DNA of 64,000 nucleotides from a bacterium (GTDB lineage: Bacteria > UBA4055), in the NCBI GenBank assembly GCA_029559475.1, contig JAKQBN010000030.1:1-64000 (forward strand), written 5' to 3'. The position numbers were made by a program, and so were the translations under genes. The notes under the pieces were generated by a model that did no database searches, was not told the origin of the DNA, and saw only the letters and a program-made list of their open reading frames with translations. Shown piece by piece: positions 1 to 64,000 of the stretch. The stretch's first letter is position 1. Every line of letters starts with the position of its first letter.

Positions 1-2552
1 TCTTTAAGCTCAACGGAGTAAAAGTTATAATTATAGTTTATGTAATCTTCCTGAAGTGTTCCATAGTCAGAATTAAGATTGAATCCCTTAATAAAATCCG
101 TCTGATGTCTCGAGTAATGGAGTTTCGCATGTCTTCCGTAAGTGGGATTAATGTAATAATTATAATCGAATCTTGATTTATCTATCATTACGTTGAAATT
201 AAAACTTCTTTCCTTAAAATATGTGTACTGCAGGATGTAATTGCCGTAATCTCCCTTTGCGTCATTCCTGAGATATGCGAAATATCCGTCGAAACTGAAA
301 TCTCCCGCATAAGCTGTTATAAGTTTAGGCATGAACGTCATAGGTATTTTGATCCCGAAATCGAATTCCTTCAGGTTGTAAGTGAAATCTATGTCGTTCT
401 TCTGATATATAGGATGATCCACGCCGAGGCTGTCTTCGTACGAATCCACGATAATGCTCTCTTCGATAAATGAATTATCATCATGCTTTTCGACATTGAT
501 ACCCATACCGTAAAGAGTAGGAAGCAGGAATTTGTACTCGGCAATTGCGAAAAGATCATAGTCCTTATTGAAAGCTATTCCGAAACCGCCGAAAAGAGAT
601 ATTTTCTCCAGAAAATCATTCATCATGAAATACATACCCGGCTTGAATCTGCCGTCATCGAAGGCTATTCTCGGCATGAGAAGGATATGCTCGAAATCGT
701 TATTGTAATTAACGGATTTTTTAAGTCTGTCCGGTTCTGGTATGAAATTATAGGCCGAAGATCTGATCCTGTAATCGCTATATTCCATCGATCCGGCTAA
801 GATCTCCGGATCATTATTTACTGAGTAAACATTTTTTCTTATGCCGTTATAGTTGATATAAGCTATTGTGCTGTCCGAAGGTTCCGGACTAAAAGCTCCT
901 CCCCTCACATTAGTGACCGGAATTATCTCTCCAGATGTCAGATCCTTTTTGTAAATATTATATATTCCTGTTCTGTCACTGGAAAAAAAGATGTATCTGT
1001 TATCTTTTGAGAAAACAGGATCCTTATTGTCGAATTCGTCGCTGATAACTTCTATTTCATTTCCGAGAATATCCACGAGCACGATATCGCGTCCGTACGA
1101 AGTCATTGACTTATCGGCAAGTATCTTTGAACCGTCCTTATTCCACGAAGGCATGTAGAACTGTGACCCGTCAGAATATTTTGTAATTATGCGCGAACTG
1201 TCTTTTTCAATATCGTAGATATAAAGATTCCTCGTACCATCAAATGAAGCGACGTAAGCTATCTTTTTCCCGTCAGGCGATACTGCGGGATTGGCTGCTC
1301 TCAGGCCTTTAGTCAGCTTTTTTTCTTTCTTTTTCTCAAGGTCGTAATAAAAAATATCCATATACTGATTGCCGTATATGCTGTATGAATCTAGCCTTGA
1401 AAAATAGATAGTCTTGCTGTCAGGCGCCCATGAATAAGATGAGAAAAGAACAGCCGGAGCTATCATTTTAATTGAATCCGTCTTCAGGTCTTTCAGGTAC
1501 AGGTTCCTTCTGTAATAAGTAGCCTCGCCGTTATCTTTGGTCGAAAGGAAAGCCAGATATTTTCCGTCGGGAGAATATTTAGGGTGAGAATTCACCATAG
1601 CCGAATCCGAAATATCTTTTCCTTCAGTAATGTTTTCAATTATCTTTGAGATCATTCCCGCATATCTGTTTTTTGTATCCTGTATGAATTCCGCATAAAG
1701 ATCTTCAGCTTCTTTTCCGGTCGATCGTTTTATGGCCTGTTCGAAGGTGAATGACGAGATCCTGCTCATTTCCTTAGTCACATCATACAGCTTCTCTTTT
1801 CCGTAATTCTTTACAATGTACTGGACAAAAGCGAATCCGGTATTATATATAGTTTCCGCTTCATGCGATGATTTATTCGTAAAATCGAGAAGCTGTTCGT
1901 ATCTGAGTTCCTGGCCCGAAAGTATTCTTTCCCTTAAAAGCATATCCCTGCTCGAGTCCCAGAAATCATAATAGAGCGTATCTATCGCCTGGCTTTGAGC
2001 GATTCCTTCGGCGAACCACGGAGGTATTATATTAAAAGGCACGTTTGATGAAGTCAGTACGTTCGGGAATCCGGTTAGAACGTCCTCTCTCTTTTCGCTT
2101 TCATAGCCCGTCCACTGAATATAAAGACCGGGTATAAGCTGAGATGTTTTTCTGGAAACCTGAAGGTGGACCATGTGAGTGAATTCATGCGCGAATACGT
2201 TAGCATACCAGAAATGAACGCCCCTCAGTTCAAGATCCATTGAGGGAGCCCAGAGGACCATTTTATCTGTATAATAATATGCTCCGCCGTTCGCCGTGTC
2301 GTCAAAATCGGCTACCACAACGTGCAGTTTTTTTGGAGGTTCGAAATTGTACAGCTCAGTTACCGGTTTATAAATTCTCTCACCCGCATCGGCGAACCTT
2401 AAAGTACTTTTTTCAGTTCCGTTATGATAGTGAAAAATAAAATGTTCAGTTTCGTATGTCTTCCATTTAAGCTCGGGATGATTGTAATCACCCAGCATCT
2501 GACAGAAGATCATAGCAGGAATCATCAATATTAGCGGATAAGATCTATTCAT
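1..2552 (-). CDS. Partial outer-membrane protein: peptidase-MA-like domain, PD40 propeller, beta-barrel
   Basis: The reading frame stays open from an ATG at 2552 to the left edge, so the C-terminus (product residue about 850 onward) is missing. A hydrophobic signal peptide (about residues 1-17) is followed by a gluzincin-like domain with a zinc motif HEFTH at residues 122-126 and a downstream WFAEG motif, the arrangement seen in M1/peptidase-MA proteins. Next come repeated PDGK/PDSK-type blades (for example YSPDGKYLAFLS and VSPDGKKIAYVA) typical of TolB/PD40 propellers. The last part, rich in alternating aromatic residues, looks like an outer-membrane barrel. The start codon shares one base with the stop of the upstream M6-like gene, so the two are probably cotranslated. 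Whether it cleaves anything is unknown; the zinc motif looks intact. Confidence 0.8.
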   Translation of the reverse strand, partial: MNRSYPLILMIPAMIFCQMLGDYNHPELKWKTYETEHFIFHYHNGTEKSTLRFADAGERIYKPVTELYNFEPPKKLHVVVADFDDTANGGAYYYTDKMVLWAPSMDLELRGVHFWYANVFAHEFTHMVHLQVSRKTSQLIPGLYIQWTGYESEKREDVLTGFPNVLTSSNVPFNIIPPWFAEGIAQSQAIDTLYYDFWDSSRDMLLRERILSGQELRYEQLLDFTNKSSHEAETIYNTGFAFVQYIVKNYGKEKLYDVTKEMSRISSFTFEQAIKRSTGKEAEDLYAEFIQDTKNRYAGMISKIIENITEGKDISDSAMVNSHPKYSPDGKYLAFLSTKDNGEATYYRRNLYLKDLKTDSIKMIAPAVLFSSYSWAPDSKTIYFSRLDSYSIYGNQYMDIFYYDLEKKKEKKLTKGLRAANPAVSPDGKKIAYVASFDGTRNLYIYDIEKDSSRIITKYSDGSQFYMPSWNKDGSKILADKSMTSYGRDIVLVDILGNEIEVISDEFDNKDPVFSKDNRYIFFSSDRTGIYNIYKKDLTSGEIIPVTNVRGGAFSPEPSDSTIAYINYNGIRKNVYSVNNDPEILAGSMEYSDYRIRSSAYNFIPEPDRLKKSVNYNNDFEHILLMPRIAFDDGRFKPGMYFMMNDFLEKISLFGGFGIAFNKDYDLFAIAEYKFLLPTLYGMGINVEKHDDNSFIEESIIVDSYEDSLGVDHPIYQKNDIDFTYNLKEFDFGIKIPMTFMPKLITAYAGDFSFDGYFAYLRNDAKGDYGNYILQYTYFKERSFNFNVMIDKSRFDYNYYINPTYGRHAKLHYSRHQTDFIKGFNLNSDYGTLQEDYINYNYNFYSVELK

Positions 2553-5419
2553 TATTTTATAACCGCCACTTTTACTTTTCCGGTTTTATTTTTTGAACCC
2601 GAGCTGAATTTAAGTATCGCATTATAAACACCGGATGGAACATCCGAGATATCCCATTCTATCTCCGCATAATCTCCGGATGAGTTTATCTCGCTGCTAA
2701 TACTTTCTACTTTATTACCGTTAATATCATAAATGTCTATCTCCACAATGCACGGGAAATTATTGAAGAACCTGAAATTCGTAGTTCCTCCGCGCACAGG
2801 ATTCGGCCAGTTGTAAACACTTCCTGATAAGACCGTTGTTGGAGGCGTCCAGTTTTCAGGATTATCTTTCAGCTCAACAACACCGTTTAACAAATTGTTA
2901 TAATCCCATAACCCGCCTGTCCCTATCTTGTGATATGTCAGAACGCCTTTTCCGCTGTGATTATACAAATATACTGAATCGTCGATCTTTAAAAGACCCG
3001 AATTATTCCCCCATCCGTTCATCGTTCTGACATTTGCATTATAGTAATCTCCGCCCGATGAAATCACCGTGTAATTTGACGAAGAATCAATTACAGCTAT
3101 ATATTCTTCAAAAATATAAGCTTTTGAGATATATCCGAGATCTGTGCTTACCGGAAATCCGTTCTCAAATACACCATTTTCATTCTTTAAATAAATTTCA
3201 TTTCCTGAAGCTGAGATTATCTCGATCTTTCTGTCAGAATCGATATCGCACCACCCTAAATTCACAGCTTTCTGATTCTTACTGAATGCAAATAAAGCCT
3301 GTTCTTTTTGAGTATTGCTTTCATCGGTTAATATAATGCTGTGATATAATGAGTCTTCAGATAAAGGTTTTACATTAATCAAAACAGGCGAGAATCCCGT
3401 GTCTACAGAAAAAACAGAGTCTTCATCGAATCCTGTAATAAAAATAGGCTGTGAATCAGGATCTGACAGAACGGAGAGTTTTTCTGCGTTTTTGAATCTG
3501 CCGCTTATCAGATCGAATGCTGAAGATTCATTTAAAGAATATATCCCGCTTTCTGTCGGAATAATTCTGCCGACCGGCTGCGATATAATTCTGCCGGGTG
3601 CAGGAACGATTTGCGAAGTTCCTGATATTATTTCCGTGATCATTATTCTTAACGAATCTTTTGAGACCGTTATAATTCCTTCTCCGATTTGCAACGGTAG
3701 AATGTTAATCGAAACAGAATCACCGTAATTTCCCGTGAACAGCAGAGAATCCTTATCGAAAATTTTATAATTTCCATTCTGACCGGCAAAGAAATGTCTT
3801 ATGCTTCCCGTTGCAAAAGGAGGTAAGCCTTCATTCTGATAAGCCGGCAGATAAACACTTCTTCCAAGTCCCGGATCAAGTAAACGGTAATTTTCCTGTT
3901 CCTCGTACGAACATTTGAAATACATATCTCTGCCTATAAAGGAAAAACCGTGAAGCTTTATCCCTGTCTGAATACCTTCATTCGTATCTGAGCGCGGATA
4001 AGAGACCGAACTGAACTCCACGTTGTCGAGATCCCGGTTCGATTCCTCCAGCCACACTTCATTATCCGAATAGAATGCGTCATATTCCCAGCCCAGTTCG
4101 GTTCCGTAACCGTTGTCTAAAAGCCAGTAGTCCTTTCCGATATCGAACGATCCGTCTGCTTCCTCGATGTAAACGCCTCTGTGGGCGTAGTCATCATTCA
4201 CGAGGTTATTTTCAATATTATATGCGGTCGTTCTTCTTTTGTCTATGTGCCAGACAAGTATCCCTCTAGCAGGTAGACCGAATGAAAAATCGTTATCTTC
4301 AACACTTACAAGAGTTTTAAAATTCAGATCAGATTCAACCTTCTGAAACCCGTTCTCGTTATAATAAAATCTTATCTGTCTGCCGTTTCTGTCGTATCCT
4401 ATCAAAGAATTATTTTCGTTAAGGCTCGGGGTTTTCGCAGTAACGTTCTCAACGAGCAGATATTCGTCAGCGTTGAGGTTTATTTTATATATAGTAGAAT
4501 CGGGAACTGAATTCTTTCTTTCGCCGTCAGGTTCGATCTCTTCAACATCGGACCAGCCTGTAAGTTCTTTTACCCAGGCTGACGCTCCTGCGGGTAAAAG
4601 CCCTGAGAAATTCGCCGACCCCTGATCCATCAGCCCGAACCTTCCGATGCAGCTTTTCCCTGTTTCGGATGAATATAAATTAGGTATTCCCAGCCTGTGG
4701 GCGAACATCAGACATGAGATCCCGTTCATTCCTGCATAATACCATCCGCCGTCATATGTCTGCCATTCGCACTCGGGAAGAATAACGGAGTTACTGATCA
4801 GTGCTCCGTCGTGGGCTGTTACAAGGCTGTCTGAAAGATCTTTTTCCGAAAGATATACTGAAGGTATGTCGAAGGGAGTTTCATCATATCCCGGATTGAA
4901 TTCCTGCCCCGATCCGGCGTGAAATATAACAAAAGTGTTAAAATCTGAAAAATTAATTGACGTGTCGCCTGATATCTGCGACCATGTGTCCCTATAGAAT
5001 TCTTTCAGCATGGAAATAAGCACATCATCACCGTTGTTCGGATTGTAGTACCATATAGGATGAGGCAGAGTCAGCACAGTATCAAGAACTGTTACCGAAG
5101 GTACTGACGTTTTCCCTTTTGACTGTGATTCAAAATAGTTCTTTACGAAAGTAAGCTGATCTTCGAAATACTCTTTATCGTGAGGTACAGCGTCGATCTG
5201 CATCGTATCCGGGTATTCCGAATTGAATTTGCCGTTACCCGTCGTATAGTTCAGTGTATCAGTTTCGAATTCTGCTCTGACCGCCAGAATTTTAATCTCG
5301 TTTATGCTTCCTTTTTCAGCCGATACTGCTAAAGGTCTTATCTGAAGATCCGATCCGGAAAGGTAAACCGCAGAAACAATTAAAAGCGCTGATATGTATT
5401 TGAAACAGTTTTTCTTCAT
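2552..5419 (-). CDS. Secreted M6-like protein with T9SS-type C-terminal domain; catalytic motif lost
   Basis: This is a protein of about 955 residues with an N-terminal signal peptide. Residues about 40-300 follow the layout of M6 (immune inhibitor A-like) metalloproteases: a segment ending in HRLGIPNLY, then GRFGLMDQGS and SAWVKELTGW. In active members the first segment reads HExxH followed by GLPDLY. Here the first His and the Glu are Leu237 and Met238, and only His241 remains, so metal-dependent proteolysis is unlikely. The middle is beta-rich, and the last roughly 90 residues (WPNPVRGG, then DIYDINGNKV, then a final valine-rich strand) resemble a type A type IX sorting domain. An in-frame TTG one codon upstream is a less likely start than this ATG. 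It lies just downstream of the PorV-like gene, which fits type IX export. Confidence 0.75.
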   Translation of the reverse strand: MKKNCFKYISALLIVSAVYLSGSDLQIRPLAVSAEKGSINEIKILAVRAEFETDTLNYTTGNGKFNSEYPDTMQIDAVPHDKEYFEDQLTFVKNYFESQSKGKTSVPSVTVLDTVLTLPHPIWYYNPNNGDDVLISMLKEFYRDTWSQISGDTSINFSDFNTFVIFHAGSGQEFNPGYDETPFDIPSVYLSEKDLSDSLVTAHDGALISNSVILPECEWQTYDGGWYYAGMNGISCLMFAHRLGIPNLYSSETGKSCIGRFGLMDQGSANFSGLLPAGASAWVKELTGWSDVEEIEPDGERKNSVPDSTIYKINLNADEYLLVENVTAKTPSLNENNSLIGYDRNGRQIRFYYNENGFQKVESDLNFKTLVSVEDNDFSFGLPARGILVWHIDKRRTTAYNIENNLVNDDYAHRGVYIEEADGSFDIGKDYWLLDNGYGTELGWEYDAFYSDNEVWLEESNRDLDNVEFSSVSYPRSDTNEGIQTGIKLHGFSFIGRDMYFKCSYEEQENYRLLDPGLGRSVYLPAYQNEGLPPFATGSIRHFFAGQNGNYKIFDKDSLLFTGNYGDSVSINILPLQIGEGIITVSKDSLRIMITEIISGTSQIVPAPGRIISQPVGRIIPTESGIYSLNESSAFDLISGRFKNAEKLSVLSDPDSQPIFITGFDEDSVFSVDTGFSPVLINVKPLSEDSLYHSIILTDESNTQKEQALFAFSKNQKAVNLGWCDIDSDRKIEIISASGNEIYLKNENGVFENGFPVSTDLGYISKAYIFEEYIAVIDSSSNYTVISSGGDYYNANVRTMNGWGNNSGLLKIDDSVYLYNHSGKGVLTYHKIGTGGLWDYNNLLNGVVELKDNPENWTPPTTVLSGSVYNWPNPVRGGTTNFRFFNNFPCIVEIDIYDINGNKVESISSEINSSGDYAEIEWDISDVPSGVYNAILKFSSGSKNKTGKVKVAVIK

Positions 5420-5439
5420 CAAGAAGTGTTTATCCTTTT

Positions 5440-6528
5440 TTAGAATCCTACGTTCAGCGAAAATCTCATCGTATCCGTTAGAGGATGACCTTTTCCCGCG
5501 TCAAGATATGAGAAATCGAAAATATATTTATCGTATCTTAAGCTTGTACCGTATGTAGTAGCGCTGATATCTCCCATATCATCGTTCCAGAAACCCATCC
5601 TTAAGGAGATCATTTTATTATACCAATATTCCGCACCCAAACCGTAAACCACATCGTCGATCCCATCGTCGTCAGTCCACGAAGTGAATATCGCTTTCCA
5701 GATCGGGTCCGTATAGTTCCATTCATCTGAAGTATCTATTCCGTCTTCTCCTTCGTCAAGATCTTTCCCTTTTCTTACAAGAAGTTTTGTAAAATCGCTC
5801 GTAAGGACTAATGAATTGATGTCATCGTAGAAAAGATAGTAGGCTACTCCCGCTCTTAAAGTCGTTGGAAGAGGATCGGCCTGTTCGTAATCAATATAAG
5901 ATATCTTCGGACCGAGATTAGTTACACTGACACCTATGTCAAGATCATAATCGGTCTGGTAGAGCATCCCGAGATCCAGAGCCATGCTGTGGCCGGTTCC
6001 CGATCCTTTTTCATTTCCCGCGCCTGAATCAGAAAGATGAGAATAAATGAATTTTGTGCTGAGTCCGACAAATAGGTTGTCTGACAGGTCTGTTCCGTAA
6101 GAAAGAGCCGCTGCCATTTCGTATGTTTTAAATTTACCTTCCGACACACCGGATTCGCTCATTCTTTCCTGCTCGCCCAGATACAGATAAGTTATATGTC
6201 CGCCTACGGTTCCAAGACCTTCTATTTCCTGTTTGTATGCAAGAAAGTCATAATACATGTCGTTAAGATTGAATCCGGGAAGCCAGTTCGCGTGCATGAA
6301 AGAAAGTTCTTTTCCGGTCTGTCTCGCGAGTCCGGCGGGATTCCACCACGATGCCGTTGCGTCATCGGCTATGCCCACAAATGAGTCGCCCATTCCGGTC
6401 GGCCTTGCTCCCGGAGATATCGTAAGAAATGCCACTCCCGCTTCTGACGGCCTCCCATAGGACTGAGATAGCATGATCAGCAGGAATGTAATTGCCGCGG
6501 CGTATTTTGTATTTTGAATAATTCTCAT
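5440..6528 (-). CDS. PorV/PorQ-family outer-membrane protein
   Basis: The protein has 362 residues with a signal peptide and then the signature of this family near the mature N-terminus: FLTISPGARPTGMGD, then ADDATASWWNPAGLA. The rest is a beta-barrel of FadL-like type ending in an aromatic strand (FSLNVGF). Family members include PorV, an outer-membrane part of the type IX secretion system that shuttles substrates, but the family is broad and not every member has that role. The gene is directly upstream of a protein with a type IX-style C-terminal domain, which supports but does not prove a secretion role. A GGAGAA ribosome site sits just before the ATG. Confidence 0.8.
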   Translation of the reverse strand: MRIIQNTKYAAAITFLLIMLSQSYGRPSEAGVAFLTISPGARPTGMGDSFVGIADDATASWWNPAGLARQTGKELSFMHANWLPGFNLNDMYYDFLAYKQEIEGLGTVGGHITYLYLGEQERMSESGVSEGKFKTYEMAAALSYGTDLSDNLFVGLSTKFIYSHLSDSGAGNEKGSGTGHSMALDLGMLYQTDYDLDIGVSVTNLGPKISYIDYEQADPLPTTLRAGVAYYLFYDDINSLVLTSDFTKLLVRKGKDLDEGEDGIDTSDEWNYTDPIWKAIFTSWTDDDGIDDVVYGLGAEYWYNKMISLRMGFWNDDMGDISATTYGTSLRYDKYIFDFSYLDAGKGHPLTDTMRFSLNVGF

Positions 6529-6569
6529 CGTATTCTCCGTTTATTCATTTCAGATTAAGTCTTTTGAAC

Positions 6570-7454
6570 TTAATTAATATCTCTTTGTTCATTTAGTGTG
6601 TAATCTACCGCTCTGAATATGTTTTTTATAAGCGCGGTATGTGTTAAAGGGCTGACTCCTCCCGGAACTGGTGTGATCGCTTTTACAATATCTTTCACAT
6701 TCTCGAAATCCACATCACCGACAAGTACTGGTGATCCGGACTGATCTTTTATCTCGTTCATTCCTACATCTACGATCACCTGATTTGAATTTACATACTC
6801 GGCAGTTATAAAATGAGGCGATCCTATAGCCGCAATAAGAATATCTGCGCTTCTGCAGATCTCCTTAAGCTTTAAGGTTCTCGAATGGCAGAGGGTCACA
6901 GTAGCATCAACCCCTTTCTGAATAAGCATATTAGCCAGCGGTTTTCCCACAATATTCGATCTTCCGATTATCACGACATGCTTTCCCGAGATCTGTATAC
7001 CGGACTTCTCCAGAATATCTTTGCAGGCCTGAGCCGTGTTCGGCGTAAAAGAATCTTCACCAAGTACTGTTTTTCCTGCGTTCAGCGGATTTACTCCGTC
7101 GATATCTTTCAAAGTACTTACAGACGAAAGTACTTTTTTTTCGTCGATCTGTTTCCACATAGGAAGCATTACGATCTGCCCATGAATCTTAGAATCATCA
7201 TTATTCGATTTCACAGCATTTATAATACAGGCAGTATCAGCTGACTCCGGAAACCTTTCAGTATCGGCTTTGATACCAGCCCTGCCGCAGTTTTTTATGA
7301 TCATTGAAGTATAAGTTTCTACGGCGGGATCATCTGTCGCTATAATTATTTTTATCTGCGGTACTATACCTCTAGAGATCAGTTCTTCAGATCTCTTTTT
7401 AAATTCCGCATACTGTTCTTTAGCGATCGGTGCGCCTTTTAAAAGTTCAGCCAA
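6570..7454 (-). CDS. folD: Bifunctional methylene-THF dehydrogenase/cyclohydrolase
   Basis: The 294-residue product has the usual FolD length and motifs. These are a substrate-side segment with the catalytic lysine region near residues 45-60 (VETYTSMIIKNC), the QIVMLPMW variant of the conserved QLPLP loop, DIDGVNPLNAGK, a Rossmann segment HVVIIGRSNIVGKPLANML, and the C-terminal TPVPGGVSPLTHTALIKN. It interconverts methylene-, methenyl- and formyl-tetrahydrofolate in the cytoplasm using NADP. The start is a TTG preceded by GGAG seven bases upstream, and no better ATG is available at the N-terminus. It sits 16 bp downstream of a cyclophilin gene and is probably in the same transcript. Confidence 0.93.
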   Translation of the reverse strand: MAELLKGAPIAKEQYAEFKKRSEELISRGIVPQIKIIIATDDPAVETYTSMIIKNCGRAGIKADTERFPESADTACIINAVKSNNDDSKIHGQIVMLPMWKQIDEKKVLSSVSTLKDIDGVNPLNAGKTVLGEDSFTPNTAQACKDILEKSGIQISGKHVVIIGRSNIVGKPLANMLIQKGVDATVTLCHSRTLKLKEICRSADILIAAIGSPHFITAEYVNSNQVIVDVGMNEIKDQSGSPVLVGDVDFENVKDIVKAITPVPGGVSPLTHTALIKNIFRAVDYTLNEQRDIN

Positions 7455-7470
7455 TCTTTGCTCCGGAAAG

Positions 7471-8004
7471 TTATTTTATTATTTCCACTGAATTTATTAC
7501 TATTTTTTCGAGCGGTTTGTCCACGGGATTTCTCGGAGCGTTCTCGATCGCATGAGCAACATCCATTCCTTCTGCCACCTTTCCAAAGACTGTATGCTTT
7601 CCGTTCAGCCAGTCACATCCGGATTTTCTTGTTACTATAAAAAACTGGGAACCGTTAGTACCTGGTCCGGCATTAGCCATAGCTATTACCCCGTATTCCA
7701 CCTTCGCTTTCAATTTCCCTTCAGTATCAAAACATTCATCTTCGAAATCGTAACCGGGTCCACCTGTGCCGTTGCCTAAAGGACATCCGGCCTGGATCAT
7801 AAAATCGTTTATAACTCTGTGAAATATCACTCCGTTGTAAAAAGGCTTCTGTACAAGCTTGTCTGTTTTCGGATCTGTCCATTCTTTTTCACCTGATGCG
7901 AGACCGATAAAATTATCAACTGTTTCAGGAGCTATATCCGGCCATAATTCAAGCTTTATGTCGCCTTTATTCGTTTTTAGAACGGCATTTATTGTTTTCG
8001 GCAT
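7471..8004 (-). CDS. Cytoplasmic cyclophilin-type peptidyl-prolyl isomerase
   Basis: The product is a compact 177-residue cyclophilin without a signal peptide. Visible family motifs are FHRVINDFMIQAGCP (with the catalytic Arg), the GSQFFI segment and [11 protein letters not shown] near the C-terminus. It catalyses cis-trans isomerisation of peptidyl-proline bonds and is expected in the cytoplasm. It is the second of three isomerase genes in a row and is closely similar to the neighbouring lipoprotein version, which suggests local duplication followed by relocation of one copy to the envelope. Confidence 0.93.
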   Translation of the reverse strand: MPKTINAVLKTNKGDIKLELWPDIAPETVDNFIGLASGEKEWTDPKTDKLVQKPFYNGVIFHRVINDFMIQAGCPLGNGTGGPGYDFEDECFDTEGKLKAKVEYGVIAMANAGPGTNGSQFFIVTRKSGCDWLNGKHTVFGKVAEGMDVAHAIENAPRNPVDKPLEKIVINSVEIIK

Positions 8005-8024
8005 TTATTATCCTCATTAAAATT

Positions 8025-8909
8025 TTATTTAGGCTGTTCAACTCTTACTTTGATCATCTTTATGTCAGCAACCGGTTTATCCTGCGCGCCTTTCTCTACA
8101 TCTTCGATCTTGTGAGCAACATCTATTCCTTCGATCACCTTACCGAAAACCGTATGTTTTCCGTTAAGCCATGCGCAGCCTTCTTTTTTCGTAACGATGA
8201 AGAACTGCGAACCGTTCGTATTCGGTCCTGAATTTGCCATACATATAGTTGCGTAATCCACCGGTGCTATGAGTTTTCCAGGTTTAGTCACTTTTCCAGT
8301 AAACCCGGTTTTCTGAACATAGAATTCAACCGGATGTTTCATTATCGCGTTCCCGTTCTGGTTTTTTATACATTCATCAGCTATGGCAAGCACTTCGCTG
8401 TCAACTTTTGCGGGATCGCCGTTATTTTTCTGCAAATACGGCATTATAACATTCTGGAAAACCAGAAAAGCGGTATCGTTGTCTTTTATTTCTCCCTTTA
8501 CTTCTTCTCCGGGCTCGTTCGTCTCATCTTCGAACTTGTAACCCGGGTCGCCGTTCCCCTGCCCGAATGGACATCCACCCTGGATCATAAAATCCTTTAT
8601 TACCCTGTGGAATATAAGTCCGTCATAGAACGGTTTTGTTACTTTTGTACCTGTTTTTGAATCTGTCCATTCTTTTGTTCCGTTAGCAAGCCCGATAAAA
8701 TTATCGACTGTTTTCGGAGCTTTGTCGGGCCATAACTCTATCTTTATGGTTCCAAGTGTAGTTTCAATCGTTGCTACCGGATAATTCGGTTTTTCTGCAG
8801 TTCTTACTTCTGGTTTCTTGTCTTGTACCGTTTTAACTTCTGTTTCCACTTTCTGTGCGCATGAAAACAGAAAAAGCGTCATGATGCCGATAATGAATAA
8901 TTTTTTCAT
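8025..8909 (-). CDS. Cyclophilin-type peptidyl-prolyl isomerase lipoprotein
   Basis: The 294-residue product begins with a lipoprotein signal (hydrophobic stretch ending FLFSCAQ, lipid-attached Cys at residue 17), so it is expected in the periplasm anchored to a membrane. The cyclophilin motifs [30 protein letters not shown] and [14 protein letters not shown] are intact. Compared with the adjacent 177-residue paralogue it carries an extra block of about 70 residues inside the domain (after the [10 protein letters not shown] motif, ending before ATICMANSG), mostly helical and charged. Such insertions occur in some periplasmic cyclophilins; its role here is unknown. Confidence 0.92.
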
Positions 8910-8926
8910 CGTATTTTCCTATTTTT

Positions 8927-9598
8927 TTATTTTATAATTTCAAGAAGTTCCACTTCGTAGATAAGAACCGAGTTGGGCTTTATAATTCCCCTTTCTGTCG
9001 GTCCGTAACCAAGATTAGGCGGTACAAAGAATTTGAACCGGCTGCCGGTTTTCATGAGCTGCATTCCCTCTTCGAATCCTTTAATAGTGCCTTTAAGCTG
9101 AAAAACCGCAGGATTTCCGGTTTTGAACGTATTTTCAAATTCCTCGCCAGTTACCAGTGCCCCTGTATAATTGATCTTAATTTTATCCTCAAGAGTCGGT
9201 TTCGGTCCGTCGCCTTCTTCAAGAATTATATACTGCAGACCGCTTCTTGTAACTCTCACACCCTGGTTCTTTCTGTTTTCAGCCATAAAATTCTTTGCAG
9301 CTTCAATCTCATTCTGACTATTTTTTCTCACTACGTCCATCTCTATTTCTGTAAGCAACAGGGGTCTTTTCTTCACATGATCAATAAAACCCTGAATGTA
9401 AGCATCGGAATTAAATCCCTCACCGATTTTTTCGAAGCTTTTCGCCATATCTATACCGTAAACATAGCTCTCTTTCTGAGCTTTTGTTTTCAGATCATCT
9501 TTTGTCAGTTGAGTTATTTCATTGTCATTTGATTTACTGCATCCTGCTAAAATGACCGCAGCTAATATAATCACTGCGTAAAACTTAATTTCTTTCAT
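8927..9598 (-). CDS. FKBP-type peptidyl-prolyl isomerase lipoprotein
   Basis: The product has 223 residues with a lipobox (ILAGCSKS, Cys20). The N-terminal 100 residues resemble the helical FKBP_N dimerisation part of Mip/FkpA proteins (SYVYGIDMAKSF). The C-terminal FKBP domain carries VTRSGLQYIILEEGDGP, the INYTGAL strand, FEEGMQLMKTGSRFKFFVPP and NLGYGP. It is expected to assist folding of envelope proteins. It is the first gene of a leftward group FKBP, cyclophilin, cyclophilin, folD, divergent from lpxC-fabZ across a 174-bp gap that should hold both promoters, although I could not fix them. Confidence 0.93.
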   Translation of the reverse strand: MKEIKFYAVIILAAVILAGCSKSNDNEITQLTKDDLKTKAQKESYVYGIDMAKSFEKIGEGFNSDAYIQGFIDHVKKRPLLLTEIEMDVVRKNSQNEIEAAKNFMAENRKNQGVRVTRSGLQYIILEEGDGPKPTLEDKIKINYTGALVTGEEFENTFKTGNPAVFQLKGTIKGFEEGMQLMKTGSRFKFFVPPNLGYGPTERGIIKPNSVLIYEVELLEIIK

Positions 9599-9772
9599 CT
9601 ATATCTCCTCGTTTTAATTTATACATGAACATTTAACCTTTTTGATCGACCTCAGTTCAAATCAAAGCACAAATATATCGATTATTTATTAACTCTACAA
9701 GTTTTTTATTGATTTTATCTTATAAAAAACGCATTTTTCACTCACGTAACGACAATGCAAACGGAGATAATA

Positions 9773-11176
9773 ATGCTTGAAAAACAAAGGACCATAAGTA
9801 AAAGTGCTGAAATTTCAGGTGTCGGACTTCACACAGGCTGCCGCTCTGAATTGATATTTAAACCAGCTCCGGAGGATTTCGGAATTGTTTTCAGAAGAAC
9901 AGATTTGTCTGAACCGGTCGATATTCCGGCGAACATTGATTATGTGGATAGTATATCCCGCGGAACGATATTAAGTAATAAAGGCATAAAGATACATACA
10001 GTTGAGCATGTACTTGCAGCCATTTCCGGACTGAACATCGATAATATTCTTATTGAGTTGAACGCAGAAGAACCCCCTGTAATGGACGGAAGTTCAATTG
10101 ATTTCGTTAACCTGCTTAAAGATATTATCGTAGAACAGAACAAACCCAGGCAGTATTTTGAAGTCAAGGAGATAATGGTTTATAATGATGAGCCTAAGGG
10201 TATCCAGCTTATCGTTATGCCTGCTGACAAATTCAAGGTAACTTATATGGTGGACTATCAGAATCCGGCTCTGGGTACTCAGTTTACATCTTTATACGAT
10301 CTTGAAGAAGAATTCATAAAGGACTATGCAGCTACACGCACGTTCTGCTTTCTGACCGAGGTAGAACAGCTGAAAGAAGCCGGTCTTATAAAAGGCGGAT
10401 CACTTGATAATTCCGTTGTTATTCTCGATAGGGAACTTAGCACGGAAGAAAGAAAAGCTGTTGAAGATAAGCTGGGAATGGGAAAAGGTATTATTCCTGA
10501 AACAGAGGGTGTTCTGGGTTCAGTTGAAATGAGATTCAAAAACGAACCTGTCAGGCACAAAGTTCTCGATCTTATCGGAGATCTGACGCTGCTTGGAAAA
10601 CCCGTTAAAGCCCACTTCCTGTGCGCTAGAGGCGGACACGGATCACATATAGAGCTTGTTAAGATGCTCAAAAAAGCTGTTGAAAAACACGAGATCATCA
10701 ACAAATTTAAAAGAAGCGCGAATGAAGATTATGTTTTTGACGTTAAAGACATTATGAATCTTCTTCAGCACAGGTTCCCGATGCTGCTTGTCGACAGGCT
10801 GCTTGAACTTACTCCCAACGAAAGGGTCGTCGGTCTGAAGAACGTAACCATGAACGAAGATTTTTTCAACGGCCATTTTCCAGGAGAACCAGTGATGCCC
10901 GGCGTGCTGATAATTGAAGCTATGGGTCAGACGGGCGGTCTTCTTCTAATGAATTCTATTGAAAATCCGAGCACAAAGTTAGTCTATTTCACAGGTCTTG
11001 ATAATATAAAATTCAGAAGGACCGTTGTTCCAGGAGATCAGCTTATAATGCATGTTGAGATCACAAGGCCCTTGTCGCACGGTATCTGTAAAATGAAAGG
11101 AATCGCTTATGTTGACGGACAGAAATGCGCAGAAGCCGAAATGACCGCGATGGTTGTTGATAATAACAGAAAATAA
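9773..11176 (+). CDS. lpxC-fabZ: Fused LpxC deacetylase / FabZ dehydratase
   Basis: Residues 1 to about 310 are UDP-3-O-acyl-N-acetylglucosamine deacetylase, the committed zinc-dependent step of lipid A synthesis. HTVEHVLAA (His79) and [13 protein letters not shown] followed by GGHGSH supply the zinc and catalytic residues. Residues about 325-467 are 3-hydroxyacyl-ACP dehydratase, with FPMLLVDR and the active-site segment [13 protein letters not shown]. The fusion is well known in Bacteroidota and some relatives. An upstream in-frame ATG at 9755 exists, but the GGAG at 9763-9766 lies six bases before this ATG, so I chose 9773. It heads a short lipid A operon with lpxA 17 bp downstream. Confidence 0.95.
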
Positions 11177-11193
11177 AAATTCAAGGATATTTT

Positions 11194-11961
11194 ATGATCC
11201 ACAACACTGCAATAGTTTCATCTAAAGCCGAGATTGGCAACAATGTCGAAATAGGACCTTTTACGATCATCGAAGAAAAAGTTAAAATCGGCGACAACTG
11301 CAAGATCGGAGCTCATGTAACTCTTGCATCCGGAACAGTGCTGGCCAACGATGTTAAGGTCTTCAACGGCGCTGTTCTTGGAACCGTGCCTCAGGATCTC
11401 AAGTTCTCAGGTGAAGACACCACACTTGAAATAGGGGAAAGAACAGTTATCAGGGAATACGCGTTTCTTAACCGGGGAACTAAATACAGCTATAAAACTG
11501 TTGTGGGTAAAGACTGTTTTATTATGGCTTTCGTTCATATTGCGCACGACTGTGTAGTCGGGGACGGCTGCATACTAGCAAACGGAACTCAGATAGCCGG
11601 ACACTGCAGCGTTGATAAAAACACTATCCTGAGTGGACATGTTCTCATTCACCAGTTCACTCAGGTGGGATCATACTGCATGGTAGAAGGCGGAGCGAAG
11701 ATCAAAAGGGACATTCCGCCCTATTTAATGATAGCAGGAGAACCCGCAAGATTCTCGGGACTGAATAAAGTGGGTTTAAAAAGAAGAGGTTACACCGAAG
11801 AGGACATTCAGAAGCTGTCGGATGCCTACAGAACAATTTACAGAAGCGGAATAACAACTGTTGAGTCTATTGAATTGCTCGAAAGAAATTTTTCCGGTGA
11901 TAAACAGATAGCGCTGATCACGGAATTTTTAAAAAGATCCAAGCGCGGTATTGTAAGATAA
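11194..11961 (+). CDS. lpxA: UDP-N-acetylglucosamine acyltransferase
   Basis: The 255-residue product is a left-handed beta-helix made of hexapeptide repeats (for example AEIGNNVEIGPFTIIEE). The LpxA segments GTVPQDLKF, TVIREYAFLNRGT and HIAHDCVVGDGCILAN, including the catalytic His, are present, followed by the C-terminal helical part. It performs the first acylation in lipid A synthesis on the cytoplasmic side. It follows lpxC-fabZ closely, and its stop codon overlaps the ATG of the next gene by one base, indicating translational coupling. Confidence 0.95.
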   Translation: MIHNTAIVSSKAEIGNNVEIGPFTIIEEKVKIGDNCKIGAHVTLASGTVLANDVKVFNGAVLGTVPQDLKFSGEDTTLEIGERTVIREYAFLNRGTKYSYKTVVGKDCFIMAFVHIAHDCVVGDGCILANGTQIAGHCSVDKNTILSGHVLIHQFTQVGSYCMVEGGAKIKRDIPPYLMIAGEPARFSGLNKVGLKRRGYTEEDIQKLSDAYRTIYRSGITTVESIELLERNFSGDKQIALITEFLKRSKRGIVR

Positions 11962-12770
11962 TGTCTTTAAAAGGGATTAGATTTATAGATACCGGGTCTA
12001 ATCACGGCCGTTTCAACATGGCAGCTGATTATTATACAGCAAGATACCTTCTTGACAAACCTGCATTCAGGGTTTACCGCTGGGTTCCGTACTGCGTATC
12101 GCTCGGTTATCATCAGAAACTGGAAGAGATCGATACAGAATTGTGTAAGGAACGCGGATTCGATATTGTGAGAAGGGAGACTGGCGGAAGAGCCGTATTT
12201 CATTCAGAAGAACTTACTTATTCGATGATAATCCCTAAAGAATCGGAATTTTATTCAGATTCTATTCTCGATGTATATAACAGGATCAGCAACGTACTCG
12301 TAAAAGCTCTCCAGGCGTCCGGAATAAAAGATGCGGATCTGAAAAAAGGAAAAGCGCCGGATTTTAAAGAACTTTACAAAGAAAAACTTTCATCGGTGTG
12401 CTTCTCCTCTACATCAACCTATGAAGTTGTTATCGGCGATAAAAAACTTGTCGGAAGCGCTCAGAAAAGACTTAAGGAATCTGTGCTTCAGCACGGCTCA
12501 ATACTTGTCGGAGATAAACATCTTGAACTGATCAATCTTTTGAATATTGAAGAAAGGCTGAAAAGTAGATTTACACAAATCACAAAAAGCAAGACCGCTT
12601 CTGTTACTGATGTAATCAATATTAAAGATCATGAAACATTTTACTATGACTTGAAAAAAGAATTACGCAAAGCACTTGAAGATGAATTCGGAGAAAACAT
12701 CGAAAATTACAGCTTCTCAGAAAAAGATTTACTTGAAATTAATAAGATTGAGAGTTATTTTAACCTTTAA
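11961..12770 (+). CDS. Lipoate/octanoate transferase family protein (LipM-like)
   Basis: The 269-residue protein belongs to the biotin/lipoate protein ligase family. RRETGGRAVFHSEELTYS is the conserved RRxTGGGAVxH-type loop, and VVIGDKKLVGSAQKRLK holds the catalytic lysine region. A cysteine in SVCFSSTSTYEV occupies the place of the acyl-binding Cys of LipM-type octanoyltransferases, which makes that assignment more likely than an ATP-dependent lipoate ligase. It would load octanoyl or lipoyl groups onto carrier domains of 2-oxoacid dehydrogenases or GcvH. It is coupled to lpxA by a one-base overlap, an unusual partner that may reflect shared acyl-ACP chemistry or simple operon packing. Confidence 0.75.
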   Translation: MSLKGIRFIDTGSNHGRFNMAADYYTARYLLDKPAFRVYRWVPYCVSLGYHQKLEEIDTELCKERGFDIVRRETGGRAVFHSEELTYSMIIPKESEFYSDSILDVYNRISNVLVKALQASGIKDADLKKGKAPDFKELYKEKLSSVCFSSTSTYEVVIGDKKLVGSAQKRLKESVLQHGSILVGDKHLELINLLNIEERLKSRFTQITKSKTASVTDVINIKDHETFYYDLKKELRKALEDEFGENIENYSFSEKDLLEINKIESYFNL

Positions 12771-12793
12771 GAATTTTCAAAAAAGGAGACAAA

Positions 12794-13561
12794 ATGAAAA
12801 AAATAATTATAGCATCCATTCTTACGCTGATTTATCAGGCTTATGCTCTTTTCGGAATCGGCGGTCATATCGGAATAGATGACACTAATGTCAGCGGAAA
12901 AACAGTTGACGCATATTCGATAACAATGTCTGGGTACGATTACTCATATAGTCTGTCTAGGGACGGTATAAAAGCTCCGTTAACATTCGGCGCTCAGATG
13001 TATTTCGACATTCCCATAATCCCGATTGGTTTTGAAGCTGATTTTGAAGGCGTATGGGCATCATATTCGTGGAAAGGTGCGAATAAACTTACCGGACCGG
13101 GTGGAAATGATATAGAATTAAGATTCACCGGTTATGATTATCCTGTTTCAGAATATAAAGAAGAATTCGATTTCGTTAAACTCGGAGTTGACGTTACAGG
13201 CAAATGGTATATATTTTCTTTGCCACCTGTGGTTAACACTTTTAAATTCTATGTAGGCGGAGGTGTCGGTTTTTATTTCATTACTCCGATAGTTACAGAA
13301 AAACTTATTAAAACCGAGCTTGAGAAAAATTATGCCGATCACCTACCGTCAAATGATCAGATATCATTCGATGTCGATGAATATATCGAAAAAGTTTCCG
13401 TATTCGGATATCACGCAGTTGCCGGTGTCCAGCTTAAAATCCCTGCACTGCCTGTAGCTTTCAATGTCGATTATAAATACGTATCGACCCCGGAGAACGA
13501 TTACGGCGATGCTACGAACGAATTCAGCATAATCAAAGGAAGCTTAAGCTTTTATTTATAA
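12794..13561 (+). CDS. Predicted small outer-membrane beta-barrel protein
   Basis: The product has 255 residues with a signal peptide (lysines, then a hydrophobic stretch to about residue 18). The remainder alternates polar and aromatic/hydrophobic residues with glycine-rich turns (FGIGGHIGIDD, FYVGGGVGFYF) and ends in a strand terminating with FYL, all typical of small outer-membrane barrels. I do not recognise a specific family. A strong AAAAGGAG ribosome site precedes the ATG. It lies 23 bp after the lipoyl-transfer gene on the same strand and converges on ddl. Confidence 0.6.
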   Translation: MKKIIIASILTLIYQAYALFGIGGHIGIDDTNVSGKTVDAYSITMSGYDYSYSLSRDGIKAPLTFGAQMYFDIPIIPIGFEADFEGVWASYSWKGANKLTGPGGNDIELRFTGYDYPVSEYKEEFDFVKLGVDVTGKWYIFSLPPVVNTFKFYVGGGVGFYFITPIVTEKLIKTELEKNYADHLPSNDQISFDVDEYIEKVSVFGYHAVAGVQLKIPALPVAFNVDYKYVSTPENDYGDATNEFSIIKGSLSFYL

Positions 13562-13572
13562 TTATCGTTAAA

Positions 13573-14559
13573 TTAATCGTTCAACAATAGCACCATCAGC
13601 TCGGAAAAACTGATCCCGCTTGCTTTGGCTGACTCGGGCACAAGCGACAGCTCGGTCATTCCCGGCAGATTGTTTATTTCGAGGAAGTAGAATTTTCCGT
13701 CCTTTTCTGACAAAATGAAATCTATCCTAGCGTAATCTTTGCACCCTACCGCGGTATATATTTTCTCCGCATAAGAATTAAGAATTTTAACCTGCTTATC
13801 AGTCAGTTCCGCAGGGCATACGTGGGTTGTTACGCCCGGAGTATATTTATGCTCGTAATCATAGAATCCTTCGTTCGGGATAAGCTCGATAGAGTGGAAC
13901 GCATGCCCTTTTATCACAGGTATGGAAAGCTCTCTTCCATTTATATATTCTTCGATAAAATATCTGTCTTTGACCTGTTTCATCATTTTTACTGTCGTTT
14001 CAAGATCTTTTTCAGAATGAATGATCGATACTCCAACCGAAGAACCCTGACCGAGCGCTTTGATGACAACCGGATAGCCATATGGTTTTAAAAGTTTTTT
14101 TAAAGCAGTAATACTATAATCTTTTTCAGAAATAAATTCCCATTTCGCCGTGGGGACACTGACGCTTTTAGCAATTACTTTGGACATGTTCTTGTCCATG
14201 CATACCGCGCTTGTCTTATGGTCCGATCCGACATAAGGTATCTGAAGAAGTTGCAAAAGCGCCTGAATTTCGCCGTTCTCTCCTTCACCGCCGTGGAGGC
14301 CGACAAATACTTTATCAGGTTTAAGTTTTACAAGCTGTTTTGAAAGCTCGAGAACATTTTCCGGGGTATTTTTCACATCGCCTTTTTCAGCATATTTAAA
14401 ATTTTTATCCGCAGTGTAAACTTCTTTCGGAAATGCGGTATCCATAAAAAAGCTTTCATATCCGGCGATGAAAATTCCTCTGGCTACGGCCTGACCTGTT
14501 TTTAAGCTGATCTCCCTTTCTGTTGAAAAGCCGCCGCATATTGTTAAGATCTTTTTCAT
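13573..14559 (-). CDS. ddl: D-alanine--D-alanine ligase
   Basis: The 328-residue protein is an ATP-grasp ligase of normal Ddl length. Motifs include the N-terminal GGFSTEREISLKTG, VGLHGGEGENGEIQALLQ, YVGSDHKTSAVCMDKNMSK, KALGQGSSVGVS and the C-terminal LEINNLPGMTELSLVP. It joins two D-alanines for peptidoglycan precursor synthesis in the cytoplasm. It stands alone on the minus strand between two plus-strand genes, so it probably has its own promoter in the 131-bp gap shared with the divergent C25 protease gene. Confidence 0.95.
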   Translation of the reverse strand: MKKILTICGGFSTEREISLKTGQAVARGIFIAGYESFFMDTAFPKEVYTADKNFKYAEKGDVKNTPENVLELSKQLVKLKPDKVFVGLHGGEGENGEIQALLQLLQIPYVGSDHKTSAVCMDKNMSKVIAKSVSVPTAKWEFISEKDYSITALKKLLKPYGYPVVIKALGQGSSVGVSIIHSEKDLETTVKMMKQVKDRYFIEEYINGRELSIPVIKGHAFHSIELIPNEGFYDYEHKYTPGVTTHVCPAELTDKQVKILNSYAEKIYTAVGCKDYARIDFILSEKDGKFYFLEINNLPGMTELSLVPESAKASGISFSELMVLLLND

Positions 14560-14690
14560 AAACTTCCCTTGTTTAATTTTGAAGAATTATAACGAAAATA
14601 CCTGGTAAATAAAACAAAAATTAAATAAATTTCCCTTTTCATTTTCTGATAAAATGTCCTATTTTGAACAACAACAAAGACGGGAGCATT

Positions 14691-16997
14691 ATGAAATACT
14701 TATCGGTCCTTGTCACCCTTCTTACGTCAATCCTTATTTCCGGCGAATTGACATTCACTTATGAATTCGAAAAACCTTACGTTGCTGATAATAAAGTATT
14801 CATGTCTGGATGCGACCGTTCCATAATCGCTTTTTCACCTGCTCTTGTTTTAAAACAGGTCAGACTTCTGCTTCCTGACGGAGAAAAAGCTGTTTCGTAT
14901 GAAATCGAATATGGAAAGCCTGTTACTCTTGAAGGGACTTTTGACATTTCGCCGGTAGAGGCTTCGGGCAGACTCTCAGTCGAACCTCCTTCTAATATTA
15001 AAGGAAATAGATCTGAAGTATATTCGAAAGATGAATTTTATCCTGTAAAATTGAACTCGGAAAGGTTCTTCACTCAGTATAAGAACGGGCATCCGGTATT
15101 TATGACAATATTAAATCCCGTTCAATACAATCCTATTTCAAAAAATCTCAGATATTTTCCAAATATGACGATTCATATAAGCACCATATCAGATTCAAAG
15201 TCTTTGAAGATGAAGAAGAACACCTCCCAAATCCAGACCGCTTTAAAAAAACTGGTCGATAATCCTGATGATGTAATATTTTCAGATTATGACGATAAAG
15301 TAAAATCGGGTTACGATTATCTTTTAATCACTCCCTCATCTTATATTTCCGATTTCACAAACTTTGTAAGCTTCAATCAGAGAAGGGGACTTGCTACGTC
15401 CGTAAAATCTGTCGAAACTATCTATTCAGAAATGTCAGGCACTGACAATCAGGAAAAGATCAGGAACTATATAATTCAGGAATATACTAACAACAGTATT
15501 TCTTATGTTCTGCTTGGTGGAGATAATGAACTCATACCCTGCAGAGGATTTAGAGCAGAAATAATGGATTACGGTACAGATTACTACGATGAAACAAATA
15601 TTCCTGCAGATATGTATTACGGATGTCTTGACGGGACATGGAAAACAGGCTCAAGCAGCTATTATGGTGAATCAGGCAGCGAAGATCTTTTGTGGGAGGT
15701 ATATGTTTCCAGGTTCGCTGTTGACAGCAGGACCGAAGTTAATAATCTTATCCAGAAAACGATTGAATATTCCGAGCAGCCGATCGCGGGAAAAACCGCA
15801 AAAAATCTGCTGGTCGGCGAACTTCTCTGGAGTGCAGATCCTGATCTTGGATGGGTGGATTCTTACGGAGGCGACTGTATGGACGAGTTTCTGGGAACAT
15901 GCACGAATAACAGTTATTCCACAACAGGTTTTTCTAATTCATGGCTGACATCAAAAGTCTATGAAAGGGATCTCGGTTCATGGACTAAAACAACTTTGAT
16001 AAATAAGATCAAGAATGATGATGTTACATGGATCGATCATCTTGGACATTCAAGTAATACCTACAATATGAAACTCTACAATACGGATATTACTACGACA
16101 AATTTCAACAATGACGGATCATCCGCAGCGGCTTTCATTCTTTATTCGCAAGGCTGCTATTCGGGATCTTTTGATAACAGAGATCACTACGGAAGTTATA
16201 TTACAACGGACTGTATTGGAGAAGCTTTCACTACATTGTCTAACGGCGCAGTGGCTTATATCGGTAATTCCAGATATGGGCTTGGGTCTCCTTTCAATAC
16301 TGACGGTTCAGGCCAGAGATTCCACAGATATTTTCACCACGCCGCGTTCAGTCAGGGAATTAATAATCTCGAGAAAATGAACGCCTATTCAAAAGAGGTT
16401 AACGCAGCTTTGATACTCGAGGATGATATAAATGTCGGACCTTATTTCGGCCAATGCAAATGGATAGCTTACACCGTGAACGCCCTGGGTGATCCTGCAC
16501 TGGATATCTGGACAGCTGAACCACAGAGTATTACCGCATCTGTTTCTGATTCAGTTGGACCGGGAGGTTCAAGCGTAGAAATGCTTGTTGATACGGATGT
16601 GCCTGGAGCAACTGTAGCGGTCTTTTTCGAAGGTTCATATCTTTACGCTCTTACTGCAGATTCAAACGGCAACGCTATGCATTCTGTTGATCCTACAGCT
16701 GGAACCCTTGAATACTATGTTACTAAACATAATCATTTCCAAGAATATTTAACTTTCGAAGTTGTTCCACCGCTAGATTCTCCGTTAAATGTAGTAACTT
16801 CTGTATCATCAGGCTTGCTAACTATAAACTGGAATGCCGTATCAGGCGCTAATTCCTATAGGATATACAGCGCTGACGAACCTTATGGAAATTATACACA
16901 TCTGATAACGGTCGGAACTAACTCCTGGAGCACTTCAGCTGCTGTAGTAGCAAAAAAGTTCTATTATGTTATAGCTGACAGCGAACAAATAAAATAG
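14691..16997 (+). CDS. Gingipain-like C25 family peptidase
   Basis: The protein has about 768 residues with a signal peptide, a gingipain propeptide-like region (about 20-190), and a C25 catalytic domain (about 200-600). The catalytic pair is visible: His453 in WIDHLGHSS and Cys489 in YSQGCYSGSF. A beta-sandwich follows, then a C-terminal fibronectin-III-like segment (about 690-768). Unlike many gingipains I see no type IX sorting domain at the C-terminus, so the export route is unclear. The track-like upstream TTG would add nine residues; I prefer this ATG with GGGAG four bases before it. It is monocistronic by position. Confidence 0.82.
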   Translation: MKYLSVLVTLLTSILISGELTFTYEFEKPYVADNKVFMSGCDRSIIAFSPALVLKQVRLLLPDGEKAVSYEIEYGKPVTLEGTFDISPVEASGRLSVEPPSNIKGNRSEVYSKDEFYPVKLNSERFFTQYKNGHPVFMTILNPVQYNPISKNLRYFPNMTIHISTISDSKSLKMKKNTSQIQTALKKLVDNPDDVIFSDYDDKVKSGYDYLLITPSSYISDFTNFVSFNQRRGLATSVKSVETIYSEMSGTDNQEKIRNYIIQEYTNNSISYVLLGGDNELIPCRGFRAEIMDYGTDYYDETNIPADMYYGCLDGTWKTGSSSYYGESGSEDLLWEVYVSRFAVDSRTEVNNLIQKTIEYSEQPIAGKTAKNLLVGELLWSADPDLGWVDSYGGDCMDEFLGTCTNNSYSTTGFSNSWLTSKVYERDLGSWTKTTLINKIKNDDVTWIDHLGHSSNTYNMKLYNTDITTTNFNNDGSSAAAFILYSQGCYSGSFDNRDHYGSYITTDCIGEAFTTLSNGAVAYIGNSRYGLGSPFNTDGSGQRFHRYFHHAAFSQGINNLEKMNAYSKEVNAALILEDDINVGPYFGQCKWIAYTVNALGDPALDIWTAEPQSITASVSDSVGPGGSSVEMLVDTDVPGATVAVFFEGSYLYALTADSNGNAMHSVDPTAGTLEYYVTKHNHFQEYLTFEVVPPLDSPLNVVTSVSSGLLTINWNAVSGANSYRIYSADEPYGNYTHLITVGTNSWSTSAAVVAKKFYYVIADSEQIK

Positions 16998-17065
16998 AAA
17001 ATATTCAGCCATTAAGTTTATCGAAATATCTAAATACCTGAAAAGAAAATAAATTATTGAAAGAA

Positions 17066-17092
17066 GCGGATATTTATCATATATTTATCCGC
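17066..17092 (+). promoter_or_regulatory. Inverted repeat immediately before hemW start
   Basis: GCGGATA at 17066-17072 is perfectly complementary to TATCCGC at 17086-17092, with a 13-base A/T loop, and the second arm ends one base before the hemW ATG. No clear Shine-Dalgarno is visible. In the RNA this 7-bp hairpin would sit on the translation start region, so it could restrain initiation. It lacks a U-run and is unlikely to be a terminator. Confidence 0.35.
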
Positions 17093-17093
17093 C

Positions 17094-18212
17094 ATGAAAA
17101 CAGAACACGTATATATTCACTTCCCCTTCTGCGTATCAAAATGCCCGTACTGCGATTTCTTTTCCATTCCCTTTAACGATCCGGGAATTCATAAGAAATA
17201 TATCGGCTATCTGCTTAAAGAGGTCGCCAATTATAATGAAATAACAGGACATCTAAAAAGCCTGTACATCGGAGGCGGTACTCCTTCGCTTATGCACCCG
17301 GATCTATTAGAAAAGATACTCAGCAGTTTCAGTTTTTATCCTGAATGCGAAGTCACGATCGAAGTAAATCCGGCAACAGCTGACTTTAATAAATTAAGAT
17401 CCTTTAAAGATCTCGGAGCGAACAGGATCTCTATCGGAACGCAGTCTTTTATTTCGTCCGATCTTAAAACGCTAGGAAGATCCCACGATGCAAATGATAT
17501 TTACGAATGTTATGAAAACGCTAGAAAAGCCGGTTTTGAAAATATCAGCATTGACCTGATTATCGGAATTCCCGGCCAGACTCCTGCTTCCGTTCAGTTT
17601 AACGCTACTGAGGCTGTGAACATTGCTCCGGAACATATTTCAACCTATATACTGACATTTTACGACCATACGCCATTTTACAAAAAACTTGAAAGAGCTG
17701 AGATATTCAAGCATGATGACGACACGGAAATGGATTTTTTTGACCTTACTTCAGAGATATTAGAAAAATACTGTTATAAAAAGTACGAGATATCGAATTA
17801 CTCGAAACCGGGAAAAGAATCGATCCACAATTCAAATACATGGAACTTCGGCAGCTATCTTGGCCTGGGAGCGGCCGCGCACTCTTTTTTTGGCAAAACG
17901 AGATGGGAAAATCCCAGATCGATCGAAAACTGGTATTACTCTGTTGTTAATTGCCGTAAAGCCTACAAAGAAACACAGTCAGACACTGTGTCATTAAAAA
18001 ATGAATTCATAATGCTGGGGCTAAGAAGAACAGACGGTCTGAATACAGGATATTACAGAGCCTTTTTCGGATCGGACATCATGGAAGATTATAAAGTCAG
18101 CTTAAACAAGTATCTCAATAACAAAATTCTCGTTAAAAACGGTGAATGTATCAGGTTCGATCAGAAAAAGATCGGGATCTTCAATTCTGTGGTTTCAGAT
18201 ATAATTCTTTAG
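17094..18212 (+). CDS. hemW: Radical SAM heme chaperone HemW
   Basis: The 372-residue product has the radical SAM cluster motif CxxxCxxC at Cys13, Cys17 and Cys20, followed by the typical YIGGGTPSL, IEVNPAT, GANRISIGTQSF and SIDLIIGIPGQT segments, plus the C-terminal HemW domain (EISNYSKPG, then GLGAAAHSF). HemW binds heme and delivers it to respiratory proteins. It is often annotated as oxygen-independent coproporphyrinogen oxidase, but the CxxxCxxC spacing without the extra Cys of true HemN favours HemW. It converges with the Dabb/queE group, leaving one base between the stops. Confidence 0.9.
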   Translation: MKTEHVYIHFPFCVSKCPYCDFFSIPFNDPGIHKKYIGYLLKEVANYNEITGHLKSLYIGGGTPSLMHPDLLEKILSSFSFYPECEVTIEVNPATADFNKLRSFKDLGANRISIGTQSFISSDLKTLGRSHDANDIYECYENARKAGFENISIDLIIGIPGQTPASVQFNATEAVNIAPEHISTYILTFYDHTPFYKKLERAEIFKHDDDTEMDFFDLTSEILEKYCYKKYEISNYSKPGKESIHNSNTWNFGSYLGLGAAAHSFFGKTRWENPRSIENWYYSVVNCRKAYKETQSDTVSLKNEFIMLGLRRTDGLNTGYYRAFFGSDIMEDYKVSLNKYLNNKILVKNGECIRFDQKKIGIFNSVVSDIIL

Positions 18213-18213
18213 T

Positions 18214-18516
18214 TCATACCTCAAAATCAATAATAGCTTTATCTTCGATCACGCTCTCTATATAGGCTTTGACCTTCACGTGCTCAGGATTGTTAAGATA
18301 GTGCTCAAGATCCTTTTTGTTGCTGAACTCGGTGTAAAGTATCACATCATAAGCCTTTTCAGCGCTGGAGAAATTCATGCCTACTTCCATAGCTTTTATC
18401 TCTATAATAGTGGAAGTAAGCCTCTCGAGTCTCTTTTTAATTTCAAGAGCGTTCATAGCGCTGTCCGCCGCACCGCGGTCTTTTTTCATTTTCCACATAA
18501 CGATGTGTTTGATCAT
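18214..18516 (-). CDS. Dabb (stress-responsive A/B barrel) family protein
   Basis: The product is a small protein of 100 residues starting MIKHIVMWK, the usual opening of the Dabb dimeric alpha-beta barrel family, with the conserved pattern around the VGMNFSSAEKAYDVILYTEF segment. Family members are small cytoplasmic dimers, some enzymatic; the function here is unknown. A longer frame starts at 18555, but GGGAGG lies seven bases before the ATG at 18516, which decides the start. It follows queE by 14 bp and is probably cotranscribed with it. Confidence 0.8.
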   Translation of the reverse strand: MIKHIVMWKMKKDRGAADSAMNALEIKKRLERLTSTIIEIKAMEVGMNFSSAEKAYDVILYTEFSNKKDLEHYLNNPEHVKVKAYIESVIEDKAIIDFEV

Positions 18517-18530
18517 TTCGCCTCCCTTAG

Positions 18531-19172
18531 TTACTTTCCCCTCTCGTCTCCCCATATCGATTTATGAAGCTGTATCTGATACCTTACTTTCAGACCGTCC
18601 TTCAATATCATTTCAGCTATATCCCTGTGTGATATTTCTGACCCTTTTACTTTTGATACAAGCACATTGCATCTTTCCTCCAGCCTGAACCTCAGATAGT
18701 ATTCCTTGAATTCATTATAATCAATAATATTCTTCAGAACAAACTTTATTTCATCTTTTTTTGAGAGATATTTTAAATTATCTTCAAGAAAACTTCCGCT
18801 CTCTCCCGATCCATTCAGTTTGATATCGACTATATTGATAATCCTATCGGGCAGACCTGCAATGGGGATGCTTCCGTTGGTTTCGACAAGGATCGTTTTT
18901 GACTCATCTATCAGATTTACTGCTTCGATGAGCGCTTCGATTTGAAGAAGCGGTTCACCTCCGGTAAATTCAGCGAGCAATGCTTTTGAAGAATTAATTC
19001 TTTCAGCAACTTCCGCCGGGCTCATGTATGTTCCTTCGGAATAAGCGTACTTCGTATCGCACCATTCGCATCTGAGATTGCATCCGGTCAACCTGACGAA
19101 TACGCAGGGAAGTCCTGCGTATGATGACTCGCCCTGAAGCGACTCGAATATTTCATTTACTTTAAGTATCAT
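18531..19172 (-). CDS. queE: 7-carboxy-7-deazaguanine synthase
   Basis: The 213-residue product is a radical SAM enzyme of the queuosine/7-deazaguanine pathway. FESLQGESSYAGLPCVFVR and the cluster motif CxxxCxxC at Cys31, Cys35 and Cys38 (CNLRCEWCDTKYAY) are characteristic, as is EFTGGEPLLQ. It converts carboxy-tetrahydropterin to 7-carboxy-7-deazaguanine. The start overlaps the stop of the upstream 793-residue gene by four bases (ATGA), so the two are translationally coupled. No queC, queD or queF is present in the window. Confidence 0.93.
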   Translation of the reverse strand: MILKVNEIFESLQGESSYAGLPCVFVRLTGCNLRCEWCDTKYAYSEGTYMSPAEVAERINSSKALLAEFTGGEPLLQIEALIEAVNLIDESKTILVETNGSIPIAGLPDRIINIVDIKLNGSGESGSFLEDNLKYLSKKDEIKFVLKNIIDYNEFKEYYLRFRLEERCNVLVSKVKGSEISHRDIAEMILKDGLKVRYQIQLHKSIWGDERGK

Positions 19173-21550
19173 TTTCCGTAAACAGTCTTCGCTTCGTTAC
19201 CTTCAAGCACCAAAAGTTTGCCTGCAGGTATTTCAGGTGAAACGGCGTCAGTAATAATCTTCTTAAACTGTTTACTGTCTTTGCACCTGTTATAAATTTC
19301 GTTTATCGAATCGTTCCTAATGTAGTTATAAACAATGTGTTTACCTGTCTTGTTCTCATCGGCTACGAATACATCTTTTTCGAGCATTGACAGAAATTCA
19401 GTTTCGCAGAAGGCAGGGATGAGGACAACATTCTCGCCGTTAAGTTTGTTTTTCAGAACCATTTCAACCTCCATTTTCTCGAACGGAAGAAGAAAAATAC
19501 CGGGTTCGTTTGTCGAGAATTTTTTATAGAACTCATATTCATCTGCAAGCGGTTCAATTCGGGATATGCTCTTGTGGAACAATTCCTTATCCTCGAAATT
19601 ATCACCCCAGCTCGATCCGAAATTCAAAAGCTTGGAAAGCTCTTTGTTGATCGTTCCGAAAACGGTCTCACCCGATATGATCTGTTTATCGATCCCGCAC
19701 TGAAACAGATCCGCAGCAAGATGCTGTAAATTTCCCAGTGAATCAGTAAAAATAAAGACCTGTCTGCCTGAATCAATAGCGGATTTAATCTGATCATAAG
19801 GAACTGGCATAAATCCAAATCTCTGTTTTAATGATGAAGCTATTATGAAATCATAATCGGAAATATCAGTGTCGGAACCTTTTAAAAGTCCTGAACTTTC
19901 TGAAGAATAGTAATTTAGATAAACTGTCTTATGGCTTGAATCCCTGAGTTCGACTATCGATGACCCTGGAAGTGACCCGGACGAGAAGAATTTTATGTTT
20001 ACCAGTCCTTTAAAATTATAACCTTTTCCCATCGGCGTTATCCTTATTACTCTTTCGTTCAGGTTGTCAACGTCCCTCCTGCTGAAATCCGCACAGCTGC
20101 TTGTTAGCGCAATACTGGGATTGTTAAGCTCTCTCATCCATTTTATCCTGGCGATCTTAAAAGATATGTCAGAAGTAAAGAGCTTTGCGTTGGGATTTGC
20201 TGACATTATCTGCGGTATGACCCGTACCTGCTCGTCCAGCGCGTTCGTCATTATTACTATGTCAATATCGCTGCCGTCGTATTCGTATTCCGGATCTATA
20301 AGTATCTTCACGCCTGTAATATCCGTAAACAGTGAAGTTTTTTTATCTTCAGTTCTCAGACCTGTTAGTTTCATGTAATTGTTTTCTTCAGACAATTCGA
20401 TCCTGTTCCTTATCCTGTCAAGTCTGTCAATTATCATCTTTCTAATGTCGCCGCTGTATTCGACGAACTCAAGTTCAAACATCATTGTGCCGAGTTTTGC
20501 CTGATTCTGAAAATAAGGCTCTACCGCTCTTGAAAGATCTTTGTTCCCTGTGTAGAAGATCAGATATTTTCCTGTTATCTTTTCAAATATAAGATACTTT
20601 ACAGAGAAGTTCTCGTTCAGAAGTGAGTTCTGTAGCTTGAACTGAGTTAGAGCCGTATCTATTTTCTCCCTTACGAAGATGTAATTCTGGTAAAAACTGT
20701 TCAGATAGCTTATGGTCTTGCCGTCTTCAGGCACTAATACAATATCGAAATTATCGAAAACATATTCCTTGATCTCATTGAATACTTTCAGGAGGTTCTT
20801 GTAGAATTTACCGTAATTCGTATCTGGTTCTGAAATAAAATTGACAATATAACCTGTTCCCGGTTTAAAATTTACATCTAGGATCCTTTCTGCCACGGAT
20901 AAAGTCGGCTGCTTGCTTTCAAAAACGATCTTATTGAAGATATTCTCGTTTTTTCTTACGTATTCAAGGATTATTTCGAGTATTTCCTGCGGTGATTTAC
21001 CCGTTTTTCTGACGGTATAGTTTCTCTGAGGCTGAGATTTAACTTCCTGAGGCTGCGGAACTTTCTCTTTTTCTTCATCATCTAGATATTCTTGCCGAAC
21101 AGCTATGCTTATATGGGCCTTCAGTTCCGCTTTGAGTTCGTTAAGCCTCTGATCTTTTTCCTCACGGATGTTTTTTATTTCCTCAAGAACGTTTTCGGTT
21201 ATCTCTAAATTCTCCGAACAAATAATTCTGTCTATGCAGTCGACGTCTTTATAAAGTGAGACCATCTCGGAAATACCGTTATAACCTGATGCGAATTCGA
21301 CACATTCATAACCTGAATAATTTTCATCATAACTGATAATGCTGCTTTTTGATTCTGCAATTGATTTCTTAGCGTTTTCAAGAAGAGACATGTTCATTTC
21401 TTTAATTTCATCGGGCATTCCGTCAAAATCGAGAGAATTCATATAACTTATTGTTTTTTTACTTTTTTTGATCCTTTCTACAGAATCAGTATTGATCCTG
21501 ATGCCTTTCGTCAGCTCTCTTATAATTTCTTTCATTTTTTTAGTCTCCAT
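19169..21550 (-). CDS. Large protein resembling a catalytically dead MBL/beta-CASP nuclease
   Basis: The product has 793 residues with no signal peptide. The N-terminal 180 residues are helical and charged. From about residue 392 the sequence tracks the metallo-beta-lactamase/beta-CASP RNases (CPSF73, RNase J family): TGLRTEDKKTSLFTD, VKILIDPEYEY, then IVIMTNALDEQVRVIP where active enzymes have THAHxDHxGGLP. FSSGSLPGSSIVEL (523-535) stands where they have AGHxxGSA, followed by VYLNYYS for YTGDFS, ASSLKQRFG for ESTYG, and IDSGRQVFIFTDSLGNLQHL for the GG-VLIPVFALGRAQEL strand. Every metal-binding His/Asp is replaced. If the fold call is right, it is a non-catalytic scaffold, possibly RNA-binding. 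It overlaps queE by four bases. The fold is my inference; the function is unknown. Confidence 0.6.
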   Translation of the reverse strand: METKKMKEIIRELTKGIRINTDSVERIKKSKKTISYMNSLDFDGMPDEIKEMNMSLLENAKKSIAESKSSIISYDENYSGYECVEFASGYNGISEMVSLYKDVDCIDRIICSENLEITENVLEEIKNIREEKDQRLNELKAELKAHISIAVRQEYLDDEEKEKVPQPQEVKSQPQRNYTVRKTGKSPQEILEIILEYVRKNENIFNKIVFESKQPTLSVAERILDVNFKPGTGYIVNFISEPDTNYGKFYKNLLKVFNEIKEYVFDNFDIVLVPEDGKTISYLNSFYQNYIFVREKIDTALTQFKLQNSLLNENFSVKYLIFEKITGKYLIFYTGNKDLSRAVEPYFQNQAKLGTMMFELEFVEYSGDIRKMIIDRLDRIRNRIELSEENNYMKLTGLRTEDKKTSLFTDITGVKILIDPEYEYDGSDIDIVIMTNALDEQVRVIPQIMSANPNAKLFTSDISFKIARIKWMRELNNPSIALTSSCADFSRRDVDNLNERVIRITPMGKGYNFKGLVNIKFFSSGSLPGSSIVELRDSSHKTVYLNYYSSESSGLLKGSDTDISDYDFIIASSLKQRFGFMPVPYDQIKSAIDSGRQVFIFTDSLGNLQHLAADLFQCGIDKQIISGETVFGTINKELSKLLNFGSSWGDNFEDKELFHKSISRIEPLADEYEFYKKFSTNEPGIFLLPFEKMEVEMVLKNKLNGENVVLIPAFCETEFLSMLEKDVFVADENKTGKHIVYNYIRNDSINEIYNRCKDSKQFKKIITDAVSPEIPAGKLLVLEGNEAKTVYGK

Positions 21551-21667
21551 AAATATTTACAGAATATTGAATATATGATTTAAGATTAATAAAATCAAGC
21601 GTCTGTTGTTAATCTTTATTAATTATCGGTTTGCCGTTGGACTGCATTTGATTTATATTTCCGGTCT

Positions 21668-22762
21668 ATGAAAGATCTTAGCAGTAAATATATGGAAATT
21701 GCGATAAAACTTGCCTTAAAAGGAGCAGGAAAAGTAAGTCCCAACCCCATGGTCGGAGCTGTTATCGTAAAGAACGGCGTGATCATCGGAAAAGGCTATC
21801 ATAAAGCCTATGGTCAGAACCACGCTGAAGTCAACGCTTTCGAATCCTGCGTAACCGATCCTGCAGGCGCCGATATGTACGTTACACTGGAACCGTGCTG
21901 CCATTTCGGTAAAACTCCGCCCTGCACCGGCAGAATTATCAGGGAAAAAATTAAAAGGGTTTTTATAGGTTCGGGCGATCCCTCTCCTCATGCGGCTGGA
22001 AAAGGAATTGTTCAGCTGAAGAACGCCGGAATAGAAGTAGTTACCGGGGTATGCGAAAAGGAATGCACTATCCTGAATGCCGCTTTTTTAAAATTCGCAA
22101 CAAAGAAAACTCCGCTGATCGTTATCAAAGCAGCGGTTTCAGCGGACGGATGCATGGCGGCAGATTCTGGCGATTCCAAATGGATCACGAATGAAAAAAG
22201 CCGTAAATATTCTCACAGGCTTCGCAGTTTTTATGACGCTGTCCTTGTCGGAAAGAACACCGTAATTAACGATGATCCCGAACTGACAGTAAGACATGTG
22301 AAAGGTAGAAATCCGGTAAGAATTGTTCTTGACAGCAGGCTTGAGATACCTTCATCTGAAAAAGTGTTCGACGGCACATCAGAAACGATCGTTATCTCCT
22401 CAAATTCTGCTGATAACAAAACGGCTGAAACCTTTTTGAAAGACAGAGGTATAACTGTATTAAAGGTAGATATGAAAGACGGCTTTCTGGATTTGAAAAC
22501 TGCTTTTATGCTGCTCGGAGAAAGAAAAATAACATCGGTAATGGCTGAAGGTGGAGGCACTATTCACAGCTATCTCTTAAATAACAGGATTGCTGACAGA
22601 CTGAATCTTTTTACTGCTCCGGTTCTTATTGGAAGCGGTAAAAGATTTTTTTCAGGATCTGATTTCAGCTCCGTTGACAGTTCAATATGGCTTGATATAA
22701 TTGATATCAAACATTTTGGAGACGATATTTTCACCGATGCTTTCTTGAGGTACAGGGATTGA
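21668..22762 (+). CDS. ribD: Riboflavin deaminase/reductase
   Basis: The 364-residue bifunctional enzyme of riboflavin synthesis is complete. The N-terminal deaminase has the zinc site HAEVNAF and LEPCCHFGKTPPCTG; the C-terminal reductase (about 150-364) has KAAVSADGCMAA, SKWITNEKSR, DAVLVGKNTVINDDPELT and MAEGGGTIHSYLL. It carries out two successive steps on the pyrimidine intermediate in the cytoplasm. I saw no FMN riboswitch in the 117-bp upstream gap. The stop TGA overlaps the TTG start of the following sugar transferase. No other rib genes are in the window. Confidence 0.95.
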   Translation: MKDLSSKYMEIAIKLALKGAGKVSPNPMVGAVIVKNGVIIGKGYHKAYGQNHAEVNAFESCVTDPAGADMYVTLEPCCHFGKTPPCTGRIIREKIKRVFIGSGDPSPHAAGKGIVQLKNAGIEVVTGVCEKECTILNAAFLKFATKKTPLIVIKAAVSADGCMAADSGDSKWITNEKSRKYSHRLRSFYDAVLVGKNTVINDDPELTVRHVKGRNPVRIVLDSRLEIPSSEKVFDGTSETIVISSNSADNKTAETFLKDRGITVLKVDMKDGFLDLKTAFMLLGERKITSVMAEGGGTIHSYLLNNRIADRLNLFTAPVLIGSGKRFFSGSDFSSVDSSIWLDIIDIKHFGDDIFTDAFLRYRD

Positions 22763-24144
22763 AAATTACAAAAGAAACGAATTTTCTTCTTGCCTCCGAT
22801 TTTTTTACGATCGGGCTTTCAACTGTGATCCTTTTTATAATAAAATTCAAATCGGCTTATTTTAAAACTTACACAGAACATTCATATTACGAACTTATCA
22901 TAATAATACCGATACTTCTTCTTTTCTGGCTGGTGATCTTTCATATAAAGGACCTCTACAAATCCTTCTATTTCAGAAGCGCGATCGAAATCGCTTTAAG
23001 CAGCGTTTCGGGACTGACATTAGGCATTGTTATACTCTATGTAATTACAACGATGAATTTTCACGAATTTTCGGGAAAAGGTCTTCTCATTTATTATTTA
23101 CTTCTTCTATTTTTCGTAGTATCAGGAAGGGTTGTCTTCAAGATAGTACTAAATCATTTTCTGAAAAAAGGGGTAGGACTCCGCAACGCGCTGATAATAG
23201 GCTATAATAAATCCTCAAAAAAGATTATCAGGGAGTATCAGAAAGGCCGGCTTCTCGGACTGAACATCCTGGGATTCATCGACGACGGTAAGAACAATCC
23301 CGAATATCAGGGATTTAAGACCTTAGGCGATCTTGATGTGTTTGAAAATATAATCAAAGAAAATCATGTGCGTGAGATAATTATCTCTGTCGAAGTAAAA
23401 GATCCTTTCCTGATAAATACGATAATTTTAAAGTCAAAGGATCATAACGTCTATTATAAGGTCGTACCGTCGCTGGAGGACATTATAAGCGGTAATGTAA
23501 GGACATACGAACTTTTCGGGTATAAGCTCCTCGAACTTTTCCCGGACATTTTGTCACCTTTCCAGAGAGCATTAAAAAGGGCTTTCGACATTATAGTATC
23601 TCTCGTTCTTTTAGTACTGACTTTACCCATAATGCTGATCTCTGCAATTATTATTAAATTGGATTCCAAAGGCAGTATCATCTATACGCAAGACAGAGTA
23701 GGGAAGGATTTTAAGGAGTTCACTCTTTATAAATTCAGATCTATGATGGAGAACGCTGAAGCAGAAACAGGCGCGGTCTGGGCAATAAAAGGAGATACAA
23801 GAATTACGAAATATGGTAATTTTATGAGAAAAACCCGTATAGACGAGCTTCCTCAGCTCATAAATGTTCTGATGGGTAATATGAGCTTCGTAGGACCAAG
23901 ACCTGAGAGAAAAGTTTTCGTGGACAACTTTATTCAGGCAATACCTTATTACTATAAAAGGCTTCATGTAAAGCCCGGTCTGACCGGCTGGGCGCAGGTT
24001 AAACATAAATATGACGAATCGTTCGATGACGTAAAGGAAAAACTTAAATACGACCTGTATTATATTGAGAATATTTCACTTAAGCTCGACTTTATTATAT
24101 TGTTTTACACAGCTAAAGTCGTAATAAATTTTAAAGGACATTAA
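22759..24144 (+). CDS. Polyprenyl-phosphate sugar-1-phosphate transferase (WbaP/WcaJ type)
   Basis: The 461-residue membrane protein has four N-terminal transmembrane segments (about 10-135), a Rossmann-like CoA-binding-type domain (about 140-255), another membrane segment (about 270-295) and the bacterial sugar transferase domain with FTLYKFRSMMENAE, RKTRIDELPQL, FVGPRPER and KPGLTGWAQV. It would transfer a sugar phosphate to undecaprenyl phosphate to start capsule or exopolysaccharide repeat synthesis at the inner membrane. The start is TTG within the TTGA overlap with ribD; no internal Met lies near the N-terminus. It precedes the SLBB export protein. Confidence 0.92.
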   Translation: MKITKETNFLLASDFFTIGLSTVILFIIKFKSAYFKTYTEHSYYELIIIIPILLLFWLVIFHIKDLYKSFYFRSAIEIALSSVSGLTLGIVILYVITTMNFHEFSGKGLLIYYLLLLFFVVSGRVVFKIVLNHFLKKGVGLRNALIIGYNKSSKKIIREYQKGRLLGLNILGFIDDGKNNPEYQGFKTLGDLDVFENIIKENHVREIIISVEVKDPFLINTIILKSKDHNVYYKVVPSLEDIISGNVRTYELFGYKLLELFPDILSPFQRALKRAFDIIVSLVLLVLTLPIMLISAIIIKLDSKGSIIYTQDRVGKDFKEFTLYKFRSMMENAEAETGAVWAIKGDTRITKYGNFMRKTRIDELPQLINVLMGNMSFVGPRPERKVFVDNFIQAIPYYYKRLHVKPGLTGWAQVKHKYDESFDDVKEKLKYDLYYIENISLKLDFIILFYTAKVVINFKGH

Positions 24145-24158
24145 TTCCGGAGTAATAA

Positions 24159-26735
24159 ATGATGAAGAAATTCCTCACGATTTTAACCCTGATCTGCGCA
24201 TTTTCTGTATTCGCCCAGAATGAAGAACTTATGAAAATGTACGAGAAGATCACGGGAAAAGATCTTAAAAAGGAACTTGAGACTTTGAAAAACAAACCTG
24301 TGCCCCAGAAGTTCGAAACAAAGACAGCAGAAGCCGATACGGTCAGTGTCCCTGACGAAGAATTTTTCCATGAACCTGAAAAGGCTGACTCTCTGGAACA
24401 GAAAACATATTTTGAAAAATACGTTTCAGGTGAACTGATCGACCCGTACAAAACCGATCTGAAGCAGTTCCGGATAGATTTTTCTTCGGTCAGAACTAAC
24501 CTGAATTATAACAGGCAGATCCCTGACGCCTATGAAGTAAATTCGGGTGATGTTTTCGCAATAGATATCTGGGGGGCGATGGAAAAAAATTACGTAATTG
24601 AAGTTAACAATGAAAATTTTATTATCATTCCGCAGATAGGAAAAGTTGATATTTCCGGAATGAATTATAAAGAAGCTAAAAATACTATCTCTTCAAAACT
24701 CGATAAGATCAACGGTATCAAATACAGCGTAAGAATAAGTGAAGTAAAACCTATAACTGTTTTTGTCGTCGGGAACGTTCACAAACCCGGTGTTTATAAT
24801 GTTTCGCCTTTTACAAGCATCGTGGAAGTTCTTGCAGTTGCGGGAGGGGTCACTCCTGAAGGTAGCTTAAGGAACGTCGGCCTTGTTTCTGAAAAAAGCG
24901 GTTCAAAATATATCGATCTATATTCTCTGATTTTCTTCGGGAAAAATCCGGTATCAGTTCTTGAATCCAATATGACGATATTCGTTCCTCTTATAGGAAA
25001 ACAGGCTGCCGTAGCCGGGAACGTTAAAAGAGAAGGTATATTCGAGTGCCTGAACGGTGACAAGCTCTCAGACATTCTGAAGATCGCGGGATCAACACCC
25101 TTTTCCGATACTTCGAGAATTGAGATCGAAAGGCTTGATAAAGAAGGAAGAAGCGAAGCTCTTTCAACTTCTTTAAAAGAAGACCCGAAGATCGCAGATG
25201 GTGACATAGTCAGGATATTCTCGACGCTAGTATTCAATTCGAAATATGTTTATCTGAAAGGAAATTTCAGGCACAACAAGAAAATACAGTTCACAGACGG
25301 CATGAAACTGGGTGATGTTATGACCGATAAAGAAGTTCTGTACGAAAATACAGATCTAAATTATGCGAACGTAATTCGTAAAAACGGCCTCGGGAACAGG
25401 GATATTATGATAAATTTCTCCCCGTTAAGCGTAATCAACCGGCTCGGAGATCACGACCTTGCTCTATTTCCGCGTGATACTGTTGAAGTATTCAGCCTTG
25501 ACAGCGTATCATTTTTCCCGTCAGTTGAGATCACCGGTGAAATTAAAAAACCCGGCACATACAAATTCACAAAAGATATGAGCGTGTCCAACCTTCTGTC
25601 ATTCTGCGGAGGACTGACCAGCGTTGGAGATATAAAAAATATCATAGTTATAAGAAGCAACGCCGAAAAGGGATTTGAATATTTTTCAGAAGTACAGGCC
25701 GACAGCTTTTTGCTTAAATCTGACGACAAAATACATGTGTTCGATTATACTGCAAAAAATCCTGTTCAGAAGGTTGGAATATGGGGTAATGTAAAAAACC
25801 AGGGTAACTATATACACTCTGACGGTATGAGCGCGTACGACCTTTTAAGCCTGTCAGGAGGCTTCAGAAACGATGCGATGACGGATTCTGTCGAAGTCGT
25901 TTCTGGTATAAATAAGAAAAACAGGATCCTGAAAACAAGCTGGTACAGCCTTAAACAGCTTGACAATATATTGCTTGAACCTAATGATGTTGTTTTCGTG
26001 AGAAGAATAAGAGACTACGCGAAAGTGAATTTCGTCAAGATAATCGGAGAAGTACAGTTTCCGGGGATGTATGCTTTAAGGGAAAATGAAGAACTTGCAG
26101 ATCTTCTTGTCAGATGCGGCGGATTTACCAAAAACGCTCAGATAAAGTCAACTCAGATATTCAGAGATGAAGTTAAGAAAAAACAGGCCAGCAAGATAAA
26201 AGAACTGAGAGATGAATTAAACAACAAACTTCAGGTTCAGATGATCATGTCCGGAGATAAGGATCTTGCAGGCGCGCTGAATATTGCGAAATTCGATTCG
26301 GTTGAAGCTTCAGGAAGGGTGATCCTTGATATTGACGAAAAGGGAAACCACGAAGAATTCTTCTTCCAGGATAAAGATTCTATCTACGTCCCGCCGGTAT
26401 CAAGAACGATAATCGTTATGGGTGAAGTATATCAGCAGACCGCTATCACCTTCAACAGCAAAAAAACTGAGGTTAAATATTACCTAGACAAAGTCGGCGG
26501 TATAACGAGTACCGGAGACAGGGACAATATCTATGTGATTAAATCCAATGGAGAGCTCGTAAAAGAAAAAGGCTGGTTCGACAACATTATGTCGTACGAT
26601 CTTGAGCCCGGGGACATGATCTATGTGCCTTACAACTACGACAGAATAGATTTCTTTCAGCTGACGAAGGATGTAACGACGATCCTGTATCAACTCAGCC
26701 TTTCTGCGGCCACAGTTTACCAGATGTCAAATTAA
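24159..26735 (+). CDS. Polysaccharide export protein with about seven SLBB domains
   Basis: The product has 858 residues with a signal peptide (cleavage near FAQ at about 21), a Wza-type Poly_export domain (about 120-195, YEVNSGDVFAIDIWG), and a series of SLBB modules. They are recognisable by repeated G-x(3)-PG(V/T/I)Y-type openings such as VVGNVHKPGVY, ITGEIKKPGTY, IWGNVKNQGNY and IIGEVQFPGMY; I count about seven. It would form an outer-membrane or periplasmic channel ring for polysaccharide. It is longer than classical Wza (about 380 residues), as is common in FCB bacteria. CGGAG precedes the start. It lies 14 bp after the sugar transferase. No Wzc-like kinase is in the window. Confidence 0.88.
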   Translation: MMKKFLTILTLICAFSVFAQNEELMKMYEKITGKDLKKELETLKNKPVPQKFETKTAEADTVSVPDEEFFHEPEKADSLEQKTYFEKYVSGELIDPYKTDLKQFRIDFSSVRTNLNYNRQIPDAYEVNSGDVFAIDIWGAMEKNYVIEVNNENFIIIPQIGKVDISGMNYKEAKNTISSKLDKINGIKYSVRISEVKPITVFVVGNVHKPGVYNVSPFTSIVEVLAVAGGVTPEGSLRNVGLVSEKSGSKYIDLYSLIFFGKNPVSVLESNMTIFVPLIGKQAAVAGNVKREGIFECLNGDKLSDILKIAGSTPFSDTSRIEIERLDKEGRSEALSTSLKEDPKIADGDIVRIFSTLVFNSKYVYLKGNFRHNKKIQFTDGMKLGDVMTDKEVLYENTDLNYANVIRKNGLGNRDIMINFSPLSVINRLGDHDLALFPRDTVEVFSLDSVSFFPSVEITGEIKKPGTYKFTKDMSVSNLLSFCGGLTSVGDIKNIIVIRSNAEKGFEYFSEVQADSFLLKSDDKIHVFDYTAKNPVQKVGIWGNVKNQGNYIHSDGMSAYDLLSLSGGFRNDAMTDSVEVVSGINKKNRILKTSWYSLKQLDNILLEPNDVVFVRRIRDYAKVNFVKIIGEVQFPGMYALRENEELADLLVRCGGFTKNAQIKSTQIFRDEVKKKQASKIKELRDELNNKLQVQMIMSGDKDLAGALNIAKFDSVEASGRVILDIDEKGNHEEFFFQDKDSIYVPPVSRTIIVMGEVYQQTAITFNSKKTEVKYYLDKVGGITSTGDRDNIYVIKSNGELVKEKGWFDNIMSYDLEPGDMIYVPYNYDRIDFFQLTKDVTTILYQLSLSAATVYQMSN

Positions 26736-26745
26736 ATCTGATATC

Positions 26746-27645
26746 ATGAGGCTTCTGAGCAGCATACTCGAGAATTATTATGACAGTCTTCTTTTTTATA
26801 AAGGCCTTAGCGGACTTACGCTTGAATCGTACAGCAACGACCTTAAGCGCTACACGGTCTTTCTTGAAGAAAAAGGTATAAAATATCCTGATGACGTTAA
26901 AGCCGAGCATATACGCGAATTCATAACCGTTCTCAGGGATCTAGGTCTGATGATCTCTTCAGTTGTCAGAAATCTGTCATCAATACGGAATTTTCACAAA
27001 TATATGGTGAATGAAGACGTTACGCAGAATAATCCTTCCCTTAACATCGATACTCCCAAAGAGCCTAAAACATATCCTGCCGTTATGACAGTTGACGAGA
27101 TCGAAAAACTTTTTGCGGCAGTTGATACGGAATCTGATCTGGGTAAAAGGGACAGGGCGATGCTTGAAATGATGTACGCCTGCGGTTTAAGAATCTCAGA
27201 ACTCTTGAATATTGAGTATAATTCTGTCATTTTTCCGGAAGGAATAGTCAGAGTTATCGGCAAAAGAAATAAAGAAAGGATAGTCCCGATAGGAAGCAGC
27301 GCCCTTTCATTTCTGAAAACGTATCTTTCAGACATCAGACCGGGTCTCGCCTCGAAAGGAGCTTCCAGATCCTCTCTGTTCCTGAATTCGAGAGGAGGTA
27401 AAATGTCGAGAATGGGATTCTGGAAAATAGTCAGAAAATACGTTCAGGCGGCAAATCTGTCAATTGACATTCATCCGCATACTTTCAGGCATTCTTTCGC
27501 GACCCACCTTCTTGAAGGCGGAGCGGACTTGAGATCCGTCCAGGAGATGCTAGGTCACGCTGACATAACGACAACTCAGATATACACTCACATTGACAGA
27601 GAGCATCTGAAGCAGGTTTACAGGCAGTTCCATCCGAGAGGCTGA
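26746..27645 (+). CDS. xerD: Tyrosine recombinase XerD/XerC
   Basis: The 299-residue product has the normal Xer length with an N-terminal SAM-like core-binding domain (about 5-95) and the full catalytic set: Arg149, Lys173, His245-x-x-Arg248, His271 and the nucleophile Tyr280. It resolves chromosome dimers at dif with its partner. It sits inside what looks like a housekeeping transcription unit, directly after the SLBB gene, with no att-like repeats or phage genes nearby, so I read it as the chromosomal Xer and not a mobile-element integrase. Confidence 0.9.
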   Translation: MRLLSSILENYYDSLLFYKGLSGLTLESYSNDLKRYTVFLEEKGIKYPDDVKAEHIREFITVLRDLGLMISSVVRNLSSIRNFHKYMVNEDVTQNNPSLNIDTPKEPKTYPAVMTVDEIEKLFAAVDTESDLGKRDRAMLEMMYACGLRISELLNIEYNSVIFPEGIVRVIGKRNKERIVPIGSSALSFLKTYLSDIRPGLASKGASRSSLFLNSRGGKMSRMGFWKIVRKYVQAANLSIDIHPHTFRHSFATHLLEGGADLRSVQEMLGHADITTTQIYTHIDREHLKQVYRQFHPRG

Positions 27646-27719
27646 TTTTTATCTTAATATTCTTGAATATAACTGATTATTAATTTATATTTATAACTGC
27701 TGAATTAAACAGGTAAATT

Positions 27720-28943
27720 ATGCGCCGGTCGTTCGAATTATTCATAGCCCTCAGATATCTTCAAAGCAAGAGAAAGACCGCTTTCATTTCCACGATAACC
27801 TATATCTCTTTTATCGGCATAACGCTCGGAGTCGCAGTCCTTGCTATTGTGATGTCCGTTATGAACGGCTTTGAGTCGGAAGTCAGAACTAGATTCATAT
27901 CGAACGATTCTCACATCCGCATCCGCTCATTCAATGACAGGCCTTTTCTTTATGATGACGATCTGAGGAACCTTCTTCTTTCCGATTCTATGATAAAAGG
28001 GCATTCGCCTTTTATAGAATCCTACGGAATGATCAAAGGCGATTATACCGAAGGTTCTCTTGTAAGAGGAATAGACATGAGCACAGTTCAGTCCGTCTCT
28101 CTATTAAAAGGTCAGATCGTAGCAGGAAAACTCGGATTCGATACAACTCAAACCGGCCTTCCCGGCATAATCCTCGGAAAAGGAATGGCGGATAAGACAG
28201 CTTCGATCATCGGAAGCGAACTTTTTATAATTTCACCAGCCATCAGCAGCACGCTTTCGCAGCCGCCCGTGATGAAATTCGAAGTGACAGGGATTTTCGA
28301 GACAGGCCTGGCAGAAATTGACGGCAGTCTTTCTTATATTTCTCTTGAATCAGCCCAAAAGATATTCAAGATGCCTGAAATGGTGAACGGAGTTTATGTC
28401 GATCTTTCTTCGATCAGACATACAGACAGAATGAAGGAAATTCTGAATTCAGAACTTGAATATCCTAAAAATGCGGTATCATGGAAAGACATGCATAAGA
28501 ACCTTTACGCGTGGATGGAGATCGAAAAAATGATGATGGGCACAATATTGAGCCTTATAATAATTATAGCCGCTTTCAATGTGCTGTCGAGCCTTATCAT
28601 GATCGTTATGGAAAAGAAACAGGAGATAGGCATCCTGATGGCTATGGGCGCTACAAAATCCGTTATCATGAGGATATTCATGCTTCAGGGAATGATAATA
28701 GGAGTTGCCGGCACCGTTCTGGGTCTGATCATCGGTTCGGCAGTATGCCTGATCCAGCTCAAATACAAAATAGTTTCACTTCCGGGCGAGATCTATTTCA
28801 TAAACGCTATGCCGATAAAAATGCTTATGAGAGATTATATCATCATCGGCGCAGTATCTCTTCTGTTAACATTTTTATCTACAATTTATCCATCAAGACA
28901 GGCGGGCAGAATGCTTCCCGCGCAGATAATAAGGGACGAATAA
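27720..28943 (+). CDS. Lipoprotein-releasing ABC permease (LolC/LolE type)
   Basis: The 407-residue inner-membrane protein has one N-terminal transmembrane segment, a large periplasmic domain (about 45-270) and three C-terminal membrane segments, the MacB/FtsX arrangement. FIALRYLQSKRKTAFIS, GVAVLAIVMSVMNGFE and the C-terminal EKKQEIGILMAMGATKS are characteristic. With the adjacent LolD it would extract lipoproteins from the inner membrane for delivery to the outer membrane. A single LolC/E-type subunit could act as a homodimer (LolF-like). LolA and LolB were not seen here. Confidence 0.9.
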   Translation: MRRSFELFIALRYLQSKRKTAFISTITYISFIGITLGVAVLAIVMSVMNGFESEVRTRFISNDSHIRIRSFNDRPFLYDDDLRNLLLSDSMIKGHSPFIESYGMIKGDYTEGSLVRGIDMSTVQSVSLLKGQIVAGKLGFDTTQTGLPGIILGKGMADKTASIIGSELFIISPAISSTLSQPPVMKFEVTGIFETGLAEIDGSLSYISLESAQKIFKMPEMVNGVYVDLSSIRHTDRMKEILNSELEYPKNAVSWKDMHKNLYAWMEIEKMMMGTILSLIIIIAAFNVLSSLIMIVMEKKQEIGILMAMGATKSVIMRIFMLQGMIIGVAGTVLGLIIGSAVCLIQLKYKIVSLPGEIYFINAMPIKMLMRDYIIIGAVSLLLTFLSTIYPSRQAGRMLPAQIIRDE

Positions 28944-28958
28944 ATCAAAGAGAAAATT

Positions 28959-29621
28959 ATGCTTGTGAACGTAAAAGGACTTTATAAACGATATCTGATT
29001 GGCAAAAAAGAAATACCTGTGCTGAAAGGCATAGATTTCTCAATAGAGACAGGCGAAATCGTTGCTGTTATGGGAAAAAGCGGAGCCGGTAAATCGACTC
29101 TGTTAAACCTTATAGGAACGCTTGATAAACCGGACAGCGGAGTTATCGAGTTCAAAGGTGAGAATATTTTAAAATATGATGACAGGAAACTCGCGCGTTT
29201 CAGGAACGAAAATCTGGGATTCGTTTTTCAGTTCCATTATCTTCTTCCCGAATTTACCGCGATCGAGAACATTATGCTTCCCGGACTGATAAGAGGAGAA
29301 GACCGGTCGGCTTTATTAAAAAAAGCTGAAGAGCTCCTTGAATCGATAGGGCTTTCTGACAGAAAGCTGCATAAAAGCGCTGAGCTCTCAGGCGGAGAGC
29401 AGCAGAGGATAGCTTTCGCAAGAGCTATCATTAATAAACCTTCACTGATACTGGCAGACGAACCTTCAGGCAACCTTGACAATCAATCTTCAGAAATGCT
29501 TCATGAGATTATGTGGAACCTTGCTAGGGAGAACAAAACCGCTTTCATTGTAGTTACTCACGACAAAAATCTCGCCGATAAAGCTGACAGAATAGTAAAT
29601 ATCGTTGACGGAGTGATCTGA
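28959..29621 (+). CDS. lolD: Lipoprotein-releasing ABC ATPase
   Basis: The 220-residue ATPase has Walker A GKSGAGKST, Q-loop FVFQFHYLLPEF, signature LSGGEQQR, Walker B LILADEPSGNLD and the switch His in VVTHD. FQFHYLLPEFTAIEN is typical of LolD. It partners the permease encoded 15 bp upstream and powers lipoprotein release on the cytoplasmic face. Confidence 0.92.
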   Translation: MLVNVKGLYKRYLIGKKEIPVLKGIDFSIETGEIVAVMGKSGAGKSTLLNLIGTLDKPDSGVIEFKGENILKYDDRKLARFRNENLGFVFQFHYLLPEFTAIENIMLPGLIRGEDRSALLKKAEELLESIGLSDRKLHKSAELSGGEQQRIAFARAIINKPSLILADEPSGNLDNQSSEMLHEIMWNLARENKTAFIVVTHDKNLADKADRIVNIVDGVI

Positions 29622-29622
29622 A

Positions 29623-30171
29623 ATGAAATGCGATAAATGCGGTTCGCCAAATGTTGTGACTAAAATAGTCATTCAGGGCGATAAGAATTCCGAAGAACTT
29701 AATCTCTGCGCCGGCTGCTTTCAGACTTTTGTAAAAGAACATCCGGAGATCAGGCAGGGCGCTATGGGGCAGTCTTTGAATGAATTTCTTCTGGGTACAT
29801 TAAACCTTCTCACTTCAGGAATGATATTAAAAAACCACAACACCGATACGCACGGTCATAAAACAAGAAAATGTCCGCAATGTTCAATAACATCCGAAAG
29901 AATAATTAAAGACGGTGTAGTCGGCTGCAGCGGGTGCTATGAATTCTTCAAGGATGAGATAAGGCAGTATATTTTCAGCCTTACCGGAAACGACATCAGC
30001 CGGAACGATAAAGTCAGCCTGACTGACGAGCAAAAAGCTGCTGAACTCAAAAAGAAGCTCGATATGCTGCTTCAGACTGAGAATTACGAAATGGCCGCGT
30101 CTGTTAGGGATGAGATCTTCAAGCTGAAGAGCGGTCAGAAAAAACCTTTATTAAAACAGAAGAAAATATGA
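29623..30171 (+). CDS. McsA-like protein with three CxxC pairs and a UVR motif
   Basis: The 182-residue protein has zinc-binding-type pairs at Cys3/Cys6, Cys29/Cys32, Cys84/Cys87 and Cys102/Cys105, and a C-terminal UVR helix (about 145-175, LQTENYEMAASVRDEIFKLK). The layout matches McsA, which in Firmicutes activates the protein-arginine kinase McsB within Clp regulation. No mcsB is visible nearby, so here it may be a general adaptor. The gene starts two bases after lolD and overlaps the RimK-like gene by four bases, placing it firmly in this operon. Confidence 0.8.
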   Translation: MKCDKCGSPNVVTKIVIQGDKNSEELNLCAGCFQTFVKEHPEIRQGAMGQSLNEFLLGTLNLLTSGMILKNHNTDTHGHKTRKCPQCSITSERIIKDGVVGCSGCYEFFKDEIRQYIFSLTGNDISRNDKVSLTDEQKAAELKKKLDMLLQTENYEMAASVRDEIFKLKSGQKKPLLKQKKI

Positions 30172-31088
30172 AGCTGGGCATTTTAACGGCGACAATATCC
30201 GAATGCGACTTCTTCCCGAATATAATCGAGCTTCAGAATATAGGTATAAAAAAAGGTCATCAGGTCGATCTTTTTAAGAACGGCGAATTCAATCTGATAA
30301 TTGAGAACGGACGCTCAGTCTTATCGTATAACGGGCAGCCTTTCGATCCGGAAGAATACGACATTATTTTGAACAGACTGTCTGTCAGAGAGAAAAGCAA
30401 CGCGGAATATTATGTCGTGGAAGAATTTATGAAACGCAATATCCCGGTAGTAAATTCTCCCGATGCTATCATGAAAGCGAGAAACAAGCTGCTTTCATTA
30501 CAGATTATGTCGGATCTGAACGTAATGATCACAAGATCAGCAATAATCCGGAGAACCGAAGATATAGATAGAATTACATCTTCATTCGCATTTCCTCTTA
30601 TAATTAAGAACATTTTCGGATCGCTCGGAAGTTCGACACTTCTCGTTTACGATATAAAACAGCTGATCTCGATAATAGATTATATCTGGAACACGAACAG
30701 GAACGAGATCTTTCTGATCCAGGAGTTCGTTCGGTCTGAAGACAATACGGTATCCGATTTCAGGGTGTTCATTCTCGGCGACGAGATCATCGCATCAATG
30801 AAAAGAACTAATTCCGACAGGGATTTCAGGGCGAATTACAAGAGGGGCGCCGCTGTAAAAAGAGCTGAACTCACAGACACTGAGAAAGAGCAGTGCCTGA
30901 AGATCACGCGCGCATTCGGTCTGGAGATCGCCGGAGTTGATTTTATCCGGACACAGAACGGCCCCGTATTTCTTGAAGTGAATTCAAATCCGGGACTCGA
31001 CGGCATCAGATCCGCTACGAAAACATCGGATTTTGACATACTGGAAAAGGTCATCGACAGGCTTAACGAACTAAAAAGGAAAAAATGA
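30168..31088 (+). CDS. RimK-like ATP-grasp ligase
   Basis: The 306-residue protein has an N-terminal pre-ATP-grasp part and an ATP-grasp domain with PLIIKNIFGSLGSS, the LIQEFV strand, RVFILGDEIIASMKR, NYKRGAA and VDFIRTQNGPVFLEVNSNPGLDG. RimK relatives add glutamate or other amino acids to a protein C-terminus or a small-molecule carboxylate; the substrate cannot be told from sequence. It overlaps both neighbours by four bases (ATGA junctions). The next gene encodes a glutaminyl cyclase, so a two-step modification of a peptide terminus is imaginable but unproven. Confidence 0.82.
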   Translation: MKLGILTATISECDFFPNIIELQNIGIKKGHQVDLFKNGEFNLIIENGRSVLSYNGQPFDPEEYDIILNRLSVREKSNAEYYVVEEFMKRNIPVVNSPDAIMKARNKLLSLQIMSDLNVMITRSAIIRRTEDIDRITSSFAFPLIIKNIFGSLGSSTLLVYDIKQLISIIDYIWNTNRNEIFLIQEFVRSEDNTVSDFRVFILGDEIIASMKRTNSDRDFRANYKRGAAVKRAELTDTEKEQCLKITRAFGLEIAGVDFIRTQNGPVFLEVNSNPGLDGIRSATKTSDFDILEKVIDRLNELKRKK

Positions 31089-31852
31089 AACAGCTTACTT
31101 TCATTCTTACGGTCATAATCATTTTCGCAGGATGCAGCAATGATAAACCATCTGCAGATGTAACACCGCCCGCAGCTGATTACGAAATTATAAATATCTA
31201 TCCGCACGACACATCTTTTTTTACTCAGGGGTTCGAATTTAAGGGCGATACTCTTCTGGAAAGCACCGGAAAGGAATATTATTCTAAAGTGATCTCTTAC
31301 AACATCTTCACGCCTCAGATATATAAAGAAATATCGATCCCTTCAGATGTATTCGGAGAAGGCATAACTGAGCTTAACGGTCAAATATTTCAGCTTACCT
31401 GGCAGAACGAAAAAGGTTATGTTTATGACAGTTCAAATCTTTCAAAGTTGAGAGAATTTTCCTATAGCGGAGAAGGTTGGGGTATATGCAATGACGGTAC
31501 TGAGCTTATCATGAGCGACGGCTCGGAAAAACTCTATTTCAGAAATCCTGAAAGTTTTAATGTAACAAAAACCGTAATTGTCAAAGACTCGAATGGCGTC
31601 TCATGCAAAAATCTTAACGAACTCGAGTATGCCGACGGAAAGATCTATGCGAACTTATGGGGGTATAATTTTATAGTCTGTATCGATCCTTTAACGGGAA
31701 TGATCGTAAAAAAATATGACCTTTCGGGACTTCTTTCACCTCAGGAGTATTATGAAGCTGACGTTCTTAACGGTATCGCATTCAGGAACGGACATTTTTT
31801 TGTAACGGGAAAATTCTGGCCGAAGATCTTTGAACTCAAGCTGAATGATTGA
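31085..31852 (+). CDS. Glutaminyl-peptide cyclotransferase lipoprotein
   Basis: The product has 255 residues with a lipobox (IIFAGCSND, Cys17). The mature part is a five-bladed propeller of the bacterial/plant-type glutamine cyclotransferase family, recognised by YPHDTSFFTQGFEF, LLESTGKEYYSKV, the FGEGITELNGQIFQLTWQ segment and LNELEYADGKIYANLW, and the C-terminal VLNGIAFRNGHFFVTGKFWP. It converts N-terminal glutamine to pyroglutamate on periplasmic or exported proteins, an activity important for type IX substrates in Bacteroidota. It is the last gene of the lolCD-UVR-RimK operon by overlap. Confidence 0.9.
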   Translation: MKQLTFILTVIIIFAGCSNDKPSADVTPPAADYEIINIYPHDTSFFTQGFEFKGDTLLESTGKEYYSKVISYNIFTPQIYKEISIPSDVFGEGITELNGQIFQLTWQNEKGYVYDSSNLSKLREFSYSGEGWGICNDGTELIMSDGSEKLYFRNPESFNVTKTVIVKDSNGVSCKNLNELEYADGKIYANLWGYNFIVCIDPLTGMIVKKYDLSGLLSPQEYYEADVLNGIAFRNGHFFVTGKFWPKIFELKLND

Positions 31853-31905
31853 CAAAGATGCAGGTTCGAAATACATATTTTAATGTCTGAATGACAAAAA
31901 AATAC

Positions 31906-31934
31906 TTGACATAGGAACTATAAATTTTTATATT
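31906..31934 (+). promoter_or_regulatory. Sigma-70-like promoter for tRNA-Lys
   Basis: TTGACA at 31906-31911 and TATATT at 31929-31934 are separated by exactly 17 bases, and the tRNA begins 25 bases after the -10 box. The match to the consensus -35 and the clean position make this the best promoter in the window together with the thrS one. Confidence 0.75.
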
Positions 31935-31958
31935 TGGCACTGCTTTTTTAAAGCGGAT

Positions 31959-32031
31959 GGGAAAGTAGCTCAGTAGGTAGAGCACCGCCCTTTTAAGGCG
32001 ATGGTCGACGGTTCGAATCCGTCCTCTCTCA
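31959..32031 (+). tRNA. tRNA-Lys (anticodon TTT)
   Basis: A cloverleaf can be folded by eye: acceptor arm 31959-31965 with 32024-32030, D arm GCTC/GAGC, anticodon loop CTTTTAA with anticodon TTT at 31992-31994, and T arm GACGG/CCGTC around TTCGAAT. The discriminator is A and the CCA end is not encoded. Two oddities are an A-C mismatch at acceptor pair 5-68 and a C-A mismatch at the top of the anticodon stem (27-43). All loop identity bases look normal, so I call it a functional lysine tRNA. Confidence 0.93.
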
Positions 32032-32033
32032 CG

Positions 32034-32060
32034 AAAAACCCCGATTATTTCGGGGTTTTT
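32034..32060. terminator. Bidirectional intrinsic terminator
   Basis: A hairpin with arms AAAAACCCCGA and TCGGGGTTTTT and a short loop lies directly after the tRNA. It has a T-run on the plus strand and an equivalent one on the minus strand, so it can end tRNA transcription and also that of the convergent HD-GYP gene, whose stop codon is five bases beyond. Confidence 0.85.
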
Positions 32061-32064
32061 TATT

Positions 32065-33231
32065 TTATTCTGTATCCTTATAGTTTTCGCTTATCGACCT
32101 AATAACATCAAGAGAAGCCATAAAAGCATCTACTACTTCAGGATCGAATTTTGATCCGGAAAGCTTTTTTATCTCGTTTAAAACATCTTCTTCGGCCCAT
32201 GCTTCCTTATATGCTCTTTTACATGACAGGGCGTCATACACATCGGCGACCGCAACGATACGTCCGAAAACAGGTATTTCATCTCCTTTCGGCTTGTCGG
32301 GATATCCCGAACCGTCCCAGTTCTCATGGTGCGTACCCGCTATAACGGAAGCCATTCTGTCGAAGTCCGATTCGAAATTAGAAAATAATCTTGATCCGAA
32401 AGTAGTATGAAGCTTCATTATATCATACTCGTCAGGCGTAAGTTTGGCGGGTTTTTTAAGTATCACGTCAGATATGCCTACCTTACCTACGTCGTGAAGC
32501 ATCGCCGCCATTCTCAAAATGTCCCTGTTCCTGTCTATGATCGATTTGGGGATGCCTTTATTAGCAGCCCATCTTTCGTATATTTCGACAGAATAAGCCG
32601 CCACTCTGTTCACATGCGCGCCGGTCTCTTTCGGATCACGGAGTTCCGCCATCTGGATCATGCGCATCAGAAGCGTTCTCGTCATCCTCGCTTTCTGAAG
32701 TGCCGAGGCTGAAGTCTGTGCGAAATGTTTTAAAAACAGCTCATCGTCCTGCGAGAACTCGATAATGTCGCCCATGTTCGTGAATTTATTTATCAGCTGT
32801 ACTACACCCAGTATCTCGCCCGAACCGCTTGTTATCGGAGCGGTCAGCATTGAGCTTGTTTTGTATCCGGATTTCTCATCATACCTGCCGTCAAATTTGT
32901 ATTCCGTTCCTGAAATATCATAAACATCCACTATGTTCAGACTTTCACCCGTTTCTGCGACATACCCGGCTATTGAATTTCTGTTGACAGGAACTGTATA
33001 GGATGTATAAATCAGCTTGTCGCCTTTTTTAAGTCTTGCCTGCAGAGTGTCGTTCTGAGCGTGTCTGAACTGAAGCTCGTTCCCTTCTTTTGTATATATC
33101 GTTCCCGCATCTGCACCTGTTGATCGCCTCGCTTCAAGAAGTATCCTTTCCAGAAGAATGTCCAGATCGTTGATCCCGTTAAGTTCGAGACTGATGCGTA
33201 AAATTTCCCTGAGTTTATCTTTATCTTCCAT
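32065..33231 (-). CDS. GAF and HD-GYP domain phosphodiesterase
   Basis: The 388-residue cytoplasmic protein has an N-terminal GAF sensor domain (about 15-180) and a C-terminal HD-GYP domain (about 185-370). The metal-binding HD pair is His246-Asp247 in LHDVGKVG, followed by HHENWDGSGYP with the GYP triad at 309-311 and FGRIVAVADVYDALSCKRAYK. HD-GYP proteins hydrolyse cyclic di-GMP; all key residues look intact. The GAF domain would sense a small ligand. It is a single gene ended by the shared tRNA terminator, with the start ATG in the 108-bp gap divergent from zupT. Confidence 0.9.
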   Translation of the reverse strand: MEDKDKLREILRISLELNGINDLDILLERILLEARRSTGADAGTIYTKEGNELQFRHAQNDTLQARLKKGDKLIYTSYTVPVNRNSIAGYVAETGESLNIVDVYDISGTEYKFDGRYDEKSGYKTSSMLTAPITSGSGEILGVVQLINKFTNMGDIIEFSQDDELFLKHFAQTSASALQKARMTRTLLMRMIQMAELRDPKETGAHVNRVAAYSVEIYERWAANKGIPKSIIDRNRDILRMAAMLHDVGKVGISDVILKKPAKLTPDEYDIMKLHTTFGSRLFSNFESDFDRMASVIAGTHHENWDGSGYPDKPKGDEIPVFGRIVAVADVYDALSCKRAYKEAWAEEDVLNEIKKLSGSKFDPEVVDAFMASLDVIRSISENYKDTE

Positions 33232-33339
33232 AACCTGCCCTCATAATTAAAATGAATATACATAATAAATATATCTTTTTATATGATGCGTGTCAATTTT
33301 CATATTGCATAAATTTACTTATTTCTTAAATTACTCTAC

Positions 33340-34143
33340 ATGGATAATACGAACATAATATTCGCGTTCGCACTAACGCTCTTTGCCGGACTTTCGACTG
33401 GTGTAGGAAGCGTTATGGCATTTTTGTCGAAAGGCTTCAACCCGAAATTTCTGGCAGGATCATTGGGATTTTCCGCTGGTGTAATGATATATGTCTCGCT
33501 TGTGGAAATTTTCGATAAGGCGCGTGAATCGCTGACGGGATTTTACGGGGCTGAAAAAGGATATTATTTCACAACCCTCTCCTTTTTCGGTGGAATGGCT
33601 CTGATAGCTGTCATTGATAAACTCGTGCCTTCTTATGAAAACCCTCACGAACCTCACTGCCCTGCCGACTGCGTTCAAAACACGGATGACAAGAAACTCA
33701 TGCGTATGGGCTTATTCTCCGCGCTTGCAATAGGCATACACAATTTTCCGGAAGGGCTGGCCACTTTCATTAGTGCATTACAGGAACCGACCCTTGCAAT
33801 AAGCATAACGGCAGCTATAGCCATTCACAACATACCGGAAGGTATTGCGGTCTCTGTCCCTATTTATTACGCCACTAAAAGCAGGAAGAAAGCTTTCTGG
33901 CTTTCATTCCTGTCGGGATTATCAGAACCTCTCGGTGCGCTTATAGGGTATTTTATATTCAGACAGTTCTTCGGACCCGCAGTATTCGGCGTGATCTTCG
34001 CCGGAGTAGCAGGAATAATGGTGTTCATCTCCCTCGATGAGCTTCTGCCGACCGCAGAAAAATACGGTGAGCATCACGTGGCAGTTTATGGTCTTGTTTC
34101 AGGCATGATAGTTATGGCAGGCAGCCTGCTTTTGTTTATGTAA
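33340..34143 (+). CDS. zupT: ZIP-family metal transporter
   Basis: The 267-residue inner-membrane protein has about eight transmembrane segments. The metal-path motifs are intact: IGIHNFPEGLATF in segment 4 and AIHNIPEGIAVS in segment 5, exactly as in ZupT. It imports zinc and possibly other divalent metals. A His/Cys-rich loop (about 100-118, HEPHCPADC) may bind metal. It converges with cobO. No Zur-like operator was recognised upstream. Confidence 0.93.
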   Translation: MDNTNIIFAFALTLFAGLSTGVGSVMAFLSKGFNPKFLAGSLGFSAGVMIYVSLVEIFDKARESLTGFYGAEKGYYFTTLSFFGGMALIAVIDKLVPSYENPHEPHCPADCVQNTDDKKLMRMGLFSALAIGIHNFPEGLATFISALQEPTLAISITAAIAIHNIPEGIAVSVPIYYATKSRKKAFWLSFLSGLSEPLGALIGYFIFRQFFGPAVFGVIFAGVAGIMVFISLDELLPTAEKYGEHHVAVYGLVSGMIVMAGSLLLFM

Positions 34144-34146
34144 ACC

Positions 34147-34665
34147 TTAAAACTCTATCCCCTTCTTTGCTTTTATTTCTTTATCAAAGCAGTGCCTGAT
34201 CTTCTTCATTTCGGTAACTGTGTCTGCAATTTCGATCAGCTTTGGATCGGCGTTCCTTCCGGTGAGGATGATATTGAGCCTACAGGGCTTATTCTTTAGA
34301 ACTTTGAGAAGATCTTCAATATCTATAAATTTGTAATTGGTAAGATATGTGATCTCATCGAGGATTATCAGGTCGTATTTGTCCGAACCAATTTTCTGCT
34401 TCGCCAACTCGAATCCTTTCTGTGAGACAGCCTTATCTTTTTCCAGATCGTCTGAATTCCATGTGAAACCTCTGCCTTCGGTGTACCATTCGAGGTTGGG
34501 GAATTTTTCTGCCGATATTACTTCGCCGTACTCCGAAGGCGATTTTATGAACTGGATCACGCATACTTTCCAGCCGTGACCGAGCGCTCTGAAAGCAGTT
34601 CCGAACGCAGCTGTGCTTTTCCCTTTTCCGTCTCCAGTATTTATGATGATCAGACCTTTATCCAT
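34147..34665 (-). CDS. cobO: Corrinoid adenosyltransferase
   Basis: The 172-residue ATP:cob(I)alamin adenosyltransferase of the BtuR/CobA/CobO family has P-loop TGDGKGKSTAAFG, CVIQFIKSP and the DLIILDEITYL segment, plus ILTGRNADP. It attaches the adenosyl group to corrinoids in the cytoplasm. No other cobalamin gene is near, so the organism may only salvage corrinoids. I saw no cobalamin riboswitch in the upstream 129 bp. Confidence 0.92.
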   Translation of the reverse strand: MDKGLIIINTGDGKGKSTAAFGTAFRALGHGWKVCVIQFIKSPSEYGEVISAEKFPNLEWYTEGRGFTWNSDDLEKDKAVSQKGFELAKQKIGSDKYDLIILDEITYLTNYKFIDIEDLLKVLKNKPCRLNIILTGRNADPKLIEIADTVTEMKKIRHCFDKEIKAKKGIEF

Positions 34666-34794
34666 TTCCGGCTCCGGTGTAATGCTTTAAATCTAAAAAA
34701 TTTATCATGCAATTACAATAAAATAAACAATTGCCTTGTTTTGAACTGCTCCCGTACCTATATTTAAGACAAGTGAAAACCAAAAGGAGATCGT

Positions 34795-35502
34795 ATGAAG
34801 ACACTGGGCATTATAGGCGGAATGAGCTACGAGTCGTCAAAGCTTTTTTACGAACTGATCAATAACAGGGTGAACGACATTTTAGGGGGATACCACTGCT
34901 GCAAAAGTATTATGTACACCGTGGATTTTGACGAGATCGTCAGGCTGCAGAACGAAGAAAAATGGGATGAACTTAATCTGATAGTCGCTGATGTTACGAG
35001 AAAGCTTGAAGCCGGCGGGGCTGACCTTATCGTTCTTTGTACGAACACACTTCATATTTGCGCCGATGCGATAATAAATGCTACAAAAGTCCCATTCCTT
35101 CATATTGCCGAGACTGTCGGTGAAGAAGCTAAAAGCAGGTTTATTAAAAAAGCCGGCCTCCTTGGTACTAAATTCACTATGGAAAAGGATTTTTATAAGG
35201 ATGTGCTTAAGGAAAAATACGGCATCGATGTTATTATTCCCGGCGAGATCGACAGGGACACTATTCATAATGTTATCTTCGGAGAGCTGGTCCACGGACA
35301 GATAAGGGAATCTTCAAGGAAAAAATTTATTGAAATTATTAACAGGCTGGAAAGGAACGGGGCTGAAGGGATAATTCTGGGCTGCACTGATATTCCGCTG
35401 CTGATATCTGAAGAACATCTCGAGATCCCGATATTCGACTCGATCAGACTTCATGCAGAGCATTCAGTGCGCAGGATTTTGAGCGATGAACTTAATCAAT
35501 AG
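34795..35502 (+). CDS. Aspartate/glutamate racemase family protein
   Basis: The 235-residue protein opens with LGIIGGMSYESS and carries both catalytic cysteines: Cys82 in LIVLCTNTLH and Cys197 in GIILGCTDIPLL. This pair acts as the two general bases in PLP-independent amino-acid racemases. YgeA/RacX-like aspartate or broad-range racemase is most likely. AAGGAG precedes the start. It is single, followed by the repeat copy at 35.5 kb. Confidence 0.88.
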   Translation: MKTLGIIGGMSYESSKLFYELINNRVNDILGGYHCCKSIMYTVDFDEIVRLQNEEKWDELNLIVADVTRKLEAGGADLIVLCTNTLHICADAIINATKVPFLHIAETVGEEAKSRFIKKAGLLGTKFTMEKDFYKDVLKEKYGIDVIIPGEIDRDTIHNVIFGELVHGQIRESSRKKFIEIINRLERNGAEGIILGCTDIPLLISEEHLEIPIFDSIRLHAEHSVRRILSDELNQ

Positions 35503-35523
35503 GACGCTCGACATAAGTAAAAG

Positions 35524-35893
35524 ACGAGTGATATATTTTTATGAGCAGGAACGCATCCTCGCTTTATCGTTTGAACGAGCCGTATATCCGGAAAAAAAAT
35601 ATCAAAGATTGTGCCGGTACGATTCAGATCCAAATAATCATATGATTAATGCTGATATTTTTTTGGAGGATGATATGCGAGTGATATTAATGCCGGCTTA
35701 GCCGTTTGCGGTCTGCTTATAAAAATGATATGACGAGTATATATCGAACAAGTAACAAATTTATACCTGATATAATTCGTTATGGATCGATATCCGTTAC
35801 ATCTTCCCTTTCGCAGGTACGACACTCTTAGCAAAGAAGCGATTGAGATTAATGTATGCAGGATGAGATCCGGAATGAAGTTATATCAGGTAT
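35524..35893 (+). repeat. Dispersed intergenic repeat, copy A
   Basis: This region shares long near-identical blocks with 37782-37961 and 60029-60396. The core (35524 to about 35735) contains GAACGAGCC, TATATCCGG, an AAAAAATATCA arm later matched by TGATATTTTTTT, the hairpin ATCGTGCC/GGTACGAT-like segment, GGAGGATGATATG, and CCGGCTTAGCCG. The right-end box GCAGGATGAGATCCGGAATGAA is at 35858-35879. A 13-bp perfect inverted repeat (35763-35775 with 35881-35893) brackets the right part. Together with the terminator below it fills the gap between the racemase and the next gene; I see no convincing gene in it. Confidence 0.8.
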
Positions 35894-35903
35894 ATTGAAT
35901 AAT

Positions 35904-35932
35904 AAAAAAAGGGCAGTTCACATAAACCGCCC
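35904..35932 (-). terminator. Intrinsic terminator of the 35942-36748 gene
   Basis: On the minus strand GGGCGGTT, a six-base loop and AACTGCCC form a stem followed by seven Ts (35904-35910). It lies nine bases after the stop codon of the minus-strand gene, which is its expected user. Confidence 0.8.
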
Positions 35933-35941
35933 TTTAATTTT

Positions 35942-36748
35942 TTACAAGATACCACCCCCACCGCCGATGAACAGCTTAATATACGGACCTGAAAGACCGA
36001 GATCAGGACAGTCCAGAATATTATTAAAATTGTCCTCGTTCGTAAAATCGAACACATATCCGCCTTTAAACCCGATCAGAAAATACCCTCCCTTACCGAT
36101 CTTATAATTCGCACCGAGGGAAAGATCGAGCAGGTATGTCTCTTTCTTCAGAATGAACTCCCTCTTCGGATTGTCCAGAAGATCTCCGAACTCAACAGGA
36201 ATATCTTCGATTATATGCATCTCGATAGTACTTCCTCCAAAACCGCCCGACACATAGCTGAAAATGCTGTTGTTCTTGTAGAAAATATAACCCAGAGTGA
36301 ACATTCCGTACTCATAAGTAAGACTAGATTCGTATTTGATCTGCGCGTCTGTGGAATCATTACTGCCTGATCTTGACATAGGAATATTCCCGTGCCCTTC
36401 ACCGCCTATAATGAAATTCCTGAATATCCCGCATCCTCCGCCGCCGGTAGTAAAAAGCGTTTCGTCGAATTCTTTGTACCCGTGGTCCTTCAGGCTTTTA
36501 TTAAGCTTTGAAAGATCTAAGGTATTGAAACCCGCCATGAATCCGCCGTATCCTCCGTATGAATAGCCTTTTCCGTGATGATCTTTTCCGTTAATTATGA
36601 TCTTTTTCTCGATGGTCTTGACGGTATCCCCTGAAATTATTTCGATCTTCTGTATTTCATCAAGATTATTCTGGATCTTTACTTTTGTTGTGTCCTGTGC
36701 GCATAAAACAAAAACAAACGCAATTAACATTATTATTATTATTCTCAT
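35942..36748 (-). CDS. Glycine-rich exported protein, probable outer-membrane barrel
   Basis: The 268-residue protein has a signal peptide (to about residue 18). It has Gly-rich and aromatic alternation throughout (GYSYGGYGGFMAGF, GGGGCGIF, YVSGGFGGST) and strand-like segments to the C-terminus, ending in GGGGGIL. This looks like a small barrel or a surface-associated protein. I do not recognise the family. It is the last gene of a minus-strand run with a wHTH regulator 12 bp upstream and a membrane protein before that, so it may be controlled by them. Confidence 0.55.
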   Translation of the reverse strand: MRIIIIMLIAFVFVLCAQDTTKVKIQNNLDEIQKIEIISGDTVKTIEKKIIINGKDHHGKGYSYGGYGGFMAGFNTLDLSKLNKSLKDHGYKEFDETLFTTGGGGCGIFRNFIIGGEGHGNIPMSRSGSNDSTDAQIKYESSLTYEYGMFTLGYIFYKNNSIFSYVSGGFGGSTIEMHIIEDIPVEFGDLLDNPKREFILKKETYLLDLSLGANYKIGKGGYFLIGFKGGYVFDFTNEDNFNNILDCPDLGLSGPYIKLFIGGGGGIL

Positions 36749-36760
36749 TTTCTCCCCTTT

Positions 36761-37057
36761 TTAGTTCTTTATCAGTTTTTCCAGATTAGCTATATAGTTT
36801 TCGAAAGCTGTCCTTCCCTTATCGGTGATCGAATATCTGCTCTGAGGTTTTCTGTCAACGAACGTTTTCTCGACCCCGATATATCCCGCTTCCTCCAGCT
36901 TCCGTAAATTCGCGCTCAGATTGCCGTCAGTGGCCTGAAGCTTGTTTTTTATTATACTGAACTCCGCATATTCAACACTAACAAGCATGCTCATTATCCC
37001 CAGCCTGAGCTTTGAATGAATTAATTCATCCAGAAGATTTGAGTCGAAGCCTGTCAT
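36761..37057 (-). CDS. Winged-helix transcriptional regulator
   Basis: The 98-residue product is a stand-alone winged-helix domain of the type often listed as a transcriptional regulator of about 100 residues (HTH_34-like): LIHSKLRLGIMSMLV, LQATDGNLSANLRKLEEAGYIGVEK as the recognition helix, and SITDKGRTAFENY as the wing. It probably binds DNA as a dimer. Its start overlaps the stop of the upstream membrane-protein gene by one base; such wHTH and small-membrane-protein pairs are common in Bacteroidota-like genomes. Confidence 0.85.
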   Translation of the reverse strand: MTGFDSNLLDELIHSKLRLGIMSMLVSVEYAEFSIIKNKLQATDGNLSANLRKLEEAGYIGVEKTFVDRKPQSRYSITDKGRTAFENYIANLEKLIKN

Positions 37058-37659
37058 TATTTTACCTCTTCTTTTTTATATTTAATGTACAGCATAATGC
37101 CCGGTATCGTTTGGAATAAGAGCATCATCGCAGCGAAAACGATGAAAGTGTATTCAATGTAATCATTCGGGATCCAGAACAGAACTATTGCACCGACCCA
37201 CCAGCCTAAAGCAGCAAATTTAAAGATCTTTGTGTTATACACCATTCCTGTGATGAAAAATGCATTTGCAAGAAACATAGCCATTAATGGATTAATCGCC
37301 TGCCATCCGATCATTCCGGAGAAAGTACCGGCAAAGCCGACTACTGTCATTGACACTCCGGTTGATATCCATGTAGCCGCATCGATTTTAAGCGCGCTTG
37401 TGGACACACCTCTTTTTTCCTTTTTCTTACCCATAATAAAAGTGAGTATCCAACCGGCAGCGATCACAAAGATCCACATTAGTCCGATGTGTCTGCCAAT
37501 GTCTGATATCAGCATAAAAAAACTTGACAGCTGAGCAGTTATTATCACTACTCCCCAGAGTATCGCTACGTCACCTCTGTCTTTAATTATATTCTTTGAA
37601 TCAAGGATCACCTGTTTGATGTATTCAAGATTTTCCTGCGCCGCGTTTTTGTTTTCCAT
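37057..37659 (-). CDS. Multi-pass membrane protein paired with a wHTH regulator
   Basis: The 200-residue product has an N-terminal helical cytosolic part and about six hydrophobic segments (for example VAILWGVVIITAQLSSFFML, then MWIFVIAAGWILTFIMG). I do not recognise a functional domain. A longer frame from 37707 exists, but GGGAG seven bases before the ATG at 37659 fixes the start. The coupling to the wHTH gene suggests that the regulator and the membrane protein form one regulatory unit. Confidence 0.7.
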   Translation of the reverse strand: MENKNAAQENLEYIKQVILDSKNIIKDRGDVAILWGVVIITAQLSSFFMLISDIGRHIGLMWIFVIAAGWILTFIMGKKKEKRGVSTSALKIDAATWISTGVSMTVVGFAGTFSGMIGWQAINPLMAMFLANAFFITGMVYNTKIFKFAALGWWVGAIVLFWIPNDYIEYTFIVFAAMMLLFQTIPGIMLYIKYKKEEVK

Positions 37660-37781
37660 TTTTTCTCCCTTTTGTTTTGTTTTATCATTTGTTTTTTTTT
37701 GCACCACTTTAAAGAACTTTAAAATCTAAAGTAATTTACAACATTATTTTTGTGATGTCAAGTGTTATTTTAAATATGCGA

Positions 37782-37961
37782 GACCGGCAGTGATTATTTG
37801 AACGAGCCTTATATCCGGAGAAAAAATATCAAAGATCGTGCCGTTACGGTTAATCTCCAAATCATCATATGATTAATGCCGATATTTTTTTGGAGGATGA
37901 CATGCGAGTGATATTAATGGTTGCAGGATGAGATCCGAAATGAATATATGCCGGGTATATA
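37782..37961 (+). repeat. Dispersed intergenic repeat, copy B (short form)
   Basis: It starts with GACCGGCAGTG (shared with copy C at 60109) and keeps GAACGAGCC, TATATCCGGAGAAAAAATATC, AAAGATCGTGCCG, the ATCATATGATTAATGC palindrome region, GATATTTTTTTGGAGGATGACATG and the right-end box TTGCAGGATGAGATCCGAAATGAA. Relative to copy C two internal blocks of about 50 bp and about 65 bp are missing, so it is an internally deleted form. It occupies most of the 371-bp gap before the O-methyltransferase gene; the rest of the gap is AT-rich and featureless to me. Confidence 0.8.
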
Positions 37962-38030
37962 GAATTTAATGAATTTGATAATTATATAATCATACATTAT
38001 ATTTAGGCCTTAATTCATGGAATAAAAGCA

Positions 38031-38663
38031 ATGGCCCGGCAGACTGAATCTTACATAAATAAACTCCTCGACCTCAAACCGCAGAAAACGGACGGACTCT
38101 ATAATGAACTCGCAGCAAAAGGACATCCCGTCATCAGGCGCGACGTAGCAATGTTCCTGTCGCAGGTCATAACTCTGTCGGAACCCGAAAAAATACTCGA
38201 AATAGGAACCAACGCCGGCTATTCTGCAATAGTCATGGCAAAAGCAATGAAAAAAGGGAAGATATATACGATCGACTACCGTGCGGACAATCATCAGAGT
38301 GCCGCGGAGAACTTCAAAAAGTTCGGAGTCGAAGACAAGATAAGTCTTCTCACGGGCTACGGGAATGACATTATAAAGGAGCTGAACGAGAATTTCGATC
38401 TGATATTCATAGATGCCGATAAAAAGGGATACGGCGCGTATCTCGATTACGCAGCCTGTCATTTAAATCCTAAAGGAGTAATAATCGCGGATAACCTGTT
38501 CTGGAAAGGCGCAGTGATCTCGGAAGAAGCAGGTGATGACCCCAGAGGCGTGACTTCATCTCTGAGAGAATTCAATAAAAAATTCGCCTCTCTGAAAGGA
38601 TTTAAAACGCAGATACTATCCATCGGCGACGGACTCGGATTCGCGGTAAAGGAAGACAGATGA
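38031..38663 (+). CDS. Class I SAM-dependent O-methyltransferase
   Basis: The 210-residue protein is of the caffeoyl-CoA/catechol O-methyltransferase-like family. The SAM-binding LEIGTNAGYSAIVMA is motif I, and FDLIFIDADKKGYGAYLD and GVIIADNLFWKGAV carry the metal-binding acidic residues. The substrate is unknown. It overlaps the downstream Yip1 gene by four bases (ATGA). Its promoter region contains repeat copy B. Confidence 0.9.
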   Translation: MARQTESYINKLLDLKPQKTDGLYNELAAKGHPVIRRDVAMFLSQVITLSEPEKILEIGTNAGYSAIVMAKAMKKGKIYTIDYRADNHQSAAENFKKFGVEDKISLLTGYGNDIIKELNENFDLIFIDADKKGYGAYLDYAACHLNPKGVIIADNLFWKGAVISEEAGDDPRGVTSSLREFNKKFASLKGFKTQILSIGDGLGFAVKEDR

Positions 38664-39334
38664 CAGAAGAGATCGAAAAGGAAATCAGCTACGAAAACAT
38701 ACCTTTTGAAGAACAGAAGAAATACGGATTTTTTAAATCTTTCGGGCTCACAGTATATATGCTCGTAAGAACCCCGTCCGATTTTTTCAGAAGAATGCAC
38801 GTGAATAAAGGCCTCGGATATCCATTTATATTCTTATTAATAGTGCTGACGGTCAGCAACGTAATGAATTATATATACATTAAATATAATATTATTGAAT
38901 CTCCGGCGGAACAGATCACAAAAGCTCTGGAAAGCAGTCCCGAATTAAAGACTCAGGCTGAGGTTTTCAAAAGCATGTTCGATAAAGAGGCCACCCTCTG
39001 GGATATACCCGTAAGCATATTCGCCAATTTCGGTTTCATGTTCCTTCTGGCTGCATACTGGCATCTGATACTTCTGACGATGAAGATCGCGGGGAACGGA
39101 TTCGAAGCGACTGTAAGGATATTCTGCTATTCATCGGTAATACTGCTGACATCTGTTTTTCCGATAAGCTCGCCGTTATTAAATTTCGCAGTCTATATGT
39201 GGTGGGCGTTCATTATGTATAAGGGAATATCAGAAGCGCACGAAGTATCATTGAACCTGGCATGGAGGGGGATGACGATATCTCTATTAGCCACTATGAT
39301 ACCCTTTATACTTTTCGCCGCAGCTTTTTTCTGA
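38660..39334 (+). CDS. Yip1-domain membrane protein
   Basis: The 224-residue product has a soluble N-terminus of about 35 residues, then TVYMLVRTPSDFFRRM and about five transmembrane segments, the pattern of bacterial YIP1-family proteins. The function is unknown. It is coupled to the O-methyltransferase gene and its last 29 bases overlap, on the opposite strand, the end of the ABC transporter gene. Confidence 0.78.
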   Translation: MTEEIEKEISYENIPFEEQKKYGFFKSFGLTVYMLVRTPSDFFRRMHVNKGLGYPFIFLLIVLTVSNVMNYIYIKYNIIESPAEQITKALESSPELKTQAEVFKSMFDKEATLWDIPVSIFANFGFMFLLAAYWHLILLTMKIAGNGFEATVRIFCYSSVILLTSVFPISSPLLNFAVYMWWAFIMYKGISEAHEVSLNLAWRGMTISLLATMIPFILFAAAFF

Positions 39335-42300
39335 ATTTGAACGCCGCGAAAATCATTCTGAAAAAATCACCTCTCGAAAGCATCCAGTAAGCCGCGAAAT
39401 TTATAATAAATCCCATAAATATCATTATTATCGCGTTATAAACGGAAGTATTGACTTTCATATTCAGGAACGGTACCATTTTCTCACGCGTGAATATCGG
39501 ATATATGATCTTCTGATGTTTTTCAGTTTCTGTCATTAGAGGATAAGCATACGAAAGCGCTTCATACTCCATCTTAAACCTGTCATCCCCTGAAATAACC
39601 GTCCTGTGAACCTCCATATTGCCGTACTCGGACATATACCTGCGCCTGAAATCGGAAATGTCCTTCTCCAGCATCCTTTCCTTGACGGTTCTATATGACT
39701 GTATCTCTTCTTTTGATAAACCGCTTTTTTCTTTTTTAATATGCTCGTCCAATGAATTCTGCATAATATCTTTGGCTGAATGATACGAATTATATGTATC
39801 CTGCATTACCAGCAGTCCTTCGTAAGCCCAGCGCGAAGGCATCGCCTGACAGACCTCAGGGATCGGTGAATTCTGATATATCGTCAGAGAAGTATTTAGC
39901 TCTTTATACTGGATCAGCGCTCCGCCGAATATTATCTGCGGGATGAGAATTAAGGGAATAATATTCTGCACGGCTTTTACGCTGAGCCCCGGGATCGATG
40001 ATATGAAAAATCCCAGAGAGATCCCGACGGCTGAGATAACCGTCATAAAAGCAAGATAATACAGGTGAAGTTCTCTGATCTCTAAAAACAAGAAACTGAC
40101 CGTGATGAAAAGAACGTTCTGGATTGTGGCGAATATCATCTGCGTGGAGAATTTTGATACGTAATACCTTAAAAATTCGATATCCAGCATTTTCTCGCGT
40201 CTGATTATCTCCGTATCCTTGATGATCTCGTCCGAGCTGTTCGACATGGCCAGAAATATACCGATTATGACCGTCAGAAAAAGAAAAGTAGGCAGATGGA
40301 TGTTGTTATAAAGCGAATATTCACTGGCGGGAATATACCTTAAAATAAAACCGACAACAGCTGCCAGAAGCGGAGCTTCCAGAAATGTAATTATAATATT
40401 CGATCTGTTCCGCAGCTTGTTAATAAAATTCCTTTTAAACAGAATGACGAACTGAGTTAATTTCCCTTCAAGATCGTAATTCTTTGACGGTACGTCGTTC
40501 ACAATATCTTTTGTGGGTATCTTTACAGGCCTGAGCTCTTTTATGTATTCTGTAAATTTTTCTTTCCAGAATTCCGGCTTGAATTTTCTTTCCGGCAGCA
40601 CCGATCCGTCAACATCCCTTAAAGGTTCTTCGAGAGTATCAAGAAGAATGTCAGGATCATTTTTTCCTATGCTCATGTCAGTGAAATAACTGTTGTACCT
40701 GTTGTACTGCCTGAAATACTGGATCGCGTTATAGGTGCTGCCGTAAAATGCGAGCTTTCCGCCGTGGTCAAGTATCAGAGCTTTATTGAATTTGTTGTAT
40801 ATTTTGTAGCCCGGCTGATGGATCACGGCGAAGATTATTTTTCCCTTTACCGCAAGCTTTTTGAGCAGTTCAACGACTTTCTCGGAATCCTTTGATGAAA
40901 GTCCTGAGGTCGGCTCGTCAAAAAAGTAAATGTTCGAATCAGACAGAAGCTCGAGTCCGATGTTCAGCCTTTTCCTTTCGCCTCCGCTCAGAACCCTTTC
41001 CGATTCCGCACCGACCTTTAAATTCATTTTATCGGAAAGACCGGTCTCCCGTATGACGGACAGCACTCGTTCAGATATGCTTTTACCGTTGAGCTTAGGG
41101 TATCTCAGCCTCGCATTATAATACAGGTTCTCGTAAACAGTGAGATTCTCGAACAGGACATCATCCTGCGGAACGTAGCTGATGAACCGTTTTATCTTTT
41201 CATAGTATTCGAAGAAATCGAAATTATCGGTATGGATCGTGCCTTTCTGCGGTTTTATCATGCCGCACAGGATCTTTAAAAGCGTAGATTTGCCGGCTCC
41301 GCTGGGACCCATTATGCACACAAGATCGCCGTGATCGACCTCGCAGGAGATCCCGTCAACGATCTTCGTTCTATTTTTGAACGAATATTCCAGCCCTTCC
41401 ACACTGTAGGTGATGTATCGGAAATATGTTTTCTCGAAAAGCCCCGCATCAAAATTGAGCTTTAGAACATTACCCTGAATGAAAATAATGTCGCCGTTCT
41501 TCAGCCTGAACTTTTTCCGCTTCTTTACACTTCTGCCGAATATACCCGACTGCCTGTTTATCTGAAAATCCACGTTATCCCGGATTATCCAGAACGGATG
41601 CGGGCAGTCTCCAGTGTTCAGGAAATGGCTGCCGTCTTTATTCGTTATCCTGCTTTCCCACAATGATTCCGAAGCATCAGAAATATGAATTTCTGCTCCC
41701 TGATCGTTAGAAAGCCTGTATTCGTCCCTTTTACTGTCCAGCTTTATATACTCATTGTCAAAATACTCCTGATATTTCAGCTTTCTCAGGTTGATAAAAC
41801 TGTCGTTTATCTTTACGAAATCGTTAACGTTTACATATGTCTCGAATTTACATTCTCTTTCATTTACGCTTATCGAAGTTGTTTTATCGAGAGGTGTTAT
41901 GATGATCTTGCAGCCTGTCATCAGAACTTTAGCCGTGCTGAAACCCTTTTTCTGTTTTTCCAGAATGATCTCTTCCGGCATGTTGTTTACGTAAAATTCC
42001 TTATCGGGATAAAGGTTGTATTTGATCTTAAGATAAAGTTTTATGTCCTCAGATTCGATAAAATAATCGTTAATCCTTATATTAGATCCGTAGATCATGC
42101 TTACAGCAGCCATCGGTTTTAACAGGCAGTTACCGGTAGAAACCGATGAATTCCCATCCGACTTTACCATGAAATTGAAATTTCCTTCATTGAAAAGAAT
42201 GACTCTCAGACCTTCAAAAGGCAGAAATATATCCGAAGCCTCCTTCTCATCTGAAAAATAGAGAAACTTCATCCTTGAGCCTGAATATTTTGACGGAGAT

Positions 42301-42761
42301 ATAGAACCGCTCAGATATAGCTCTTTTCCCATTTCAAAATCGGCCTGATCGATACCGAGAATGGCGGAAACCTTTCTTCCCGTTTCGGTTTTCAGCCTCG
42401 AAACGTTCTGAATATCAAGAAATTCGAGTATCTTGAAAAAAACGAACAGCTTTTCGCCGTATGAGATGCCGCTGTATTTGCTCTGACTGAAGTTTTTTAA
42501 AGTCAGTTTCTGATTTACGTAATCATTGAATCTGTCGAAAAGGTAAAAAGCTATGCTGTCGGGATAGTTCATCCAGTAGAATTCGAGTATATAGGACCGT
42601 TCATCTTCGGTAACTTCACCATCTATCTGAGCTGTCGCTGCGAAAAGTTTTGTAAAAAATATCAGCTTTGATTCTTCGATATTTTTTAAAGTTCCTGTAT
42701 CGGGAGGCGTTCCTTTTTTCTTATAGTCCAGATATCTCTGAAGATGTACAGGCAGTCCCAT
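39306..42761 (-). CDS. ABCG-like half-transporter with TerB-like and FHA-like N-terminal region
   Basis: The 1151-residue fusion begins with a helical TerB/DjlA-like region (about 30-170, FAATAQIDGEVTEDE), followed by beta-rich segments that look like two weak FHA-type modules (about 170-450, ending FRLKNGDIIFIQGNVLKLNF). The ATPase comes next, with Walker A GPSGAGKST, Q-loop VPQDD, signature LSGGERKR, Walker B YFFDEPTSGL and switch VIHQPG. Then comes an ABC-2-type membrane domain of about six segments with a long extracytoplasmic insert of about 130 residues before the last. ABC-then-membrane order is that of ABCG proteins. The substrate is unknown. The start lies 10 bp after rlmD on the same strand. 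Confidence 0.8.
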   Translation of the reverse strand: MGLPVHLQRYLDYKKKGTPPDTGTLKNIEESKLIFFTKLFAATAQIDGEVTEDERSYILEFYWMNYPDSIAFYLFDRFNDYVNQKLTLKNFSQSKYSGISYGEKLFVFFKILEFLDIQNVSRLKTETGRKVSAILGIDQADFEMGKELYLSGSISPSKYSGSRMKFLYFSDEKEASDIFLPFEGLRVILFNEGNFNFMVKSDGNSSVSTGNCLLKPMAAVSMIYGSNIRINDYFIESEDIKLYLKIKYNLYPDKEFYVNNMPEEIILEKQKKGFSTAKVLMTGCKIIITPLDKTTSISVNERECKFETYVNVNDFVKINDSFINLRKLKYQEYFDNEYIKLDSKRDEYRLSNDQGAEIHISDASESLWESRITNKDGSHFLNTGDCPHPFWIIRDNVDFQINRQSGIFGRSVKKRKKFRLKNGDIIFIQGNVLKLNFDAGLFEKTYFRYITYSVEGLEYSFKNRTKIVDGISCEVDHGDLVCIMGPSGAGKSTLLKILCGMIKPQKGTIHTDNFDFFEYYEKIKRFISYVPQDDVLFENLTVYENLYYNARLRYPKLNGKSISERVLSVIRETGLSDKMNLKVGAESERVLSGGERKRLNIGLELLSDSNIYFFDEPTSGLSSKDSEKVVELLKKLAVKGKIIFAVIHQPGYKIYNKFNKALILDHGGKLAFYGSTYNAIQYFRQYNRYNSYFTDMSIGKNDPDILLDTLEEPLRDVDGSVLPERKFKPEFWKEKFTEYIKELRPVKIPTKDIVNDVPSKNYDLEGKLTQFVILFKRNFINKLRNRSNIIITFLEAPLLAAVVGFILRYIPASEYSLYNNIHLPTFLFLTVIIGIFLAMSNSSDEIIKDTEIIRREKMLDIEFLRYYVSKFSTQMIFATIQNVLFITVSFLFLEIRELHLYYLAFMTVISAVGISLGFFISSIPGLSVKAVQNIIPLILIPQIIFGGALIQYKELNTSLTIYQNSPIPEVCQAMPSRWAYEGLLVMQDTYNSYHSAKDIMQNSLDEHIKKEKSGLSKEEIQSYRTVKERMLEKDISDFRRRYMSEYGNMEVHRTVISGDDRFKMEYEALSYAYPLMTETEKHQKIIYPIFTREKMVPFLNMKVNTSVYNAIIMIFMGFIINFAAYWMLSRGDFFRMIFAAFKFRKKLRRKV

Positions 42762-42771
42762 TATTTATTCC

Positions 42772-44157
42772 TTATTCCTGATTCTTTACCAAAAGACCTA
42801 CGGTCTCCACATGGAAAGTATGTGGGAACATATCTACCGGCTGAACTTTTATAAGCTTGTATCCGCCTTCCTCAAGAAGCTGGACATCACGCCCGAATGT
42901 TGACGGGTTGCAGGACACATAAACGATCTTCGGCACTTTAGAACCTATAAGTGCTTCAACTACCTTGGGATGCATTCCGTCTCTTGGCGGATCGGTTATT
43001 ATCACATCGAAATTTTCCTTAAAAAGTTCGCCGTCCTTTGCAAGTTTCAGCATATCGCCGGAAACGAATTTACAGTTAGATATCCCGTTCAGCCCTGCGT
43101 TTCTCTTTGCGTTGATAACGGCGTTCTCAACAAGCTCGAATCCCGTGACGCTTTTTACGCGTCCGCTTATGTAAAGAGCTATCGTACCTACACCGCAGTA
43201 AAGGTCGAGAACATTCTCAGAACCGTTAAATCCCGCGTAATCGATAACTGTATCGTAAAGTTTAGTCACCTGCTCCGGATTGACCTGGAAGAAAGTGTCG
43301 CAGCTCAGTTCGAATTTCAAACCGCCTATCGTATCGATCAGCGTTTCGGTTCCCCGTATAAGAATGCTTTCCTCTCCGTAGGCTGTGGATGACAACCCTG
43401 AATTTATCGTATTAATGAAAGAAGCTAATTCGGGGAATTCCGAGAACAGCCTGTCTGCGATATCTTTGATCTCTTTTAATTTTCTTGATTTTGTAATCAG
43501 ATTGATCATTATCCGGTCGTCATTCGTTTTTCTGATGACCATATATCTTAAAAATCCGGTATGCTGAACAACATCATAAGGTTCCAGCCCCGATGATCTA
43601 AGCGTTTTTCTCAGTGATTGATAAACTCTGTTCATCAGATCGGTCTGCAGATTGCAATGATCGATATCTATAGCCTTGCTGAAAAATTTCGGAGCGTGAA
43701 ATCCGAGCGTGAATCCTTCTTCCTCCAACCCTTTTTCTTCTTCTGTATAATATCTCAGTTTCGAGAATGTAAATTCTGTTTTGTTACGGTAATTATTATG
43801 AATCTTACATTTTATTATAGGGTGCATTTCGCAGTCAATTACTTTTCCGATCCTGCGAACGCAGTCCTTCACGACCTCTTCCTTTATGTAAGTCTGATAG
43901 TCGTACTCCACGTCTCTGAGCTTACAGCCTCCGCAGGTGGGATAATACCGGCAGTCGGATTCTTTTCTGTGAGGGGATCTTTCGATTATCTCTTTGGCGA
44001 CAGCCTCGATGTATCCTGACTTTCTTTTCTTAACATAAGCTTGTACCTTTTCGCCGGGCAGAGCTCTTTCGAGCATCACCTTTCTGCCTTCATATTCGGA
44101 CAGGCATTTCCCGCCGTATATCGGCTTTCCGGCCGTTAATTCGATCAATTGTTTCAT
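42772..44157 (-). CDS. rlmD: 23S rRNA (uracil-5-)-methyltransferase, RlmD type
   Basis: The 461-residue product has an N-terminal TRAM domain (about 1-60), an iron-sulfur cysteine cluster CRYYPTCGGCKLRD (about residues 79-90), and a C-terminal SAM domain with VLDLYCGVGTIALY, DVIITDPPRDG and the catalytic YVSCNPSTFGRD. It methylates a uracil of 23S rRNA (U1939 in E. coli); RlmCD-like dual specificity is possible. It is probably cotranscribed with the downstream ABC gene. Confidence 0.9.
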   Translation of the reverse strand: MKQLIELTAGKPIYGGKCLSEYEGRKVMLERALPGEKVQAYVKKRKSGYIEAVAKEIIERSPHRKESDCRYYPTCGGCKLRDVEYDYQTYIKEEVVKDCVRRIGKVIDCEMHPIIKCKIHNNYRNKTEFTFSKLRYYTEEEKGLEEEGFTLGFHAPKFFSKAIDIDHCNLQTDLMNRVYQSLRKTLRSSGLEPYDVVQHTGFLRYMVIRKTNDDRIMINLITKSRKLKEIKDIADRLFSEFPELASFINTINSGLSSTAYGEESILIRGTETLIDTIGGLKFELSCDTFFQVNPEQVTKLYDTVIDYAGFNGSENVLDLYCGVGTIALYISGRVKSVTGFELVENAVINAKRNAGLNGISNCKFVSGDMLKLAKDGELFKENFDVIITDPPRDGMHPKVVEALIGSKVPKIVYVSCNPSTFGRDVQLLEEGGYKLIKVQPVDMFPHTFHVETVGLLVKNQE

Positions 44158-44240
44158 TCAGCCTTCAGTTAAATTAGAAGTTAAATATAAACGTTTAAAT
44201 TACTTTTTTAAAGAAAATAAAATTCCAACTTGAAGTTGTA

Positions 44241-45593
44241 TCATACATTTATTTTGGAATGATCCCTTTTATACTTCAGCATTTTTGCAATTAAGATCAT
44301 TCCTATTATGCCTGCTGAAATATCCGTTATGAGCCTTGCTGAAAAGATTCCCCTTATGCCGAACAAACTGCTTCCGAGTATCGAAAGAGGTATCAGTAAA
44401 ACAAGGATCCTTACAATATTGAGCACTGTGGCAAGGACCGGCTTGTGGATTCCGGTCAGGAAAAATCCGCTGTAGCGGTGGATCTCCATCATTCCATAGC
44501 CGAACGATATTGTACGGACATACAGAACGAATATTTCTATGACTTTAGGATCATTTGTAAATATCTGCGCTAAGTAAGGCGCGCTTGTATAAAATACGGC
44601 GGCTATGAAGAATCCGTAATAGAATGCGAACTTTATTGAATATATTTTAGCCTGATGTATCCTGTCGAACCTGCCGGCGCCGTAATTCTGGCTGACGAAC
44701 GGCACTAATGACATTCCGAGAGCCATCGGGATCACGAAAGCGAACATCTCCATCCTTCCGGCCGCGCTTGCGGCGGCTACGGCTTCAATACCGTGTCTGC
44801 TTATAAGCGCAGTAACGACCGCAGCGGATAACGGCATCAGCATCATGCTTATGCTGCCAGGAATGGCAAATCCCATTATCTTTTTGCATGACCTGAAAAA
44901 ATGACCCGTTTCAGGCTCTTTAAGTTTAAGCAGTTTGTGCTTTTTAAAAAGAAGGTAGAACAGCCAAACAGAAGTTACTGCCTGTCCGATCACGGTTGCG
45001 AGCGCAGCTCCTAAAATGCCCATCGCCGGAAGTCCGAACCATCCGAATATGAACATCGGATCGAGTACGCAGTTTAGAAGCGCTCCGGTAGCCATAAAAG
45101 CGCTCGCCTGCTTTGATTCTCCCAACGATATCATGATCCCGTTGCCCATCATCGGAAAAGCCATGAACACGGCTCCGAAATACCAGGTGTTCATATAACT
45201 TTTTATTAACGGCATCGTAGTCTCGTCTGCTCCAAGCTTCGAGAAAATGTAATCTACAGAAAAATAACCCGCCGCGGCCAGCAGTACCGAAAGGATCACG
45301 ACAAGAATAACTCCGTGAGTAACGAGCCTGGATGCTGAAGCGTGATCTTTGCGCCCGAGAGCGTGGGATGTCAGAGTTGTTACTCCGGTACCTATTCCGC
45401 CGGCTATAAAAGTCAGCATCATAACGACAGGCATAGTAAATCCCATCGCGGCCAACGGAACAGTGCCCAGCCTAGACACGAAATAAGTGTCGGCGAGGTT
45501 ATATGTATTCATCGCGAAGGTTCCCACAAGCATCGGGAAAGCCATCTTGAAAAGTGTTCGTTTTACTGATAATTTTGCGACTAATTCAGACAT
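44241..45593 (-). CDS. MATE family efflux transporter
   Basis: The 450-residue product has 12 predicted membrane segments and two homologous MatE halves, with PMLVGTFAMNTYNLADTYFVSRLG at the start and GIGTGVTTLTSHALGRKD typical of the NorM/DinF group. It exports cationic drugs or metabolites in exchange for sodium or protons. The substrate is unknown. It is followed, in the minus direction, by an 83-bp gap before rlmD. Confidence 0.92.
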   Translation of the reverse strand: MSELVAKLSVKRTLFKMAFPMLVGTFAMNTYNLADTYFVSRLGTVPLAAMGFTMPVVMMLTFIAGGIGTGVTTLTSHALGRKDHASASRLVTHGVILVVILSVLLAAAGYFSVDYIFSKLGADETTMPLIKSYMNTWYFGAVFMAFPMMGNGIMISLGESKQASAFMATGALLNCVLDPMFIFGWFGLPAMGILGAALATVIGQAVTSVWLFYLLFKKHKLLKLKEPETGHFFRSCKKIMGFAIPGSISMMLMPLSAAVVTALISRHGIEAVAAASAAGRMEMFAFVIPMALGMSLVPFVSQNYGAGRFDRIHQAKIYSIKFAFYYGFFIAAVFYTSAPYLAQIFTNDPKVIEIFVLYVRTISFGYGMMEIHRYSGFFLTGIHKPVLATVLNIVRILVLLIPLSILGSSLFGIRGIFSARLITDISAGIIGMILIAKMLKYKRDHSKINV

Positions 45594-45606
45594 TATTTAG
45601 TTCCTT

Positions 45607-46128
45607 TTACAATAACAAATAGAATTCCAGGTTTATACCCGGAAAAAAGTTAATGTCTAGATCATCAAGAAAGGGTTCTTCCGCATCTTTCTTTTCATCT
45701 ACTTTGTCAAAAACAAGATAATTAATCCCGGCATCCAGCCTGATACCCGTTCTTTCTGAGATTCTGAAACTTTTTCCCGCCTGTAAATTAAACCATCCGT
45801 TTGTGCTTTTTTCATCATCAGATTCCGAGAAATTAAGTGTAACACCGGGTTTTATATATAAAGACTTGTATTTGGAATGATAAAAGTAAACGTCAAAAGA
45901 AAGAGCCTGAGTATTTTCAAGCATTTCATCAGGCACAGAACCGGCTCTTAATCCGAACCATATACCTTCAGCGGCATTTATCCTTAATCCTCCATAAAAC
46001 AGCTCAAGATATCCTGCTCCGGCTGATACTTCATAACTCGGGTAATGAGCAATATTTTCATCTGCCGAAAGCTGCCCGAAGGATGCAATTGTAAATACGA
46101 ACATTAATGACATAATCCAATTTCTCAT
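45607..46128 (-). CDS. Exported protein, probable small outer-membrane barrel
   Basis: The 173-residue product has a clear signal peptide (cleavage near SFGQLSA, about residue 22) and then strand-like alternation (YEVSAGAGYLELFYGGLRINA, GWFNLQAGKSFRIS), ending in the hydrophobic strand LEFYLLL. An eight-stranded barrel is plausible. No family was recognised. It lies 13 bp before the MATE gene on the same strand. Confidence 0.55.
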   Translation of the reverse strand: MRNWIMSLMFVFTIASFGQLSADENIAHYPSYEVSAGAGYLELFYGGLRINAAEGIWFGLRAGSVPDEMLENTQALSFDVYFYHSKYKSLYIKPGVTLNFSESDDEKSTNGWFNLQAGKSFRISERTGIRLDAGINYLVFDKVDEKKDAEEPFLDDLDINFFPGINLEFYLLL

Positions 46129-46146
46129 AACATGACCCCTAATTTA

Positions 46147-46431
46147 TTACTTTTTCTTCTTCACGATCTTACCTTCAATAAAATTCTCATCATACTCGAT
46201 CTTATCACTCCTGTCCCATCTGACCCACGAACCGTGCTTTAAATTATTCATAAAATGCCCGATTTCCCACAACTGCCCGGTTTCGCGATAAAATTTCCAT
46301 TCGCCTTCAAATAGCTCATTAATGTACGGACCCTCAGCTTTAAGCTTGCCGCTTTTATAGTAATAAGTCAGCTTTTTACCCGAAAGAACATATATCTTCT
46401 GACCGTTCGCGTATGTGTCTTTTCCAAGCAT
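46147..46431 (-). CDS. Small MORN-like repeat protein
   Basis: The 94-residue product has three MORN-2-type repeats: YYKSGKLKAEGPYINELFEG, FYRETGQLWEIGHFMNNLKHG and WDRSDKIEYDENFIEGK. There is no signal peptide. Such repeats often make short beta-hairpin stacks used for binding. The function is unknown. It sits 18 bp upstream of the exported barrel gene. Confidence 0.65.
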   Translation of the reverse strand: MLGKDTYANGQKIYVLSGKKLTYYYKSGKLKAEGPYINELFEGEWKFYRETGQLWEIGHFMNNLKHGSWVRWDRSDKIEYDENFIEGKIVKKKK

Positions 46432-46457
46432 ACTAACCTCCCTAATATAAATAATAT

Positions 46458-47009
46458 CTATACTAGTTTTTTCCCTGCTTCCTTAGCCTGCGCCATCATT
46501 TCAGCGGGAATTTCCTGTCCGTAATTCATCTGTCCGCCGCAGCTTATCTTGCCTGCGATCTCCATTTTAAAAAATCCCGATAAAGTTCCGCAGACGCTTT
46601 CCGTAACGGCCTTGTAATTATCGGCCGGAGCTCCGCTGGTAATTATAACAACGGCTTTCTTTCCCGGTGTTCTGTTAACGGTAAAATCAGGTTCGACGAA
46701 TATACAGAACCTGTCGAGAAATGTCTTGGATGTTCCGCATATATAATCCATATAGATCGGAGCCGCCCATACTAAAGCGTCAGCTTCAACCAGTTTTTTC
46801 ATTACCGGAACAAGGTCGTCTTTCTTTGTACAGAAACCCGGATCAGAATCTGACATCTGGCAGTTTCCGCATGATTTGAAATCCAAATCATAAAGATATA
46901 CATATTCAACCTCAGAACCATTCCTGACCGCCTCATCGCAAACCGCTTTAGCAATTTTCGCGCCTGTTCCTTCTTTCCTCGCACTGCTAATGACCGCTAA
47001 TATCTTCAT
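46458..47009 (-). CDS. Flavodoxin-like NAD(P)H-dependent oxidoreductase
   Basis: The 183-residue product opens VISSARKEGTGAKIAKAV, the phosphate loop for FMN in the NADPH-dependent FMN reductase/iron-sulfur flavoprotein family, followed by a cysteine pair in SCGNCQM and the flavin-contact segment WAAPIYMDYICGTSKTFLDR. It probably reduces quinones or similar small substrates. I see only two close cysteines (plus one distal), so a full iron-sulfur cluster site is doubtful. Confidence 0.82.
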   Translation of the reverse strand: MKILAVISSARKEGTGAKIAKAVCDEAVRNGSEVEYVYLYDLDFKSCGNCQMSDSDPGFCTKKDDLVPVMKKLVEADALVWAAPIYMDYICGTSKTFLDRFCIFVEPDFTVNRTPGKKAVVIITSGAPADNYKAVTESVCGTLSGFFKMEIAGKISCGGQMNYGQEIPAEMMAQAKEAGKKLV

Positions 47010-47039
47010 TCCAGACTCCTTTCCGTTATTTTAATTATT

Positions 47040-47591
47040 TCATTCACACTTTTTTAGCCTCTTTGCCATAATAATATCCGGTTTACCGAAGCCGTTCGCA
47101 TCAGGAATTAATCCGACGACAGTATAGCCGAGTTTCTTATAGAAATCCACAGGATGATCCGAAGTGCTTTTAATATTCTTCATTTGATCATAAATATCGG
47201 GATAAACATCGATCCCGCCGACATTCGTCCTGCAATGCTCATCATCCGATCCTAAATATATTGTGAACGCGCCTTTCTCAAGAACCTTATCTTCAAGATC
47301 AAGAACAAGCATCCGCCCGATACCTTTTTTCCGCATATCCGCCTTCACTGCGAGAGGATGAAGTTCCCAAGCATGGCCGTCATATTGCTCGATACCTCCG
47401 ATCCAGCCTGCAACATCGCCGTTCTCATCCACTGCGATCCTGCTGATCCTGTCATCAGAGACCGATTCCAGCACTTCTTCAACAGCGCTCTTCATATCCG
47501 GCCAAGCCCCTTCAAAACAGGTCACAAGCAGCTCTGCAGCCTGACTGACATGCTTCTCATTTTTAATATCCATGTCAATTATTCTTATCAT
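47040..47591 (-). CDS. GNAT family N-acetyltransferase (aminoglycoside 6'-type)
   Basis: The 183-residue GNAT protein has the acetyl-CoA loop VKADMRKKGIGRMLVLDLE and the C-terminal VDFYKKLGYTVVGLIPDANGFGKPDIIMAKR, a pattern seen in the AAC(6')-like subgroup. Such proteins acetylate amino groups of aminoglycosides or, more often, unknown metabolites. Resistance cannot be inferred from this alone. It is upstream of the flavodoxin-like gene on the same strand. Confidence 0.8.
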   Translation of the reverse strand: MIRIIDMDIKNEKHVSQAAELLVTCFEGAWPDMKSAVEEVLESVSDDRISRIAVDENGDVAGWIGGIEQYDGHAWELHPLAVKADMRKKGIGRMLVLDLEDKVLEKGAFTIYLGSDDEHCRTNVGGIDVYPDIYDQMKNIKSTSDHPVDFYKKLGYTVVGLIPDANGFGKPDIIMAKRLKKCE

Positions 47592-47680
47592 GATTTAGAG
47601 ATATCTCCGTTTACTGATCAGTTTCGTTGAGTACACTAACATACATGAAAGAATTTAACCTATTTAAAAATTCTATGCAA

Positions 47681-47711
47681 CAAAAAAGGTGGTCACAGTT
47701 TATGACCACCT
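47681..47711 (-). terminator. Intrinsic terminator of thrS
   Basis: On the minus strand AGGTGGTCA, a seven-base loop and TGACCACCT form a nine-pair stem followed by six Ts. It begins 12 bases after the thrS stop and ends the thrS transcript before the GNAT gene. Confidence 0.88.
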
Positions 47712-47722
47712 CACTCAACATT

Positions 47723-48964
47723 CTAATCTTCAAATATGATCTGCGGTTTACCTTTATTCTGTTCGACCCTGATAATTTCAAGAATTTTATCATACGAGTA
47801 CGATCCTTTCAGCTTCGGATTGAACCTGCATCGTACCGAAACTTCATTTTTCTCAACTTCCTTATCGCCGACGACAAGTATCAGAGGAATTTTCCGCAAT
47901 TCCGCATTCCTGATCCGGCTGCTCAGAGAATCATTATTGTCTGAAAGTTCTACACGCATATCTTCCTCTTTCAGCTTGCGCACCAGTTTTTTGCAGTGAT
48001 CCGAACGGTTACTGTTTATATCGATAACCATTACCTGCATCGGAGACAGCCAGAACGGCAGACTGCCCGAATAGAATTCCAGCAGTACGGCTATGAACCT
48101 TTCAATACTTCCGAACAAAGCACGGTGCACAAGATACGGAACATGGAATTTTCCGTCAGAACCGCGGTATTCCATCTTGAATTTACCGGGCAGGTTGAAA
48201 TCGAACTGAACAGTGCTGCACTGCCATTCATTTCCCGCGAAATCGATTATCTTGATATCTATTTTAGGCCCGTAAAAAGCACCGCCGCCTTCATCGATCT
48301 CATATTCCAGTCCGACTTCATTTACAGCTTTTTTCAAATGTTCAACCGCCATTTCCCAGTCTGAATCACTGCCTATAGCTTTCTCGGCCGGTTTAGTAGC
48401 TATATAAGCCTTGAACTTATTCAGCCCGAAAGCCCTGAGAACATAAAGGCTGAACTTGAGAGCACGGAGTATCTCGCCGTAGATCTGATCCTTACTGCAG
48501 ATAATATGCGCGTCATCCTGAACAAAACCTCTCACCCTTTTCAGCCCGTGCAGAGCACCGGAGAACTCATACCGGTAAACAGTGCCGAATTCCGCATACC
48601 TGACCGGCAGTTCCTGATATGACCTCTGCCTGTTCTTAAAGATCATCAGATGAAAAGGACAATTCATCGGCTTAAGATAATATTCTTCCTCATCTATCTT
48701 TATCGGAGCATACATATTTTCCTTAAAGAAATCCAGATGCCCTGAAGTTTTCCACAAACCTGCCTTACCGATATGAGGAGAATAAACCCATTCATAGCCG
48801 TTTTGCAAATGAGCCTTCTGACTGAACCTTTCAAGCTCGTACCTTATGACACTTCCGTTCGGGTGAAAAGACACAAGACCCGCTCCGACTTCCTCTGAAA
48901 AACTATACAGATCAAGCTCTTTTCCAAGTTTGCGATGATCCCTGTTTTCGATAATATTCTTCAT
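47723..48964 (-). CDS. thrS: Threonine--tRNA ligase, short form without editing domain
   Basis: The 413-residue protein holds the class II catalytic core and anticodon-binding domain only. The three zinc ligands are present: Cys102 (PMNCPFH), His153 (DDAHI) and His280 (LVHRALFGS). Motif 2 is YRYEFSGALHGLKRVRGF and motif 3 GSIERFIAVLLEFYSGSLPFWL. The N-terminal TGS and SAD editing domains of the usual roughly 640-residue enzyme are absent: the ATG at 48964 has AAAGGA upstream and the preceding DNA is a terminator and leader region. It would charge tRNA-Thr but could not clear mischarged serine by itself. Expression is controlled by the attenuator upstream. Confidence 0.93.
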   Translation of the reverse strand: MKNIIENRDHRKLGKELDLYSFSEEVGAGLVSFHPNGSVIRYELERFSQKAHLQNGYEWVYSPHIGKAGLWKTSGHLDFFKENMYAPIKIDEEEYYLKPMNCPFHLMIFKNRQRSYQELPVRYAEFGTVYRYEFSGALHGLKRVRGFVQDDAHIICSKDQIYGEILRALKFSLYVLRAFGLNKFKAYIATKPAEKAIGSDSDWEMAVEHLKKAVNEVGLEYEIDEGGGAFYGPKIDIKIIDFAGNEWQCSTVQFDFNLPGKFKMEYRGSDGKFHVPYLVHRALFGSIERFIAVLLEFYSGSLPFWLSPMQVMVIDINSNRSDHCKKLVRKLKEEDMRVELSDNNDSLSSRIRNAELRKIPLILVVGDKEVEKNEVSVRCRFNPKLKGSYSYDKILEIIRVEQNKGKPQIIFED

Positions 48965-48994
48965 TTTTTATTCCTTTAATTTAATTTTTTACAA

Positions 48995-49030
48995 TAAAAA
49001 AAGCCGCTGAACCCGAGGGTCCGGCGGCTT
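48995..49030 (-). terminator. Attenuator terminator in the thrS leader
   Basis: On the minus strand AAGCCGC pairs with GCGGCTT around an inner stem GGACC/GGTTC-type pairing and is followed by seven Ts, 31 bases before the thrS ATG. Because it lies between the thrS promoter and the gene, it must be read through for thrS expression. Its inner right arm CCCTCGGGTTC (plus-strand positions 49009-49019) is also complementary, apart from one bulged G, to GAACCCGGAGGG in the leader-peptide coding region (49072-49083), which gives a mutually exclusive antiterminator. Confidence 0.88.
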
Positions 49031-49060
49031 ATTAACAAACCGTTTTTAGATTATGTTAAA

Positions 49061-49141
49061 TTATACCAACCCCCTCCGGGTTCGAAACTCGTAGGTGGTC
49101 GTGGTCAGTGCGATTCCTATATGTCGTAAATTAATTTTCAT
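49061..49141 (-). CDS. Threonine-rich leader peptide of thrS
   Basis: This is a 26-codon open frame: MKINLRHIGIALTTTT followed by YEFRTRRGLV and a TAA stop. Codons 13-16 are four consecutive threonines (ACC ACG ACC ACC, 49094-49105), with a fifth at codon 21. It begins 23 bases after the expected transcription start and ends 31 bases before the terminator hairpin. The codons after the Thr run make one strand of the antiterminator, so a ribosome stalled for charged tRNA-Thr would leave that strand free, while a ribosome at the stop would cover it. The ribosome site is weak (AAGTAAG). Confidence 0.82.
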   Translation of the reverse strand: MKINLRHIGIALTTTTYEFRTRRGLV

Positions 49142-49170
49142 TTTCTTACTTTTTTTTTAATTCCGACCGC

Positions 49171-49199
49171 AAATTACTACAATTATTTTTTATTGTCAA
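49171..49199 (-). promoter_or_regulatory. Sigma-70-like promoter of the thrS leader
   Basis: On the minus strand TTGACA (49194-49199) and TAATTT (49171-49176) are spaced by 17 bases. Transcription would start near 49164, 23 bases before the leader-peptide ATG. It lies in the gap after the ORF6N gene. Confidence 0.8.
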
Positions 49200-49216
49200 G
49201 CGATAAAACGATCCGT

Positions 49217-50152
49217 TTATTTATACTCATTTAGCTTGCTTAATAATTCAACAGCCTCGATCCCGAACTTAGAAAATCCGAACCATTTCTTTCCAAGATC
49301 TTTTAATGATGCACCGAAATGATACACATCCGAGTCGTCAATAATTATAAATCTGTCGTGCGATTTTTTGAATATTCTTATTTCAATCGGAAAATACTGC
49401 TCGCTGAATTTTTCTATGTCAAGTTTTAGCTGTGGTGAAACCGATTGAGTCAGGATCGTTACTTTTACATTCTTGTTTACTTTTACGAGAAGAACCAGAA
49501 CAGTATCGTCAATATAATTGTCTATGATCAACACCGATTTCTCAGCTCTTCGAAACAAATCAGACACAAACTTGTATGCATCGAATATCTGACCGTCAAA
49601 GAATATCCCTTGCTTTGGCTGTAATTCCTTACTTTCAAGCGCATTGAATAGTTTATCTAATTTAATATCATTTTCAATCAATTTTACTTCAACTCGATCC
49701 AATCTCTGAAATACTTGAGCATTTGACTGTATGAATTTACGCATCTCGACAAATGCTTTCATAATTTTCACACTGATTATTATTGCCGTTTCGCTCCTTA
49801 ATACAGCTGATAACATTGCAACACCCTGTTCTGTGTAAACGAATGGCAAATATTTTGTGTGCCTACCTTTTGCATCCTCTATGATCACAATTTGTGATCT
49901 TAAAGAGTTCTTGTGCCTATTTTCGCTCTTTATACAAGATTTTATATTTTCATATTCTGATTCATCAAGTTGGAAACAAAAATCATCAGGAAACCTTTCC
50001 TTGTTCCTTTTAACAGCCTGATTAAGAATCCTTGTCTCCACTCCGTAAAGTTCAGCCAAATCTCTATCCAGCATCACCTGATATCCCCTAATAGAATAAA
50101 TCCTGTCTCGGATTACCCCCTCATCAAATTTTTCCAATTCATTACCTGTCAT
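49217..50152 (-). CDS. ORF6N domain protein with C-terminal PLD-like domain
   Basis: The product has about 311 residues. The N-terminal ORF6N DNA-binding domain (about 5-120) reads YSIRGYQVMLDRDLAELYGVETRILNQAVKRN, then LPFVYTEQGVAMLSAVLRS. A short coiled linker (about 125-170) leads to a phospholipase-D/BfiI-like domain with VLIIDNYIDDTVL and an HxRxxxxD motif (HDRFIIIDD). ORF6N proteins are common in phages and accessory loci; the PLD-like half may act as a nuclease or nucleic-acid-binding module, though Lys of HKD is Arg here. GGGAG nine bases upstream favours this ATG over 50182. A perfect inverted repeat lies 40 bp upstream. Confidence 0.82.
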   Translation of the reverse strand: MTGNELEKFDEGVIRDRIYSIRGYQVMLDRDLAELYGVETRILNQAVKRNKERFPDDFCFQLDESEYENIKSCIKSENRHKNSLRSQIVIIEDAKGRHTKYLPFVYTEQGVAMLSAVLRSETAIIISVKIMKAFVEMRKFIQSNAQVFQRLDRVEVKLIENDIKLDKLFNALESKELQPKQGIFFDGQIFDAYKFVSDLFRRAEKSVLIIDNYIDDTVLVLLVKVNKNVKVTILTQSVSPQLKLDIEKFSEQYFPIEIRIFKKSHDRFIIIDDSDVYHFGASLKDLGKKWFGFSKFGIEAVELLSKLNEYK

Positions 50153-50191
50153 AAATAATTCTCCCGATAACATTTTAGGCAATATAACACG

Positions 50192-50220
50192 AGAAGAGTG
50201 CCATCTAATGGCACTCTTCT
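50192..50220. promoter_or_regulatory. Perfect 13-bp inverted repeat between GNAT and ORF6N genes
   Basis: AGAAGAGTGCCAT (50192-50204), a three-base loop and ATGGCACTCTTCT (50208-50220) pair perfectly. No T-run follows on the minus strand, so it is not an ideal terminator for the GNAT gene. Its place just before the ORF6N start makes an operator or RNA hairpin possible; a U-less terminator is the alternative. Confidence 0.55.
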
Positions 50221-50243
50221 ATAAAATATGAATTATTTTTTTA

Positions 50244-50864
50244 TTATTTTACGAGAGGTATCTCATCTCCGAAAACATCGAAAATTTTTATATCATTGTC
50301 TTCAAATCCGTGATACTCGCTTCTGAACAGAACCCAGACCATAAAATCCCTGAACTCTCCTTCAAAAGCCGTATTGACCCTCTTCCTAATACATTCCAGA
50401 TTAAAACCGAGCTTTTTTGGGACATTCTGACTTTTCTGATTTTCGGGAACACATTTGATCTCGAACCTGTCTATTTCTTCATTCATGAAACCGACTTTGA
50501 TCAGCGCTTTTGAAATTTCCGTGACTATACCCTTTCCGCATTCTTCCTTATCGATCCAGTATCCGATCTCGTAGGCATACTTACCGTTGTGAGTATGAAG
50601 TCCCGTACCGCCTATCACTTTAGATTCGTCCCTGTTAAAGATACCATACACAAAATCCTTTGAAGCATCGAAATTCGACCTGAACCTGCGCAATATCTCA
50701 ATCCTGTCCTCAACAGTAAGAGGCTCTTTATGTACGAAGGGCATAAATTCTTTAAGATGATCCACATTCTTCGTGATCGAAGCGTGAAGCAGCTTCGCGT
50801 CAGCCGGATTCCAGCATCTTAGAACGCATCGCTTTGTTTCAATTCTATAAGATGGATATTTCAT
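50244..50864 (-). CDS. RimJ/RimL-type GNAT acetyltransferase
   Basis: The product has about 206 residues with TKRCVLRCWNPADAKLLHASI at the start, GTGLHTHNGKYAYEIGYWID, the acetyl-CoA segment KEECGKGIVTEISKALIKVGF and KCVPENQKSQNVPKKLGF, all typical of the ribosomal-protein N-acetyltransferase subgroup. The substrate is unknown; many act on small molecules. AGAGG six bases before the ATG at 50864 decides the start against 50903. It marks the left side of the restriction-modification island. Confidence 0.85.
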   Translation of the reverse strand: MKYPSYRIETKRCVLRCWNPADAKLLHASITKNVDHLKEFMPFVHKEPLTVEDRIEILRRFRSNFDASKDFVYGIFNRDESKVIGGTGLHTHNGKYAYEIGYWIDKEECGKGIVTEISKALIKVGFMNEEIDRFEIKCVPENQKSQNVPKKLGFNLECIRKRVNTAFEGEFRDFMVWVLFRSEYHGFEDNDIKIFDVFGDEIPLVK

Positions 50865-50942
50865 TTTTACCTCTTTGCGCCATTTTTTAACATGACTAGT
50901 CAACAGATTTCTTGTATATATAGACTGGTGTGATACACAATT

Positions 50943-51300
50943 TTATTTGTGATTGAACTTAGTAAAATATTCGTCAATTTCTGGCCTTAATTCAATTCCT
51001 ACTCGCTCAAAGATGTCCAACAAATCATTATAAGTACCTTCGCCACCTAAAAAATCCCAGAATTCATGAGCTACTTTTAATTCATTCTCAAGATCAAGCA
51101 TACCAGCCATAGTCCATCTGGTATACGGTTTCGGCTCATAAGGATTATATGGAATTGCAATTAAAGTATTTACATTGGCTTGAGGATTATCAGCAAGTAC
51201 GCAAGCAGTCCATTGAAGTAATGTTCTTTTAAATTCAATAAATCCGCCTTTATTAGGCTTTGCAGTTTTTATATCGAATAAAAATAATTCTCCTGAAATA
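50943..51300 (-). pseudogene. 3' half of a TdeIII-like restriction endonuclease gene, split by a mobile element
   Basis: The frame has no start of its own and reads SGELFLFDIKTAKPNKGGF, RTLLQWTACVLADNPQANVN, IPYNPYEPKPYTRW and on to FTKFNHK and a stop. LFDIKTAKPNK fits the (D/E)xK half of a PD-(D/E)xK nuclease and the overall sequence resembles TdeIII-type enzymes (GGNCC specificity, from memory). The upstream half is at 53055-53484. Joining the two across the element with one TA copy gives a continuous frame of 261 codons, so the gene was intact before insertion. Confidence 0.85.
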
Positions 51301-51314
51301 GTGACATTTGTCCC
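51301..51314 (+). repeat. Left terminal inverted repeat of the element
   Basis: The sequence is GTGACATTTGTCCC, perfectly inverted at the right end. The match extends to 15 bp if the outer A/T pair is counted, although that base overlaps the TA duplication. A CTTCGCGAAG palindrome follows at 51314-51323. Confidence 0.88.
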
Positions 51315-51361
51315 TTCGCGAAGTGTTATATTACAAATATAAGGCTAAACTGGAGGGGAAA

Positions 51362-52207
51362 ATGACAAAAAAGGAAACAGAGCTTCAAAGATACATAGAT
51401 AAGACAAGCGAGGGAGAGTTTCTGTACGAGTTGGCAAATTCGTATGAGCTCTCCCCGATTTTAAGTAAAAACATCCTTCAAACAGCCAAAACCTGCCTTC
51501 TCCAAAGCAAAGTACTTCAAGCCGGACAGATAGAATATCACTGCGTAAGTATCGATGAAAAAAGCGGGAAGCAGATGCTTGATATGAGCAAGATAAAAGT
51601 TATTCTGACTCTAAAGGACGAAATCGAAGATATAACTACTTTAAGCGTGGAAGGCAGAAGCGTATATCGTCAGAATAAAATTCAAAGGATGACTGATGAG
51701 GCTATAGCGCAAAACGGCATATTAAGTCAGGAAGATCTTAGTATGCTGCTGAATGTAAGCGTGAGAACGATCAAGCGTGATATTCGTAGAATAAAGATCA
51801 GGAATATTGAAGTGATCACCCGCGGGACCTATCACAATATAGGAAGGGGACAAACGCACAAGACACGAATAATCAGCCTATTTCTTGAAGGATGCACATA
51901 TACTGACATCAAGTGGAAAACGCATCACAGCACAGGATCAATCAAGAGGTATCTTGATAGCTTCGGAAAAGTTCTGATGTGTGTGGAGTATGGTATTAAG
52001 GACAAGTCAGAGATACGATCTGTAACAAATCTGTCTGAATATCTGATATGCCAGTACCTGGATATACTCAAATCTGCAGAAAAAAGTAAAGTGAAATCAG
52101 AAAACTTGGATATGCTTAAACAGCAACTGTCATATAGATATGGTTCAAAAAAAACGATCGTTTACGATGGTCTGAGAGCGGAAGCTACGACAGGAGGCTG
52201 GAAATGA
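51362..52207 (+). CDS. DUF1670-like helix-turn-helix protein, first gene of the element
   Basis: The 281-residue protein has no signal or membrane segment. The N-terminal part (about 1-110) is mixed alpha/beta. The second half holds successive helix-turn-helix-like units: ILSQEDLSMLLNVSVRTIKRD, then GQTHKTRIISLFLEGCTYTDIKWKTHHSTGSIKRYLDSF, and a third, IRSVTNLSEYLICQYLDIL. The pattern matches the DUF1670 family as I remember it. No DDE, serine or tyrosine recombinase signature is seen. A longer frame begins inside the terminal repeat, but GGAGGGG before ATG 51362 fixes the start. It overlaps the next gene by four bases. It probably recognises the element ends or drives its movement. Confidence 0.75.
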   Translation: MTKKETELQRYIDKTSEGEFLYELANSYELSPILSKNILQTAKTCLLQSKVLQAGQIEYHCVSIDEKSGKQMLDMSKIKVILTLKDEIEDITTLSVEGRSVYRQNKIQRMTDEAIAQNGILSQEDLSMLLNVSVRTIKRDIRRIKIRNIEVITRGTYHNIGRGQTHKTRIISLFLEGCTYTDIKWKTHHSTGSIKRYLDSFGKVLMCVEYGIKDKSEIRSVTNLSEYLICQYLDILKSAEKSKVKSENLDMLKQQLSYRYGSKKTIVYDGLRAEATTGGWK

Positions 52208-53001
52208 ATCTGAACAATATACGGGACAGATATGAAAGCATAAACAAACGGAACTTCAGATCAGCTTTGATAAGCCTTTTAGAAAACGATTATAAAATTT
52301 TAGGATCAAGAAAAATCTTATCCATGCTTGCAGAGGACATTGAACAGCTTTATAACGAATTTAATCCTAAAATATCTGAAGTCGGCTTTGGTGAGATCGT
52401 ATTCAGGACAACAAAAGATGATGGTCAAAGACAAAGTTACGGTAAGAAGACAGAAGATTATGCGTCAACGACAGTGATACTGCCATTGATAACAAAAGAT
52501 GATGTTGAGCGCAGAATTTATTTCCGCAAAGGCGACAGAAACAGTAATTACGAGCACAGAGAGTCAAGGGACATAGAAACTATGGTAAGGCTAATCAAAA
52601 GCGCAAAGGAGCAAGGCGGATTACTCACCGGAGCGGAAGTAAGTGTTCTGATGAACAGAAGCCTCAGTACCATCAGAAAATATCTTGATGCTTACAGGAA
52701 TAAAACAGGTGAAATACTTCCGCTGAAAGGATATGTGCTTGATCAAGGCAGCCTGCCTACTCATAAAGGCATAATCGTATCGCTTTATGAGCAGGGAATA
52801 TCTCCGTCCGATATTGTTTTAAAAACTTCACACAGCCAAAGCGCGGTTGATCGCTACATCGGGCAATACGATCAGATTAAGAAGCTCATTAAAAAAGGTT
52901 TAAATGAGCGTGAAATTAAAGATATTACGAGAAGGTCATTGAAAATCATCAGAGAATATGTTAAATTGTATAAACAATTAAATCCGGAAGTGAAAAAATG
53001 A
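52204..53001 (+). CDS. DUF1670-like helix-turn-helix protein, second gene of the element
   Basis: The 265-residue paralogue of the preceding protein has the same plan. The N-terminal half contains many charged residues (RKGDRNSNYEHRESRDIETM). The C-terminal half has LLTGAEVSVLMNRSLSTIRKYLDAY, THKGIIVSLYEQGISPSDIVLKTSHSQSAVDRYIGQY and a third, LNEREIKDITRRSLKIIREYV. The shared block (T)HK-x-(R/G)-I-I-x-S-L-(F/Y) links the pair. The two would be made in equal amounts through the ATGA overlap and may work as a heteromer. The function is unknown; its only context here is the mobile element. Confidence 0.75.
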   Translation: MNLNNIRDRYESINKRNFRSALISLLENDYKILGSRKILSMLAEDIEQLYNEFNPKISEVGFGEIVFRTTKDDGQRQSYGKKTEDYASTTVILPLITKDDVERRIYFRKGDRNSNYEHRESRDIETMVRLIKSAKEQGGLLTGAEVSVLMNRSLSTIRKYLDAYRNKTGEILPLKGYVLDQGSLPTHKGIIVSLYEQGISPSDIVLKTSHSQSAVDRYIGQYDQIKKLIKKGLNEREIKDITRRSLKIIREYVKLYKQLNPEVKK

Positions 53002-53040
53002 AGATTATTTACTACCGCGCTTCGCTTGCTTACTTCTCAG

Positions 53041-53054
53041 GGGACAAATGTCAC
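53041..53054 (+). repeat. Right terminal inverted repeat of the element
   Basis: The sequence is GGGACAAATGTCAC, the exact reverse complement of the left end, starting 40 bases after the stop of the second gene and followed by the duplicated TA. Confidence 0.88.
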
Positions 53055-53484
53055 TAATGTAAAAAGATTCAAGCATGACATCTACTTTTGTAGCCTTAAC
53101 AACTTTCATCTTACCTTTCTGGCAAACTTTTCTTATCGCATTGATTTCTTCGGGTTTACAAGGTTTTACATTTGCTGCGGTTAAATCATCCATAATATCT
53201 TGAATTACTCTTTGAGCATCTTCACTGATATTAACACCAGCTTTAGCTTGTGCCGTTGCGTTTTTGAAATTTTTACTGGCTAATGCGAGTGCGACAGGTT
53301 CAAATATGCTGGTACCAAAATTTGTATTCAATGATTGAATAAAAGAGAACAATGCGATCCTGTCACTGCCTAGTAGTCTTGTATGGAACGGCATTGAAGC
53401 TGGTTCTGGATTATAATTTTTGAATTTATGCCTCAAGCTATTTCTTAAGACATCTTCTATTTGTTTTATTTGATTACTATCCAT
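53055..53484 (-). pseudogene. 5' half of the split TdeIII-like restriction endonuclease gene
   Basis: It begins MDSNQIKQIEDVLRNSLRHK and continues through MPFHTRLLGSDRIALFSFIQSL to KVDVMLESFYI (143 residues), which supplies the first acidic residue of the PD-(D/E)xK site. The frame then runs into the element and ends at a TAA at 53005 after 16 foreign residues (SDICPLRSKQAKRGSK, encoded by the element end). The truncated protein lacks the DxK lysine and cannot be active. The start lies 33 bp after the methyltransferase stop, in the same operon orientation. Confidence 0.85.
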
Positions 53485-53517
53485 TTCAAGTTATCTCAAG
53501 TAAGTTAGGGTTTAGAA

Positions 53518-55143
53518 TTACTTCCTCTTCAAGTGAAATATTATTTCCGAGTAGGCACTTTTATCTCTTTCGGTACGGTTGAGCACTGGTCTTTTGAACT
53601 GATTTACAATTTTCATATCTGCATTATCTGCGATAGTTGGATATAAATTATATTTATCGTTTGCTACGAGAAACACATCATAATCCTTTACAAAGTACTT
53701 TTTTACATTGTTCAAAACATCGCTTATGCCTTTAACATAGCTATCTTTAGCTTCTCGGCCTTGACCTTTGAAAAGAGGTCCGATTTCAAGCTCGTCATTC
53801 CTGTCGAATCCGAAAAGATCATAAGCGTAGGCATGCTGTTCATGATAATCAATTAAACCTACATAAGGAGGTGATGAAAATATCCCGTTTATTTTCTTTT
53901 TTGAAACAAGTTTTGAAAATTCAGGATCCAATTTTTTTAAACCGTTGACTATATCAATCGTTCTGCTGTCACCGGTCAGGCAAGTATGAAATGTTTCTTT
54001 TTTTAGCTTTGAGTAATCTTCTAAGCGCTTTACAGTGTCTTTAGCGTATCTTTCCCACCAGCTCAAAATTGAAAATAAAGGTTTGCATATTTTACCGTGT
54101 TTTGAACAGTAATATGTCGTCGTTACAGGCTCGAAAAGAGTTGCAAGATCTGCATGAGTAGTTGCTCTGCAACTTCTGATAGTCCTGCTTAATATTACGC
54201 TTACAATTTCTTTCGTATCCGAATTAGCTATTTTCTTTATCTCATTGTGCACTATTTCAATTTCTTCTCTGATGTGCTCAGAATACCATTTGTCGAGAAA
54301 TGAGCCTTCTTTGCTTTGTCGCTGCTTGATTTTATACTCAGCTACTAATTTTTTGAAGATCGGTAAGAACTCTTTTTCTTTTTCAGCTCCATAAGTATCT
54401 TCATCTACCATTTTACGCTTAATATTGTAACGGTATTCTGGAGACGGAAAATGTTTTAGATTAAAATCATATAGCTCGTGTAATAATTTTTCTTCAAATT
54501 CTACAGTATGATTATCTTTCAAGAATAATTTTAGTTTTTTAGAAATTTCGCTTATAACTTTTAGCACTTCATCATAGTTATAGTCTTTAACTTTACATTT
54601 AGCTATCATAGAATTGAATGCTGAAACATCAATCCCTATTGAATGGATTCCAAGTTCGCAAGCTTGTACCATTGTAGTGCCGCTGCCTGAAAAAGGATCG
54701 AGTACTATATCACCTTGTTTGAAGTAAATCTCTTTTTTGAAATCATCAACATGCGCGTCTAAAAAATACTCAACCAGTTGAGGTATAAATTTTCCTTTGT
54801 AGGGATGTAATCTGTGAACATGTTTTGTTGTGTCTGATTCTTTATACTGATCAAATGACAATGCCCAATTAAGATCATTTCCAAGTTCTTTTTTCCATGT
54901 ATCTACTCTGGATTCCTTAAAACCCGCATAATATTCGGCAAGCTCTTCTTTAACAACCATAGTCGATCCATTTTCGCCAATTTTTTTTATTCTACCGTAC
55001 TGGACTAAATAAGATATATTTGAAGGTGTTACATTTTTCCCTAGTAAATCTGAAGCCCAATCGCTTGCTTCCTTTATTGACAATAATTCTGACATTTTCT
55101 TTACCTGCTTCATGTGCAATTTATCTGTCTTTTCAATCTTCAT
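53518..55143 (-). CDS. DNA methyltransferase of the disrupted restriction-modification system
   Basis: The 541-residue product has an N-terminal helix-turn-helix-like segment (about 20-75, LSIKEASDWASDLLGKNVTPSNIS). SAM motif I is DPFSGSGTT (149-157) and catalytic motif IV is SSPPY (423-427), which indicates an amino-methylating enzyme (N4-cytosine or N6-adenine), with a large helical insert between. It is intact, while its partner nuclease gene next door is broken by the mobile element, so it now acts as an orphan methylase that should still protect or mark the same sites. The exact start is uncertain because no strong ribosome site is visible. Confidence 0.88.
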   Translation of the reverse strand: MKIEKTDKLHMKQVKKMSELLSIKEASDWASDLLGKNVTPSNISYLVQYGRIKKIGENGSTMVVKEELAEYYAGFKESRVDTWKKELGNDLNWALSFDQYKESDTTKHVHRLHPYKGKFIPQLVEYFLDAHVDDFKKEIYFKQGDIVLDPFSGSGTTMVQACELGIHSIGIDVSAFNSMIAKCKVKDYNYDEVLKVISEISKKLKLFLKDNHTVEFEEKLLHELYDFNLKHFPSPEYRYNIKRKMVDEDTYGAEKEKEFLPIFKKLVAEYKIKQRQSKEGSFLDKWYSEHIREEIEIVHNEIKKIANSDTKEIVSVILSRTIRSCRATTHADLATLFEPVTTTYYCSKHGKICKPLFSILSWWERYAKDTVKRLEDYSKLKKETFHTCLTGDSRTIDIVNGLKKLDPEFSKLVSKKKINGIFSSPPYVGLIDYHEQHAYAYDLFGFDRNDELEIGPLFKGQGREAKDSYVKGISDVLNNVKKYFVKDYDVFLVANDKYNLYPTIADNADMKIVNQFKRPVLNRTERDKSAYSEIIFHLKRK

Positions 55144-55192
55144 AAACGTTTCTAATTTACTCTAAACAAGTTGTTTTTACAAACAAAATTCC

Positions 55193-55375
55193 TTATTTAT
55201 TTTCAAGTATTGTTTCATTTATAGAAGATTCTATAGCATCAAACCAATCTATTTTTTCTGCAATCACATCTTTTATCTTTAAAATTTCAGACGAATTTAA
55301 TTTTCTTCCCAATACTTCTTCAGATACATTCTGAACATCTTCATCTGTTAATTCATAAACAACATTCTTTCTCAT
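55193..55375 (-). CDS. Small hypothetical protein upstream of the methyltransferase
   Basis: The 60-residue acidic, helical protein (MRKNVVYELTDEDVQNVSEE, then IKDVIAEKIDWFDAIESSI) sits 49 bp before the methyltransferase and reads in the same direction. The helical content and position would suit a control or accessory protein of the restriction-modification locus, but no DNA-binding motif is clear. The ATG has a plausible GAGGAG region upstream (in the 30-bp gap to ispF). Confidence 0.55.
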   Translation of the reverse strand: MRKNVVYELTDEDVQNVSEEVLGRKLNSSEILKIKDVIAEKIDWFDAIESSINETILENK

Positions 55376-55405
55376 ATAGATATTAACTCCTCATTTTTTT
55401 TCAAT

Positions 55406-55894
55406 TTATTTCTTCCTTACCCCTTTCTCCAACATGACCACAGCCTGAGCGGCGATTCCTTCGCCTCTGCCTTCGAAGCCGAGTTTTTCGGTGGTGGTGG
55501 CTTTGACCGATATGTTTTTGATTTCAGTTTGGAGTAATTTGGCTATGACCGAGCGCATTTGGTCAATGTGGTCTTTGAGCTTTGGTTGTTCGCAGATGAC
55601 TACCGCGTCGATGTTGTTTATTATATAACCTTCAGCTTTGATGAGCGCGTAAACCTTTTCTAAGAGTATTCTGCTGTCTATGTTCTTGTATGAGCTGTCG
55701 TTGTCGGGGAAATGTTTTCCGATGTCGCTCAAGGCTAAGGCTCCGAGCATGGCGTCCATTATTGCGTGGAGAAGCACATCCGCGTCCGAGTGGCCGAGCA
55801 GTCCTTTTTCATAAGGAATTTCGATCCCGCCGATAATGCATTTTCTGCCTTCGACCAGCTTGTGAACATCGTATCCTATACCTATTCTGTACAT
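55406..55894 (-). CDS. ispF: 2-C-methyl-D-erythritol 2,4-cyclodiphosphate synthase
   Basis: The 162-residue product has normal length for IspF. The zinc-site residues are in GYDVHKL and the [19 protein letters not shown] segment; DIGKHFPD and the C-terminal [22 protein letters not shown] are diagnostic. It closes the cyclic diphosphate in the non-mevalonate isoprenoid pathway. It lies 20 bp after the AsmA-like gene on the same strand and marks the end of the accessory island. Confidence 0.95.
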
Positions 55895-55914
55895 AGATCC
55901 CTCTTAAATTAAAA

Positions 55915-58900
55915 TTACAGATCTTCCTTTACATACTTATCAAGATAAAACTTGAGCGACTGTTTTGACAGCGATATCTGTTCCGGTAGCGGGAAATAGA
56001 CGAGATACCACGGTTTTTTCAGCTTTATCAGAGTATATATGAAATTATTTTTTATCGTGAATGAGAACAGATCGACCTTTATGCCCGGGAATGCGTTGAG
56101 GGTATTTTTTATCATCCCCGCAGTTTGATCGCCGGAGTTCTTATTGAGGAATTCAAGCAGATATTTTGCATCATCGCCCGAAAGCTTGGAGAGATTTATT
56201 TCACCGTTCAAATCAGGTTCATTTATGAAGTCGAGTCCTTTTGAATTCAGCTTCACTATAACATTGAGCTCTGTAGAAGGGCTGTGCTTTGTCTTTTTCC
56301 TGTTGAGATAGTAAGTGTTAAGACCGGTCATGGTCAGTCCCAGGTCGAGGTTCGCTCTTGTGATTATATCGTCAAATCCGCCTTCCCCGAGATCGAGCCT
56401 GATAAATCCGTCCGTGTTCCCGTCGAATATCTCATAATAGAATCTGTTCAGGCAGAATTTGTTGTTGTCGAAAAATACGTCGAGATCGATATTTCTTATA
56501 GTGTTCCTGAATAATTTATGATCGACAGCCACTGTATCGATTTTGAGGTTTGAAACAGGCACACCGTTCTTCCTGTAGTGTTCCCTCATATCCTTATATT
56601 CTATAAAATCGAATTCGTCAGGTATATCGTACTTTTTATAGCCGTTGAGCTTCATTTCCTTCAGATCAAGTTTCGCATTTAGCGGAATATCGGCGTTCAG
56701 ATTTACTATCCTGACCTCATTGCCCAAAGAATCCAGCTCTATGACCATGCTGATGTTTTGAATAGTTTCTGTATGTTCGAAAGAAGCTGTTTTCATATTG
56801 CCTTTCAGCTTTGTAGCGCCGGAAATATTACCTTTGAGATCATAAATTCCCTTCAGGAACGGATACTTCTTCTGCAGTCCGAGCTTATGCGTGATCTCAA
56901 GATCGTACATGTTCACACTGTCCTTCAAATTCGCCGTACCTTTGACGTTAAGATCGGTTTCGAGCGCGGGCACAGACAGGCTGAGTTTGTTTATCCTGAC
57001 TTCACCCGTTTCTGTATATCTGATGTTATTCTCAAGCTTTGCATTCCCGGTTATCCCCATTTCTTTCAGGATGCCGGCATAATCTCCGCCGCTGACATTT
57101 ATGTCGCCGATCAGAGAAATATCCTTCGTTATCAAATTGACTTTCTGGCTGACGGTCAGACCGTTCTTTAAAGCTATATCATCGTGATATAAAGAATCAG
57201 CTTTTAGATCAAGCCTGAGTTCCGATGTTGATTCCTGCTTCGTAATATTCCCGCCGCCTTCCGCTGAAATATTCAGGCTTCCGTTGTACAGCCTTGTGTT
57301 CTGTATCTGAGGTATCCCGGTCGCTTTTCCCACCTTAAGCAGCTCGTCAAGATCCGCCGAAACGTCAAATTTCGCCATGCTGACATCGTTCGATCCGAGA
57401 TCGGCGAAAAGGTCTTTTATATCCGCGGAGAACATATCGTTCAGCTTTGCTGTAAATTCGTATATTTTATATTTTGAAGACGGATGTCCGCTGATATCTG
57501 CGTACAGGTAAGTTTCGAGACTGGCATCTTTCGCTGCAGAATACATTGAGGCGGTTTCATTATTGTATTCCGTTGTCACATTGAGAGTGTTCTTAAGTTC
57601 TCCGCGCGAATATTTCAGATCTTCATCAAGGGTAATATAAAGTCCTGCCGGGGCTGAATCGATAATAGTGTGCGGATGGATCCTGTCCGCTTTTATGATC
57701 AGATCGGCTTTTGTGCGTTTTATCAGCGCGGGAAGTGAAGTGTTCGTCAGATCAAATGTAGCGTCGGCCTTAATATTTATATTTCCTTCAGCTACATCTT
57801 TGATGTCATATTCGAGTTTTGCGCTTTCAGGCAAAAAATCGCTTTTCAGCTTGGGCACAATTGAAAGCTTCTGCGCTCCGGTAGAATATTTTTTCCCGGA
57901 AATGACCGCGCTTATGCTTTCAAGCGCAAGATCCAGGTTTACTCCGCTGCTCAGAAGTTTATAATCCTTCATCTCTGCGGCGAATCCGCTTTTTATAGCC
58001 ATCCCGTTGGCCAAAGCAGAAATATCTTTCTTTTTATAACTGACCGCACCGGCCGAAAGATCAAGATAGCCGACCGCTTTAATGATATTCTGCGCGGCAT
58101 CGTAGTATAGCTCAAGATCGCTCAGGGTTAGTTCTGAACTCTTAAGACTTAGAAAACTCAGATCAGCAAGCTTATCGGCTTTGACGAACGATACAAGTTT
58201 ATCAAGATCGGCATAAATTTCAGGAATGCTTATTTTAGCTTTCTGCGACGAAGAAAGTCCGGCTATCGTTCCTGTGATCTCTGTTCTGAACATATCAGAA
58301 ATGTTCAGCGATAATTTCTGAAGATCTAAGGAATCCATATTAAGATTATAATTTGCTTTTAAATTTATGTCAACAGCGCCTGTGTGTTCGATATTCATCG
58401 CGCCTGTACGCAGCCTAAGCTCTCTTATATTATGCGTAAGTTCAGCTTCAATTTTCTCATTTTTAGCGCTGATCTTCAGAACCATATCCTGAAAGAACCT
58501 GATATCGTTCGATTTATCTGTGAATATAAACCCGTTCCTGTCGCCTGTACTGAATTCAACGTCAGCACTATAATTATCCATATCCTTAAAATTCACATCA
58601 TTGAGTTTTAAAGTGTAAAGCGGCAGAACAGCTTTCATCGGATTTTCAGGCGATCTGTCTTCATAAATAGCTTCGAGATCGTTCAGTTCGAAATTTTTCA
58701 GATCTATTATGAATTTCGCACCTGAAGAAGGCTCTTCCGGCTTTTCCGGCGGAGGCGGCTCCTCTTTGCTTTTGAATTTCTCAATGATACCGTCGAAATT
58801 GAATCTGCCGTCCGCATCCCGCACAATATTTATTTTCGGGTGATCGATCTTTATGGTTTTAACTACAAGCTGCTTATCAAGAAGCGGCCACAGATCATAC

Positions 58901-59178
58901 TTTAAAGTGAAAGATTCCATGCTGAAAAGCGAATCCGGAACGTCATTGTCCGTGAAGCTGAACTTGTCGATCTTTATCCCGCTGAAAAGGCTGAAATCAA
59001 TGCTCTCGATCTCAACTCCGAGGTTATATTTCTCTTTCATATAGGATTCGATCTTTGAGATCAGGAAAGAAGATGGGAAAAAATACTGCAGCATTAAAAT
59101 TATGCCTGCAATCAATAATACGATCCCGCCCGTTATGTATAACATCCATTTGAGTATTTTTTTCGGCTTGAATTTCAT
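55915..59178 (-). CDS. AsmA-like envelope protein
   Basis: The 1087-residue protein has one N-terminal transmembrane segment (about 12-33, WMLYITGGIVLLIAGIILML). A long beta-rich periplasmic region follows, with an AsmA-type N-terminus (NLGVEIESIDFSLFSGIKIDKFSFTD, then LKYDLWPLL) and repeated strand pairs to the end. AsmA/TamB-type proteins form beta-taco grooves thought to carry lipids between the membranes. The size and single anchor match. It sits six bases after the kinase-like gene, so they are cotranscribed. Confidence 0.82.
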   Translation of the reverse strand: MKFKPKKILKWMLYITGGIVLLIAGIILMLQYFFPSSFLISKIESYMKEKYNLGVEIESIDFSLFSGIKIDKFSFTDNDVPDSLFSMESFTLKYDLWPLLDKQLVVKTIKIDHPKINIVRDADGRFNFDGIIEKFKSKEEPPPPEKPEEPSSGAKFIIDLKNFELNDLEAIYEDRSPENPMKAVLPLYTLKLNDVNFKDMDNYSADVEFSTGDRNGFIFTDKSNDIRFFQDMVLKISAKNEKIEAELTHNIRELRLRTGAMNIEHTGAVDINLKANYNLNMDSLDLQKLSLNISDMFRTEITGTIAGLSSSQKAKISIPEIYADLDKLVSFVKADKLADLSFLSLKSSELTLSDLELYYDAAQNIIKAVGYLDLSAGAVSYKKKDISALANGMAIKSGFAAEMKDYKLLSSGVNLDLALESISAVISGKKYSTGAQKLSIVPKLKSDFLPESAKLEYDIKDVAEGNINIKADATFDLTNTSLPALIKRTKADLIIKADRIHPHTIIDSAPAGLYITLDEDLKYSRGELKNTLNVTTEYNNETASMYSAAKDASLETYLYADISGHPSSKYKIYEFTAKLNDMFSADIKDLFADLGSNDVSMAKFDVSADLDELLKVGKATGIPQIQNTRLYNGSLNISAEGGGNITKQESTSELRLDLKADSLYHDDIALKNGLTVSQKVNLITKDISLIGDINVSGGDYAGILKEMGITGNAKLENNIRYTETGEVRINKLSLSVPALETDLNVKGTANLKDSVNMYDLEITHKLGLQKKYPFLKGIYDLKGNISGATKLKGNMKTASFEHTETIQNISMVIELDSLGNEVRIVNLNADIPLNAKLDLKEMKLNGYKKYDIPDEFDFIEYKDMREHYRKNGVPVSNLKIDTVAVDHKLFRNTIRNIDLDVFFDNNKFCLNRFYYEIFDGNTDGFIRLDLGEGGFDDIITRANLDLGLTMTGLNTYYLNRKKTKHSPSTELNVIVKLNSKGLDFINEPDLNGEINLSKLSGDDAKYLLEFLNKNSGDQTAGMIKNTLNAFPGIKVDLFSFTIKNNFIYTLIKLKKPWYLVYFPLPEQISLSKQSLKFYLDKYVKEDL

Positions 59179-59183
59179 CAGGT

Positions 59184-59921
59184 TTATTTTTTCAGTAATT
59201 GAATTTTAAATTCAGCACCTTGATCAGAACTTGAGATCATGTGTTCATAATTTGGATATTTCTCAAGTATGAGCCGCAGAAAATATATATCCGGACATTT
59301 ATCTGTTTCTTCTTCTTCGAGGCTGATCTTTCTTTCCGAATTGACTGAAAGCCATACGCAGTTGTCAAGGTTCCGGGTTCTGTAAACGATCCTGTTATCC
59401 TTATCACCTTCAGGGACTGAATCTATCATTTGCTTTGTAACAGCATATAATATGCAATAAATGTCCTTGTTTACCATTTTTATGAACGGATTCCCGTCAA
59501 GTTCGGTCTCTACTTTTGTTTCGTGTTTGAATTTCCTGTCGAATTTGAAAAAATCACAGAATGATCTCACTGCCCCGTTTATGTCTATCATCTGAATTCC
59601 GGGCGTATTCTCGTTGAATATTTTATCGTTTATCACTTTTATAAAGGCATTAAGCTCATTCATGGGTTCTTTGAGCTGCTCTGATATTTTGAGCATATCA
59701 TCATATTCGACTTTTTTGAAATTATATTCTGCTTCGCTCATACCTTCTTTTGCGGCTTCGAGTTTTTTGATCTTCATCTGAATTTTCATATTGAAAAGCT
59801 GAAGTTTTGAATCTACGGCAGTGATTTTACCGTTTATGTTATGGACAAAACCGGGCATCAGAACCCCGTACTGCATATTAAAATATTGTTCCTTGAGCGC
59901 TTCTATCAGTTCCTTTTCCAT
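59184..59921 (-). CDS. Degenerate histidine-kinase-like protein
   Basis: The 245-residue soluble protein has GFVHNINGKITAVDSKLQLF (residues 24 onward, His27), which resembles the H-box helix of histidine kinases (HxxNNPL). A second helix follows (about 70-110). The C-terminal half is laid out like a GHKL ATPase (KDIYCILYAVTKQMIDSVPEGDKDN, then WLSVNSERKISLEEEE, SSDQGAEFKIQLLK), but the N-box Asn, the DxGxG and the GxG lid glycines are missing. ATP binding is therefore doubtful. No sensor domain or response regulator is adjacent. It overlaps no gene and lies six bases before the AsmA-like gene. Confidence 0.55.
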   Translation of the reverse strand: MEKELIEALKEQYFNMQYGVLMPGFVHNINGKITAVDSKLQLFNMKIQMKIKKLEAAKEGMSEAEYNFKKVEYDDMLKISEQLKEPMNELNAFIKVINDKIFNENTPGIQMIDINGAVRSFCDFFKFDRKFKHETKVETELDGNPFIKMVNKDIYCILYAVTKQMIDSVPEGDKDNRIVYRTRNLDNCVWLSVNSERKISLEEEETDKCPDIYFLRLILEKYPNYEHMISSSDQGAEFKIQLLKK

Positions 59922-60028
59922 AACTTGAGCCTCTTTATGTTCTTTTATAACTTAACTGTATAATATAGGATTGAATGTTATATTATTCAAGAAATAAATG
60001 CTGATATTCGCGCGGGTGGCATTATATT

Positions 60029-60396
60029 GCCCGGCATAAGTTCATCTATAAACTTTAATTTAGAGGTGTAACGGGATCCGTTCTTATATGAATTATGTCT
60101 CTCCGCATGACCGGCAGTGGTTATTTAGAAGAGTGATATATTTTGATAAGCAGAAACGCATCCTCGCTTTATCGTTTGAACGAGCCGTATATCCGGAGAA
60201 AAAATATCAAAGATCGTGCCGGTACGATTCAGATCCAAATTATCATATAATTAATGCTGATATTTTTTTGGAGAATGATATGCGAGTGATATTAATGCCG
60301 GCTTAGCCGGTTGCGGTCTGCTTAGAAAAATTATAAAAAGAGACCAAATTGAACGGATGGCTGCAGGATGAGATCCGGAATGAATTTATACCGGGC
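60029..60396 (+). repeat. Dispersed intergenic repeat, copy C (full form)
   Basis: This is the longest copy. It is bounded by an imperfect inverted repeat, GCCCGGCATAAGTTCAT (60029-60045) and ATGAATTTATACCGGGC (60380-60396), with 15 of 17 positions complementary. Inside are GACCGGCAGTG (60109), GAGTGATATATTTTGATAAGC, GAACGAGCC, AAAAAATATCA, GATCGTGCCGGTACGATTC, TGATATTTTTTTGGAG, ATATGCGAGTGATATTAATG and the right-end box GCAGGATGAGATCCGGAATGAA. A 57-codon stretch shared with copy A reads as peptide but is broken in copy B, so I treat it as non-coding. It fills most of the 577-bp gap between the kinase-like gene and the barrel gene. Confidence 0.82.
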
Positions 60397-60448
60397 ATGA
60401 AAACGATATTACAAGAACATATTGAAAGGGCAAAACAAGTGTATGAAA

Positions 60449-60472
60449 TAAAAATGAGGGAATAATCCCTCA
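60449..60472 (-). terminator. Intrinsic terminator of the 60499-61986 gene
   Basis: On the minus strand TGAGGGA, a four-base loop and TCCCTCA form a seven-pair stem followed by TTTTT. It begins 26 bases after the barrel-gene stop codon and separates it from the repeat. Confidence 0.78.
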
Positions 60473-60498
60473 CTTTTAAATAGTTATGAAAATTCCGT

Positions 60499-61986
60499 TT
60501 AGTAGTTATAGATATACGACAACTGGAACTGGTAAGGATTCACGCCTGAATCAAGTCTTCTGTGGATCGAGAACATATAGTTTTCGCCCAGAGTAAGACC
60601 GACACCGAATGAAGTTTTCATTGACTTAATCCCGAAATCCCCGATATCTTCCGTCAGATCATCCGAATCACTGTTATAAGCTTCGCCCATATCGAAAATA
60701 GCTCTGATCTCAGTCAGATCGATCCCGGTAAAACCGATCACGAACCTGTCGTAAAATCCCCTGTTGCCGACAAATTCATTCAGCCTGTAGCCGGGAAGCG
60801 TCCCTGTTCCGCCCATACTGATATATTTAAAATTCGGTGTAGTCCTTTTATCGGTATAATCGATCGGCGTGCACGATTCAAGCCTGAATAAGTTTGAAAA
60901 TACCATAATGTCTTTGAACTTATTCTCGACAAAAATGCTGAAAAGCCCTTTCTTGAAAGAAAAATCCTGATCGTACTGGTCGAGCGTCTTTTCATAAGTA
61001 AAATAAGTGTCGACAAATGTTCCGTATCTTTTCAGATTACCTATATATCTGCCAGAAACCAGCAGATCCACCATATCCCCGGAATTTGCATTATTACCAT
61101 CGTAAAATTTATTCTTAATAAAATCCCTGTCGTTAAAGAACAGCGCCCAGTTAGTTTTATTCTTCAAAGAGTCTATCTCTTCGCTGTAAACTCCGGCTTT
61201 AACTGCGAATTCGTGCTCCATATCATCATTTTTTATCTTATAGACCGAACCTGCGAAAAGCCCGAAACCTTCGGTCTTGTAGTAATTATAGAAGTCCTGG
61301 TGAAGCAGAAATGCCGATAACGAGTTCATAAGCACAGGAAGCTTTCTCTGATCTTCAGATGCCACTCCGCTGAATTCGCAGCCGCCGAGAATAAGCTTTT
61401 CATCAAAGAATGACAGCCTCTGATCAGCATAATATTCCCAGTCTTTCATCCTGAAAGCATATCCGCCCGAAGCGTACATATCGAAATCTACATATTCCGT
61501 ATTGATCAAATCAAATTCGCCATTTAGACCTAAATACAACCCTTCCACCTTGGAATATGTCATAAAATCCTTTCTGATCAGAGAGTTATGAAAGAAGAAA
61601 CCTTTTTTATCTTCGCTTGAAATACTTATCGTTATCCTGCTGTCTTCATCGGAATCCGTGCTGTCGGTCTTATTCAGAATAAAATTCTTTATCTCGTCCA
61701 CAACATAATAGCTTGCTTCGTCATCCATATGATCGTTCTTAAAAACCTTTCCTGCGAAAGCTTTGACTTCGCCAGTCACTTTTCCCGCTTCACCTATCCT
61801 GATATCGCCCGCAAACACTTCAAGATTACCTTCAAGATAACCGTCTATCTGAGCATTCCCTTTAAAAACCTTTACATCTGATTTTAACGTATCTCCTGCC
61901 GCAAGCGTATAATCCGTGAACTTCGATACGGTCTCAGCGCTGAGCAGTCCGGCAGTTATTATTATTGATATTATTAATGATCTCAT
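60499..61986 (-). CDS. Outer-membrane barrel protein with N-terminal polymer-like strand repeats
   Basis: The 495-residue product has a signal peptide (to about 18), a short right-handed strand-repeat stretch (VFKGNAQIDGYLEGNLEVFAG, then IGEAGKVTGEVKAFAGKV, about 40-90) that resembles bactofilin-type repeats, and a C-terminal barrel. The segment GGTGTLPGYRLNEFVGNRGFYDRFVIGF matches the conserved strand turn of Omp85/surface-antigen barrels, and the chain ends in FQLSYIYNY. It probably folds in the outer membrane; whether it transports proteins is unknown. It lies 18 bp after the DUF4097-like gene on the same strand. Confidence 0.75.
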   Translation of the reverse strand: MRSLIISIIITAGLLSAETVSKFTDYTLAAGDTLKSDVKVFKGNAQIDGYLEGNLEVFAGDIRIGEAGKVTGEVKAFAGKVFKNDHMDDEASYYVVDEIKNFILNKTDSTDSDEDSRITISISSEDKKGFFFHNSLIRKDFMTYSKVEGLYLGLNGEFDLINTEYVDFDMYASGGYAFRMKDWEYYADQRLSFFDEKLILGGCEFSGVASEDQRKLPVLMNSLSAFLLHQDFYNYYKTEGFGLFAGSVYKIKNDDMEHEFAVKAGVYSEEIDSLKNKTNWALFFNDRDFIKNKFYDGNNANSGDMVDLLVSGRYIGNLKRYGTFVDTYFTYEKTLDQYDQDFSFKKGLFSIFVENKFKDIMVFSNLFRLESCTPIDYTDKRTTPNFKYISMGGTGTLPGYRLNEFVGNRGFYDRFVIGFTGIDLTEIRAIFDMGEAYNSDSDDLTEDIGDFGIKSMKTSFGVGLTLGENYMFSIHRRLDSGVNPYQFQLSYIYNY

Positions 61987-62004
61987 TTTATTTCCCCGCT
62001 TTTG

Positions 62005-63138
62005 CTATTTTACAGTTATGCTGCCCATGCTTTTACTGATCCTGAGGCATTTTTTATTTTTATTGCAGATCCTTATGTCCGAATCAAAATCCATTCCTGA
62101 TTTATAATCGGCTTTTTCATCGTTGACCGAAACATAATAATCGTACGATGCCGGATCTTTCAGTCCTACCTCGATATCACCGAAGCTGACTTTAATATCC
62201 GAATCGGTTTTACCCGCTATCCTGTGATTTGAAAGTTCGATCTCACCCATATTGACTTCAAGATTCAGATCTGCCTCGGATCCGGAAATCTCCAGATCAC
62301 CTGCATTGAGTTCGACATTTATCATATCCAGCTTAGAGTTGCTGATATCTATTCCTCCTAAAGATGATTTCACCTTTATTCTGTCGCCTTTCAGATCGCT
62401 GATCTTTACTTCGCCGCTCTGATTGACGATGTCGACCCATGTCACGGTCGATGAACTTATCTTTACATCTCCGACCTGGAATGAGCCTGAAAGCTTCCCG
62501 TTAAATCCGCTCAGGTCGAACTCGCCTGATTTATTATCGGCTTTAACAGAGCCGGTTATTTTTTTCAGATTGATATCTCCGGAGAATGTTCTAATATCAA
62601 GTACTCCTTCAAAATCCTCGACATTCAGATCGCCGGATTTACTCCTGTAATTTATTACTCCCGATACTCTGCTGATATCCGTGTCCATGTTCTTCCCGTT
62701 GAGCAGAAGTTCGCCTTTGATGTCTTTAACGTTAAGATCTCCGTTGTCAAGCGTAACTATGACAGAAACGTTCGCCGGTGTGAATATTGTCAGATATTCG
62801 CCGTCCCCGCTTTTTTTCTCAAGCCCTATCTTAAGCTCTTTATTAATTATAGTGACTTTAGCGTCCGGTTTTGAATTTTCATCTGCTTTAAGCTCTGCCG
62901 ACCTAAGCTGGTCTTCGGTCATTGATTTCTTGGAAAAATACAGTTCAATGGCTTTATTTTTGGTTCCTATTACGCTCGCATTAAGATTTTTTCCCTCGCA
63001 GGTGATCTGCCTGATACTCTGATTATCGAGAGTGATCTTCTTTATTCCTCCGCCTGTCTGAGTCGTATAATCAGTCGCATACAGCCCGGCCGCGATCACA
63101 ACCGGAATCATGACGGATACTATTCTTTTTATATTCAT
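62005..63138 (-). CDS. DUF4097-like exported beta-helix protein
   Basis: The 377-residue product has a signal peptide (to about 21). The rest is a run of strands with alternating D-I-x-G or LxVxxxxG patterns (GDLNVKDIKGELLLNGKNMD, SGDINLKKITGSVKADNKSGE, GDLEISGSEADLNLEVNMGEIEL), the hallmark of DUF4097 proteins, which are often encoded next to anti-sigma or PspC-type regulators. The location is periplasm or surface. It lies one base after the upstream HEAT-repeat gene's stop and 18 bp ahead of the barrel gene, so the three form one operon. Confidence 0.78.
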   Translation of the reverse strand: MNIKRIVSVMIPVVIAAGLYATDYTTQTGGGIKKITLDNQSIRQITCEGKNLNASVIGTKNKAIELYFSKKSMTEDQLRSAELKADENSKPDAKVTIINKELKIGLEKKSGDGEYLTIFTPANVSVIVTLDNGDLNVKDIKGELLLNGKNMDTDISRVSGVINYRSKSGDLNVEDFEGVLDIRTFSGDINLKKITGSVKADNKSGEFDLSGFNGKLSGSFQVGDVKISSSTVTWVDIVNQSGEVKISDLKGDRIKVKSSLGGIDISNSKLDMINVELNAGDLEISGSEADLNLEVNMGEIELSNHRIAGKTDSDIKVSFGDIEVGLKDPASYDYYVSVNDEKADYKSGMDFDSDIRICNKNKKCLRISKSMGSITVK

Positions 63139-63139
63139 T

Positions 63140-64000
63140 TTATCTTCCTTTTTCGCTGTTTGAATTTATCTCTTCAGCTTTGAATCTGAAGTATTCGCTG
63201 TTTTCGGAAGAAGCGCTTCTTGCCGCTTTGCCGGCATATTCGGAATCGCTTTCTTCGAGAAGCGTAAGAGCCTGGATCCTGTTCGTCTCATCTCTGTCGT
63301 TAAGTACGACCTGATAAAGGGCTTCTCTTACGTCTTTTTCCTTGATCTGATCTCCGAGCATCTTCATAGCTTTTCTTCGGATGATGGGATCAGTATCGTT
63401 CTGCATCGTTTTTATAAGCGTCTCTTTGAACCTCGGATCGCTCGTTTTGTCTATGGCCTTCAATGTTTTCAACTTTACGCCGGTGTTGTTCTCATTCTCG
63501 ACCAGATACTTTAGGGTATTGATGATTGCCGGATCATTCTTCAACCCTTTTATTACTTTATTTGTGCTTACGTTAAAATCTATAGTTATCTCATCGCCGG
63601 ATTCATCTATTTTTAGATTTTCAACTTTATATTTATTCATATCTACATCTTTATATATCGATTCACCGCTTACAACAGCCACATTTTCATAAGGTATCGC
63701 CCCTGTTTTTATGCCGGATTCGATAGGCCCGTTATTATTTTTTTCCTGGCCTTTAAAATGAAACATTGTCGCGTAGAAAGTCAGAAGTATGACCGCCGCG
63801 TACTGTAAAAATCTTCTCCCGTAGTTATTAAGTATATCTGTAAAATTTATCTTTTTATTTTCATTTGATATTGCAGCTGACAATTTTTCTCTGTTCGACT
63901 CCAGAAGTTCATCTGAAGCTTTGGAGAATACATCTTTGTCCAGCATCGCTTTCTCTTTTTTCAACAAATTATAATATTTTTTTAATTCAGGATCGTTTTC
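63140..64000 (-). CDS. Partial single-pass membrane protein with HEAT-like repeats, anti-sigma-like
   Basis: The reading frame is open to the right edge (the codons before TTG 63967 read ENDPELKKYYNL), so the N-terminus lies outside the window. Visible parts are a charged helical region, one transmembrane segment (YAAVILLTFYATMFHF), a linker, and C-terminal HEAT-like repeats (KTMQNDTDPIIRRKAMKMLGD, VLNDRDETNRIQALTLLEESD). This plan and the DUF4097 neighbour resemble anti-sigma factors whose zinc-finger domain would lie in the missing part. I infer a regulator of envelope stress, but cannot see the deciding domain. Confidence 0.65.
   Translation of the reverse strand, partial: ENDPELKKYYNLLKKEKAMLDKDVFSKASDELLESNREKLSAAISNENKKINFTDILNNYGRRFLQYAAVILLTFYATMFHFKGQEKNNNGPIESGIKTGAIPYENVAVVSGESIYKDVDMNKYKVENLKIDESGDEITIDFNVSTNKVIKGLKNDPAIINTLKYLVENENNTGVKLKTLKAIDKTSDPRFKETLIKTMQNDTDPIIRRKAMKMLGDQIKEKDVREALYQVVLNDRDETNRIQALTLLEESDSEYAGKAARSASSENSEYFRFKAEEINSNSEKGR

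Follow-up and report, generated by a model that had tools for sequence, protein, structure and literature searches.

A mobile element with two DUF1670 genes prefers the stop codons of type IX sorting-tail genes and likely encodes its own recombination machinery

Introduction

Elements of the IS1111 type have subterminal inverted repeats of 11–13 bp with asymmetric terminal extensions, and insert at a chosen target sequence (PMC11187229), while IS110/IS621 elements use a short core dinucleotide and prefer repeated genomic sequences (PMC11208160). Insertion at repeated, harmless genomic sequence is likewise described for the REP-targeting insertion sequences, i.e., ISPsy8, ISPpu9, ISPpu10 and others (PMC1525189).

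Here we describe an element that consists of two DUF1670 genes between inverted repeats, located in the window, by which we mean the whole 64,000-nucleotide stretch of DNA that was analyzed. The anatomy of the element comes closest to that of IS1111: the inverted repeats are subterminal, the extensions are asymmetric (0 bp on one side and 9–10 bp on the other), and the target is chosen. On the strength of this comparison it may work like IS1111, but it does not belong to that group. In contrast to IS1111 and IS110, it lacks a DEDD RuvC-like transposase and a C-terminal serine domain (PF01548, PF02371), carries two genes, and duplicates TA; furthermore, its non-coding ends of about 61 and 62 bp are too short for a guide RNA of published size. 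A search of these ends for a guide RNA gave no match to the target better than that of shuffled sequences, and no Rfam match.

The original prediction, which was made from the window sequence alone, likened the element to IS630/Tc1-mariner. The likeness holds for the TA target, its duplication and the terminal inverted repeats, but is weak when based on TA alone, and the anatomy is nearer that of IS1111-type elements; compared with IS630/Tc1-mariner, the DUF1670 element has no DDE domain, has asymmetric ends, and makes a strong choice of a roughly 20-bp target. With the REP-targeting insertion sequences it shares insertion at a repeated, harmless sequence; however, the DUF1670 element targets the end of the coding sequence, with its stop codon, in genes for secreted proteins, and its own proteins belong to a different family. 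A literature search returned no paper naming DUF1670 (PF07900), and hence no function is on record there.

Limits and parts of the element

The element spans 51301–53063 (1763 bp) and contains two DUF1670 genes only, with the right limit taken from comparing an occupied with an empty site between two sister genomes. Its parts and the gene that it interrupts are as follows.

50943–51298, minus strand: interrupted RE_TdeIII gene, C-terminal part (Pfam PF09520 positions 143–242)
51277–51300, plus strand: look-alike of the sorting-tail target motif, AATAAAAATAATTCTCCTGAAATA (rank 3 of 8,589 TA sites)
51299–51300, no strand: left TA copy of the target duplication (occupied versus empty site, sister genomes)
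51301–51314, plus strand: left inverted repeat, GTGACATTTGTCCC
51362–52207, plus strand: gene A, DUF1670 protein of 281 aa (Pfam PF07900, E = 2.1e-48)
52204–53001, plus strand: gene B, DUF1670 protein of 265 aa, 4-bp overlap with A (Pfam PF07900, E = 4e-46)
53041–53054, minus strand: right inverted repeat
53055–53063, no strand: right terminal extension, TAATGTAAA, inside the element (in eight other right ends; missing from the empty site)
53064–53065, no strand: right copy of the target dinucleotide, AA here and TA in other copies (empty site and other right ends)
53066–53484, minus strand: interrupted RE_TdeIII gene, N-terminal part (Pfam PF09520 positions 2–140)

The inverted repeats are perfect over 14 bp, and together with the TA outside each of them they form a 16-bp perfect match. 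These repeats had been called in the original prediction, as had the two overlapping genes and the restoration of the host frame on removal, and all three agree with our data; excising the element leaves an open frame in the RE_TdeIII restriction endonuclease gene. The span of 51299–53056 that was originally given is, however, too short at its right end. The TA duplication is real, but the empty site assigns the right-hand TA (53055–53056) to the element and not to the target duplication, and the empty site together with eight right ends places the end at 53063. The host frame is kept with either right boundary (53054 plus TA, or 53063), because the two differ by 9 bp; only the limit at 53063, however, makes the TdeIII Pfam profile contiguous (S140, I, S, G143), and on this spacing and the empty site in the sister genome the boundary at 53056 was rejected. 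In the window copy, the duplication carries one mismatch, with TA at 51299–51300 and AA at 53064–53065.

A DNA methyltransferase-like gene (53518–55143) adjoins the broken TdeIII endonuclease gene and looks intact. Judged from sequence, the element looks to have inactivated the restriction half of the TdeIII system, with the modification half apparently intact.

Occupied sites, empty sites and leftover repeats

The two-gene element is genuinely mobile, in agreement with the insertion that had been proposed. The sister genome G002 (Candidatus Delongbacteria record DMTS01000170, L023) carries the same element at an unrelated locus, with 93% identity from one repeat to the other, and this site is empty in G001, a genome of the same genus (L125). 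The empty site reads AAAATGCTTCTGCTTAAATAGGGAATAATTATTTG, and the occupied site reads AAAATGCTTCTGCTTAAATA, followed by the element from GTGACATTTGTCCC to GGGACAAATGTCACTAATGTAAA, followed by TAAGGAATAATTATTTG; comparison of the two demonstrates that TA is duplicated and that the right end lies nine bases beyond the repeat. In three genomes, another eight right ends, including one leftover site with a single repeat, all carry TAATGTAAA followed by TA and A or G. The elements of G070 and G386 have 10-bp extensions instead, GAACATGAAG or GAACTTACGG, which are again followed by TA[A/G].

Three element copies are present in G070, two of which are broken by 100-N scaffold gaps, and at least seven contig ends in G007 stop about 70–85 bp inside the element, as expected for a repeated element collapsed by assembly. 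Near-exact matches to the repeat in the window genome are limited to the two ends of the element, a lone leftover repeat and one site that is probably due to chance. The only annotation of DUF1670 is that of a domain whose function is unknown, and the proteins are full of DNA-binding domains, which would fit a fixed pair of host regulators that lies between repeats by chance. This explanation is scarcely credible: it is already refuted by the empty and occupied sites, and is contradicted by the interrupted restriction gene, by copies at different loci and several per genome, and by contigs that break at element ends.

A single repeat with TA on both sides ends four sorting-tail genes (G000:C60, G002:C70, G003:C219 and G005:C54); the leftover-repeat loci are L006 721–734 (G000:C60), L059, L094 and L119, and two of them are at seemingly orthologous genes. 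In the G005:C54 leftover, GTGACAAATGTCAC, the outer halves of the left and right repeats are joined to each other, and TAATGTAAA is kept. The leftovers look like deletions between two near-palindromic repeats, produced by a recombinase or by slippage.

Target choice

In genomes that encode sorting tails of type IX secretion (T9SS), the repeat time and again adjoins the final codons of a gene whose product ends in a T9SS type A sorting tail, a target choice that was missed by the original prediction. The tails before the stop read KMLLLK, KMILMK, KMVFVK, KMLLVK, KMLLLK, KMLLMK, RMVLMK, KMVVVR and KMILLK. TIGR04183 scores above its cut-off in nine of the ten target genes scanned and just below it in the tenth, and Pfam (PF18962/FlgD_ig) agrees with the sorting tail for most of the ten. 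The insertion TA is the TA of the stop codon, and insertion there is harmless because a new TAG arises with the G at the start of the repeat.

Under a target matrix trained on 15 other sites, with the window site left out, the insertion site in the window ranks 3 of 8,589 TA positions, which implies that the DNA sequence itself is read and that the insertion into the restriction gene took place at a look-alike site. The elements of the G186 phylum and of G148 are exceptions and are not at recognizable sorting tails.

The DUF1670 proteins

A and B match Pfam DUF1670 (PF07900) with 165 and 158 bits, respectively, against a cut-off of 25, and are homologous over their full length (hhalign E = 1e-46), so that their proposed relatedness is upheld. 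The original prediction had recognized no known recombinase in them, and we likewise obtained no match to a known recombinase family in Pfam, NCBIfam, PHROGs, PADLOC, PDB sequence and fold searches. For serine recombinases, no resolvase/recombinase family was found in Pfam, and structural matches are confined to the helix-turn-helix part. No DDE family was found in Pfam, and the only NCBIfam match to an IS630 transposase, a weak one (E = 0.035), covers 36 helix-turn-helix residues; the DEDD transposase families PF01548/PF02371 gave no Pfam match at E up to 1.

AlphaFold models, built from shallow alignments of 10 and 9 sequences (pTM 0.45 and 0.47; pLDDT 79 and 75), contain, besides a small alpha-beta region at the N-terminus, a winged helix and another two helix-turn-helix units, which is consistent with the helix-turn-helix-rich character noted originally. 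Fold searches with Foldseek and VIA-align returned mainly DNA-binding domains, none with a significant E-value, and in these models from about 10 sequences neither program saw a known-transposase fold, including the hidden RNase H that the original prediction had considered, or any other nuclease fold.

Across the 19 aligned pair proteins, the only invariant residues are D90, R109, H166, H189 and Y197, and R109, H166, H189 and Y197 never vary in 22 pair proteins. Three solitary relatives keep D90 and R109; D159, G161, S/T165 and H166 are changed in them, with loss of the D-x-G-x-x-x-[ST]-H motif, and H189/Y197 vary. Such a loss is expected for a motif that is needed for movement rather than for DNA binding alone, although the number of sequences is small and all three could go back to one shared loss. 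The invariant residues may also be DNA contacts.

The invariant R, H, H and Y occur in the same order and with similar spacing as in an alignment of E. coli XerC/XerD/FimB/FimE, and H189-S...Y197 and the G177-to-H189 spacing resemble a GHS...Y box, as if DUF1670 belonged to a known recombinase class, e.g., the tyrosine recombinases, and had diverged strongly. We consider this improbable. The R-K-H-R-H/W-Y domain of tyrosine recombinases, which the R/H/H/Y set resembles only in part, is not detected as a Pfam or NCBIfam integrase match, the motif lies within a helix-turn-helix with the same spacing in ordinary regulators, and hhalign against a XerC/XerD/FimB/FimE profile (small, with four members) gave a probability of 0.3%, which leaves the link by profile comparison unsupported.

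Proposed mechanism

Our preferred reading, which we hold to be likely, is that of an autonomous insertion element in which the DUF1670 pair provides both the DNA-binding and the recombining machinery. A and B would attach to the near-palindromic repeat close to either end (core CA-NN-TG), pair the element ends, and recombine at TA directly beside one repeat and 9–10 bp beyond the other. To choose the target, they would read some 20 bp of DNA with AAATA at the end; in T9SS hosts, this sequence is the 3' end that recurs among genes for secreted proteins, [K/R]M[VIL]xxK-stop. On excision, the predicted circle junction is ...GTCACTAATGTAAA-TA-GTGACA.... We infer that A and B act alone and that catalysis resides in DUF1670 itself, where D90, R109, H166, H189 and Y197 would form or support the active site, perhaps with Y197 as the nucleophile. 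Against this reading speak the lack of a visible catalytic fold in the AlphaFold models, the possible role of the invariant residues as DNA contacts, and the mismatched duplication of the window copy (TA/AA).

The main rival is a trans-acting helper enzyme: the DUF1670 pair would only bind the repeats and the target, and a recombinase of the host or of another mobile element would cut in trans, as with a non-autonomous element that carries its own regulators. The mainly helix-turn-helix predicted structure is in line with this, as are the solitary DUF1670 genes that look like regulators beside palindromes and one G007 right end with an IS3-type transposase adjoining the repeat; moreover, the genomes are drafts, so the helper might be encoded elsewhere. 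On the other hand, no other gene with the same repeats occurs in the window genome, the repeats of the other scanned genomes belong to DUF1670 elements, remnants and one nested-looking IS3, and in several phyla the element again consists of the pair only, with no partner shared among them. IS3 elements are not known for TA duplication. We regard a helper as rather unlikely, yet clearly less so than a diverged tyrosine recombinase. Passive carriage by a full transposase with the same repeats, which the original prediction had raised, was rejected after no such gene was found in the genomes scanned.

Returning to the pair as the recombinase, we lean slightly towards a new recombinase class, that is, a two-protein, helix-turn-helix-built system with invariant D/R/H/H/Y, recombination at TA, protein-DNA reading of about 20 bp, and T9SS sorting-tail stop codons as a safe harbor. 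Should A and B act alone, they would constitute a recombinase class without recognizable DDE, DEDD, serine, tyrosine or HUH chemistry, present in several bacterial phyla. This would amount to protein-guided insertion of 1.8 kb at a defined sequence with genes left unbroken, and would explain a domain of unknown function.

Distribution and relatives

Many phyla have DUF1670 genes, mostly as adjacent pairs, in a small fraction of their genomes, and the domain also occurs in Methanosarcina acetivorans. Conserved repeats flank the pairs in many genomes, and pairs between related repeats (core CA-NN-TG) are found in at least four phyla. The flanking repeats are GTATCATWTGACCC in G070 and G386, a GTCAATTGAC core in G148, GTGACATATGTCCC in G186 and G401, and, less clearly, TGCCANNTGGCA and related sequences in G388 and G396. 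A and B form separate clades that each span phyla, which indicates that the pair is old and travels together. A search for homologues in phages, plasmids and viral contigs found none.

Solitary DUF1670 genes (L088 1894–2706, L089 1350–2165 and L042 2564–3376, all on the minus strand) are flanked by palindromes such as GTGGTTAATACCACATAC, and have probably been domesticated as regulators, with loss of the H166 motif. L038 2–2475 encodes two DUF1670 proteins of unusual length (390 and 442 aa) in which the domain is partly duplicated.

Nested in the tail of a DUF1670 element is an insertion (L036 1881–3882) that has repeats of its own, GAGGTAGTTTAA, and carries a broken DruA/DUF4338 gene; the DruA/DUF4338 open frame in the G186 element was rejected as a component, being a nested insertion with its own repeats. 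In a G007 copy, an IS3-type transposase gene (L112 1517–2755) lies immediately internal to the right repeat; the contig ends before the other side, and the gene is likely nested as well. Upstream of gene A, a −35-like TTGACC is located inside the repeat, 17 bp before TATATT (L034 2488–2580, L035 2638–2690), and binding to the repeat may also repress the element's own promoter.
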